Part shown: in pieces, positions 1-42,113 of the stretch
Layout: the number at the start of each line of letters is the position of its first letter
Position numbering within the stretch: the first letter of the stretch is position 1
Assembly: GCA_021779915.1 (NCBI GenBank)
Contig: JAJXZR010000018.1
Span: 1-42,113, forward strand
DNA: 42,113 nt
Direction of reading: 5' to 3'
Origin: a bacterium
Lineage (GTDB): Bacteria; Patescibacteriota; Minisyncoccia; CAIUEV01
The notes under the pieces: generated by a model
What the model was told of the DNA's origin: nothing
What the model saw: only the letters and a program-made list of their open reading frames with translations
Databases searched by the model: none
Translations under genes and position numbers: made by a program

Positions 1-14
1 ATCTTTTAAGATTC

Positions 15-77
15 TTTATGAACTTTATGAACTTTATGAACTTTATGAACTTTATGAACTTTATGAACTTTATGAAC
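15..77. repeat. 9-bp tandem repeat (TTTATGAAC), 7 ATGAAC units, just 3' of ftsE
   Basis: Direct reading: (ATGAACTTT)n; the same array recurs at 11412-11474. Confidence 0.95.
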
Positions 78-758
78 TCATATCATATACTTCCCTTCCT
101 TTTGATCTCGAATGACATTTCCTTTATCAATTGCAATCACTCTTTTAGCAATACGGTCAACGGTGTCTTTGTTGTGAGTGGCGAGAAGCACGGTTGTTCC
201 GAGTTTGTTGATCCGTAACAACAGTTCGATAATTTCCCAAGTGTTGATCATATCTAAGTTTCCAGTTGGTTCATCAGCCACCAGCACTTCCGGATGATTG
301 ATAAGGGCTCTAGCAATCGCCACTCTCTGCTGTTCACCTCCAGAAAGTTGATTAGGATATTTACTAAACTTTTCTGAAAGTCCCACAATTTCTAATATTT
401 GACTCACGTTTCGTCTGATTTCATTTCCGGGACGACCTGCTACTTCAAGGGCAAATGAAACATTTTCAAAAATTGTCCTTTTGTTGAGAAGTTTAAAATC
501 CTGAAAAATTACCCCTATTCTTCTTCGGTGAAGAGGAATTTCATGAGATCTGAGGGAAGCCAGGTCACGATTGTTAAAAATAACCTGTCCAGTTGTTGGA
601 ATTTCTTCGAGAATAAGCAATTTGAGTAGTGTGGACTTTCCGGTACCACTCTGTCCCACAATCGAAACAAATTCTCCTCTTTCGATCTCCAAATCTACGT
701 TCTTAAGCGCTAAAACATCCCCCGAATAAATTTTACTAACATTTCTATAATGAATCAT
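78..758 (-). CDS. ftsE: Cell division ATP-binding protein FtsE (ABC ATPase)
   Basis: Walker A GQSGTGKST, signature LSGGEQQR, Walker B VLVADEPTGNLD; FtsE-like length and sequence. Confidence 0.9.
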   Translation of the reverse strand: MIHYRNVSKIYSGDVLALKNVDLEIERGEFVSIVGQSGTGKSTLLKLLILEEIPTTGQVIFNNRDLASLRSHEIPLHRRRIGVIFQDFKLLNKRTIFENVSFALEVAGRPGNEIRRNVSQILEIVGLSEKFSKYPNQLSGGEQQRVAIARALINHPEVLVADEPTGNLDMINTWEIIELLLRINKLGTTVLLATHNKDTVDRIAKRVIAIDKGNVIRDQKEGKYMI

Positions 759-764
759 AAAATT

Positions 765-872
765 AGTTTTGAAAGTTTAGAAAGTTTTGAAAGTTTGGAA
801 GGTTCAGAAAGTTATTTTGTTTAAAATTTTGTTTTTATTACTTTCTAAACTTTCTAAACTATTTACTTTCTA
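765..872. repeat. Imperfect inverted array of GAAAGTTT/AAACTTTC words between ctpA-like gene and ftsE
   Basis: ttgaaagtttagaaagttttgaaagtttgg ... ttactttctaaactttctaaact. Confidence 0.7.
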
Positions 873-2088
873 AACTCTTAATTACTTCCATCGCTTTATC
901 CAATTGCGGGTCTTTTTGATTTTTCATATCGTCGGGAGTTATGTCAACTTCCACGTCCGGCTTTATTCCCTCTTTGTTAATACTTATTCCGCTAGGAGTA
1001 TGCCACTCCGCCACCGTTATTTTAACAGTCGAACCATCGCTCAAGGGGATTACTTCCTGCACAGATCCCTTTCCAAAAGTCTTTTTGCCGATAATCTTTA
1101 TTCCTCTATCATCTTTTAACGCTCCGGAAAGAATTTCAGATGCCGAAGCACTTCCTTCATTGGCAAGCACTACCATCGGAGTATTTCCAAAAACTGGTTG
1201 ATAGTGGGTTCTATATTCATTAGCTGGCTTTTTTTCACCGAATTCTTCCCGCACTACCAAAGAGTTCTCCGGCAAAAAAAATCCGGCAATATCCACACTT
1301 GTATTGAGATAGCCTCCTGGATTGTTGCGAACGTCCAGAATTATTCCTTTGGGATTTTCTTTTTTGACTTTTTCTACCACATCAGTGAATTCCTTTGTTG
1401 TATCCTCGGTAAAACCAGCTAAACGAATATAAGCTATATTCCCATCTTTCATTTCGTAAGCCACACTCTTCACATCAATTACATCCCGTTTAATTTCAAT
1501 TTCTCTGGGAACTGGGTCTGATTCGGAAACTACCGTAAGTTTGACAGAAGTATCCTTTTGCCCCCGAATTTTGTTAACCGCCTCGTCTAATTCAAGATTT
1601 CCCGTATCTTGCCCATCAATCTTAACAATCTTGTCTCCCGGCTTTAAACCGGCCTTATCAGCAGGAGAATCTTTGATGGGCGAAACAACGGTCAAAGTGT
1701 CTTGTTTCTCTCCAATTTCCGCGCCAATACCTTCAAAACTTCCTTTCAAATCAGACTGAAACTGTTTAGCTTTCTCTGGTTCGAAAAAAGTAGTGTAAGG
1801 GTCTCCTAAACTACTCGTCATCCCCTTAGCCATTCCATAAACCATTTCTTGATTAGCCGGTAAATTTCCCACAAATTTATCACTGAGTTTCCCCCAAACT
1901 TCCCAAAGGACACTTAAATCAACATTGTTGCTTTGTTTTTGAGGAGCTCCTTCTGCTAAATACTTCTTGCGGACTGTTTCTTCTCCCACTACCAGACCCA
2001 CGCCAAAGCTAGCAATCAACGCCAGAATGCCTAAATACAAAAGAAAATGCCGTTTTAACCTAGATTTTTTAACTGGAGAATTAACCAT
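859..2088 (-). CDS. ctpA: S41 family C-terminal processing peptidase (CtpA/Prc-like) with PDZ domain
   Basis: N-terminal TM, PDZ (GIGAEIGEK...SPADKAGLKPGDKIVKIDG), catalytic GSASASEILSGALKD...GKKTFGKGSVQ. Confidence 0.9.
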   Translation of the reverse strand: MVNSPVKKSRLKRHFLLYLGILALIASFGVGLVVGEETVRKKYLAEGAPQKQSNNVDLSVLWEVWGKLSDKFVGNLPANQEMVYGMAKGMTSSLGDPYTTFFEPEKAKQFQSDLKGSFEGIGAEIGEKQDTLTVVSPIKDSPADKAGLKPGDKIVKIDGQDTGNLELDEAVNKIRGQKDTSVKLTVVSESDPVPREIEIKRDVIDVKSVAYEMKDGNIAYIRLAGFTEDTTKEFTDVVEKVKKENPKGIILDVRNNPGGYLNTSVDIAGFFLPENSLVVREEFGEKKPANEYRTHYQPVFGNTPMVVLANEGSASASEILSGALKDDRGIKIIGKKTFGKGSVQEVIPLSDGSTVKITVAEWHTPSGISINKEGIKPDVEVDITPDDMKNQKDPQLDKAMEVIKSLESK

Positions 2089-2129
2089 AAAATCAAATAA
2101 ATATTTTCAAAATAAAAAACACGTGTCTT

Positions 2130-2206
2130 ATCAAAAAACTCAACACAATAACATTTTATTAAACTAATTTTATTTTCCTGGATCCCGAGTCAAGCCCGGG
2201 ATGACA
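2130..2206. repeat. Half copy of TGTCATCCCGGG...GGATCCA interspersed element
   Basis: ctcaacacaataacattttattaaacta...cctggatcccgagtcaagcccgggatgaca matches the right half of the 9049-9188 copy. Confidence 0.8.
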
Positions 2207-2248
2207 TATTATTAAAGTGTTAAAAAAACAAAAACCTTCTAAACTCAT

Positions 2249-3061
2249 TTACGCTTGTTCCAACCAAATCTTGACATTTACCGTGCTACTGTCCTTTAAA
2301 TTGACTTTTTTTGTGTAGTGTTTGTGACCTGCAAACACCGCCCTTATGTAAACATTATCCTGCGGTTCTACCGAAAAGTTCGCTCTGCCTTTTGTGTTTG
2401 TTTTTCCGCTATCCAGTTTTTTCATTTTTTCTGAAAAAACTGTCACTTTTGCTTTTTTAAGAGCCAATCCGGTTGATCCAGTCACGACAACTTTGACTTT
2501 TTTCATCATCCCATAATCATTTTCACTTAGCAAATCAGAAGAATGAGCTTTAGTTCCAAACATATTGACCCAATACCATTTATAATTATTGTTTGTTTTA
2601 TAAAAAGCCACCCCCATCACTTTGAAATCGCTGTCCAGCAAATTGTCTTTGTGTTCCGCAGAAGCTTTCCAAGCCTTAAAAACCTTGTCCACTGTAGAAT
2701 AACCAGCTGCCAAATTTTCTCCCACCCCATCATCATAACCAAATAAGCTGGCTCTCTCTGCCGGCAAACGGCCCAGAGAATCTTTATGCTCATGGTTGAG
2801 AGTAGTAGGATTTTTCCCCATGTCCTCCGCCATCGCCTTTGCTGCTCTGGATAATTCTTCTGAAATCTCAAGCGTTTTTAGATTGTTTTTATCCCTGTAA
2901 TCATTAATATTTTTGATTAGTTCTCTTTCCTCTTCACTAAAAGTTACGTCAGATGCCTTTGATTCAGGAACCAAAGCTATCCCCAAAAGAAAAACACAAA
3001 CGCCAGAAATAAGTCCTGACTGAAGCAACGCATAAATTAGAGGCTTTTTTTTGTTTTTCAT
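2249..3061 (-). CDS. Secreted CAP/SCP-domain protein with C-terminal carboxypeptidase-regulatory-like (Ig-fold) domain
   Basis: Signal/TM N-terminus; CAP motifs LNHEHKDSLGRLPAERAS, GENLAAGYSTVDKVFKAWKASAEHKDNLLDSDFKVMGVAFY. Confidence 0.85.
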   Translation of the reverse strand: MKNKKKPLIYALLQSGLISGVCVFLLGIALVPESKASDVTFSEEERELIKNINDYRDKNNLKTLEISEELSRAAKAMAEDMGKNPTTLNHEHKDSLGRLPAERASLFGYDDGVGENLAAGYSTVDKVFKAWKASAEHKDNLLDSDFKVMGVAFYKTNNNYKWYWVNMFGTKAHSSDLLSENDYGMMKKVKVVVTGSTGLALKKAKVTVFSEKMKKLDSGKTNTKGRANFSVEPQDNVYIRAVFAGHKHYTKKVNLKDSSTVNVKIWLEQA

Positions 3062-3150
3062 TTTGATTTTATATTTAATACTACGAAACTCAATGCAATT
3101 GATTTTAGCACATCAAATAAGGAGGAGCAACTTGACAAAATTTTCAATTT

Positions 3151-4929
3151 CTATTTCTCCACTTCTATAAACGTAAAATAAGACTCCACTTGTATATCTG
3201 GATGGAAAAATCCTTCAGGTCTGTCTGCGCCATAATAGATCATTTTGTCTTGAACAGAAATTGGGTCGTCTGATCGTTTGGGACCAACTTTAACACGGAC
3301 AAATTTGGCCTGAGGGAATATTTCCCGCACTTTTGCAAGCATCGTAGGATCATCCAGTTGCATCACTATTTGAGCGGGAAGTTTTATATCTTTAATTTTA
3401 AAATCCTCTGGCAATACATAATGAATTTTATTTCGATAATTCCAGCTAAAAAAGCGGATCGGCTCCATACTGACAGGTAAATTAGCGTCTGTATGCAAGG
3501 CATCTTGGTTAGCAATCATATACAGATTAATTTCTGGATGCTCCCTGGATTCGTCATTAAGATAAGCTCCGATCCCACTTAATCGGTGCTCAAAAGCCCC
3601 GTAGGCAAGAGCGCTTTTGCCCCAAATAAAAAAATAAACATAAACGTTGAGAAGACCATGAATTAGAACGAGGAGAAGAAAGGCCGTTTTTGTAGATTTG
3701 TGTCTCGCCAAGTGTTGTGCCACCATCCCCAGAAGCAAAAAAGTGGGTACCAACGCTCCAATACTTCGAAGTGCGTGAGGAAGCCCTTCCCGAGTCAAAA
3801 CAACCGGTAGCAGCAACAAACCCCACCAGGAAATAATGAAAAACCAAGAAACTGCCGTCCATTTTCTTTGATTGGTCTTTTCTTTTTCATTTTCCGACTT
3901 TTTCCAAAATTTAATAATGAGTTCCTTAAAAAAGTAGATAAACCCCCAAATAATGCTTCCAAACAACACAAAACCCAGAACTGGCGGAAGCAAGGGAAGA
4001 GCCGGATAGTTGTGACGCCAGTTCTGATCCCCATAAAAAACGAAAGAGGCCAAAGTTAGAGAGACACTTTTCCCAAGAGCAAGAGCCGGGTTAGGATCTG
4101 CCATTACGGAAACAGCACTCGATCTCCCAGTAAAGTGCTCCGGATTTTTAACGAAGTCGTACAGCATCGGAGCGGCTGTAATAAAGGCAAAAACGCCTGT
4201 TACTAAAAGAGCTTTTAGGATATCTTTCAAAAAATTAGAGAAAAATAAAGGAACCGTTATCCATAAGGCAAATAAAACTGCAGGAGAAATCCGAACTGCG
4301 ATATAAGTATGCAGAGATAATCCCAAAAAAAGTCCTCCCACTGCAAAAAAGATATAAGTTCCAAAAGGAATCTTGGCAGTTTCATCACATTTTTTCTTAT
4401 CCTTAGTACACTTAAGAGCGCCTTTTCTTTGATAAACCAACCGGTAAAAACCTTCTGCGATAAAAGCGAATGCCCAAGCGGTTACTAACACCATTAGAAT
4501 GGCTCGAAAGCCCACTCTGGAAAAATTGATATGCCAATAACTGAAAGAGATAAGCCCGAGGGAAATCAACGCTCCGAACCGCCCGACCAGTCTTCTGCCT
4601 AGCCAATAAACCGCCGGCAAAGTCAGTGTGCCAATGAGGGCGGGAAGAAATCTAACAATCCAGATACTTGAAGATCCGAACCAATGAAGTAGATAGCCAA
4701 GAATATTCATATACAAACCTTCTCTCCCCTGATTGTTTTCATAAAAAAGTTTCCACCCTCCTGCCTCAGCCGTTTGAAGTCCATCGGTCGTGTTCATAGC
4801 CTCATCGGGATAAAGACCGGGGGGAAGGGAAGTAAGGTGAACCATTCGGACATAAGTCCCTAAAACGAGAAACGCGATAATTAAGGCTATTTCCAGATAC
4901 CACGTCCACTTTTTGTTTTTGAATTGCAT
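3151..4929 (-). CDS. Multi-TM glycosyltransferase, GT39/ArnT-PMT-like
   Basis: N-terminal LPPGLYPDEAMNTTDGLQTAEAGGWKLFYENNQGREGLYMNILG followed by many TM helices. Confidence 0.75.
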   Translation of the reverse strand: MQFKNKKWTWYLEIALIIAFLVLGTYVRMVHLTSLPPGLYPDEAMNTTDGLQTAEAGGWKLFYENNQGREGLYMNILGYLLHWFGSSSIWIVRFLPALIGTLTLPAVYWLGRRLVGRFGALISLGLISFSYWHINFSRVGFRAILMVLVTAWAFAFIAEGFYRLVYQRKGALKCTKDKKKCDETAKIPFGTYIFFAVGGLFLGLSLHTYIAVRISPAVLFALWITVPLFFSNFLKDILKALLVTGVFAFITAAPMLYDFVKNPEHFTGRSSAVSVMADPNPALALGKSVSLTLASFVFYGDQNWRHNYPALPLLPPVLGFVLFGSIIWGFIYFFKELIIKFWKKSENEKEKTNQRKWTAVSWFFIISWWGLLLLPVVLTREGLPHALRSIGALVPTFLLLGMVAQHLARHKSTKTAFLLLVLIHGLLNVYVYFFIWGKSALAYGAFEHRLSGIGAYLNDESREHPEINLYMIANQDALHTDANLPVSMEPIRFFSWNYRNKIHYVLPEDFKIKDIKLPAQIVMQLDDPTMLAKVREIFPQAKFVRVKVGPKRSDDPISVQDKMIYYGADRPEGFFHPDIQVESYFTFIEVEK

Positions 4930-5017
4930 AGGGTTTTGTATTATTTTGTATTATCTACTGAAATATTTTTTTAATTATAATCGAGTAATTTAGATGAGAA
5001 AAATATAAAAACAATAA

Positions 5018-5133
5018 TTAAAAATTTAAAGTTATAAGTTCAAAATTATTGTATCGCCGAAGGCGACAGTCAATTAAAATGTGAGCGATAGCTCACACCA
5101 AAATTTTGCACTTTTAACTTTCAACTTTTAACT
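5018..5133. repeat. Inverted-repeat element with two internal hairpins (family H2)
   Basis: Hairpins tcgccgaaggcga (5054-5066) and gtgagcgatagctcac (5081-5096), spacer agtcaattaaaat; outer arms of taaagtt/aactttt words. Confidence 0.85.
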
Positions 5134-5139
5134 AATGTT

Positions 5140-5850
5140 CTACCCTCCAAACCTTCTCCCTCTCTTAGAATACTCTTTGATCGCCTTCTTAAATTCTTCC
5201 TGTGAGAAATCCGGCCATTTGGTTTTCGTAAAATAAAGCTCGGAATTGGCAATGTCCCACATCATAAATCCAGCACTCATATGAGGTTCTCCCCCAGTTC
5301 GAATCAGAAGATCTACGGGAGGAAGATCTTTAGTAGCCAAATAACTTTTAAGCAGTTCCCCGTTAACTTTTTGAGGATTAATTTTATCTGCAATCATTTT
5401 CTGAATGGCTGAAAGCATCTCGTCATCGCCACTATACGCAAGGAGAAAAGTCAGGTTATAACCATTATAATTTTTTGTCTGTTCTAAACATCTATTTATC
5501 ACCTTAATCAAAGATTTAGGAAACTGTTCTCTCCATTTTCCAATAACCCTGATTTTAATTCTACTTTCTTTCACCTCTTCACTCTCTATCAATTCTTCAA
5601 AATATTGCTTGTAAATGCGAAGCAATTCTCTTTTTTCAAGAAGCGGTCTTTTTATGAGATTATCGAGAGAAGATCCCCAAAAGGAAACATGTTTGATCCC
5701 TAATTTTTTGACGACCTTTAAAATATTTTTCAAATTTTCCGCTCCCGCTTCATGCCCCTTCCAAGGAGCCAAACCCCTCTCCTTGGCCCAACGACGGTTG
5801 GCATCGGGAATGATGGTGACGTGAAGGGGCAAATTGATATTAATCATCAT
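5140..5850 (-). CDS. uppS: Isoprenyl transferase, UppS/cis-prenyltransferase family (diverged motifs)
   Basis: HVTIIPDANRRWAKERGL, DLLIRTGGEPHMSAGFMMWDIANSELYFTKTKWPDF, RRFGG C-terminus. Confidence 0.88.
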   Translation of the reverse strand: MMININLPLHVTIIPDANRRWAKERGLAPWKGHEAGAENLKNILKVVKKLGIKHVSFWGSSLDNLIKRPLLEKRELLRIYKQYFEELIESEEVKESRIKIRVIGKWREQFPKSLIKVINRCLEQTKNYNGYNLTFLLAYSGDDEMLSAIQKMIADKINPQKVNGELLKSYLATKDLPPVDLLIRTGGEPHMSAGFMMWDIANSELYFTKTKWPDFSQEEFKKAIKEYSKRGRRFGG

Positions 5851-5885
5851 TTAAAATTAAAATCACTGAAAAAATCAGAAGAACG

Positions 5886-6103
5886 TGTCATTCCCGGCGT
5901 GTCGACCAGGAATCCAGGTTAGTATCACTAATTATTCTAATTAACCTAATTATTCTAAACAAAATACCAAGAAATAATTCCTAAGATTTGTTTATTTTTT
6001 ATTGTTTGATATTGGGTGCTTTTTTAGGTTAATTAGTATAATTAGATTAATTAGAGTAATTTTCTATTCTCCTGGATTCCCGGTCGACACGCCGGGAATG
6101 ACA
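5886..6103. repeat. Interspersed palindromic element, long type (~218 bp)
   Basis: TGTCATTCCCGGCGTGTCGACCAGGAATCCAGG ... CCTGGATTCCCGGTCGACACGCCGGGAATGACA, internal taattattctaattaacctaatt arms. Confidence 0.95.
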
Positions 6104-6157
6104 CGAAAAAAATAAATTTATCTAAAAACATAAATAGAGCTCCCGATTTTTCCACAT

Positions 6158-7234
6158 TTATTTCTCCCTTCCCACCACCATCTCCATAATCCCCACCAGT
6201 TCTTCTTTTCTAGATTCTTTCATTCTAGACGACCTTACCAGTTTAATCAAGTTATCGGCAGAGCCTTTTATCATTTTTTCCAATTTTTCCCTAGCACCCG
6301 ATTTTTCAATTAAGTTTCTAGCTTTCTCGAGCTCATTTTTTTTGAGATTTCTACCTAAGAGAGAAATAAATCGATTTTTTTCTTCGCCATTCAAACCCTT
6401 CAAAGTTTCAATAATTAGTAAAGTAGGCTTGTTTTCTCTTAAATCAGACCCTGAAGGCTTTCCCAGCTTTTTTTCTTCCTCAAAAATTCCTAAAATATCG
6501 TCTTGCCATTGGTATATTTTCCCCATTTCCATCCCCACTTTCTCTAACAATTGTCCTTCTTCCTTTGTCTTTTCGCCAATAATAACCCCTAATTTAAAAG
6601 GAGCGATAAAAGTGTAATAGGCAGTTTTAGTTTTGATAACTTCCAATGCTTTAAAACGAAACTCTTCCAAAGAATATTCTTGTTTGAGTGACGTCATCAC
6701 ATCTAAAGTTTCTCCGTAGATTGTATTGTTCACTAAGCTAATCACTTCCCGCGAAATCTTAGTCTTTTGTTTGTTGGGTAGATCAGATGTGAATATGTTT
6801 CCAAGAGCCATGGAAAAAAGCCAATCTCCGAGTAAAAGAGCAATTCCATTTCCAAAATGCAAAGATTCGGAATTGTCTTTTTCGAATTTATTCCATTTCT
6901 TTCGATAAGTTTCGTGCAATGTCTCTACTCCGTGGCGAACCAAATCCCGATCAATAATATCGTCATGAATCAGAAAATAGGAATGGATAAGCTCCAAAGA
7001 TACGGCGACGGGAATAATTTTTTTCTGCTCGGATTCTTTTAGGTTCGCCGACCAGAGAAAAAGAAATGGCCGAAGCCTCTTTCCTGAAGACACAACCACT
7101 TTTTCCAAATGCTTCCAAGCAGTTTGAATTTCAGGATCAAAAGAAGCGACCTCTTGGTATTGTCTTTGAAAAAAAAGACCTAGTTCCAGATCAATCAGAT
7201 TTTTATACGACTGCCACTTTTTGCGGATTTGCAC
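6158..7234 (-). CDS. Polyprenyl synthetase (trans-isoprenyl diphosphate synthase)
   Basis: HSYFLIHDDIIDRDLVRHG first Asp-rich motif; YQWQDDILGIF second motif. Confidence 0.88.
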   Translation of the reverse strand: MQIRKKWQSYKNLIDLELGLFFQRQYQEVASFDPEIQTAWKHLEKVVVSSGKRLRPFLFLWSANLKESEQKKIIPVAVSLELIHSYFLIHDDIIDRDLVRHGVETLHETYRKKWNKFEKDNSESLHFGNGIALLLGDWLFSMALGNIFTSDLPNKQKTKISREVISLVNNTIYGETLDVMTSLKQEYSLEEFRFKALEVIKTKTAYYTFIAPFKLGVIIGEKTKEEGQLLEKVGMEMGKIYQWQDDILGIFEEEKKLGKPSGSDLRENKPTLLIIETLKGLNGEEKNRFISLLGRNLKKNELEKARNLIEKSGAREKLEKMIKGSADNLIKLVRSSRMKESRKEELVGIMEMVVGREK

Positions 7235-7253
7235 GGATCTTATTTATAAAGAA

Positions 7254-7400
7254 AAAACTCTTTCCTCCCCTTCAGATGAAGGGAGGTGCCCGTAAGGGTG
7301 GAGGGTTTGAACGCGAAGCGATAAATTCACTGGTTTTAAGCCTTCAGCATCAAACCCCTCGGCCTTCGGCCACTCCCCTTCATCTGAAGGGGAGAAAAGC
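7254..7400. repeat. REP-like inverted repeat with several nested hairpins
   Basis: ctccccttcagatgaagggaggtgcccgtaagggtgg ... cggccttcggccactccccttcatctgaaggggag. Confidence 0.85.
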
Positions 7401-7411
7401 AACTTCCATTT

Positions 7412-8995
7412 TTAATTCTTCCTCAATATCTCCCCGCTTCTTACCCCCTCAGCAATCTTTCCTTCCGCCACCGACACCTTTCCATTTACAATCACGTATT
7501 CTACCCCTTTGGAAAATTTATAAGGATGGTTTTGTGTGGATTTATCTTCAATTTCATCGTAATCAAAAACCTGTACATCGGCTTTATATCCCTCTTTTAT
7601 CTCTCCCCGCAAAGATATGCCCAGTTTTCTTGCCGGGAGACCGCTCATTTTGTAAACGGCTTTTTCGATCGACATCAATTTCTTCTCTCGGGTGTAATGG
7701 CCGAGCATTCGTGAAAAAGCCCCAAAAGAACGAGGATGAACCAGGTTTCCGCTTTCAATTTCCTGGAGCCCATACCCCTCGCCATTAGAGCTGATAATTG
7801 AATGGTTATCCTCGATTGCTTTTCTAACATTTCTTTCACTAAGCAATTTCGCAAAAACAGTCGCTTGATCTTCGCTGGCAATGATTAAATCTAGCACTGT
7901 TTCGGAAGGAGATATGCCCCTGGATTTAGCTATTTCTTCAATTTTTCTCTTAACAATAAACTTGGAAAAGGGGCAAGAGGCAATTATAATTTTTCCATAA
8001 TTCAACGATCCCTTTTCCATTTCAATTACCGCTTTTCGCTTAAATCTCTTGTTTTTTAATTTTGCTAGCAAGTCTTGCTTGCCTCCTTCTGTTAACCAAT
8101 CGGGTAAAAGGGTGTAAAGAACAGGACCGCTAAAAGCATAAGGGTAAACATCGAAATTAATATTCGCTCCTTCGTCGCAAGCTTTGTCAATCATATCAAG
8201 CGCTCTTTCAAAAAAATGCCAGGATCCTTTTCCTAGAGCCTTTAAATGAGATATTTGGAGGTTTACTCCCGTTTTTTTTGCAACATCTACAACTTCCTTG
8301 ATCGAACTGATTAATTTTTCTCCTTCATTTCTCAAATGAACTGCTAGCAACCCTCCAGAAATACTGACGGCTTCACCCAACGCTTCAACTTCTTTTTTGG
8401 CAGATCCCCTGGCATGGGAATAGGCAAACCCAGCTGAAACCCCAAAAGCCCCTTCGGACATTCCTCTAGAAACTTCTTGCAAGAGCAACTCCAACTCTTT
8501 TTCTTTTAACGATCTTTGCTTTTCGTCCAAAATTCCTCTTCGAATAGTGGCATGTCCCACTAACGTTCCAAAATTAAGCTTGAAGGAAGTATTGTCTTCC
8601 AAATATTCAAGAAATTCTTTCACTCGATCCCAATCAATTTGAACATTCTTAAGACTTACCCATTTCTGAAGAGACTTAATACTGCCTTCACCTAAAATCG
8701 GAGCAAGAGAAGACCCACAATTTCCTCCTATAATTGTAGTAACTCCCTGGGTAATCAGGCTTTCCTGCATTGGATAACGAAACAAAGTGCAATGCGTGTC
8801 AGAATGGTTATTTATATCAACAAATCCGGGAGCAACCATCTTTCCTTTGGCATCGATATCCACTCCGGCAATCTCCTCTTCCAAATCGCCCACAGTCAAA
8901 ATTTCTCCTTCTTTGATTCCCACATCCGCCTTGTAAGGTGGTCTCGTCCCCGTTCCGTCGACCACCAACCCATTTCGAATGACGATGTCTAACAT
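7412..8995 (-). CDS. N-acyl-D-amino-acid deacylase/D-aminoacylase-like amidohydrolase
   Basis: MLDIVIRNGLVVDGTGTRPPYKADVGIKEGEI, VAPGFVDINNHSD, C-terminal GEIKEGYKADVQVFD. Confidence 0.85.
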   Translation of the reverse strand: MLDIVIRNGLVVDGTGTRPPYKADVGIKEGEILTVGDLEEEIAGVDIDAKGKMVAPGFVDINNHSDTHCTLFRYPMQESLITQGVTTIIGGNCGSSLAPILGEGSIKSLQKWVSLKNVQIDWDRVKEFLEYLEDNTSFKLNFGTLVGHATIRRGILDEKQRSLKEKELELLLQEVSRGMSEGAFGVSAGFAYSHARGSAKKEVEALGEAVSISGGLLAVHLRNEGEKLISSIKEVVDVAKKTGVNLQISHLKALGKGSWHFFERALDMIDKACDEGANINFDVYPYAFSGPVLYTLLPDWLTEGGKQDLLAKLKNKRFKRKAVIEMEKGSLNYGKIIIASCPFSKFIVKRKIEEIAKSRGISPSETVLDLIIASEDQATVFAKLLSERNVRKAIEDNHSIISSNGEGYGLQEIESGNLVHPRSFGAFSRMLGHYTREKKLMSIEKAVYKMSGLPARKLGISLRGEIKEGYKADVQVFDYDEIEDKSTQNHPYKFSKGVEYVIVNGKVSVAEGKIAEGVRSGEILRKN

Positions 8996-9048
8996 TTTGT
9001 TTTTATTTTAAATATAATTTTCAATTTCTAAATATATTCACACTACTG

Positions 9049-9188
9049 TGTCATCCCGGGCTTGAACCGGGATCCAGTTAGACTAATAGAACATTATTTT
9101 TGTGAGTACTGATAGAAAACTCAACACAATAATATTTTATCAGACTAAGACTACCCTCCTAGATCCCGGCTCGGAGGCCGGGATGACA
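9049..9188. repeat. Interspersed palindromic element, short type (~140 bp)
   Basis: tgtcatcccgggcttgaaccgggatccag ... gatcccggctcggaggccgggatgaca. Confidence 0.95.
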
Positions 9189-9218
9189 AGTAAATATAAT
9201 TTTTATTTATTAAGTTAA

Positions 9219-10589
9219 TTAGGAATTGGATAAATTAGAAATTTTCTCGGCTTCTTCTTCCTTCTTTTTGTCTTCTAAAAATTTAACTAATTTGTCCTGT
9301 TCGATAATGTGTTGCACTCCCGAAACCTGATCTCGAATAATCACCGTGTCTTCAATCGCTTCCTTGTATCCAATAAGAAGCACCCAACGAATTTTTTCTT
9401 GTTTAGCGATTCTAAGCTGAGTTCTAAGACTAGTCTTGGTAAAGGCCTCTTTAACATAATAACCGGCTTCCCAAAGTTTTTCAAAAAGCTGAAGAGCCTT
9501 GTGACGCGACTTATCTCCTAATTGGGCGAGAAAAACAAACGGCTTCTCAGACTTTTTCTTTTTCTTTTTTAATAATTCAGCTACCACTCTATCCATTCCC
9601 AGAGCAAAACCAACGGCCGGAGTAAATTTGCCCCCAAACTCCTCAACCAAATGGTCATATCTGCCACCACCCCCCAAGGCATTCTGTCTTCTTACCTCAT
9701 CTCCTTCTCTCCAAAACTCAAAGACTGTGTGTGTGTAGTAATCTAATCCCCGTACAAGCCGAGTGTTGATTCTATAGGGAATCTGAAGAGCATCAAGATA
9801 TTCTTGAACTTCTTTAAAATGTTTATTGCAGGCTTTACAGAGATTATCCATAATTAAAGGCGCATCTTTCAATTCTTCCTGGCAACTTTCTTCCTTACAA
9901 TCAAAAACCCGAAGGGGATTTTTCTTAGCTCTTATCTGACAATTTTCACACAATTTGGGTTTGACTCTGGCAAAATATCTTTTCAGCTGTTTATAAAATT
10001 CCCTTTGGCAATCCCGGCAACCCAAGGAATTGATTTCTAAAACTATATTCTCCAGTTCCAGTTTTCGAAAAATATAAAACGCAATTTGAATAAGCTGAGC
10101 CTCAGCAATAGGATACTCCACGCCAATCATTTCAAAATCCAACTGATGGGACTCCCGATACCTGCCTTCTTGCGGTCTTTCGTAACGAAAGATACTTCCC
10201 ATTGTGTAAAGCTTTACCGGATGTCTTAAACTCTGCATCCCATCTTCAAGATAAGCTCTGACGATTCCGGGTGTAATCTCCGGCCGAAGAGTAACTTTGT
10301 CTTCTCCTTGAGTAACAAAATTATACATTTCTTTATTGAGCACCCCGACTCCGTCATCGTTTGTTACTTTTTGAAAAAGGGAACTGTGCTCTAAAATAGG
10401 TGTTTCCAGATAGTTAAAATCAAACATTTTTCCCACCTCGTGAATCATTTGAGTAAATTTGACCCATTCTTCCGCTTCATTTTTGCAAATATCCCTCATC
10501 CCTCTAAGTGTTTGCAAGGAAAAATGTTCGCTCTGTCTTTTTTTAACAACTTCTTCCGCTTGTCTCTGACGCAATTTTCTTCGGCCCAT
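9219..10589 (-). CDS. hisS: Histidine--tRNA ligase
   Basis: LRGMRDI, TLRPEITPGIVRAY, FRYERPQEGRYRESHQLDFEMIG, LVRGLDYYTHTVFEFW. Confidence 0.95.
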   Translation of the reverse strand: MGRRKLRQRQAEEVVKKRQSEHFSLQTLRGMRDICKNEAEEWVKFTQMIHEVGKMFDFNYLETPILEHSSLFQKVTNDDGVGVLNKEMYNFVTQGEDKVTLRPEITPGIVRAYLEDGMQSLRHPVKLYTMGSIFRYERPQEGRYRESHQLDFEMIGVEYPIAEAQLIQIAFYIFRKLELENIVLEINSLGCRDCQREFYKQLKRYFARVKPKLCENCQIRAKKNPLRVFDCKEESCQEELKDAPLIMDNLCKACNKHFKEVQEYLDALQIPYRINTRLVRGLDYYTHTVFEFWREGDEVRRQNALGGGGRYDHLVEEFGGKFTPAVGFALGMDRVVAELLKKKKKKSEKPFVFLAQLGDKSRHKALQLFEKLWEAGYYVKEAFTKTSLRTQLRIAKQEKIRWVLLIGYKEAIEDTVIIRDQVSGVQHIIEQDKLVKFLEDKKKEEEAEKISNLSNS

Positions 10590-10652
10590 AATATTAGTTT
10601 ATCAAGTTATAAAGTTTGTAAAGTTATAAAGTAAATCACCTCATACGCATTA

Positions 10653-10753
10653 GCTATTATCCAGGATTCGGATAGTTTTATTTTCAAACTATGATTTTCT
10701 TGTAGGAAATCCCTTAGTTTGAAAATAAAACCATCCGAATCCTGGATAATAGC
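10653..10753. repeat. Long palindrome: 39-bp arms (one mismatch) and 23-nt asymmetric loop
   Basis: gctattatccaggattcggatagttttattttcaaacta / tgattttcttgtaggaaatccct / tagtttgaaaataaaaccatccgaatcctggataatagc. Confidence 0.97.
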
Positions 10754-10782
10754 GGTGGAAACGGACTCAATAAAATTAAGTT

Positions 10783-11340
10783 CTATATCTTTATAATCTC
10801 TTCTTCCTTCCTATCTGCAATTTCGGTTAGTTCATTATTATACTTGTCCACGATTTTTTGCAAATCTTCTTTAGCTTTAAATTTATCATCCTCGGAAATT
10901 TTCTTCTCTTCTTCCATCTTTTTTATGTCATCCCAAACCTCTTCTCGCATCTGTTTAATGGAAATTTTTGATTTCTCTTTCTCTTTGTTCAGAAGTTTGA
11001 CTAATTCCATTCTTCTTTCTTCCGTCATCGCAGGTAGGGTTATTCTTATGGATTCTCCGTCATTCTGGGGATTAACTTTGAGATCCGACTCACCAATTGC
11101 CTTATCTATACTGACAAGATCATCTTTATTCCAAGGTGAAATCACAATCATTCGCGGTTCCGGAATGTTAATAGAAGCTATCTGTTTAATCGGCGATTTA
11201 CTCCCGTAATAATCAACCATAATGTTTTCCACCAAAACTGGCGTCGCTCGCCCAGTATGGAATTTCTTAATCTCTTCCTTGAAAACGGCCACTGATTTTT
11301 GCATACTGGTTTCGAGATTTTTGAGAAGGGGTTGATACAT
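10783..11340 (-). CDS. frr: Ribosome recycling factor
   Basis: HTGRATPVLVENIMVDYYGSKSPIKQIASI, RITLPAMTEERR. Confidence 0.95.
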   Translation of the reverse strand: MYQPLLKNLETSMQKSVAVFKEEIKKFHTGRATPVLVENIMVDYYGSKSPIKQIASINIPEPRMIVISPWNKDDLVSIDKAIGESDLKVNPQNDGESIRITLPAMTEERRMELVKLLNKEKEKSKISIKQMREEVWDDIKKMEEEKKISEDDKFKAKEDLQKIVDKYNNELTEIADRKEEEIIKI

Positions 11341-11344
11341 AAAC

Positions 11345-11474
11345 GAGTTTTTAAAGTTAGAAAGTTTATAAAGTTTATAAAGTTAAAAAAAGAATTTTCC
11401 TATAAGATTTCTTTATGAACTTTATGAACTTTATGAACTTTATGAACTTTATGAACTTTATGAACTTTATGAAC
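11345..11474. repeat. Inverted array of 9-bp words (AGTTTATAA / TTTATGAAC x7)
   Basis: agtttataaagtttataaagtt ... ctttatgaactttatgaac(x7); same array as 15-77. Confidence 0.9.
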
Positions 11475-12127
11475 TAATATATTATCCCGTGCAACGCATC
11501 GGCCAAACCGTAAAAAAGAAGCGTAATGGAATCAATTAGACCAAAAAAAATACCGCCGTTTAACTGAGTTAGGAAAAACAGCAACAAGATTATCGGACCA
11601 TAACTTTCAAGATTTCTTTTAAAATTTTCATAAGAAGGAGGCAATAAATCAAAAAGTATTTTGGATCCATCTAGTGGAGGAATAGGAATTAAATTAAAAA
11701 CCCCCAAAAGCACGCTGAATCTTATGATTGTTAGCAATAAAGTATTAAGGTTAAAAACTCCGAAAGTTCGAAGGGATTCCGGCAAAAGGGCAGATATAAC
11801 AGCTAAAATCAAGGCCAAAAGAAGATTGGAAAGAGGTCCCGCCAAGCTGACAATCGTCTCTCCGTAACGATGTTTAAGATTGAAAGGATTGACTGGAACC
11901 GGCTTCCCCCAACCGATTCCTGCAATAAGAAGCAAAATCGTGCCGAACAAATCCAAATGAGCTATTGGATTTAAAGTCATTCTTCCTTCGTATTTAGCAG
12001 TCGGATCGCCTAGTTTATAAGCGGCATAAGCATGGGCAAATTCGTGAATCGGCAGAATAATACCGATTATTATCAGTATTACAATCAAGTGAGGCAGAAA
12101 CAAGTCGGGCTGGAATATTTGAAACAT
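11474..12127 (-). CDS. Site-2 protease family (M50) membrane metalloprotease
   Basis: PIHEFAHAYAAYKLGDPTA (HExxH) and NLIPIPPLDGSKIL motif. Confidence 0.92.
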   Translation of the reverse strand: MFQIFQPDLFLPHLIVILIIIGIILPIHEFAHAYAAYKLGDPTAKYEGRMTLNPIAHLDLFGTILLLIAGIGWGKPVPVNPFNLKHRYGETIVSLAGPLSNLLLALILAVISALLPESLRTFGVFNLNTLLLTIIRFSVLLGVFNLIPIPPLDGSKILFDLLPPSYENFKRNLESYGPIILLLFFLTQLNGGIFFGLIDSITLLFYGLADALHGIIY

Positions 12128-12220
12128 TGATATAATTATATTTATTACTCTGTTCGTTTTTACAAATTCAGATTAACTCAAAAGGGAAGGAAAGTCAAAG
12201 AAAAGAAAAATACAGTTATA

Positions 12221-12359
12221 TGTCATCCCGGGCTTGAACCGGGATCCAGTTAGACTAATTGAATGTTATTTTGATGTGTATTTTAAAAAACGGAACAAAA
12301 AAGCATTTCAAGAGAATAAGAATATTCTTTTGGATCCCGGCTCGGAGGCCGGGATGACA
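12221..12359. repeat. Interspersed palindromic element, short type
   Basis: tgtcatcccgggcttgaaccgggatccag ... ggatcccggctcggaggccgggatgaca. Confidence 0.95.
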
Positions 12360-12374
12360 CACTTACTTCAAAAA

Positions 12375-13463
12375 TTAATAAATAAATCCTCTAATAAACC
12401 CTGATTTATAGCTAATCGTCCGCTTGCTGACCACTCCAAAGCCTCGATAATTCATCTCAGAAATAGTCATCATTTCTCCTTTTACGCTTTCAACGATGGC
12501 AACATGTCCATACCCACTTTCTCCCGAAACCATTATAGCTCCTGGTCTGGGGACTCTTCCAGTGCTAGCTCCAAAAGCCTTGGCATGATAAAGCCAGGTT
12601 CCAGCATTTCCTCCCCAAGGAACATGCCTTCTGGAGGCAACGTACCAAGTACACCAACCCCAAGGGAATTGATGGGCGGAACTGGAATAATATTGTTTGT
12701 TAAACTGTCTGGTCGGAGTTTGAGTGGTTGTCGTGCCGGTCGTTCCTGCGCCTGTAGTTCCAGAAGCCACTCGAGTGGAAACCTGGGGCTCATCAATAGA
12801 GCCATCGGGAATTACAATTTTGTCGCCTTCTTTCAGCTCCCCATTGGCTGGAAGATCGTTGAAGGCGATAATTTCACTCACTTTTGCATTATATTTTTTC
12901 GCTACGGATTCAATCGTATCTCCTGATTTAACTGTGTGAGTTACCCCGGTAACCGGTAAAATAAACAATTGGTCTCCTGGATGGATCATGTCTGCATTAT
13001 TAAGATCGTTGGCCCACAAAATGGTGTTGGAGGTAATATTATACTTCTGGGCAATTGAACCCAGCGTATCTCCGTCTTGCACTACATACAAATAAACGTC
13101 TTGCCCCGAATCGACAAATTCTTCCGGAGTAGGATTGGTAATCCCCATAACTGCTTGATTAACCACTGTGGCTTTCTCTCCCTCTTTTTTTAGCCTTGCC
13201 ATCTCTTCAGGCGAGATTGCTTGGGAAGCATCAGCTATCGGAGCAAGAGCCAGGGAATGAAAAACTGTTGAAGGTTCATAGTAAGTGTCTGAAAGCATAA
13301 CAGAATCATCTTGGGGATTTTCCCAATTCAAAAAGCTATAGGGATATTTGCTAGTAAGATTAGTTCCTGCCACAGCCAAAGCACACAAAACAACAACTAC
13401 CCGAGTGACTTGAACTCGGCTCCAATCCGCTCTTTTGCGAATATATGGACCAACAAATACCAC
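12375..13463 (-). CDS. Secreted peptidoglycan hydrolase: TM + two LysM + CHAP domain
   Basis: LysM VVQDGDTLGSIAQKYNITSNTILWANDL and HTVKSGDTIESVAKKYNAKVSEIIAFNDL; CHAP WGWCTWYVASRR...GHVAIVESV. Start uncertain: the frame stays open and charged upstream of the annotated GTG. Confidence 0.9.
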   Translation of the reverse strand: MVFVGPYIRKRADWSRVQVTRVVVVLCALAVAGTNLTSKYPYSFLNWENPQDDSVMLSDTYYEPSTVFHSLALAPIADASQAISPEEMARLKKEGEKATVVNQAVMGITNPTPEEFVDSGQDVYLYVVQDGDTLGSIAQKYNITSNTILWANDLNNADMIHPGDQLFILPVTGVTHTVKSGDTIESVAKKYNAKVSEIIAFNDLPANGELKEGDKIVIPDGSIDEPQVSTRVASGTTGAGTTGTTTTQTPTRQFNKQYYSSSAHQFPWGWCTWYVASRRHVPWGGNAGTWLYHAKAFGASTGRVPRPGAIMVSGESGYGHVAIVESVKGEMMTISEMNYRGFGVVSKRTISYKSGFIRGFIY

Positions 13464-13601
13464 TATTTTTTTTTGAGTTTTCTTGCTCTGTCCGTAAATG
13501 AACCGAATCCAGTCGAATATTTTAGCATAACGATATCTCTTGGCTCTTTTCTCTTCTCCTTCCAGTTTTTGCTGTTCTTCTTGGTTACTAATAACGATAT
13601 T

Positions 13602-13734
13602 AGTTAAAAGTTGAAAGTTAAAAGTTGAAAGTTAAAAGTTGAAAGTTAGGAACTAAATTTTGCTTACATTTTGATTGAATGTCGCCAAAGGCGACTCTAA
13701 AACTTTGCACTTTTAACTTTATACTTTTGACTTA
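13602..13734. repeat. Inverted-repeat element of family H2 (single GC hairpin retained)
   Basis: gttaaaagttgaaagtt arrays, gattgaat + gtcgccaaaggcgac (13681-13695), cacttttaactttatactttt. Confidence 0.8.
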
Positions 13735-13867
13735 TAGACTTGTATCATAGTTTTTTTTCTTGACAAGAGAAGGGGGAATTAATTTCCAATTTCTAATTTC
13801 TAATTTCTAAACAATTTTCAATTTAATAATTCTATAATCTTCAAACAAGGTAAACCTTGAAGTTACG

Positions 13868-14017
13868 TGTCATCCCCGGCTTATCGACCGGGGATCCAGG
13901 AGGACAATGTTAATCTAATAAAATCTTAATCTGTTTAATTTTTTAACAATACACATTAAAATAATATTCATTAGATTAATAAATTTCTCCTGGATCCTCG
14001 CTTTCGCAAGGATGACA
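13868..14017. repeat. Interspersed palindromic element, short type, nested in AT-rich inverted repeat (~13780-14080)
   Basis: tgtcatccccggcttatcgaccggggatccagg ... cctggatcctcgctttcgcaaggatgaca; flanks aatttctaatttctaa / attagaaatt. Confidence 0.92.
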
Positions 14018-14077
14018 CGCCCCTATCGTTTTACTTTGTTTAAAAAATTATAAAATTAAATCATTGAAAATTAGAAA

Positions 14078-14662
14078 TTATTTCCCTTTCTTCCTAAACA
14101 CCGTCACCGTCTTTACTTCTCCATTTGGAATGGTGTGAATAGCATCTTTCTTCTTGGTAATTAAAATCGTTCTTCGAAGAGTGATTTTTTGGACTTTCCC
14201 ATCAAGACCAGCGATTTTAACATCATCCCCTTCACAGTATTGGCCTTCAAATAAAATAAAAAAACCTCCGATAATATCCTTGATGATTGCTTGAGACCCA
14301 AGACCGATGACTAGTCCAACAATCCCCGCTCCGGTAAGGATGGGACTGATATTGAAATTAAGCTCAGAAAGAACGAATAACAACAAGGAAAAAATAATTA
14401 CAGTTCCACCGATACTGTCAAAAAACAAGATCCATCCTCTTATTTGTTTCTCCCTCTTTTCAGTCTTAATCCCAGGAAGAATGGCATTGACAAAAACTCC
14501 TCTCAAAACGTGTCTTACAAAACGATAAAAGATCCAATAGGCAATAAGTGCAACTAAAACAGCCACAAAAATCCTGACCGTTTGCTCACTAAGAAAATAG
14601 TCGTTTATAATAGCTTGGGTTAAATTGCTATTCATTATTAAATTTGAAATATAAAAATACAT
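14078..14662 (-). CDS. Small MscS-family mechanosensitive channel
   Basis: GAGIVGLVIGLGSQAIIKDIIGGFFILFEGQYCEGDDVKIAGLDGKVQKITLRRTILITKKKDAIHTIPNGEV; likely start at internal MNSNLT. Confidence 0.9.
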   Translation of the reverse strand: MYFYISNLIMNSNLTQAIINDYFLSEQTVRIFVAVLVALIAYWIFYRFVRHVLRGVFVNAILPGIKTEKREKQIRGWILFFDSIGGTVIIFSLLLFVLSELNFNISPILTGAGIVGLVIGLGSQAIIKDIIGGFFILFEGQYCEGDDVKIAGLDGKVQKITLRRTILITKKKDAIHTIPNGEVKTVTVFRKKGK

Positions 14663-14689
14663 AGTGATTATAAAATTAGAATTTGAAAT

Positions 14690-15181
14690 TTGAAATTAAT
14701 CTTAATTCCCATGATTCTCGCTACTCACTTTATAGTCGGTGCCTCAGTCGCAAGCTTAACCGCGTCTCCCGAACTGCTCGTTTTCACACCGCTCGTTTCC
14801 CATTTTGTATTGGACAGCTTGCCTCACTGGGAATACATTGATTCGTTGGCAGACCTTAAAAAAAATAAAATAACAGTCACCCTCGACCTTTTAATCGGCC
14901 CTCTCCTGATTTTTGCTTTTACCTATTCAAACGCAATACCAAACACAAAAATTGCTTGGATTCTTTTTGGAGGATTGATGGGGGTGTTACCAGATGGAAT
15001 AGTTTTTATTGAGTATTTTCTCTTCCCTAAATCCATTTTCCTTAAAAAATTTGAATCTTTTCACCGATTTTTCCATTCGGAGAAAAAATTAAAAATCGGA
15101 GTGGGACTTCCATTACAAGTTCTAATTATTTTCCTTGCGATATTGATTATTATAGTTGCAAAAACTGTTGAAATGAGGTAA
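14690..15181 (+). CDS. Multi-TM membrane protein of unknown function
   Basis: Hydrophobic segments with conserved-looking His (ATHFIVGAS, HFVLDSLPHWEYID, HRFFHSEKK). Confidence 0.7.
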   Translation: MKLILIPMILATHFIVGASVASLTASPELLVFTPLVSHFVLDSLPHWEYIDSLADLKKNKITVTLDLLIGPLLIFAFTYSNAIPNTKIAWILFGGLMGVLPDGIVFIEYFLFPKSIFLKKFESFHRFFHSEKKLKIGVGLPLQVLIIFLAILIIIVAKTVEMR

Positions 15182-15185
15182 ACAC

Positions 15186-15320
15186 TTAATAAATGAAAAA
15201 TGTAAAAATCAAAATGGAAAATTATGGAGTCGCTTTGCGACAATCAATTAAATGTCTCCTATGGAGACACCTTAATTTTTCATTTTGATTTTTCCATTTT
15301 TCATTTTTTTCCATTTTTCA
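15186..15320. repeat. Inverted-repeat element of family H2 with two internal hairpins
   Basis: gtcgctttgcgac (15229-15241), aatcaattaaat spacer, gtctcctatggagac (15254-15268); outer arms aaaatcaaaatggaaa / catttttgatttt-like. Confidence 0.9.
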
Positions 15321-16633
15321 TGCGCAACTTCATCTTAAACAAAATTTTGGCTCCCTATCTTGCTTTTTGTGCTCGCAGAATTATTAAACTGAATCGCCCT
15401 ATTATCATCGGAATAACTGGAAGCGTTGGCAAATCCAGTGCGAAAGAAGCGATCTATACCGTTGTCAGCAAAAAGTTCAGAGCTAGAAAAAACAAAGGTA
15501 ATCTCAATAATGAAATAGGTCTTCCTCTCTCGGTTATTTCAGACGTGGAGCCCAAGGGAGACATTTTTAAATGGCTTGGCATAATTGCCAAAGGACTTTT
15601 GCTTTCCTTAAAAAGAGATCGTTTTTACCCAAAAATATTAATTCTGGAGATGGCAGTTGATCGACCGGGAGATATGGATTATTTAACTTCCATCGCTTCT
15701 CCAAAAATCGCTTTAATAACAGATATCGGTGTTTCCCACCTTGAGTTTTTCCATGACGAAAAACAAATTTTAAAAGAAAAAGCCAAAATATTTAAAAATA
15801 TTCCCAGAGACGGTCTTGCAATTTTTAATTTTGACAATGTTCATCTACGATCTTTAAAGAAAAAACTGAAAAAGCCTATTCTGACTTATGGTTTTCGTTC
15901 TACTTCGGATGTATTGGCGGAAGATTATAAGATTGGTTATTCACCTGAATTGGGAGAGGGAGTAAATATTGCCAAGGGAGTGAGCTTTAGGGTTAGCTAC
16001 AAAACTATCTTTTTGCCGGTGGTTTTACCAAATATAATTAGCAAGGCCCAGATTTACAGTGCGCTTTCTGGAATAGCTGTCGGCTTGCATTTAGGGATGA
16101 ACCTGGTCGAGATCACTGAGCAATTGAAAAATTTTACTCCTCTTCCCGGTAGAATGAGACTAATTCGAGGTAAATGGGGAAATTTAATTATCGACGACAC
16201 TTACAATTCGGCTCCAAACTCCCTAAAATCAGCCCTAGAAACTTTAGCTTTGATAAAATCTAAGAAAAAAACTGTTATTTTAGGAGATATGTTGGAACTT
16301 GGAAAAATCGAGTCTTCCGCTCATCGGGAAATAGGTCGATTATTGTTCTCTATCGCTAGCAAAGTAGTCCTAGTGGGAACCAGAATGCTAGAAACTCACA
16401 AGGAGCTCAAAAAACTTGGTTTTCCCAAAGATAAAATCCATCATTATCGATCGGTTACCGCTTTAATCCCAAAAATTCCTGCTATCATCGGCAAAGGAGA
16501 ATTAATCTTGGTTAAAGGCTCCCAGGGATTGCGCATGGAAAAGGCAGTTGAGGAACTGGTTCCACAAAAATCCCAAAAATTACTAGCCAGGCAGGATAAA
16601 TATTGGAAGAGGAAGAAAGTGAGAGAGGTTTAA
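15320..16633 (+). CDS. murF: Mur ligase family, MurF-like (UDP-MurNAc-tripeptide--D-Ala-D-Ala ligase)
   Basis: ITGSVGKSSAKEAIYTVVSKKF P-loop, KNKGNLNNEIGLPLSV, LILEMAVDRPGDMDYL, DDTYNSAPNSLKSALETL. ORF track starts at 15224 inside the repeat; ATG 15320 preferred. Confidence 0.85.
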   Translation: MRNFILNKILAPYLAFCARRIIKLNRPIIIGITGSVGKSSAKEAIYTVVSKKFRARKNKGNLNNEIGLPLSVISDVEPKGDIFKWLGIIAKGLLLSLKRDRFYPKILILEMAVDRPGDMDYLTSIASPKIALITDIGVSHLEFFHDEKQILKEKAKIFKNIPRDGLAIFNFDNVHLRSLKKKLKKPILTYGFRSTSDVLAEDYKIGYSPELGEGVNIAKGVSFRVSYKTIFLPVVLPNIISKAQIYSALSGIAVGLHLGMNLVEITEQLKNFTPLPGRMRLIRGKWGNLIIDDTYNSAPNSLKSALETLALIKSKKKTVILGDMLELGKIESSAHREIGRLLFSIASKVVLVGTRMLETHKELKKLGFPKDKIHHYRSVTALIPKIPAIIGKGELILVKGSQGLRMEKAVEELVPQKSQKLLARQDKYWKRKKVREV

Positions 16634-16667
16634 TAGAATTTTGTAAACAAAAAAATTTGCAACAACG

Positions 16668-16888
16668 TGTCATCCCCGGCATGTCGACCGGGGATCCAGT
16701 TAGACTCACTAATTATTCTAATTAACCTAATTAACCTAATTATTCTAAACAAAATCCCAAGGACCAATTTCCAATATTTATCTTTATTATTTGGTATTTG
16801 GTGCTTTTTTAGGTCAATTAGTATAATTAGGTTAATTAGAATAATTTTCTACCCTCCTGGATCCCCGGTCGACACGCCGGGGATGACA
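16668..16888. repeat. Interspersed palindromic element, long type, upstream of prfA
   Basis: tgtcatccccggcatgtcgaccggggatccag ... ggatccccggtcgacacgccggggatgaca. Confidence 0.95.
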
Positions 16889-16925
16889 CACAGTAGTAAA
16901 AATCTAAACTTTCTATCCATTCTCA

Positions 16926-17956
16926 TGTTTCAAGAAGAATACTCTCAGTTAAAATCCGAAATCTCCGAACTTGAAGAGAAGTTCAAAGATCCCAAAATCA
17001 CAGATAATTTGGAGCAAATGAGGGAATTGTCAAAAAGATATGGGGATGCCAAGGAACAATTTGAAATCATTGAACAATATTTAAACAAAAGCGAGGAATT
17101 GAATAACAATAAATTGTTGTTGCAATCTGAAAATGAGGAGGAAATGAAAACACTCTTGGAAGAAGAAATAAAAAGCTTAGAAGAAGAGATTCTGAGCTTG
17201 GAACGAAAAATAAAATTTTTACTTGTTCCTCCTGATCCTAATGACAGCCGAAACGTTATTTTGGAAATGAGAGCCGGCGCTGGAGGAGATGAGGCCTCGC
17301 TCTTTGCCTCTGATTTGTTTCGAACTTACGTAATTTATTCTGAGGAACAGGGTTGGAAAATAGAAATTTTGAGTGAACATCGTAACGAAATTGGTGGTTT
17401 CAAAGAAATAACTGCTCTCATTACTGGAAAAAATGTTTATCGATACCTCAAAAACGAGTCTGGGGTTCATCGAGTCCAGCGAATCCCCGCCACCGAAAAA
17501 AACGGTCGTATCCACACTTCCACCATAACCGTAGCGGTTTTACCGGAAGCAGAAGAAACGGAAATTGAGATCAAACAGGAAGATCTGCGCATTGATGTCT
17601 TTCGATCGTCTGGTCCCGGCGGGCAAAGTGTCAACATGACCGACTCTGCAGTCCGCCTCACCCACATTCCCAGCGGACTCGTTGTCAGTTGCCAAGACCA
17701 AAAATCCCAACACAAAAACAAGGAAAAAGCCATGAAGGTTTTGGCTTCAAGGCTTCTGGCTCTAGAAGAAGAAAAGAAACAGAAAGAAAGAGAAAGTCTT
17801 CGATCCGGACAAGTCGGTACCGGCGATCGCTCCGAAAAAATCCGCACTTATAACTACCCCCAAAATCGCATAACAGACCACCGTTTAAAGCAAAGTTGGT
17901 ATAATTTGGAAGAAATTATGGAAGGAAAAATGGGGGAGATTATTGGAAAATTTTGA
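16926..17956 (+). CDS. prfA: Peptide chain release factor 1
   Basis: GAGGDEASLFASDL, HRVQRIPATEKNGRIHTS (PAT codon-recognition motif), SSGPGGQSVNMTDSAVRLTH (GGQ); ORF track starts upstream in the repeat. Confidence 0.93.
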
Positions 17957-17981
17957 TGAATACTGATGCGCAAATATTCCG

Positions 17982-18194
17982 TGTCATCCCGGGCTTGACC
18001 CGGGATCCAAGAAAATAGAAAATTACTCTAATTAACCTAATTATACTAATTGACCTAAAAAAGCACCAAATACCAAACAATAAAAAATAGAAATTGGTTT
18101 TTGGTATTTGTTTAGAGTAATTAGATTAATTAGAATAATTAGAATAATTTAGTGAGTCTAACCTGGATCCCCGGTCGACACGCCGGGGATGACA
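17982..18194. repeat. Interspersed palindromic element, long type, inverted relative to 16668-16888
   Basis: Interior reads as reverse complement of the upstream copy (…aatttagtgagtctaacctggatcc). Confidence 0.93.
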
Positions 18195-18216
18195 CATTCT
18201 ATCTTTAATTTTGCAT

Positions 18217-19653
18217 TTACTTGCTAACTCCATAGGTTCCGCTTTTCATCTTTTCATCCTCTATTTTTTGCTGGATCAAATATCCTTCTTGAGAAAGTTG
18301 TTGGCTCATGTTGGCTGAGGCTTGAGTGGGTGTTTGTAGTCCTTCTACAATGGAATTTATCCCATCCTCAAATATTTTAGCCACTCTAGCGTCATTAGGT
18401 TGCCTGAAACTGGTTGCCGAGCTTGCCTGATCGGCGAATACCCCGAGAAGGGGATCTTCCTTTTGTGCCACAATAACATCATAGCGAGCAGAAACTCTTC
18501 CGGTTGTTTTGGAATAATCTGTCGCCTGATCTTTGTCAGTTAGAAACTTCAAAAAATTCCAAGCTTCAATAGCTTTTTGACCAGCCGCTTGCTTAGATAC
18601 TGACATAGCCCAGTAAGAAGCAAAATTAATCGGCACAGGAGAGGACTTAAGCTGGGGCAAATAGGCAATTCCCATGTTAAGATTCGGAGCTTTTGCCTTA
18701 ATATTAGCAATCATATGAGAATAATCAATCATCATTCCAACTTTACCGGCATTGAAAGCGTCGATCGAATTCCATTGTTCTTTATTCCAAGAATAAACAG
18801 TTTGCGCTCTGGAAGCAAAACTGGTGTAGAACGCCAAGGCTCTTTCCCCTGGGGAAAAACTAGTTCCGTCCGTCTGGCTTGTAACTCGATTGTTAAGGAC
18901 TGAATTCCAATTTTCATCAATAATCGGACTTCCCATTTGCATCATCAAAATTGAAAGGATATCCGTAGAACGATCAACGTTTTTGCCATAACCGATAGAA
19001 GCTCCCGCTCTTTGGATCCCCCCATATTCATCAATCTTGGTCATCTTGGTGGCATAGGAAGAAAAATCCTCCCAACTCCAGTTCTTGGCAGGAGGCGTCA
19101 CTCCAGAAGCATTCATAATATCCTGATTGTAAAAAACTGCTAAATCGTCCATATAGAGAGGCAAAGCATATATTTTTTCTTGTCCCGTTGGGTCAGGAAA
19201 AGTTAGGTCTTTTTTCACTACAGGAACGAAGGTATCCTGAAGTTCCCGCAAAGTCATTATTTTGTCGCTTCCAGCCTTGACTAGACCAGCATTAACATCA
19301 TCTAATGTTAACATTTTGTCTTTTTGCGCCGGAACCCAAGTGTTAGAAATCATAAAAATATCAGGACCCTGCTGAGCTGCCAGTGCGTTGGTTAATTCTC
19401 TGATATAGTCAGCACACCCCGGCTCGTTACAAGTTTTCTTTTTATAAACAATATCCTTGACATTTTTATGGGCATTCAAATAGGCGGTGATCGCCTTGTT
19501 ATACACCTCCGAATTATCAAAAAGACCCCAGATTTCAAGCCTGTCGACAGTAGGAGTGGCTTGTGGGGCACATCCGCAACCAGAAAGAAATGTTGTACTT
19601 GACGCCAGAACCAAAGATGCAAATACGGCTTTTGCTATTTTTTTAGTAAACAT
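18217..19653 (-). CDS. Extracellular solute-binding lipoprotein (ABC sugar-type)
   Basis: Lipobox FLSGC; DIFMISNTWVPAQKDKMLTLDD, YALPLYMDDLAVFYNQDIM, AWNFLKFLTDKDQA. Confidence 0.9.
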   Translation of the reverse strand: MFTKKIAKAVFASLVLASSTTFLSGCGCAPQATPTVDRLEIWGLFDNSEVYNKAITAYLNAHKNVKDIVYKKKTCNEPGCADYIRELTNALAAQQGPDIFMISNTWVPAQKDKMLTLDDVNAGLVKAGSDKIMTLRELQDTFVPVVKKDLTFPDPTGQEKIYALPLYMDDLAVFYNQDIMNASGVTPPAKNWSWEDFSSYATKMTKIDEYGGIQRAGASIGYGKNVDRSTDILSILMMQMGSPIIDENWNSVLNNRVTSQTDGTSFSPGERALAFYTSFASRAQTVYSWNKEQWNSIDAFNAGKVGMMIDYSHMIANIKAKAPNLNMGIAYLPQLKSSPVPINFASYWAMSVSKQAAGQKAIEAWNFLKFLTDKDQATDYSKTTGRVSARYDVIVAQKEDPLLGVFADQASSATSFRQPNDARVAKIFEDGINSIVEGLQTPTQASANMSQQLSQEGYLIQQKIEDEKMKSGTYGVSK

Positions 19654-19692
19654 AGTATTTGTATTAATTTAATTTGAAAAATTTTATTTCCC

Positions 19693-19971
19693 CTATTCCA
19701 CTTCTACAGAAACATAATTTCTTTTTTTCAATTGCCCGTTAAAACCTTTTCTTTTTTTCTTGGTAAATTGTACGATTCCATCTTTCAATGCATAAAGAGT
19801 GTCGTCTTCAGCGATTCGAACATTCTTTCCGGCTCGGAATTTGGTTCCCCTTTGCCTAACGATAATATTGCCGGTTGAAACTTTCTGTTTGCCATAAATC
19901 TTTACCCCCAGTCTTTTAGAAATACTGTCGCGACCTAAAGAAGTCGATCCACCCGCTTTACGATGAGCCAT
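19693..19971 (-). CDS. rpmA: 50S ribosomal protein L27
   Basis: [51 protein letters not shown]. Confidence 0.97.
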
Positions 19972-20054
19972 TGTTAGTTGCTAAAATGATTAAATTAGAA
20001 TTGTTATTCTTGGCACAATGGTAAAATAATTATTTAGGAAAGGCAAAAAAGAAA

Positions 20055-20243
20055 AATTTCTAATTCACCTAATTACCTAATTCACCTAATAAAATGACAA
20101 ATTTACAATGACGAATGACGAATTAAATCCAAAGACCAAATGACAAATTTTTTTTGATTTTCGGATCTTGTCATTGATTTGTCATTCGATATTGGTCATT
20201 TGACATTTTATTAGAAATTAGAACTTAGGTGAATTAGAAATTC
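20055..20243. repeat. Imperfect inverted repeat in divergent rpmA / small-ORF intergenic region
   Basis: aatttctaattcacctaa...attttattagaaattagaacttaggtgaattagaaatt; internal aatgacgaatgacg / tcattgatttgtcattc. Confidence 0.8.
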
Positions 20244-20288
20244 TCTCCTCCTCTTTCTTTTCTTCTTTTTATCCTGTATCATGTCAAA

Positions 20289-20468
20289 ATGGATCAAATT
20301 AAAAATTCCGATAAAACTAGTTCGTTCAATCTCGCTCTAAAAATCCTAATTTTTATCGCAGTTATTGCTATAATTGCCAGTTTTTTTGATACCGGATTGA
20401 AAGCGATTGGACTAAAGAACCAATTAGGGAACTGGCTTAGTGTGGCGGGAGAGAAGATGGGAAAGTAG
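20289..20468 (+). CDS. Small single-TM protein, 59 aa, below the ORF-track cutoff
   Basis: MDQIKNSDKTSSFNLALKILIFIAVIAIIASFFDTGLKAIGLKNQLGNWLSVAGEKMGK*, translated directly. Confidence 0.6.
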   Translation: MDQIKNSDKTSSFNLALKILIFIAVIAIIASFFDTGLKAIGLKNQLGNWLSVAGEKMGK

Positions 20469-20469
20469 T

Positions 20470-20590
20470 TAAAAATGGAAAATGGAAAGATCAAAATGCA
20501 AAATTATGGTGTCGCTCCGCGACAATTAATTGAATGTCGCCACAGGCGACTCCTAAATTTTCCATTTTGATTTTTAAATTTTTAATTTAT
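20470..20590. repeat. Inverted-repeat element of family H2 with two internal hairpins
   Basis: gtcgctccgcgac (20511-20523), aattaattgaat spacer, gtcgccacaggcgac (20536-20550); outer gatcaaaatgcaaaatt / aattttccattttgatt. Confidence 0.92.
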
Positions 20591-20594
20591 CTCG

Positions 20595-20927
20595 TTGGAT
20601 CGCATTAACAAAGTCAACTCCCTCTTATTTCACGAACTCAACAGCCTCCTTACTAAAGAGCTGACTTCAGAAAATAAGGACAAGTTTTTACTCAGCTTCA
20701 CGAAAGTTGAAACCACCCGAGATTTAAGAATCGCCAAGGTTTTTTATCTTGTGTTTCCCGCTAAATTCAAGGGACAGGCACTTAAGTATTTGAATACTCA
20801 AAAAACTTCTTGGCAAAATACCCTGAATAAAAAACTTGTCTTAAAATACAAACCAAGGATTTCTTTCGTTTTTGACAAAGGACAAGAAAATGCGTTTTTG
20901 GTGGAAGAAATACTAAAGAAAATCTAA
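20595..20927 (+). CDS. rbfA: Ribosome-binding factor A (TTG start)
   Basis: DRINKVNSLLFHELNSLLTKEL...VETTRDLRIAKVFYLVFP...LVLKYKPRISFVFD. Confidence 0.85.
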   Translation: MDRINKVNSLLFHELNSLLTKELTSENKDKFLLSFTKVETTRDLRIAKVFYLVFPAKFKGQALKYLNTQKTSWQNTLNKKLVLKYKPRISFVFDKGQENAFLVEEILKKI

Positions 20928-20967
20928 TCTTATAATTTTAAAACAAAGGAAAATTATAATATTCATG

Positions 20968-21106
20968 TGTCATCCCGGGCTTGACCCGGGATCCAGGAGA
21001 GCGATATTAATCTAATAAAGTACTATTTTACCCAGTTTATTAACGATACTCATTAAAATAACATTTTATTAGCCTAACTGGATCCCGGGTCAAGCCCGGG
21101 ATGACA
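20968..21106. repeat. Interspersed palindromic element, short type
   Basis: tgtcatcccgggcttgacccgggatccagg ... ctggatcccgggtcaagcccgggatgaca. Confidence 0.96.
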
Positions 21107-21160
21107 CATTATTGTAAATTTGTTCGTTTTAAAGATTAAAAATTACAAAATTTAAAAATT

Positions 21161-22243
21161 TTGTTTCCTATGTTCAACCTATTTAAAACAAAAATAAAAA
21201 AAACTTGGGGATTAAATCTTACTGACAGACATTTGCGAGCTGTTGAAATTGAAGGAACTGGAAAACAGTGGAAAATCAAAAAACTCGGAAAAGTTGAGCT
21301 TCCACCGGGTGTTGTTGAAAACGGAACGATTAAACAGCCGGAGTCCTTCAAGGATTACTTAAACCAATTACAAAAAACTGCTTATCCCTCTTCAATTAGA
21401 TCCCATTTTGTCAACATTAATCTTGCTGAGGAACATGCTTTTATGAGGACTATTCGGATGCCCAAATTAGCTCCCGACGAAATGGAAGAGGCAATTCAAT
21501 GGGAAGCCGAAAGCAATATTCCCCTCTCGATTGACAAAGTTTACCTGTCTTGGGAGGAATTACCAGAAAAAGGAGGAGACAAAATCCCAACTCTTCTTGC
21601 TGCTACGCCCAAAACGGTCATAGATAAGATGATTTCTTCTTTAGAAGAAGCTCGTCTTACACCCGTAACAATTGAACCCGACTCGGTTTCACTGATGAGG
21701 AGCATCCTGGAAACCAACCCGGAATCTTCAAATAATCCGGTTTTAATAGTCAACCTTAAAGAGTTTTATACCCAGATTGTGGTTTTTGACTCTGCCGTTG
21801 TAAGGCTGAGCACAACTTGTGAAACATCCGGACAAGATTTTGACAAATCAATCGCCACAAAGTTCAAAATAGGTATCAAAGAAGCAGAAAAAATCCGAAA
21901 AGAAGTATCCTGGAATGAAAGAAATGATCTAGCAAAACAGCTTCAAGAAGTGGTTGCTTCACCACTTAATAGTTTGATAAAAGAAATAGGTAACGCTATT
22001 TCTTTTTATCAAAACGATCAAGATAAAGACATACAAAATATTATTCTGACAGGAGAAAAAAGAAATAAATGGCCGGGTTTTGATGAATTTTTGGGAAAAG
22101 CTTTGGGTCTTTCAATAAAGTGGCAAAACGGTTTCGATCCAGATAAATGGCCTGCCAAATGCCCCTATGTGACCGAGGGCGAAAAGGAGGAATATAATAT
22201 AGGTATTGGACTTGCTCTAAAAAGTCTAGAAAGTGGATTTTAA
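21161..22243 (+). CDS. pilM: Type IV pilus assembly protein PilM
   Basis: WGLNLTDRHLRAVEIEGTGKQWKI, MPKLAPDEMEEAIQWEAESNIPLSIDKVYLSWEEL, actin-like ATPase fold features. Confidence 0.88.
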   Translation: MFPMFNLFKTKIKKTWGLNLTDRHLRAVEIEGTGKQWKIKKLGKVELPPGVVENGTIKQPESFKDYLNQLQKTAYPSSIRSHFVNINLAEEHAFMRTIRMPKLAPDEMEEAIQWEAESNIPLSIDKVYLSWEELPEKGGDKIPTLLAATPKTVIDKMISSLEEARLTPVTIEPDSVSLMRSILETNPESSNNPVLIVNLKEFYTQIVVFDSAVVRLSTTCETSGQDFDKSIATKFKIGIKEAEKIRKEVSWNERNDLAKQLQEVVASPLNSLIKEIGNAISFYQNDQDKDIQNIILTGEKRNKWPGFDEFLGKALGLSIKWQNGFDPDKWPAKCPYVTEGEKEEYNIGIGLALKSLESGF

Positions 22244-22255
22244 GTTTTTCATGTT

Positions 22256-22918
22256 ATGGAAAATCAAAAAATAGAACAACCAACTTTGACTCAAAAAAAA
22301 ATCATTTCACCCAACCTTCTTCCCAGCGAGAAGAAGGAGATACTGTATTTAGAAATCATCGGGGAAACCGTCAGAAAGGTTTGTCAGATAGGACTTGTTT
22401 TTATGTCGTTATTTTTTATCGTCGGCGGTTTAATTTTGCTAAATATCCAGAAGAATGAAAAGGCCTATACTTTCAAATACGAAAATATTGACAGGCAAAA
22501 GTTGGATGAGTTGAATAAAATTAAAAAAGAAGTGCAAGAAACCAATGGGATCGGAAATATGTTGAATCAAAGTATCAAAAAACAATACAAGTGGAGCGAC
22601 TTTTTATCAAATCTCTCAAAGATCACTCCTGAAGGCGTTGTTCTTCTAAGTATTGAAACGCCTCTGGACAATCCTACCTGGATAACCATAACTGGAGTCG
22701 CCAGAGAGAGAGATTTATTCTTAAAATTCAAAAACGGATTAGACTCTTCCGGATTTTTTACTAAAATTGAATCTCCACTCTCAAATTATGTCGATCCTCT
22801 CAGTCTTGAATTTGAAATTAACGCCCAAGTAAAGAATTGGAATCCCAAATGGGCGGAAGACGCCAAGAAAGCTAAATTAAGCGCCAGGAAAGCGGCAAAT
22901 GATGCAACGGGAGAATAG
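22256..22918 (+). CDS. pilN: PilN-like type IV pilus inner-membrane assembly protein
   Basis: NLLPSEKKE N-terminus + single TM, then WSDFLSNLSKITPEGVVLLSIETP; directly after pilM. Confidence 0.8.
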   Translation: MENQKIEQPTLTQKKIISPNLLPSEKKEILYLEIIGETVRKVCQIGLVFMSLFFIVGGLILLNIQKNEKAYTFKYENIDRQKLDELNKIKKEVQETNGIGNMLNQSIKKQYKWSDFLSNLSKITPEGVVLLSIETPLDNPTWITITGVARERDLFLKFKNGLDSSGFFTKIESPLSNYVDPLSLEFEINAQVKNWNPKWAEDAKKAKLSARKAANDATGE

Positions 22919-22921
22919 ATT

Positions 22922-23048
22922 TAAATTTCCAATTTCTAATTTCTAATTTTCAAACAATTTCCAATGACTAAATTATTCAATGTTTCAAACATTTTAAAAT
23001 TTAAAATTGTTTGAAAATTGAAAATTGAAAATTGAAAATTATTTTCTC
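22922..23048. repeat. AT-rich inverted repeat (AATTTCTAATTT / AAATTGAAAATTG words)
   Basis: aatttccaatttctaatttctaattttcaaacaattt ... aaattgtttgaaaattgaaaattgaaaatt. Confidence 0.8.
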
Positions 23049-23486
23049 ATGTTCTCTTTTCTCCTCAACTTTACCTACGGCGTTCTTGCGTTTTTTCTAG
23101 TTTTTTTGGTAGAAAGCTTTTTTATAAAACTAGGATTGCCAGTCCCGAACCGTAATTTTTCAGCATTTACCGTCGGTGGATTGTATATTCCAGCTTTTCT
23201 AGAAGAGCTAGTAAAAATTTCTTTTACTTTTCTAGCCGTTTATAGACTCAAAAACAATTTCCACTTAACTTTGGGAATTCCCATCGGATTTGGTTTTGTT
23301 GAGAGCTATTTTTCTCCAGAAAAAGACACTCTGCAAAAAATTTTTTTGCATACGATTTTTTGGGGAATCGGATATTTGATCGCCAAAAACATTAAAACCA
23401 ATAAAAAAATTCAATTTGCCATTTGGCTCATTATAAGCTCAATTGTTCATTTCGGATACAATATGGTGACAATTTTCAATTTCTAA
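23049..23486 (+). CDS. PrsW-like/CAAX-superfamily intramembrane glutamic protease candidate
   Basis: Multi-TM; FLEELVKISF (EExxK), GIPIGFGFVES, SIVHFGYN; ORF track start 23025 lies in the repeat. Confidence 0.6.
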   Translation: MFSFLLNFTYGVLAFFLVFLVESFFIKLGLPVPNRNFSAFTVGGLYIPAFLEELVKISFTFLAVYRLKNNFHLTLGIPIGFGFVESYFSPEKDTLQKIFLHTIFWGIGYLIAKNIKTNKKIQFAIWLIISSIVHFGYNMVTIFNF

Positions 23487-23697
23487 TTTTCCCGCCCTAG
23501 GCGGGTCGCCCAAGGAGACAATTTTCAAACTCGGAATTAAATTTAGCATCGTGTCATCCCGGGTCAAGCCCGGGATGACACGTGTTTCTGGGGTTTGCTT
23601 TGTTAAAACATTGTGAAATTAATAAATTGAAAATTGTTTGTCTCCTTAGGCGACCCGCCTCGGGCGGGAAAATTAGAAATTAGAAATTGAAAATTAA
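23483..23697. repeat. Nested inverted repeat with solo TGTCATCCCGGGTCAAGCCCGGGATGACA (23552-23580) in its loop
   Basis: cccgccctaggcgggtcgcccaaggagaca ... tgtctccttaggcgacccgcctcgggcggg, outer aattttcaatttctaatttt / aaaattagaaattagaaattg. Confidence 0.93.
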
Positions 23698-23769
23698 TTT
23701 CCCCCTCTTGCCAAAAAAATAGTTTTTTACTAGTTTCAAAGTACAATAATCCTTGAATCAAATCAATCC

Positions 23770-24375
23770 ATGGGTGATTTTCTTGAAATTATGCTCGCTT
23801 CAGAGGGACGAGCTCGTTTAGTGAAGTTTTTTCTTCTTAATCCTAATTCCAAAGCCAGCACTCAAGAATTAAAAGAAAAATTAAGACTCGACAAGCGAAC
23901 AATTAAGAAAGAAACTGATATCCTCCTTAAGGCTGGTTTGATTAAAAAAAGGAAAGCCGGAGGAAAATCCCATTTTTTCACTTCCAGAGAGTGCGAATTT
24001 TATCCTGAACTAAAGAAAATAGTTTCTAAATGCACTGTATTTCCTCAAATTAAATCTCTCGATCGAATCCCTAAAACGGGGCATGTAAAACTGATTTTGG
24101 TAACTGGAATTTTTGCCAATAATCTTAAGACTAGAGCTGACATACTGATCGTTGGCGATGGGGTAAGCAAGCCCCGACTAGCCGAGGTCATCAAAGACAT
24201 CGAGGCGGAAATTGGAAAAGAGATCCGCTATGCCTTGTTTACCGAGGAAGAATTTGGTTATCGCCTCAATATGTTCGATAAATTTATCAAGGAATTCTTC
24301 GAAGGAGCCCATCGAATAATCTTCAATAAAATAAAGGACAAAGACTTGCCAATTAACAAAGAGCAAGAAAAATAA
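23770..24375 (+). CDS. wHTH + nucleotidyltransferase-like domain regulator
   Basis: RLVKFFLLNPNSKASTQELKEKLRLDKRTIKKETDILLKAGLIKKR (wHTH); KTRADILIVGDGVS. Confidence 0.65.
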   Translation: MGDFLEIMLASEGRARLVKFFLLNPNSKASTQELKEKLRLDKRTIKKETDILLKAGLIKKRKAGGKSHFFTSRECEFYPELKKIVSKCTVFPQIKSLDRIPKTGHVKLILVTGIFANNLKTRADILIVGDGVSKPRLAEVIKDIEAEIGKEIRYALFTEEEFGYRLNMFDKFIKEFFEGAHRIIFNKIKDKDLPINKEQEK

Positions 24376-25433
24376 TGCAAAATAAAATATTTCTTCTTTC
24401 AGGTAACAATTCTTTTTTTCGAAGGAAAGAAAGGGAAAAAATTATCCAGGAATTTCAATCCCTTGAAAAAGGAACGGTTTTTCGTTTTAATTTAACTCCT
24501 GGATCTCCAGAGGAATTAAAAACAAGAATCAGCCGAAAAATTCGCAGTTATTCTTTCTTCCAAGAAAAAGAATTAATTCTCATAAAAGTAGAGCTCCCTG
24601 AAAGGAAAACCTCTCAAGGAAAAAAGGGGGCGAGAGACAAAGTCTCTTCCGGCAAGAAAAAAATGGGTTTTTTCCATGAATCTTTTGTTGCCTCGCTAAT
24701 TTTAAAGATCCCCAAACATATTACGCTAATTATCGAGATTGACGGAGTCTTGGAAAAAAATAGTATTTTAAAAAATCTTTTTGAAAAAATATCCGACTCG
24801 CAAACTATTGATTTTAGTACAAAAAAAGGGGGAGAAACGATAGCTATCCGCTCGCTTGTCAACAACTATCTTTTGCAAGAAAAAATCACTATCAGCAGTG
24901 CACTTATAGAAGAGCTGATAAATAAAAATAAAGATGATTATTGGAGTATTTTTAATTCTTTGGAACAGGCTGTTTTGCTTTTCCACGCCAAAGACAAAAA
25001 CGATAATTTGAATGATAGTTTAGCCAATCTTTGGGAATTACGAGAGGAAAAAAAGATTTTTTCCCTACTGGATGCAATTGGGAGAAAAGACCAAAAAAAT
25101 GCTCTCAGTCTACTTTACCAAATAATCAGCGAAAACACTATTAGATTTGGAGGGGAAATTCCCGCAGTTTTAGGGCTTGTTTCTTTGCTTAAAAGACAGA
25201 TAACCCAGCTTCTTGCTCTAAAAGAAAATATTTCTCCCCAAGAAGCAACCAAGAAATGGGGAATACCTCCTTTTGCTTATACTAAAACACAATATCACAG
25301 TTCTCTTTTTGGCGAACAATTTCTTTGCTCGGCTTATGAAGGTTTGCTGAATATACAACAAAAAGCAAAAAGCGGACTAAACAGTCCGCTTCCGCTTCTC
25401 GATTTCCTGATACTCCGTCTTATTTCACATTAG
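24375..25433 (+). CDS. holA: DNA polymerase III delta subunit
   Basis: NKIFLLSGNNSFFRRKEREKIIQEF, SLLDAIGRKDQKNALSLLYQII, LGLVSLLKRQITQLLALKE. Confidence 0.75.
   Translation: MQNKIFLLSGNNSFFRRKEREKIIQEFQSLEKGTVFRFNLTPGSPEELKTRISRKIRSYSFFQEKELILIKVELPERKTSQGKKGARDKVSSGKKKMGFFHESFVASLILKIPKHITLIIEIDGVLEKNSILKNLFEKISDSQTIDFSTKKGGETIAIRSLVNNYLLQEKITISSALIEELINKNKDDYWSIFNSLEQAVLLFHAKDKNDNLNDSLANLWELREEKKIFSLLDAIGRKDQKNALSLLYQIISENTIRFGGEIPAVLGLVSLLKRQITQLLALKENISPQEATKKWGIPPFAYTKTQYHSSLFGEQFLCSAYEGLLNIQQKAKSGLNSPLPLLDFLILRLISH
25360..25389 (-). terminator. Rho-independent terminator for the 25420-26214 gene, embedded in the holA 3' end
   Basis: Minus strand: GCGGACT GTTT AGTCCGC TTTTTGCTTTTT. 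Confidence 0.75.
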
Positions 25434-26214
25434 AACCGCCAGAGGCAAGGGCTAATTTATTGTAATACATCCCGACATCGCTAACCCACTTGGAAGCATT
25501 TCCGTCGCTTTTGCAAGCACTTCCGCATTTCCAAATTACAAATTTGGAAGGGGTATCAATTCCTTTTTTCACTAATTTTTCGATTCTATTGCCAACTGTT
25601 TCAATGGCTTTTTCGGCACTTGGAAAACAACTGTGTCCCCCTAGGACAGTTTCAAACCGGCTGTCCTTGAACCCCCAATAATTATAGCAATCTCTTCCAT
25701 TGTGATGGGGAGCTACTTTGCCCCAATTGCTTTCTTTCTTAGCTATGGCCACGATAAATGCGGCTGTCTTGGGATCTCTCTGGAGAATATAGGGTAGCAT
25801 GTCATTGATCGGGTAATCTTTGGTCATTTTATCGAACTTTTTTTCATCCGGTTTTGTGCTCCCGTCTTTTACACCAGTATCGATCTTAATTGATCCACTG
25901 TCTCCGTTACTAGTGTTTTTATCTATTACTTTAATCGCCTCTATCTGTTTGGCGTTGAAAACAACATCTTCGATCCTTGCTTTGCTTTTTGGCGATTCGT
26001 TTTGAACCTTAAGCGTAAGGTCGGAAAGAGAATCACTTCCAGCTAACTGCGGAGTAGAAATCTTGCTGTATTTTTCGGAAACTTGATAAAAGCTGGCTAA
26101 ATTGTCATTTTTCGACTCTAAACTTTCGTCTTTGGTAGCAACATTCGCGTTTACTAAAATAGTCGCCGTAAGAGGCAACACAATTAGAAACTTACTAATG
26201 TTTAGTTTACCCAT
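25420..26214 (-). CDS. Secreted lysozyme/glucosaminidase-like protein
   Basis: Signal-like N-terminus; AAFIVAIAKKESNWGKVAPHHNGRDCYNYWGFKDSRF; convergent 14-bp overlap with holA. Confidence 0.55.
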   Translation of the reverse strand: MGKLNISKFLIVLPLTATILVNANVATKDESLESKNDNLASFYQVSEKYSKISTPQLAGSDSLSDLTLKVQNESPKSKARIEDVVFNAKQIEAIKVIDKNTSNGDSGSIKIDTGVKDGSTKPDEKKFDKMTKDYPINDMLPYILQRDPKTAAFIVAIAKKESNWGKVAPHHNGRDCYNYWGFKDSRFETVLGGHSCFPSAEKAIETVGNRIEKLVKKGIDTPSKFVIWKCGSACKSDGNASKWVSDVGMYYNKLALASGGSNVK

Positions 26215-26251
26215 TTAGACTAATAAAAAATCTGCCCTCCAAAAATTAATA

Positions 26252-26274
26252 CAGACTGGTTTTAAACCAATCTG
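26252..26274 (-). promoter_or_regulatory. 5'-UTR hairpin of the lysozyme-like gene
   Basis: Minus strand CAGATTGGTT(TAA)AACCAGTCTG; the single mismatch is a G-U pair in minus-strand RNA. Confidence 0.5.
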
Positions 26275-26286
26275 CATAACTTAACG

Positions 26287-26314
26287 ATAATAGTGATAAC
26301 TACATTTTTGTCAA
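26287..26314 (-). promoter_or_regulatory. Sigma70-like promoter for the 25420-26214 gene
   Basis: Minus strand TTGACA-16 bp-TATTAT. Confidence 0.6.
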
Positions 26315-26324
26315 GGGAAATATG

Positions 26325-26610
26325 AGTTTATCAAGTTATAAAGTTCATCAAGTTTATAAAGCATTGATGTTTATTAATATTCCAGCTCCTATGGACTTTA
26401 GATACCGTTTTCTAAAATTATTGTTTTCTGATAGAAAATACCTCAATTTTAGAAAACGGTATCTAAAGTCCATAGGAGCTGGAATACAAAAATTCTTAAA
26501 ACTATTTTATAATTTTTCCGTACTAAAACTTGATGTCCTCCAGGGGCGGATACGCCTCTGGTGGAAGCTTGGTGCACTTTATAACTTGATAAACTTTATA
26601 ACTTTATAAA
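26325..26610. repeat. Composite inverted repeat: outer GTTTATCAAGTTATAAAG arrays containing a long palindrome and a GC hairpin
   Basis: gagtttatcaagttataaagttcatcaag ... ctttataacttgataaactttataac; GC hairpin cctccaggggcg/cgcctctggtgg at 26537-26564. Confidence 0.9.
26378..26486. repeat. Perfect 42-bp-arm palindrome with 25-nt asymmetric loop
   Basis: tattccagctcctatggactttagataccgttttctaaaatt / attgttttctgatagaaaatacctc / aattttagaaaacggtatctaaagtccataggagctggaata. Confidence 0.98.
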
Positions 26611-26619
26611 CTCATCCCC

Positions 26620-28074
26620 ATGCCAAACAAAGACACACACCCCAAAAAAAGCGAGAAAGAAACTAATGGAACCGAGACTGCCGAGAAGCAAAAAAGGATG
26701 ATCGAGGAGAAAGCTAAGTCTTTTTGTTGTCCCTTGAGCCAAAAGACTGGGCTTTCTGTCATCAAAGCGCTTTTTATCGCCTTGGTAGTTTTACTTGCCT
26801 TTTCGCTTCTGCGAGGAAGCGGAAGTTTTTTTCATTTTAGAAATCCGCTGTCTCAACTCGATCAATCGCAAAATAAGCCTCTTGACGATAGATCGGGTAA
26901 AAATCAATCCATACCCAAAGATGACCAGCTGACAGTTCCTTCCTCGGCTCAGGCAGAAGAAGACGCTGTCGTTCAAGTAGTTGAAAAATCTTCACCTGCT
27001 GTTGTTAGCATTATTATTTCCAAAGATATGCCTAAAATTCAAAATTTCTTTTTTGATCCCTTTGGCGACAATAGCAACGATCCTTTCGGTTCTCAAGGTT
27101 CCTCTCCTTTTGATCAATTTTTCGGAGGAAATCAAGGTAGTCCAGACAGCCCGGGGAATCAAGGGGGTGGAACCAAAAAGGTGGAAATTGGCGGAGGAAC
27201 TGGTTTTGTAGTTTCTGACGACGGCTTAATTGTTACGAACAAACATGTCGTTGAAGACCAGACAGCTGATTATACGGTTCTTACTAATGATGGAAGGGAA
27301 TACTCCGCGAAAGTTTTAGGCAGAGATCAATCAAACGATGTAGCTGTTATCAAGATTGATCCCGGAAAACCAACCAAAGGCAAAGGGGTTGACAAAATGG
27401 ATACCGTTACTTTGGGTGACTCAGGAACAGTGAAAATCGGTCAGACTGCTATTGCTATCGGGAACGCTTTAGGAGAATTTAGAAATACTGTTTCTAAGGG
27501 AATTATCTCAGGCTTAAGTCGCAATTTGACCGCCGGAGGAATGGGAAGTGCGGAAAATTTGGAACAACTTATCCAAACCGACGCTGCCATTAATCAAGGT
27601 AATTCTGGGGGGCCACTTCTTAATCTCAAGGGCGAAGTAATCGGAATTAATGTAGCTATGGCCGCCGGAGCACAGAATATTGGCTTTTCCATCCCTATTA
27701 ATAGTGTTAAAAACGTAATTGAAAATGTTCAGAAAAATGGAAAAATTATCCAGCCTTTCCTGGGAGTCAGATATATTCCTATTGATTCGACTATCAAGGA
27801 AAAAAATAATCTCCCTTTTGATTATGGAGTTTTGGTTTCTAGAGGAACGAGCCCTGGAGATTTAGCTGTCATTCCAGGATCTCCTGCCGACAAAGCAGGC
27901 ATTGTGGAAAATGACATAATACTTGAGGTAAATGGCGTAAAAGTTGACGAAAAGAATAGTCTTGTTAAAATAGTGTCAGGATTTGAAGTCGGTAAAGAAA
28001 TCGAACTTAAGGTTTGGCATAAGGGTCAAGAAGAAACTATAAAAGTAACTTTAGGAGAATCTCCGAATAGGTAG
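26620..28074 (+). CDS. htrA: HtrA/DegP-type trypsin-like serine protease with PDZ domain
   Basis: TNKHVVED (His), NDVAVIKID (Asp), INQGNSGGPLLN (Ser), C-terminal PDZ GSPADKAGIVENDIILEVNG. Confidence 0.93.
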   Translation: MPNKDTHPKKSEKETNGTETAEKQKRMIEEKAKSFCCPLSQKTGLSVIKALFIALVVLLAFSLLRGSGSFFHFRNPLSQLDQSQNKPLDDRSGKNQSIPKDDQLTVPSSAQAEEDAVVQVVEKSSPAVVSIIISKDMPKIQNFFFDPFGDNSNDPFGSQGSSPFDQFFGGNQGSPDSPGNQGGGTKKVEIGGGTGFVVSDDGLIVTNKHVVEDQTADYTVLTNDGREYSAKVLGRDQSNDVAVIKIDPGKPTKGKGVDKMDTVTLGDSGTVKIGQTAIAIGNALGEFRNTVSKGIISGLSRNLTAGGMGSAENLEQLIQTDAAINQGNSGGPLLNLKGEVIGINVAMAAGAQNIGFSIPINSVKNVIENVQKNGKIIQPFLGVRYIPIDSTIKEKNNLPFDYGVLVSRGTSPGDLAVIPGSPADKAGIVENDIILEVNGVKVDEKNSLVKIVSGFEVGKEIELKVWHKGQEETIKVTLGESPNR

Positions 28075-28137
28075 TGGTTTTCGATCTTTTTGGTTTTTAC
28101 TGGTGTTTTAAAATAAATATTTTTTAAAAATAAAATA

Positions 28138-29805
28138 ATGAAAATGAAGGAGATAAAAAATAACACGAGATTGCTAAGTTTTTTGGTATTTCTGTTTGTT
28201 CTTTTTCCCGGTTTAATCTTGATAAAAAGGAGTAGCGCTTTAAGTACTCCTCCTCCAAATACCAATACTTTAACCGCTCCGGTTAATAATAACCAAAATA
28301 ACGCAAATATCGTTCAAAATGGTGGCTATGATGATCTGGACATGGCTATGGACAAAACCATAGGGCAAATAAACAGCTACCTTACCTCTCTTTCTTTAAA
28401 AAATGTATCCGGACCATTTTTTGAAAAAGGAGCCAAGGAAGTTTTGCCTTTCTATTCCAACCCCTTCACTCAATTTGATTTGTCCCTCAACTCTGATAAA
28501 AAAGGATCTCTCAAAAATGGAGGTGTCATTTCTTTAAAAGGCGTTATTAGTTTTGGATCGAGAAGTAAGGACGAGACCCAAAGCTTTCTACTTGATTGTG
28601 AGAAAAAATACGGAAAAGTTAACAAATGTTTAAATTCTGAAATTTATGATATTTCTAAATTTCAAAATCTAGGGGTTTTTGCTCAAGTTTATCGAAAAGA
28701 TGCGAGCAAGGAAGGAGCATTGCTAGGAGATTATTTGGTAGATGAATTCTCCGTCGCCAGCAATCTTAACATTACAGAAAATCAGGACAGGGAATTTCAA
28801 GTTTCTTGGAAAATACCCAACGACGCAAAACCAGGGGATTACTACATAGCTTTTTATCTTAATTCCAACAATAATTTCGACCTCTGGGGTACACCCCTTA
28901 CCGTTTTTTCATATGCCAAAACATTTGATTTCAGTTTAACCCCTCAAGATGAAACAAAACAGTCTATGGGAGTAGAGTTGGACAAGAACAACATTAAGAT
29001 AAACGGGTTGCCATATGTCTACCGAAAGCCGGCTCCCACAATTGTTCCCGGTGAAAATAGGGAAGTAAAAATTGAAATTCCTATCGTTAATTTGAACACA
29101 ACAGACCAGAAAGTTAATGTGACTTACCAACTTTTCCGATGGGGGCAAACCGACCCGAATAATTTGATTTCTTCAAAGGAAGAATCAAAAACTTTTTCTG
29201 CCGGTGAAAAGTCTAACCTATCCTTTTCTTTCAGTCCTGATGAAAAAGAAAGTGTTTATAATCTGAGAATAACAGCTAGCGGAGAAAACAGCAAGTCAAT
29301 CTCTAACGTAAGGTTTGTTATGAAGGACAAAAACAAAGGAATTTTTCGTTTCTTAGGATTCGCCAAAGACCAAGAAGGCAGTTATTCTCCACTATTTTGT
29401 CTTCGAAATGCTTCTTGGGAGGGAATTGCCAAGTCCAAGGTGAATATTACAGTCCTGGATGCTAAAGGAAACAACAAGGGCACTTGGAATGAGGATGCCA
29501 ACATTGGTAGTGAAACTAGATGTTTTGTACCAGACAACCTTAAATTTACCGATAATGCCTGTTCTAAATTGGTAGGCGAAATTTTTGACGAAAACGATAA
29601 TCTCATTCAAAAAGAAGAGATAAATTACCCTTGTGAAGCGTCTAAAAATGCACCTAGTACTTTAGATAATTTAATTTCTTCCGCTTCTTCTTCCGATAAT
29701 GGCACAGGCACGGAGAAAACAAAAGTTTTGTTGATTTTAGGTGCAATATTGCTCGTTTTAATCGGCATTGCCGTTGTTTTAAATAATAAAAAGAACAAAC
29801 AATGA
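28138..29805 (+). CDS. Surface protein A1: signal/TM, beta-rich ectodomain, C-terminal TM + KNKKNKQ tail
   Basis: N- and C-terminal hydrophobic segments; paralogous to 39412-40908. Confidence 0.8.
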   Translation: MKMKEIKNNTRLLSFLVFLFVLFPGLILIKRSSALSTPPPNTNTLTAPVNNNQNNANIVQNGGYDDLDMAMDKTIGQINSYLTSLSLKNVSGPFFEKGAKEVLPFYSNPFTQFDLSLNSDKKGSLKNGGVISLKGVISFGSRSKDETQSFLLDCEKKYGKVNKCLNSEIYDISKFQNLGVFAQVYRKDASKEGALLGDYLVDEFSVASNLNITENQDREFQVSWKIPNDAKPGDYYIAFYLNSNNNFDLWGTPLTVFSYAKTFDFSLTPQDETKQSMGVELDKNNIKINGLPYVYRKPAPTIVPGENREVKIEIPIVNLNTTDQKVNVTYQLFRWGQTDPNNLISSKEESKTFSAGEKSNLSFSFSPDEKESVYNLRITASGENSKSISNVRFVMKDKNKGIFRFLGFAKDQEGSYSPLFCLRNASWEGIAKSKVNITVLDAKGNNKGTWNEDANIGSETRCFVPDNLKFTDNACSKLVGEIFDENDNLIQKEEINYPCEASKNAPSTLDNLISSASSSDNGTGTEKTKVLLILGAILLVLIGIAVVLNNKKNKQ

Positions 29806-32093
29806 AGAAAATTTTTTCAAGAAAAATTAATATTGTACTGACTTTTCTTTTTTTGTGTGTGACATCTGCTTTTGTGTTAACTAAACCAAGCGCGGATGAA
29901 GCGACTACTAATAGCACCTGTAGCTCTCTTACGGGCTTAAACGCGACACCAAGTGGTTCTGGATGTGCTATTCCCGAAATTTTTTCTTCTGATCAAACAA
30001 TCAAAGGTGAAGTTACTTCTACCCTGGATAAAACTGGAGAGCCAGGAAATTACTGCGCTAAATTCAAACTAGGAATAAGTGGTCACCATGATGTGGTTAT
30101 TTTGGAGAAAAGTGAAGTCACGATAGATTCGGACGCGGATCTATTAAAGTGTCAGGAAGTGGCGCAAAGCTTGGAAAAGGCTTATACAGATGGAACGGTT
30201 AAAGTCGCTTCTGTCACAGGTATTGTTCAACCTTTTAGAGAGAATTATTACTATGTAAGAAACTACCCTGAACAAATAACTGTTCCAGGCAAAAACTTTA
30301 ACTTTTTTCATGATTTAAACGCTGACAACAACTATAAATACGATAAAAATTACTACGATTATTTTTATAACAATTATCCTAACAACACCGGCGGAGTATC
30401 AGCTATCCAAAATTTTTGCCGAGTGCATTTAGAGCAAGGGACAAATAAACTTCTTGCTTTCGAAGTCAGGTACAGACCAACTGATACTTCAGCTGGTTAC
30501 GTTTCTGGAAGATATCAAAACATCTCCAAATGCGCCACAATCCCTGTGACTTGGACTTGTAATCACAAAAATGTTTATACTTATGGGTTGAAATATCAGA
30601 TCAATCAAAACGGCAGTTTTCAACCAATAACTGCTACAGAACCTCATAAATGCGAGGAAATGAAATTGAATTTTACTCCCAGCTCAGAATGGTTTCAAAC
30701 TCTCTCAGAAAGCGCTGATAATGCCACAGCTCTCAACAACGTAGTGCCCTTAAGCAGTGATATGTTTATTTCTCCTCCAACCGATATCTTGAGTTGTTCT
30801 GATCAGGCAAATTGTCTTGCTTCTGCCAACAAACAAACAACCGAGGGAAACTCTTGGGGTAAGGGAGCTCAAAAGGTTCCGGCTGGGTTTGTCGACACCA
30901 CTCAAAATTCTATCAATGCCGGCAACGACAGCGGGGTTACTTGCACCAACGGAAAATGCACTTCATTTACCAGCGGAAACCATTTGTTGAATGCAACAAT
31001 TCCTGCCAGCTCTTATTTTGGGGAATGCGGTAACAACACTGCGACTGTCGATTTGCCAGAAGTACAAATTCCTCAAATAACTTCGTCTTCTCAGATTAAT
31101 ATTGTAGATCGTCCACCTACAGTGCAAGTCGGCTTAGGAGGAACCACTCTAAACAAAAACGAAGAGGTTGATGTTACTTGCGACGCCGCCGACCCGGATA
31201 CTTGCTCGGACAAAATTACCAAAATCAAGTGGACCTGTTTTGATTCTAACGGCTTAACCACTAACTGTTATTTCGGTAAAGACGGGATTTGGAAATCCGG
31301 TGAATCAATAGAAGAAATTCCCGAATCCTCCGCTACCAACCCCTATCGGGCAACAGCTAAATTTAAAGTTTCGGCGGATGGAAATTATGCCGTCAGCTGT
31401 GAGGCTTGGGATAACGATAAAATAGCTCAAGATTCAGGTGGATCGAGTGGATCCAGTAGTAGCGTCGGGCTTACTGGGATTAATGTTGGAGGTGTCATTG
31501 CAGCAGAGATGAATTTCTGCGCAGTAATTCCCGACAGCGAGCAAAGTGGCAAAGTGGCCTGTGGAGAAACTGGCAAAGCCAAGTTCAAGGCTTATACCTT
31601 CAATATAGATCCTCAAACCTACAAATGGCAATGTGCAAAGAACAGTGCTATGGACATATCTACCAGTGATAAAAAAGAGTGTACTTATTCCAGTCAAGGA
31701 ACTTTTTCTCCTTCATTAACCATAATTGACAAAGATGGAAAGGAACATGTTTGTACTTCGGCATCGACAAGTGTTAAAATCACCAACACTGCTAAATGTC
31801 AAGTTCTGTCAAGAGTTATCGGATCAAATGACGATTACACTTCCAGTCTTCAGATTCAAGAGGGAACAGATGTGGAATCAATTGTCAAAGCAGAATGTCT
31901 GAAGACAGACGATGTAGCTTGGAGTGCTAACAACGGCAATATTTCTTCCACCGACCAAAACAAATCGGTAGCTAAATTTTCAGTCGCGGGTCAAGGATCA
32001 GTTGATGCTGGAGTAAAGAAAGACGGAAACACAGTGAAATGTGATTCTTCTAGCATTACGATTAAAGCGAAAACTTCCTTTGGGACGAATTAA
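29802..32093 (+). CDS. Surface protein B1: large secreted Cys-rich Ig/PKD-like protein
   Basis: Signal-like N-terminus, ATGA overlap with A1; C-terminal part paralogous to 40905->42113. Confidence 0.8.
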   Translation: MKKIFSRKINIVLTFLFLCVTSAFVLTKPSADEATTNSTCSSLTGLNATPSGSGCAIPEIFSSDQTIKGEVTSTLDKTGEPGNYCAKFKLGISGHHDVVILEKSEVTIDSDADLLKCQEVAQSLEKAYTDGTVKVASVTGIVQPFRENYYYVRNYPEQITVPGKNFNFFHDLNADNNYKYDKNYYDYFYNNYPNNTGGVSAIQNFCRVHLEQGTNKLLAFEVRYRPTDTSAGYVSGRYQNISKCATIPVTWTCNHKNVYTYGLKYQINQNGSFQPITATEPHKCEEMKLNFTPSSEWFQTLSESADNATALNNVVPLSSDMFISPPTDILSCSDQANCLASANKQTTEGNSWGKGAQKVPAGFVDTTQNSINAGNDSGVTCTNGKCTSFTSGNHLLNATIPASSYFGECGNNTATVDLPEVQIPQITSSSQINIVDRPPTVQVGLGGTTLNKNEEVDVTCDAADPDTCSDKITKIKWTCFDSNGLTTNCYFGKDGIWKSGESIEEIPESSATNPYRATAKFKVSADGNYAVSCEAWDNDKIAQDSGGSSGSSSSVGLTGINVGGVIAAEMNFCAVIPDSEQSGKVACGETGKAKFKAYTFNIDPQTYKWQCAKNSAMDISTSDKKECTYSSQGTFSPSLTIIDKDGKEHVCTSASTSVKITNTAKCQVLSRVIGSNDDYTSSLQIQEGTDVESIVKAECLKTDDVAWSANNGNISSTDQNKSVAKFSVAGQGSVDAGVKKDGNTVKCDSSSITIKAKTSFGTN

Positions 32094-32120
32094 AAAATCC
32101 ATAGTTTCAGCCTTGTTAAA

Positions 32121-32663
32121 ATGAAAAAAAATAGCAAAAAGAAGAAAAAAGCGGGTATGACTTTGATTGGAGTTCTGATTGGAATTACTATTCTAACAAT
32201 TGCCTTAGCTGCCCAAATCAGGCTTCTTTCCAACACTCTCAAAAGACAGGCCTACTTAAGAAACTCCATCATAGCCACTAATTTGGCTAGAGAGGGGATT
32301 GAGATTGCCTTCCTTGCTAGAAGTACCATTGGATGGGATGCTCTAAAAACCAGGATTGGCTCAGATTTGTGCACAGACATAGGCAATGTTCAAACTTTGA
32401 AAATAGATGGCGTTACTTGCAATTCCACTACGCTGAATTACGCCGAAAACGATACTTTTAAGGGATTTTACTACGATAACCAGAATATCATTACCGGACT
32501 CGATATTCCAGCTTATTGGAGAGTGATTAATGTGAAAAGTTGTGGACCAGATGAAAACAATATTATCAACGACAATCAGTGCCTGATTTTGAGTACTAAA
32601 GTCGGTTGGGATAAAGAAACTATTTCTCTCGAAAAAAAGATTTATAATTGGTATATACCATAA
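32121..32663 (+). CDS. Prepilin-like minor pilin (PilV-like) lacking Glu5
   Basis: KKKKAG/MTLIGVLIGITILTIALAAQIRLL class III signal-like N-terminus. Confidence 0.75.
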   Translation: MKKNSKKKKKAGMTLIGVLIGITILTIALAAQIRLLSNTLKRQAYLRNSIIATNLAREGIEIAFLARSTIGWDALKTRIGSDLCTDIGNVQTLKIDGVTCNSTTLNYAENDTFKGFYYDNQNIITGLDIPAYWRVINVKSCGPDENNIINDNQCLILSTKVGWDKETISLEKKIYNWYIP

Positions 32664-32696
32664 CTAGTTAAAAGTTAAAAGTCGAAAGTTATAAAA

Positions 32697-33284
32697 ATGA
32701 AAAAAATCTCTGAGAAACAATCTAAAATGCAAAAATCTTTTACTTTGATTGAAATGATCGTTGTGGTGGCTGTCATGGGTCTTATTTTGGGTGGATTGGT
32801 CATTTCTATGAGCCAAATATTAAACGGAGAAATAATGCTCAGTAAAATGCAAGCTATGGAAGAAGAAAGTCGCTATATTATGGATCTTTTCGCTCAGGAT
32901 GCCCAATATAGCGAACTTAATCCCACTTTTAAGCCAGATACTTTCCTTACTGCTGAGAGAATCATTTTTATTCTAACTGACAAAAGAAGCGACGTCCTTT
33001 CGGGAAGTACTTCAACTGTAGAATACAACAGCACTGGAAGCGCTGATAAATACTATTTAACCCGAGCATTATCCAATCCTTCCTTGAATAATTTCAACGA
33101 GATATCGACCCTGAATACCACCCCACTTAAATACAAGCCGACATACAAAGTAAGAAAAGTGACTAATGGGGATGCCGAAAGTTATATAATCAGTATTTCA
33201 CTGGTTTTTGAGGTTCAGACTAAAGGAACTGTTACTATTGTACCAATCGAGACTTCCGTGGTTTCGAGAATTTTTGAGTTTTAA
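32697..33284 (+). CDS. Prepilin N-methylation-motif protein (PilW-like)
   Basis: KMQKS/FTLIEMIVVVAVMGLILGGLVISMSQI. Confidence 0.85.
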   Translation: MKKISEKQSKMQKSFTLIEMIVVVAVMGLILGGLVISMSQILNGEIMLSKMQAMEEESRYIMDLFAQDAQYSELNPTFKPDTFLTAERIIFILTDKRSDVLSGSTSTVEYNSTGSADKYYLTRALSNPSLNNFNEISTLNTTPLKYKPTYKVRKVTNGDAESYIISISLVFEVQTKGTVTIVPIETSVVSRIFEF

Positions 33285-33302
33285 TTAAGTTCAATAATAA
33301 AT

Positions 33303-34409
33303 ATGCGTAAGAAGCAAAAAATAATCCGGGAAAGAAAAGGGGACGCTATAATTCTTTTGTCTGTTGCTATAACCGGCATCGTAATGTTGGTTAGTGTTAT
33401 GGCTATTGAAAAATTAAAGCAATCTACAAAGCTTCAAAACACCCAAAAAATGTCTCTGCAAAACACTTATCAAGCGGAAGAGGGAATCGAATTCAGTCTT
33501 TTTTCTGCCAAAGAAGGGGTTACTAATCTCAATGCCAATAGCACCAATACAAACGCGCCTCTTAACCGTTTTCAGGTTTCCTTATGGGATAATAACAACA
33601 AGTCTGAAGGAGTAACCGCCCTAGAGCAAATTGCCGGCCAAACTACCAAAGACAGATATATCATTGCCAGTAAAAACAAGGTTAGTAATACCAACCAAAA
33701 TACAGACAAAAAGCTCCAAAAATCAGCTTTTTCCAACGTACCTACTCGTTTTTACAATCAAGTTTCTCTGTGGAATAATATGAAAGATGATTGCAACGCG
33801 AAAGACGGACAAAATAACTGTTCCGATATAGATATTTCTCAAAATGATATGAACGAAAGCGATAAAACTTATCAGGTTGTGTCCCGTCTTGTCGATTACC
33901 AAAACAATTGGGGATCGGTTCAATATAGGGTTATTTTGACTTGCACCAATTTAAAATCGGACTGTAGCGTTAAAAATTTGAAAATCAAATGGGAAAATTG
34001 TACTACCGCCTCCAATACTTGCCCCATAACTTGCAATAAATCGCAAGAAATTACCTTTGGGGGGGGAAAAACGGAAACTTCAGGATTAATCCTTGTTTCT
34101 GACTGGTTTACCGTTCCCGACAATCTACAGACTCAAACTGTCGTTTTTGAGTTTTCTCCTGGTAACACAGGCAAACTTTCTGAAATAAAAATCCCTGGCG
34201 ATACTAGTGGCGGTAATAGGTGCGATGAAATTTTTGGAAAGGATACTTTGTCATCTAATTTTTGTAAAATCGATTGCGCTATCGCTCCTGAAAAAAATCC
34301 TGATGTTTGCATAGCGGGAAGCAAAGGTGTGAAAATGTGCAAAGGTTCTACAGCCTTTACTGATCGCAGAGGAGGAATAGTTCGAATTGATGTCAAAAAG
34401 GCAAAATAG
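33303..34409 (+). CDS. PilX/GspK-like pilus-associated protein
   Basis: ERKGDAIILLSVAITGIVMLVSVMAIEKLKQS N-terminal TM, Cys-rich C-terminus, third gene of minor-pilin-like cluster. Confidence 0.65.
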   Translation: MRKKQKIIRERKGDAIILLSVAITGIVMLVSVMAIEKLKQSTKLQNTQKMSLQNTYQAEEGIEFSLFSAKEGVTNLNANSTNTNAPLNRFQVSLWDNNNKSEGVTALEQIAGQTTKDRYIIASKNKVSNTNQNTDKKLQKSAFSNVPTRFYNQVSLWNNMKDDCNAKDGQNNCSDIDISQNDMNESDKTYQVVSRLVDYQNNWGSVQYRVILTCTNLKSDCSVKNLKIKWENCTTASNTCPITCNKSQEITFGGGKTETSGLILVSDWFTVPDNLQTQTVVFEFSPGNTGKLSEIKIPGDTSGGNRCDEIFGKDTLSSNFCKIDCAIAPEKNPDVCIAGSKGVKMCKGSTAFTDRRGGIVRIDVKKAK

Positions 34410-34422
34410 AAATTTTTCCTTC

Positions 34423-34451
34423 TTGCCACAATAGTTTTCTTTTTGTAGGAT
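34423..34451 (+). promoter_or_regulatory. Candidate sigma70-like promoter of the secE operon
   Basis: TTGCCA-17 bp-TAGGAT upstream of secE. Confidence 0.5.
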
Positions 34452-34481
34452 GCTTCTTGTGTTTAGCTTAATTTCGATTTT

Positions 34482-34676
34482 ATGAATTTTTCTCAAAGTC
34501 AGGTGGTTCGTTATTTTAAAGAGACTCGCGAAGAACTGAAAAGAACCAACTGGCCCAGTAAAGATGAAACCATCAGATATACTTGGGTTGTTATCGCTCT
34601 AAGTGCTTTTTTGGTTGTCGTACTGGGAGGATTGGATTATTTCTTCACTTATCTTGCCAGCCGTTTTCTTTTGTAG
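34482..34676 (+). CDS. secE: Preprotein translocase subunit SecE
   Basis: FKETREELKRTNWPSKDETIRYTWVVIALSAFLVVVLGGLDYFF. Confidence 0.93.
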   Translation: MNFSQSQVVRYFKETREELKRTNWPSKDETIRYTWVVIALSAFLVVVLGGLDYFFTYLASRFLL

Positions 34677-34701
34677 GAGAGGTAATTGCGAAGAAGATAA
34701 A

Positions 34702-34734
34702 CAGTTTACGTAAAAAGCAAACTGTTTTTTAATT
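34702..34734 (+). terminator. Terminator-like hairpin between secE and nusG
   Basis: AAACAGTTTACGTAAAAAGCAAACTGTTTTTT. Confidence 0.6.
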
Positions 34735-34793
34735 TGACGTAAGCGGAATATTGGTGCAATAATCAGAAGTAAATAGTATTTTGAGGAATACCT

Positions 34794-35405
34794 ATGAAAC
34801 AAGCAATAAAGACTAAAAAAGCTAAAAAGAAGATTGATGCTCTGGAAACAGAGGCAAAAGAAGTAAAAATTACTCCTCCGGAAGGTACAAAATGGTATGC
34901 TATTCATACTTATGCCGGCTATGAGGACAGTGTTGCCAAGAGCCTCAATCAAAGGATCCATTCTTTAAATATGCAAGACAAGATATTTGAGGTGCTCATT
35001 CCCAAGGAAAAACAAATCCGAATCAGAGGCGGAAAGAGAAAAGTGATAGAAGAAAAGATTTTTCCCGGCTATGTATTGGTTCAAATGTTTGTAACTGAAG
35101 ATTCTTGGTATGTCGTTCGCAACACTCCGAATGTTACGGGGTTTGTTGGGACAGACACCCTGCCAATCCCTCTTTCGGAAAAAGAAGTCAAGGATCTTAG
35201 AAAAAGGATGGGTAAAGACGAACCGGACTACGACATTGACATTTCCGCCGGAGATCCGGTAAAAGTCACTGATGGGCCGTTTAAAAATTTTGAAGGAAAA
35301 GTGGAAGGAGTTGACAAAGACAAAGGAAAAATCAAGGTTCTTGTCAACATGTTCAGCCGAGAAACCCCAGTAGAACTGGACTTTTTGCAAGTCGAAAAAA
35401 TGTAA
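34794..35405 (+). CDS. nusG: Transcription termination/antitermination factor NusG
   Basis: KWYAIHTYAGYEDSVAKSL, FPGYVLVQMFVTEDSWYVVRNTPNVTGFVG, KOW GPFKNFEGKVEGVDKDKGKIKVLVNMFSRETPVELDF. Confidence 0.96.
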   Translation: MKQAIKTKKAKKKIDALETEAKEVKITPPEGTKWYAIHTYAGYEDSVAKSLNQRIHSLNMQDKIFEVLIPKEKQIRIRGGKRKVIEEKIFPGYVLVQMFVTEDSWYVVRNTPNVTGFVGTDTLPIPLSEKEVKDLRKRMGKDEPDYDIDISAGDPVKVTDGPFKNFEGKVEGVDKDKGKIKVLVNMFSRETPVELDFLQVEKM

Positions 35406-35407
35406 AC

Positions 35408-35517
35408 ACATTAGTTCATAAAGTTTATCAAGTTCATCAAGTTTATCAAGTTATAAACTATGAATGTTTTGTTTTTCTTTATGAACTTTACAAACTTTAT
35501 AACTTGATAAACTGATT
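35408..35517. repeat. Inverted array of 9-bp words between nusG and rplK
   Basis: agttcataaagtttatcaagttcatcaagtttatcaagttat ... ctttatgaactttacaaactttataacttgataaact. Confidence 0.9.
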
Positions 35518-35520
35518 TAT

Positions 35521-35943
35521 ATGAAACCGATTAAAACTAAAGTAAAATTGCAAATTCCTGGAGGCAGGGCTAATCCTGCTCCCCCCGTTGGTCCCGCCCT
35601 TGGACAGCATGGAGTGAATATCCAGGATTTCTGCAATCAATTCAACGAAAAGACCAAAGAAAAGAATGGCGAGATTGTTCCGGTAGAAATTACCATTTAC
35701 GAGGATCGTACTTTTGATTTTATTACTAAAATTTCTCCCGCCGCCGAACTTATTAAAAAAGCGGTTAAAATTGAGAAGGGTTCCAATGTGCCTCACAAAA
35801 ACAAGGTGGGTGAGCTCACAGATGAACAGTTGACCGAAATTGCGACCGCCAAAATGGAAGATCTGAATGCTGATACTGTCGAAGCTGCAAAGAGCATCAT
35901 TGCCGGGACTGCTAGAAGTATGGGGGTAAAGGTGGTAAAATAG
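35521..35943 (+). CDS. rplK: 50S ribosomal protein L11
   Basis: [44 protein letters not shown]. Confidence 0.97.
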
Positions 35944-36050
35944 TTGATTTTTGGTACTTTTAAATAGAATTTGATAGAATTTTTAAATTTTGTAATTTTT
36001 AAATAAATTCTAGTCTCTAAATTTGTAAACAAAGTAAGATTAAATTAATG

Positions 36051-36192
36051 TGTCATCCCGGGCTTGACCCGGGATCCAGGAGAATAATCTTAGTCTAATA
36101 AAATGTTCTTTATGTTTAATTTCTTAAAAATACACATGAAATAACATTCTATTAGACTAACTGGATCCCCGGTCGACACGCCGGGAATGACA
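36051..36192. repeat. Interspersed palindromic element, short type, between rplK and rplA
   Basis: tgtcatcccgggcttgacccgggatccagg ... ctggatccccggtcgacacgccgggaatgaca. Confidence 0.96.
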
Positions 36193-36253
36193 CGAAATTC
36201 TAATTTTGTTCTGTTTAAAAATTTAAAAATTATAATTTATATTAACATCTCCC

Positions 36254-36931
36254 ATGTATAAAAGATCAAAGTTTAACCAAGAACTTATTGAAAAAGGTAA
36301 AGTTTATTCTCCCGAAGAAGCAATCACTATCATTCAAAGTTTCCAAAAGCCGAAGTTTGATGAATCGGTGGAAGTTCATTTCAAGCTCGGAATAAACCCT
36401 GCAAAAACTGAACAGCAGGTCAGAGGATCTGCCGATTTACCTAATGGAACTGGAAAAGAAATTAAAATAGCCGTTTTTTCCGACGACCCCTTAAAAATCA
36501 AAGAAGCGAAAGAAGCGGGGGCTTTGATTACCGGTGGAGAAAGTTTGATTGAAGAAATTCGCTCTGGTAAAGCAACAGTTACTTTTGATGTTGCCGTTGC
36601 CACTCCGGATATGATGATTAAATTGGCAAAAATTGCCAAAATATTGGGACCGCGCGGTTTAATGCCAAATCCGAAAAACGAAACCGTCACCTTAAAAGTA
36701 GCCGAAGCTATTGAAAAATTAAAAAAAGGAAAAGTTTCTTTTAAGAATGACAAGGGAGGGAATATCCATATGGCCATAGGAAAAGTTTCTTTCACTAAAG
36801 AACAGCTGGTTGAAAATTATGAATCGGCTAAAAAAGCCATAGAGCGCACTAAACCAGAAGGAGTGAAAGGTAAATTTATTCGCAGTATTTTTCTTTCCAG
36901 CACCATGGGAAAAGGACTAAAGATCCTCTAG
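36254..36931 (+). CDS. rplA: 50S ribosomal protein L1
   Basis: FDESVEVHFKLGINPAKTEQQVRGSADLPNGTGK, ILGPRGLMPNPKNETVT. Confidence 0.96.
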   Translation: MYKRSKFNQELIEKGKVYSPEEAITIIQSFQKPKFDESVEVHFKLGINPAKTEQQVRGSADLPNGTGKEIKIAVFSDDPLKIKEAKEAGALITGGESLIEEIRSGKATVTFDVAVATPDMMIKLAKIAKILGPRGLMPNPKNETVTLKVAEAIEKLKKGKVSFKNDKGGNIHMAIGKVSFTKEQLVENYESAKKAIERTKPEGVKGKFIRSIFLSSTMGKGLKIL

Positions 36932-37003
36932 GCAAAAAATAAAAATTGAGTTATCATTGTAAGTGTTCATCAAATTTATCATAGTCTAAAAACAAAAATA
37001 AAA

Positions 37004-37855
37004 ATGGACGAAAATTCCAATCCTATTCCACTAAAGAGCAATTTTGAGGTAAGAAAATGGCTTCTTTATATTTTAGCTGCAGTTTTAATTTTTGCAGCGA
37101 TTTTTATTATTTACATCTATTTTTTCCCCAAAAAAAACGTTGATGTAACTCAAAATCCTTCCGAAGAGCCAAAGAAAGAAACTTCTTCAATTGATGAAAT
37201 ATTGCCCAAAGGAGCAAAAACTCCGGAGGAATTCCTGGAAAAAGTTAATGAAAAATCCAAAGAATTACAAAAAGAATATGATTCCAATCTTACTATAATC
37301 GCTCAAAAAAAGTGGGAAAACATATTCTTAGCCGTTAATAAATTGCCGGAAGAATACTTGTCAGACCATATTTCTATTGAAAATAGCACAGTAACAAAGG
37401 ATCCCGACGGAACCAACTCATTTGAAATTAAATACAAAATCAAAGTTGGATGGGCAGAAGCTGAAGCCAATGATTCCTTTTTCCTGATCACGTCAGAAGA
37501 AAAAACAAAAGCGTTGGGTCTTGGAGAAGATAAAGCCAATATTTTCTTTACTGAAAAGGAAATTGAAGACAACTTAGCAAAAGACGGATTTGGAATAATA
37601 ACAAGGATTAAAGCGAAAGACACGGTGTCTTTTTCCAGTTTTGAAGACTCAATATCGGCTCTTAGCCAATATGTGAAAACAACCCCTCAAGAAGTCCATA
37701 TAGTTGCCGGATCTGAAAAAACCATTCATAATGGCACAGTTCCGGTTGATGATTTGTATGTTTTAGGAAAATATCAAGTTGGAGATAAATGTCAAGTTTC
37801 TTTTATTAGTCTGTTTGACAGCAATAATAAAGGTACGGTCGATTGCGTAAATTAG
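37004..37855 (+). CDS. Single-TM membrane protein of unknown function
   Basis: N-terminal TM WLLYILAAVLIFAAIFIIYIYFF, large soluble C-terminus. Confidence 0.7.
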   Translation: MDENSNPIPLKSNFEVRKWLLYILAAVLIFAAIFIIYIYFFPKKNVDVTQNPSEEPKKETSSIDEILPKGAKTPEEFLEKVNEKSKELQKEYDSNLTIIAQKKWENIFLAVNKLPEEYLSDHISIENSTVTKDPDGTNSFEIKYKIKVGWAEAEANDSFFLITSEEKTKALGLGEDKANIFFTEKEIEDNLAKDGFGIITRIKAKDTVSFSSFEDSISALSQYVKTTPQEVHIVAGSEKTIHNGTVPVDDLYVLGKYQVGDKCQVSFISLFDSNNKGTVDCVN

Positions 37856-37960
37856 TTTAGCAACCCAATTTATTTAAGTTACGTATTAAGTTTGGGATTG
37901 TGTGTTTTAGATTTAATATATAATTTATAACAAGCCCAAAATAAAAAATAATAAAAAACC

Positions 37961-38788
37961 ATGGAAGATACAAGAAGAGACAAACAAGACGTACAGCGTA
38001 TTCTGCTCATTAAAGAGACTATTTTGAATGCAGAGAAGCAGATCCAAACAGCGAAATCACTTATCGCCCAGCTGGAAAGCAACTACACTCCTCAAAAAAA
38101 GACCTACGGAGTGGCGGAAGGTGGAAAAATAGTAGAAGGGTCTTTCGACGGTCAGATTATGGTGGGAATGGATGGCAGACAATATCCGGTTCCAGCCAAC
38201 TATGCCAGTAAATCCAAATTGGTTGAAGGGGATATGCTAAAACTTGTGATTACCGATGATGGTAATTTTGTTTATAAACAAATAGGTCCCTTTAAACGAA
38301 AAAGGCTGATTGGACTCCTAAAGCAAAATCAAGAAGAAGGAGGTTTTGAGGTTATTGCAGAAGGAAAATCTTACAAAGTGCTTCTCGCAGCAGTCACCTA
38401 TCACCACGCCAGCCCCGGAGACGAAATTGCTTTGGTGGTAGCAGACACGGATGAGGCTCGCTGGGGAGCCATTGAGAATGTTCTCAAGAAAGGCAACGGG
38501 GAAGCTGTTATTTCAGAAGAACCACAAAAATTTGAACTTCGAGGAGAAGAGGATGAGGAAGCAGTATCAACTCCTTCTGGTTTTTTGGCTGACGAAAAAA
38601 AAGACGATAAAACCACGATCAAGCCAAAAAAAGGGAGAAAAGAAGAAATTATTGAGGAAAAAGATGAGGAGTCCGAAACAGGCTTGGTCGAATCAGAAGA
38701 TGACTCGGCTGTGGAGAAAGACATAAAAAGTGAGATTACCCCCGATCTAGCGGAAATGGAAAAAGAGCTAAAAAACCAACTGGAATAA
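37961..38788 (+). CDS. Hypothetical protein with N-terminal coiled coil, beta-rich core and acidic disordered tail
   Basis: DVQRILLIKETILNAEKQIQTAKSLIAQLES; GGKIVEGSFDGQIMVGMDGRQYPVPANYASKSKLVEGDML; Glu/Asp/Lys-rich C-terminus. Confidence 0.75.
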   Translation: MEDTRRDKQDVQRILLIKETILNAEKQIQTAKSLIAQLESNYTPQKKTYGVAEGGKIVEGSFDGQIMVGMDGRQYPVPANYASKSKLVEGDMLKLVITDDGNFVYKQIGPFKRKRLIGLLKQNQEEGGFEVIAEGKSYKVLLAAVTYHHASPGDEIALVVADTDEARWGAIENVLKKGNGEAVISEEPQKFELRGEEDEEAVSTPSGFLADEKKDDKTTIKPKKGRKEEIIEEKDEESETGLVESEDDSAVEKDIKSEITPDLAEMEKELKNQLE

Positions 38789-38860
38789 AAATCCACCAAC
38801 GCATTATTAGATGCTGTAGAGTGTATAATATAATAAAATATAATAAAATAAAAAAATAAA

Positions 38861-39364
38861 ATGAAAAATCAAATTGCCCTTTTTGGAAAAAAAATAACTG
38901 TCCCTTCCTGGTTACCGGTTCCGAAATGGGCCGAGCAATTTTTTCAGTTCGCAATAATCGGATTTATAAACACTTTCCTTGACCTGGCAATTCTTACCAG
39001 TTTGTCTTTTATTACCGGAATAACCAGCAGTTTTGGAGCTGCCGGACTCAAAGCAATTTCTTTTACCTGCGTTTCTTTGGTTAGTTTCTTCGCCAATAAA
39101 AAGTGGACTTTTAAGGAAAAATCCCAAAAGATTGAGAAAGAAGCTGCAAAATATACTCAGTTTATGGTTATCACTATTGGGGGTTTGATTATTAACACTG
39201 GGATAGTTTTTCTGATAACTACCTACATTTCTCCGATCAATATTCCGCTAATTAATTTTCAACTAACACCTAGGCTTTGGCTTGTATTCTCAAGTCTCGT
39301 GGCTACTGCTTTTTCACTGATTTGGAATTTTATCGGTTACAAATTTATCGTATTTAAAAAATAG
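38861..39364 (+). CDS. GtrA-like family membrane protein
   Basis: FFQFAIIGFINTFLDLAILTSL, SFTCVSLVSFFANKKWTFKEK, SLIWNFIGYKFIVFK. Confidence 0.85.
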   Translation: MKNQIALFGKKITVPSWLPVPKWAEQFFQFAIIGFINTFLDLAILTSLSFITGITSSFGAAGLKAISFTCVSLVSFFANKKWTFKEKSQKIEKEAAKYTQFMVITIGGLIINTGIVFLITTYISPINIPLINFQLTPRLWLVFSSLVATAFSLIWNFIGYKFIVFKK

Positions 39365-39411
39365 ATTTACATTCTAGAAGAGTTCTAAATTTAAAAAATA
39401 AAACTAAAAAG

Positions 39412-40908
39412 ATGCTAACAAAAAAACAAACTCTTTGTTGGGCTTCGCTTGCGGTGGCTGGGTCTTTTTTCTTTTGCGGTTTTTCCAGGGCAGCGGATGT
39501 CCAGTTGAAACCGGGATTTAACGATCAATATGCGCAGTATCTTAACAGCATGCCGGCTCCCACTCCTCTTAATGGGGCGGGTTCTCCCGATATTATGGAA
39601 GTGGTTCCTTCCTACCGGTCGCCTTTTTCCGTTTTAAAAATCGACCTCGCTCCTTCCAAGACTCTTTCCTTTTCGCCGGGAGAAAAAATCGGTCTTGCGG
39701 GGACTTTAAGCTACACTTGGAAAGGTAGCGACAATATGAAAAAGATTCACGATCTTTGCATGGAAAAAGTAAAAGATGAAAAACAGTGCCAGATGCCCCA
39801 GGCTTATGAGATTCCCCAGTTTAATAATTTGGGAGTTTATATCCAAGTCTGGCGAAAAGACGAATTGGCAGATGGAGCTAACAAGGGAGATTTTCTGGTT
39901 GATGAATTTTACGCTCTGGAAAATCAGAACCTTTCCGAAAACGATAAAAAAAACTTTTCTATCAACTGGACAGTACCTAACGAACTGAAAGGGGGAAACT
40001 ATTATTTTTTACTTTATCTCAATCAAGACAAAGCTTTCGACATTCTAGGAACCCCTCTGGTGGTCTTCTCTGAAACTCAAAGATTTGATTTTGAAATAAA
40101 AGACAATGGATCTAGCGGAATAGAACTAGACAAGGACAATATCAAAGTGGGGGGCCAGGACTACGCCTACAGAAGACCAGCCCCCACCGTCAAAGGAAAT
40201 GAAGTCACTGTGGAAATTCCCCTTAAAAACCTGGACAGCACCGACCAGCAGGCTTCTGTCAAATACGAACTCTACCGCTGGGGTAGAACCAATCCCAAAG
40301 ACCTGATTGATTCTAAAGTGGAAAACAAAGTCTTAAAAGCCAATTCCAACGAACCTCTGAAATATACTTTCGCCCCTAATGCCACTGATAGTGTTTATGA
40401 TTTAAAGATCAAGGCCAATACCGCTGGAAGCGAGACTAATTCTTATGTTCGCTTCGTGATGGACGGCAAACACCGGGGGATCTTCCGTTTTCTTTCTTTT
40501 GTTTCAAATAACGGAGCTTACACCCCCATGTTTTGTGTCAGGGACGCCAATTGGTCCGGATCTTTTCAGGGAACGGTGAAACTTACCATGGGAGGCGAAA
40601 AATTTGAACAAGCCGGAACTATCAACGCCGACGACGGAAAGTGTTTTATTCCTAGTAGCAAGTTACAAGTCAAAGGATCCCAATGTCAGACTGTTAAAGC
40701 CGAAATTTTGGACAAGGATGGTAAAATAGTCGATACCAAAGAAGCTTCCGTCAACTGCACGGAAAAAAAAGCCGTCCAAAAAACAGGAACAAATTCAAGT
40801 GCTCCAGTAAAAAACCAGTCCGACAATAATTTGATCTACGCATTTATCTTGGCTATACTTCTCCTAATCGGGGGGGTGGTCATTATTAAAACTAAAAACA
40901 AGAAATGA
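39412..40908 (+). CDS. Surface protein A2, paralog of 28138-29805
   Basis: Shared blocks: NNLGVYIQVWRKDE/QNLGVFAQVYRKDA, GIELDKDNIKVGGQDYAYRRPAPT/GVELDKNNIKINGLPYVYRKPAPT, YELYRWGRTNPKDLIDSK/YQLFRWGQTDPNNLISSK, RFVMDGKHRGIFRFLSF/RFVMKDKNKGIFRFLGF. Confidence 0.9.
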   Translation: MLTKKQTLCWASLAVAGSFFFCGFSRAADVQLKPGFNDQYAQYLNSMPAPTPLNGAGSPDIMEVVPSYRSPFSVLKIDLAPSKTLSFSPGEKIGLAGTLSYTWKGSDNMKKIHDLCMEKVKDEKQCQMPQAYEIPQFNNLGVYIQVWRKDELADGANKGDFLVDEFYALENQNLSENDKKNFSINWTVPNELKGGNYYFLLYLNQDKAFDILGTPLVVFSETQRFDFEIKDNGSSGIELDKDNIKVGGQDYAYRRPAPTVKGNEVTVEIPLKNLDSTDQQASVKYELYRWGRTNPKDLIDSKVENKVLKANSNEPLKYTFAPNATDSVYDLKIKANTAGSETNSYVRFVMDGKHRGIFRFLSFVSNNGAYTPMFCVRDANWSGSFQGTVKLTMGGEKFEQAGTINADDGKCFIPSSKLQVKGSQCQTVKAEILDKDGKIVDTKEASVNCTEKKAVQKTGTNSSAPVKNQSDNNLIYAFILAILLLIGGVVIIKTKNKK

Positions 40909-42113
40909 ACAGAATTAAAAAAATAGGATTCTTCGTTTCTTTGCCTCTGCTGACCATTTTTTCAGCCATTTCTTCTAGCGCACAGGCAGATACAAACCCG
41001 AACCAGACTATTTCAGGAAGTGTGAGTGCAAGTGGAAATTACAGCGTTAATTTGGGAAATTCCAATGTTAACGGTAGTTGGAAGGATAATTGGAAGGGAG
41101 AAGCTTTTGGCAATTATGCTTCAAATGTTTCATTTGAGTTACAAGGGAATACGATTATTTTACACGCGACCAGTTTCTACGGTCTTGTTTTTGATGTGTC
41201 GGTAACTTTTGATGATGATGGAAATATGGTTAGCTATACTTCTTCTACTCCAGAAGCGTTAGTTGATTTTTGCTTTGGAGACAATCCTACCTGTAAAGTT
41301 GATAATTATTCCAAAATAACCCTTCAGACAGCTAAAATTTTAACCTGCTCCTTCAATTGCGATCAAAAAAACAACTACTCTTACAGCATTAATTATCAAG
41401 CCAAAAAAGATAATCAGTACTCTACCATTAATACTCAGAATGCTTACAAGTGTGAGGAAATAAAGGGAATCGTCACTCCTTGTTCTGAATGGTTTGGAAC
41501 ATTAAGCCATAATTGTGCTTACAGAGGAGATGGAAGGGAAAAGATATTCACATTAGACACTATCTCCCCCCCCACCAACCTCTCTGCCTGCGCCGATCAG
41601 ACTTCCTGTCTTTCCACTGGTACGGAATATTCCTTGACTCCCACCACTTTCGGCAAAGGAGTTCAGAAAGTTTCGGCTGATTTTGTTTCTTCGGCTCAGA
41701 ATTCTTTGAATGCAGGAACCGATTCCACTGTGCATTGTTCGGGGGGGCTGTGTACACCTTACTCTAGCGGATCCCACGCTGTTTCCCTGAATATTCCCGA
41801 AACCTCATATTTCGGTTCGTGCCGAGGAGCGGTACAAAGCGAAACAGTGGAAGGGAAAACTATTACCACTCCGGAAGTTAACATCAATACCGCTGAAGCT
41901 AAAATTCCCGGAGGAACCAGCACTCTTGATTTCAACGTCCTAAACCGCGCCCCCTTGGCATCCCTTTCCTTAGATAAAACTAAAGTCGATGTTGGGGACG
42001 AAGTAACCGCTACCTGTGACATCCAAGATCCCGACACCTGCTCGGACAAAATCATCAATGTGAAATGGACTTGCTACAACAGTAAAAATGAAAAAGTGGA
42101 CTGCTATTTTAAT
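40905..42113 (+). CDS. Surface protein B2 (3'-truncated by window end), paralog of 29802-32093
   Basis: Translated directly: MNRIKKIGFFVSLPLLTIFSAISSSAQA... open for 403 codons; DPDTCSDKIINVKWTCYNSKNEKVDCYFN matches B1 DPDTCSDKITKIKWTCFDSNGLTTNCYF; ATGA overlap with A2; absent from ORF track. Confidence 0.92.
   Translation, partial: MNRIKKIGFFVSLPLLTIFSAISSSAQADTNPNQTISGSVSASGNYSVNLGNSNVNGSWKDNWKGEAFGNYASNVSFELQGNTIILHATSFYGLVFDVSVTFDDDGNMVSYTSSTPEALVDFCFGDNPTCKVDNYSKITLQTAKILTCSFNCDQKNNYSYSINYQAKKDNQYSTINTQNAYKCEEIKGIVTPCSEWFGTLSHNCAYRGDGREKIFTLDTISPPTNLSACADQTSCLSTGTEYSLTPTTFGKGVQKVSADFVSSAQNSLNAGTDSTVHCSGGLCTPYSSGSHAVSLNIPETSYFGSCRGAVQSETVEGKTITTPEVNINTAEAKIPGGTSTLDFNVLNRAPLASLSLDKTKVDVGDEVTATCDIQDPDTCSDKIINVKWTCYNSKNEKVDCYFN

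Follow-up and report, generated by a model that had tools for sequence, protein, structure and literature searches.

A locus and a family of palindromes

Why would two palindromes in one genome have nearly the same loop, when their arms differ in sequence and pair almost perfectly? This question is raised by the window, i.e., the whole stretch of 42,113 nucleotides analysed here, in which both palindromes (10653–10753 and 26378–26486) are intergenic. The surrounding genome (G000) comprises 1,117,961 bases in 48 contigs and is 96% complete. The nearest relatives of its hisS that were found belong to Ca. Moraniibacteriota and a lake bin (73–77% identity), and the host is thus probably a Moranbacteria-like patescibacterium. 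The first palindrome (F1 copy 1) is located between two genes of the minus strand, with the start codon of hisS (9219–10589) on its left side and the stop codon of frr (10783–11340) on its right side; the gap between these genes measures 193 bp, compared with 22 bp in a relative (L029). On the plus strand, as for all elements given below, its left arm (10653–10691, 39 bp) and right arm (10715–10753) are reverse complements of each other except for one A·C mismatch (G·T on the minus strand), just as originally described. They enclose an asymmetric core of 23 nt (10692–10714; TGATTTTCTTGTAGGAAATCCCT), in which 10693–10700 pair with 10704–10711 as an inner stem and an unpaired T (10692) lies opposite CCT (10712–10714). 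In F1 copy 2, the left arm (26378–26419, 42 bp) pairs perfectly with the right arm (26445–26486) around the core ATTGTTTTCTGATAGAAAATACCTC (26420–26444), a variant with TTG...TACCT. The likeness of the two loops was reproduced (17 of 22 positions), as was the presence of a common repeat, GTTTATCAAGTTATAAAG (10597–10614 and 26326–26343), within arrays of 9-bp units (10597–10631 and 26326–26360); it precedes each palindrome on the left by 20–40 bp.

A search of the genome with the core pattern TTTTCTNNTAGNAAATNCCT, allowing up to one mismatch, gave 13 matches, and all 13 lie in pairing arms, including one (C32_9890) that pairs over only ~10 bp, since a different repeat breaks into its right arm. 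With the original prediction a covariance-model search of the genome had been proposed; the model, built from 15 copies, matches 24 copies in 1.12 Mb, nearly every one of which centres a near-perfect palindrome (the census covered pattern and model matches plus ~300 kb of the genome). The arms are 36–51 bp long in 20 complete copies. Incomplete are, besides C32_9890, a degenerate copy (C41_34259), a short one (C19_6577) and one cut by the end of its contig (C27). The likeness of the two loops was to be considered chance if no further palindromes with this core existed, whereas 24 copies were found. The genome is AT-rich and has many simple repeats, but the core matches within pairing arms, together with the shuffle and slid-register controls given below, leave almost no room for chance or a decaying simple repeat as the origin of these palindromes.

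Read on the plus strand, the F1 core is T-GATTTTCT-NNN-AGGAAATC-CCC, which forms an inner stem of 8 bp and an internal loop of one against three nucleotides. Changes between copies leave the pairing of this stem intact, and its T·G wobble is always found on the plus strand as read; thus, if a strand folds, it should be that one. Arrays of GTTTATCAAGTTATAAAG units are found to the left of seven of the 24 copies, both window copies among them, always in the same orientation (C42_7341, being more degenerate, was added as the seventh by visual inspection), and window copy 2 is the only one with a further array farther off on the right. These arrays may reflect an insertion preference or nesting. 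Elsewhere, the 9-bp-unit arrays are themselves arranged as palindromes, two of them facing each other across a short AT-rich loop (window 35440–35513; L098, L099, L107, L108).

None of the 19 copies tested lies in a gene, and the gene context of F1 is mixed (divergent, convergent and co-directional), for which reason a role as terminator or leader was rejected. One copy (C45:50738–50846; L091) is located between a CIRCE operator and the groEL start codon. No consistent tie between F1 orientation and GC skew was detected in 18 stretches plus the window.

Arms that change on both sides

In the original prediction the arm sequences were called unrelated. Counted outward from the core, this holds from position 29 onward, where no homology between copies exceeds that of shuffles and yet pairing runs on to 36–51; it does not hold for positions 1–12 and 20–28, which are conserved in register between copies, and positions 13–19 are weakly conserved. 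The further claim that pairing rather than arm sequence is maintained or copied was supported by the covariation test proposed with it. In the 15-copy alignment, 98.6% of the cells are paired and 126 cells show two-sided change, compared with 31 expected from shuffles, and slid registers give no support. Non-Watson-Crick pairs are rare in the arms of the 20 complete copies (9 of 868). At saturated positions, 66–67% differ between copies, whereas only 5 of 455 are mismatched within a copy. The closest copies differ by 84 two-sided and 3 one-sided changes, and 44 of the 84 are transversion flips that have no route via G-U (all three numbers are counted over pairs of copies and are not independent events). 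G-U intermediates are normal under selection for RNA pairing, but not under copying of arms; therefore, the two-sided changes favour copying.

Template switching is known to homogenise the arms of inverted repeats (PMC8604942) and also to generate perfect hairpins and keep them in that state (PMC8794818). Homogenisation of this kind should leave two-sided changes without one-sided intermediates, transversions included, and this is what we observed in F1. Independent mutation with selection for RNA pairing does not easily explain the F1 arms, whereas template switching does. Of the two alternatives contained in the original prediction, the data thus favour arms that are copied over arms maintained by selection, pointing to a mobile element that repeatedly recopies its second arm from the first.

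The alternative that F1 acts as a structured non-coding RNA or as a cis-regulatory hairpin has to be weighed against this. In that case both arms would be transcribed, and selection on a long stem, for instance as RNase III substrate or protein-binding hairpin, would enforce compensation. The strong covariation, the conserved internal loop and the inner hairpin that keeps its G·T wobble on one strand only, with compensatory change, would all be expected, and some F1 copies are located in 5′ leaders, such as the one upstream of groEL. However, the arms are almost devoid of G-U, transversion flips make up half of the two-sided changes, the gene context is mixed, and one copy is degenerate and another has an interrupted arm. 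In addition, no F1, F2 or F3 element searched reached any gathering score in Rfam (F2 and F3 are described below); weak matches to pre-miRNA models occurred, as they do for any long hairpin. Taken together, we regard an RNA function as the origin of the F1 arms as rather unlikely.

Other families and their distribution

A second family in the same genome, F3, has 15 copies (C28:15558–15677, C19:4778–4901, C42:5895–6014 and 12 more; L198–L212), one of them cut by a contig end. Its core is GAGGAC(C)TGTCTGAGCGAAGCGAGTTCCGCA, its arms are mostly 38–47 bp long, and its covariation lies far above that of shuffles. The F3 core contains GCGAAGC, which forms a very stable DNA mini-hairpin. Two F3 copies (L199 and L203) have common arms, and a matching 8-bp flank lies on one side of the core in the first and on the other side in the second, the arrangement expected if the core had been inverted relative to the flank; this flank match is short, and one of the two copies is at a contig end. 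The third family, F2, was found in the sister genus (G001; L135–L157), with ~24 copies, the core GAGAAGTCACCCTGCCGGGGGCA and arms of 28–34 bp in most copies. Its variable arms are near-perfect and its layout is similar, with a conserved box, a paired stretch free in sequence and a second box. Non-Watson-Crick pairs in F2 lean to C·A on the strand as read (17 versus 7, counts that are partly affected by two misaligned copies).

The position of these pairs differs between families. In F2, no non-Watson-Crick pair occurs beyond position 15 from the core, and 13 of the 15 such pairs in F3 stay within the same distance; F1 mismatches are not clustered near the core. Some of the core-near pairs are common to several copies and were thus inherited. 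Mismatches close to the core in F2 and F3 fit a distal arm that is rebuilt from a primer near the core, but this gradient is missing in F1.

F1 was found neither in eight other genomes of its order nor in the two that carry the nearest relatives of its hisS, and a shallow scan of the rest of 387 sampled genomes of the class, in which weak copies may be missed, gave no convincing match. Weak matches in G055 and G360 were discarded, being palindromes without the core. A plasmid search with the F1 consensus returned only weak, half-length matches to Lactococcus plasmids. Among the genomes searched, F1 is therefore known only from this one. The F3 model, on the other hand, has matches in eight other genomes of the class at E ≤ 1e-4, at least six of them convincing, which come from several other families. 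In these relatives the frame GAGGACTGTYTGAG...CGAGTTCCGCA is largely kept, and the apical stem and arms differ yet pair. The genome is a short-contig assembly in which several contigs end in these palindromes (C27:1, C32:16800, C21:1), but the agreement between separate genomes argues against an assembly artefact.

Single-stranded DNA can also carry promoters or origins of the complementary strand, as in M13 ori(−) and Frpo. Folded F1 shows TTGGAA-N16-TATGAT, resembling −35 and −10 boxes, in several copies with the same 16-nt spacing, and its paired length is close to the footprint of RNA polymerase. However, the −10-like box is TGTTGT or TGTGAT in other F1 copies, F2 does not possess such a box and, as stated above, orientation does not follow GC skew consistently. 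We consider a promoter or origin of this type very unlikely.

Evidence for insertion

Palindromes resembling F3 occur in frame within genes of other genomes, and the F3 relatives are thus inserting elements. Two are found in recJ of G243 (L215, L224), where they add residues relative to the solved RecJ, one in tgt of G033 (L220), with 36 residues at a place that has 2 in the solved enzyme, and one in a membrane-protein gene of G166 (L218). The net insertion approximates the whole palindrome in tgt (~102 versus 98 bp) and in recJ (~96 versus 87 bp), indicating that the arms arrived together with the core.

This bears on the idea that, on insertion of the core, host DNA next to it was captured in inverted copies and now forms the outer arms. 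The outer F1 arms are without homology between copies, arms overlap gene ends in C29 and C36_46133, and the arm of the latter is like another genomic repeat, all of which would agree with capture. Nevertheless, the net insertions in tgt and recJ speak against it, and the paired but weakly conserved positions 13–19, lying between conserved boxes, cannot be captured flank. Flank capture is therefore disfavoured for F3 in genes and may apply to the outer arms of F1; as a general explanation we regard it as improbable.

Target duplications were not detected: flank-repeat means were 0.92, 1.13 and 1.61, compared with 1.35, 1.00 and 1.17 for shuffled pairings. Empty or polymorphic sites were not seen within one species. 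Features of a MITE derived from a DDE transposon are missing, as conserved terminal inverted repeats (the outer arms being unrelated between copies) and target-site duplication were not found.

Mobilisation by a RAYT (the Y1 transposase TnpA_REP), as for REP elements, or an origin as MITE of an IS200/IS605 element would account for many intergenic hairpins with an internal bulge and species-specific cores. In contrast, the Y1_Tnp profile (PF01797) has no match in the 96%-complete genome and matches five control genomes, no conserved tetranucleotide (GTAG or similar) is present at the foot of the hairpin, and on inspection the sequence adjoining both F1 arm ends has nothing in common between copies. 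REPs are moreover 20–50 nt long with conserved stems (PMC8266576). Such a mechanism is quite improbable for F1.

Proposed mode of spread and known palindromic elements

We propose that F1 is a dispersed non-coding palindromic element whose arms are homogenised by copying, and that it is one of a broader group of mobile palindromes in Patescibacteria (probability roughly 60%). The best reading is a new palindromic repeat, similar to Rickettsia palindromic elements (RPE) and REP, with homogenised arms. This would account for the asymmetric conserved core, the two conserved arm boxes and the variable stretches that are complementary within each F1 copy, and for the insertion between conserved genes and, for the F3 kind, also in frame within genes. 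The inserted unit would be the whole hairpin. Its core might fold in single-stranded DNA (or RNA) and be recognised by a putative mobility function. During replication or transposition one arm would template the other, either by intramolecular template switching or by fold-back priming that starts at the core, and a mutation in one arm would thereby reappear in the other, so that arms could drift while staying perfect. Such elements may be mainly selfish, and a host role would not be needed.

Several observations count against this proposal. No enzyme was found, the PF01797 profile being without match in the genome, and the results on target duplications and on empty or polymorphic sites within one species also stand against it. 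Box B (positions 20–28) lies in the paired stem and yet keeps its sequence between copies, so selection acts on part of the arm sequence. The C·A lean of the F2 mismatches hints at selection on one folded strand. Fold-back priming, finally, predicts mismatches near the core, which are not seen in F1 though they are in F2 and F3. In a bolder form of the proposal, these palindromes would be a hitherto undescribed class of mobile DNA in Patescibacteria that multiplies via a folded single strand: its core would prime, one arm would be hereditary and the other rebuilt in each cycle, with stems that evolve freely and always pair. It is tempting to speculate in this direction, but we hold this form only tentatively. 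Our literature search found nothing on palindromic elements in Patescibacteria.

Among known systems, integron attC sites also keep structure over sequence and act as a folded hairpin; their conserved boxes lie at the foot and the apex varies, an arrangement opposite to the conserved apical core and variable foot described here. RPE, which comprise several families of small palindromic repeats, insert in frame into genes (PMC10969869). Dispersed palindromic families within one genome (F1 and F3, with F2 in the sister genus) and in-frame insertion by the F3 kind (recJ, tgt, membrane-protein gene) resemble them, but F1 was found in no gene among the tested copies, and for RPE the literature searched does not report a conserved core between arms that vary freely and pair perfectly. 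REP/REPIN elements with their RAYT are likewise numerous intergenic bulged hairpins with cores that differ between genera; they differ in that the genome studied here is without a Y1 match and that its hairpins measure 95–130 nt with variable stems, compared with 20–50 nt and conserved stems. Mobility is likewise presumed for the dispersed repetitive hairpin elements (RHE) of sponge mitochondria and the double-hairpin elements of Allomyces. Sponge RHE, however, combine conserved stems with variable loops (PMC2800124), the reverse of F1. Repeats homogenised by template switching and quasipalindrome correction have arms made identical by copying (PMC8604942, PMC8794818), but there it is a mutational process at isolated repeats, and here a whole dispersed family has a core in common.

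Covariation is usually read as selection on RNA structure. Here dozens of hairpins covary and copying explains this better, which calls for caution in RNA discovery based on covariation. The families also provide a natural system in which to see how far perfect stems can be made and kept by template switching alone. Active palindromic repeats in tiny, streamlined genomes, some of them in frame in conserved genes, would imply a putative mobility function.

The window contains further repeats. Palindromes with simple-repeat arms around GTCGCC...GGCGAC hairpins, less perfect than F1, are located at 5010–5139, 13615–13733, 15191–15306 and 20479–20582. Three others have arms of the CTAATTAACCTAATTA type (5930–6061, 16711–16846 and 18020–18150), and the first two of these have a centre of ~70 nt in common. 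A REP-like repeat, TGTCATCCCGGGCTTGACCCGGGATCCAG, is found in inverted arrangement at 20965–21109 and 23550–23582.

Follow-up and report, generated by a model that had tools for sequence, protein, structure and literature searches.

A coupled pair of putative surface proteins encoded with minor pilins in a member of the Patescibacteria: a candidate tip adhesin distinct from PilY1

Two adjoining genes of an uncultured ultrasmall bacterium (Candidatus Moranbacteria; 1.12-Mb genome, 48 contigs), here called A1 and B1, encode a membrane-anchored protein and a large secreted protein that are well supported as forming one unit, and they are followed directly by genes for PilV-, PilW-, and PilX-like proteins. 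The explanation that we favor overall, with a probability of about 0.5, is that A docks B at the membrane, that A1-B1 is a tip adhesin other than PilY1 carried on V-W-X, and that the other A-B copies act independently of pili. The window is the whole stretch of DNA that was analyzed, all 42,113 nucleotides of contig C5. Its A1-B1 features are the following.

28138..29805, + strand: A1, a type I membrane protein of 555 aa with a signal peptide and a multi-Ig ectodomain
28423..28941, + strand: A1 domain 1 (aa 96-268), MG2-like by a weak, sub-threshold Pfam match; co-diverges with R1 of B
28975..29637, + strand: A1 Ig-like domains 2 and 3 (aa 280-500), from the AlphaFold2 model
29713..29790, + strand: A1 C-terminal transmembrane (TM) anchor (aa 526-551); KK-rich tail NNKKNKQ, no LPXTG
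29802..32093, + strand: B1, a secreted, Cys-rich, multi-Ig protein of 763 aa; ATGA overlap with A1
29982..30548, + strand: B1 variable head (aa ~61-249), of a type shared only with the pilin-linked B of G003
30549..31046, + strand: B1 R1 (aa ~250-415), the conserved N-terminal core; co-diverges with A
31080..31493, + strand: B1 R2 (aa ~427-564), PKD/Ig-like; the stalk begins here
31506..32090, + strand: B1 R3 (aa ~569-763), C-terminal Ig-like stalk domains, found also in third-component proteins

A preliminary description of this DNA had given A1 a signal or TM segment, a beta-rich ectodomain, and a C-terminal TM segment, and had called B1 a large secreted Cys-rich protein whose gene overlaps A1 by ATGA. 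All of this was borne out. A1 has a signal peptide, its AlphaFold2 model (mean pLDDT, 78) consists of Ig-like sandwiches and a C-terminal helix, and the TM segment lies at aa 526-551. B1 has a signal peptide, 27 Cys residues, and no other TM segment; its model (mean pLDDT, 71) is mostly a beta chain, the head being predicted poorly. Neither protein matched a curated Pfam or NCBIfam family above the cut-off, and the Ig, MG2, and PKD matches seen with Pfam were all sub-threshold. A1 is not an LPXTG sortase-anchored protein, its Gram_pos_anchor match reaching 16.8 bits against a 20-bit cut-off and its tail lacking LPXTG. Sequence searches for solved-structure homologues gave none for B and one weak match for A (E=0.19). 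Fold searches with A1 and B1 were uninformative, returning only generic Ig-type matches with low TM-scores. The likeness to the MG2/Ig domains of alpha-2-macroglobulin-type and integrin leg proteins is that of a sub-threshold sequence match and a generic beta-sandwich (query-normalized TM-scores of 0.1-0.25 for the best whole-chain matches), and A and B lack thioester or catalytic parts.

The coupling of A to B is a property of the family and extends beyond it. The two genes overlap by 1 to 26 bp in 12 of 13 family pairs, too regularly to be chance, and the remaining pair is separated by 2 bp. At seven loci in other families, in genomes of the class, A and B are fused in one ORF that runs from an A ectodomain through a TM segment, basic residues, and a second signal-peptide-like helix into a B-like region. 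An A-type ectodomain with a TM segment, followed directly by a secreted multi-Ig B, was the arrangement at the loci found, overlapping or fused in most of them. Sequence divergence tells the same pair apart from the rest of B: identities of A and of R1 correlate across the 13 pairs (Mantel r=0.80, p=0.0001; 0.62, p=0.0002 without G001; p=0.0006 by within-genome permutation), as correlations among related sequences that show shared or separate history, not physical contact. By the same measure A did not correlate with R2 or R3 (r=0.04; 13 pairs), nor did R1 with R2 (r=0.04), although the two are contiguous in one gene, whereas R2 and R3 correlate with each other (r=0.80).

R2 (r=0.46, p=0.0009) and R3 (r=0.36, p=0.016) instead resemble the other copies in their own genome. 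Stalks are homogenized among same-genome paralogues, and B1 and its pilin-linked counterpart in G003 stay outside this process: the linked B1 stalk is 42-44% identical to others, against 78-90% within the homogenized group of the same genome. For that reason we did not favor an arrangement in which all B proteins of one genome share one V-W-X dock. Heads are of a few types or are missing; among pilin-linked copies the present genome and G003 have type 1, G002 has type 2, and G001 has none. How independently these parts change is seen most clearly when A2-B2, a second pair in the window, is compared with a pair on contig C39 of G001: A is 78% and R1 82% identical, the head 24%, and R2 43%. Since the head lies between A and R1, A and R1 have been kept together across a segment that is changing fast or being exchanged. 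Probably, then, A-B is a device for attachment that is built from modules and whose binding end can be exchanged.

Four A copies were found in the genome by targeted searches, each with a B-type sequence beside it and one (A3) with a second B behind. The second pair in the window is as follows.

39412..40908, + strand: A2, A1 paralogue; no prepilins adjoining
40905..42113, + strand: B2, B1 paralogue; cut off by the contig end

Several B genes have near-identical stalk DNA (up to 99% over 231 bp, 93-96% elsewhere), which is probably why the assembly breaks at B stalks. Orphan B 3' ends lie at the ends of contigs C20 and C38 (L019 4554-5549 and L018 3193-3588; 94% identical in DNA), so the assembly under-counts B copies. 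The second B behind A3-B3, B4 (L015 1-1977), has no A of its own and carries several CNxNCPYDPDCC-type repeats. Contig C5, at window position 42113, probably adjoins C43 (L016 13018): relatives have GtrA beside a metallo-hydrolase gene and RuvA, and here the order is GtrA, A2-B2, the break, A4-B5, and the hydrolase. The junction would hold a tandem A-B array inserted at the GtrA/hydrolase spot.

Multi-Ig architecture and several copies per genome with near-identical stalk DNA could also be expected of cell-wall coat or S-layer blocks, with A as the anchor and B as an array-forming partner, and the S-layer protein SbsB was one Foldseek match among many. We regard this as very improbable. Pfam and NCBIfam searches of A1 and B1 gave no match to SLH or any other known S-layer family, the heads vary greatly from copy to copy, in contrast to a lattice subunit, and relatives of A occur in only 27 of 384 genomes of the class.

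Outside the family, B partners are laid out in the same way but have little similarity in sequence, and whole-protein alignments of family B against other B proteins gave only signal-peptide or weak PKD matches. Many of these partners carry the motif W-F-x-x-G-x-x-D-[ST]-P-[PFY], and the bacterial ones also a later C-x-G-x-C-T; D-[ST]-P is present in all five archaeal partners read, and the motif recurs in both domains of life. The same order is seen for SPP and C-x-x-G-x-C in family R1, where a profile comparison aligned the second motif in a borderline match (P=0.0025) carried mostly by motif order. From these sequences we hold with moderate confidence that R1 is the family's version of the motif-bearing domain in the B proteins of other families. 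At their very end, B-type proteins share a short conserved sequence, which reads [FWI][KR]E[VI]xP in other families and K[ED]K[VIM]xxG[NF] in this one (e.g., L172 13534, L058 5238, and L159 8291).

The pilus-type genes of the window, and the protease gene upstream of A1, are the following.

32121..32663, + strand: PilV/GspI-like minor prepilin; N_methyl above cut-off, no Glu5 (GMTLIG)
32697..33284, + strand: PilW/GspJ-like minor prepilin; N_methyl above cut-off, KSFTLIE with Ser at -1
33303..34409, + strand: PilX/GspK-like protein with a long C-terminal part; no Glu5 (KGDAIILL), no family match
21161..22918, + strand: pilM and pilN, belonging to the second pilus set; in G001, too, they lie upstream of the locus
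26620..28074, + strand: HtrA-type protease, directly upstream of A1; a neighbor only, not counted as part of the system

The identification of PilV-, PilW-, and PilX-like genes downstream of B1 in the preliminary description stands, on N_methyl matches for the first two and, for the third, on position, the hydrophobic start KGDAIILLSV..., and the lack of Glu5, as judged by eye. So does that of pilM and pilN at 21.2-22.9 kb (PilM_2, 2.9e-31; PilN, 4.4e-5), and contig C36 has in addition a full pilM-N-O-B-T-C-A cluster, its order read by eye from the ORFs. T2SSE ATPases occur at several places in the genome, which encodes pilus assembly machinery. The five genes from A1 to X lie end to end in one orientation, with 27 bp between B1 and V, 33 bp between V and W, and 18 bp between W and X. 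A terminator scan found none convincing between the five genes, Rfam had no match within 26-42 kb of the window, and the five genes may be co-transcribed. The V-W-X set is the only one in the genome (one PilV match). No FimU/GspH gene was found in the operon, though V, W, and X are adjacent in all four genera examined; an orphan GspH-like gene, recognized by eye, is on contig C46. The PilW-like cleavage site (window 32697-32760) has Ser in place of Gly, KSFTL[IV]E, in 4/4 genera. The gene for the HtrA-type protease precedes A1 by 63 bp; one is upstream in G002 and G003 also and is absent there in G001. The protease is a possible processing factor.

A PilY1 homologue was sought and rejected. 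PF05567 had no match in B1, nor anywhere in the genome at E<=0.1, and Pfam gave no VWA match in A1 or B1, in agreement with the earlier remark that B does not resemble PilY1. The operon could alternatively encode, as V-W-X, the short pseudopilus of a type-II-like secretion system, with B1 as its cargo and not a tip adhesin. NCBIfam matches the PilV-like protein to both GspI and PilV (each below cut-off), and Glu5, which GspK also lacks, is absent from two of the three pilin-type proteins. B nevertheless carries a signal peptide itself and faces no second membrane, and a full pilus core with PilT is present, so that this alternative seems very improbable to us. Patescibacterial cells of this kind lack a second membrane. 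Its absence has been stated for a related lineage (PMC6851277).

The order A-B-PilV-PilW-PilX is kept on one strand, with gaps of at most 82 bp, in all four genera examined (G000-G003); the loci in the other genera are L047 9412-14764, L054 1320-7121, and L050 12442-6344. Identities to the proteins of the window are 48-49% for V, 42-54% for W, and 33-36% for X, and 22-37% and 28-34% for pilin-linked A and B. A third secreted protein with the C-terminal Ig domain of B follows PilX in two of the four genera, G001 and G002 (L047 14805-16790 and L054 7243-8637), and has an unlinked homologue in the present genome (L017 6798-8114). A single clade of all pilin-linked A proteins was not resolved in the tree.

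Nine of the 13 family pairs have no prepilins beside them, several of the nine being on short contigs with little flank, and nearly all A-B pairs outside the family are likewise without adjoining prepilins. The preliminary description had proposed a tip-adhesin system with A as membrane partner, and had itself reckoned that mostly unlinked pairs would speak against it. The unity of A and B, the lack of PilY1, and the archaeal pilus operons described below uphold part of that proposal, as does the order conserved in four genera. The frequency of unlinked pairs counts against A-B as a class of tip adhesins and restricts the term to A1-B1. As a class, A-B is a surface unit of a more general kind, which stands by itself and was recruited once to minor pilins here.

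The same counts can be taken further, with A1-B1 also a pilus-independent surface adhesin whose V-W-X neighbor is frozen by general gene-order conservation. We consider this possible though doubtful. Besides the many pairs away from pilus genes, A bears a membrane anchor, and the housekeeping genes around the locus are conserved too; because the flanking pilM/N, rplK, and rplA genes share this conservation, synteny alone is weak evidence. Yet the five genes remain tight and same-strand in 4/4 genera despite the low identities given above (about 48% even for V), the linked stalk is kept apart from unlinked stalks, and independent pilus-operon settings exist in archaea.

In bacteria, PilV relatives were found in 122 of 286 genomes of the class. 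The loci read mostly have prepilin peptidase, pilC, and ligA, with no A-B adjoining. Some V-W-X loci have unrelated large secreted proteins: GLUG/PKD proteins in G177 and giant proteins beside pilC in f41 genomes. By Pfam, the giant protein at L093 4012-9999 is of VWA/laminin-G type and the secreted protein in the minor-pilin cluster at L108 108-6371 is also unrelated to A-B; the clusters at L098 1-6357 and L103 2-4438, with large secreted proteins, were read from ORFs only. The neighbor of A is a PilB gene in G214 and in G261, and in G001 it is a double T2SSE ATPase. By a rough count, PilB-type neighbors occur at 3 of about 20 unlinked bacterial loci against about 0.8 expected (binomial p ~0.04), an excess that is only suggestive because we estimated both the background rate and how many loci are independent. 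The double ATPase, in which two T2SSE domains are fused in tandem over about 1010 aa, is found at L126 14619-17654 and L046 3221-6253; in G001 it is directly upstream of an A-B pair.

Relatives of A also occur in two genomes of another class and in 8 of 193 genomes searched around, and including, a Diapherotrites genome. In that genome (L045), A lies among a T2SSE ATPase, T2SSF, VWA, two PKD-type secreted proteins, and, as judged by eye, two pilins and an archaeosortase-like gene, and two relatives (G735 and G736) have a similar pilus-type neighborhood. In three genomes of DPANN archaea, A is therefore in or beside archaeal pilus operons. On a wider reading, which we put forward as tentative but quite possible, A-B would be an unnamed attachment module common to Patescibacteria and DPANN and repeatedly joined to type IV pili as a substitute for PilY1; the dock A would be locked to one B domain, and the binding head and stalk would evolve or be exchanged separately.

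In the explanation that we favor, the C-terminal helix of A would sit in the cytoplasmic membrane with the Ig-like domains projecting outward, and secreted B would dock on A through R1, displaying the fast-changing head before R1 and the exchangeable Ig-domain stalk after it. A1-B1 would be co-transcribed with the only PilV-PilW-PilX set of the genome, in the place that PilY1 has elsewhere. A1 may keep B1 at the membrane beside the minor-pilin priming complex, and B1 may then depart with the V-W-X complex, forming the adhesive tip of a type IV pilus. The remaining A-B copies would act as adhesins on the cell surface, with no pilus involved. The conserved operon, the stalk that stays separate, and the loci in archaea make the pilus-tip location of A1-B1 plausible, at near even odds. 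Against this explanation, A is membrane anchored and should stay behind as the pilus extends, and the fold matches are of generic Ig type.

In Myxococcus, PilY1 and minor pilins make up a priming and tip complex (PMC7541494). Like PilY1, encoded with FimU-PilV-PilW-PilX in Myxococcus xanthus and Pseudomonas, B is a large secreted protein encoded with minor pilins; both have a variable N-terminal end, and multiple copies have been proposed to give tips of different specificity (PMC7541494). Unlike PilY1, B has neither beta-propeller nor VWA domain, it has a membrane-anchored partner, A, and most of its copies are unlinked from pilins. The T4P-2 system of Saccharibacteria is similar: it too is a pilus of Patescibacteria, its candidate adhesin for host binding is linked to minor pilins, and there are two pilus gene sets (PMC12206443). 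The candidate there is PilX2, a minor pilin in which the adhesin domain, an RCC1 beta-propeller, is fused to the pilin, whereas A-B is a separate two-protein unit (PMC12206443). A published census covers archaeal type IV pilus loci whose accessory proteins include VWA and Ig-like types (PMC4858521); in genomes of the Diapherotrites type, homologues of A are located within such loci or next to them. Searching the census by terms turned up nothing on DPANN, Diapherotrites, or PKD proteins, and the A-B unit was not identified there.

Patescibacteria and DPANN archaea are ultrasmall, largely host-dependent groups. Patescibacteria have type IV pili, and in the literature searched an adhesin candidate has been proposed only for Saccharibacteria (PilX2; PMC12206443). 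With its clearly separate pairing part, variable head, and exchangeable stalk, A-B presents concrete targets for the domains that would bind A, the host, and the pilus, and it provides a means of searching further Patescibacteria and DPANN genomes for candidate adhesins.
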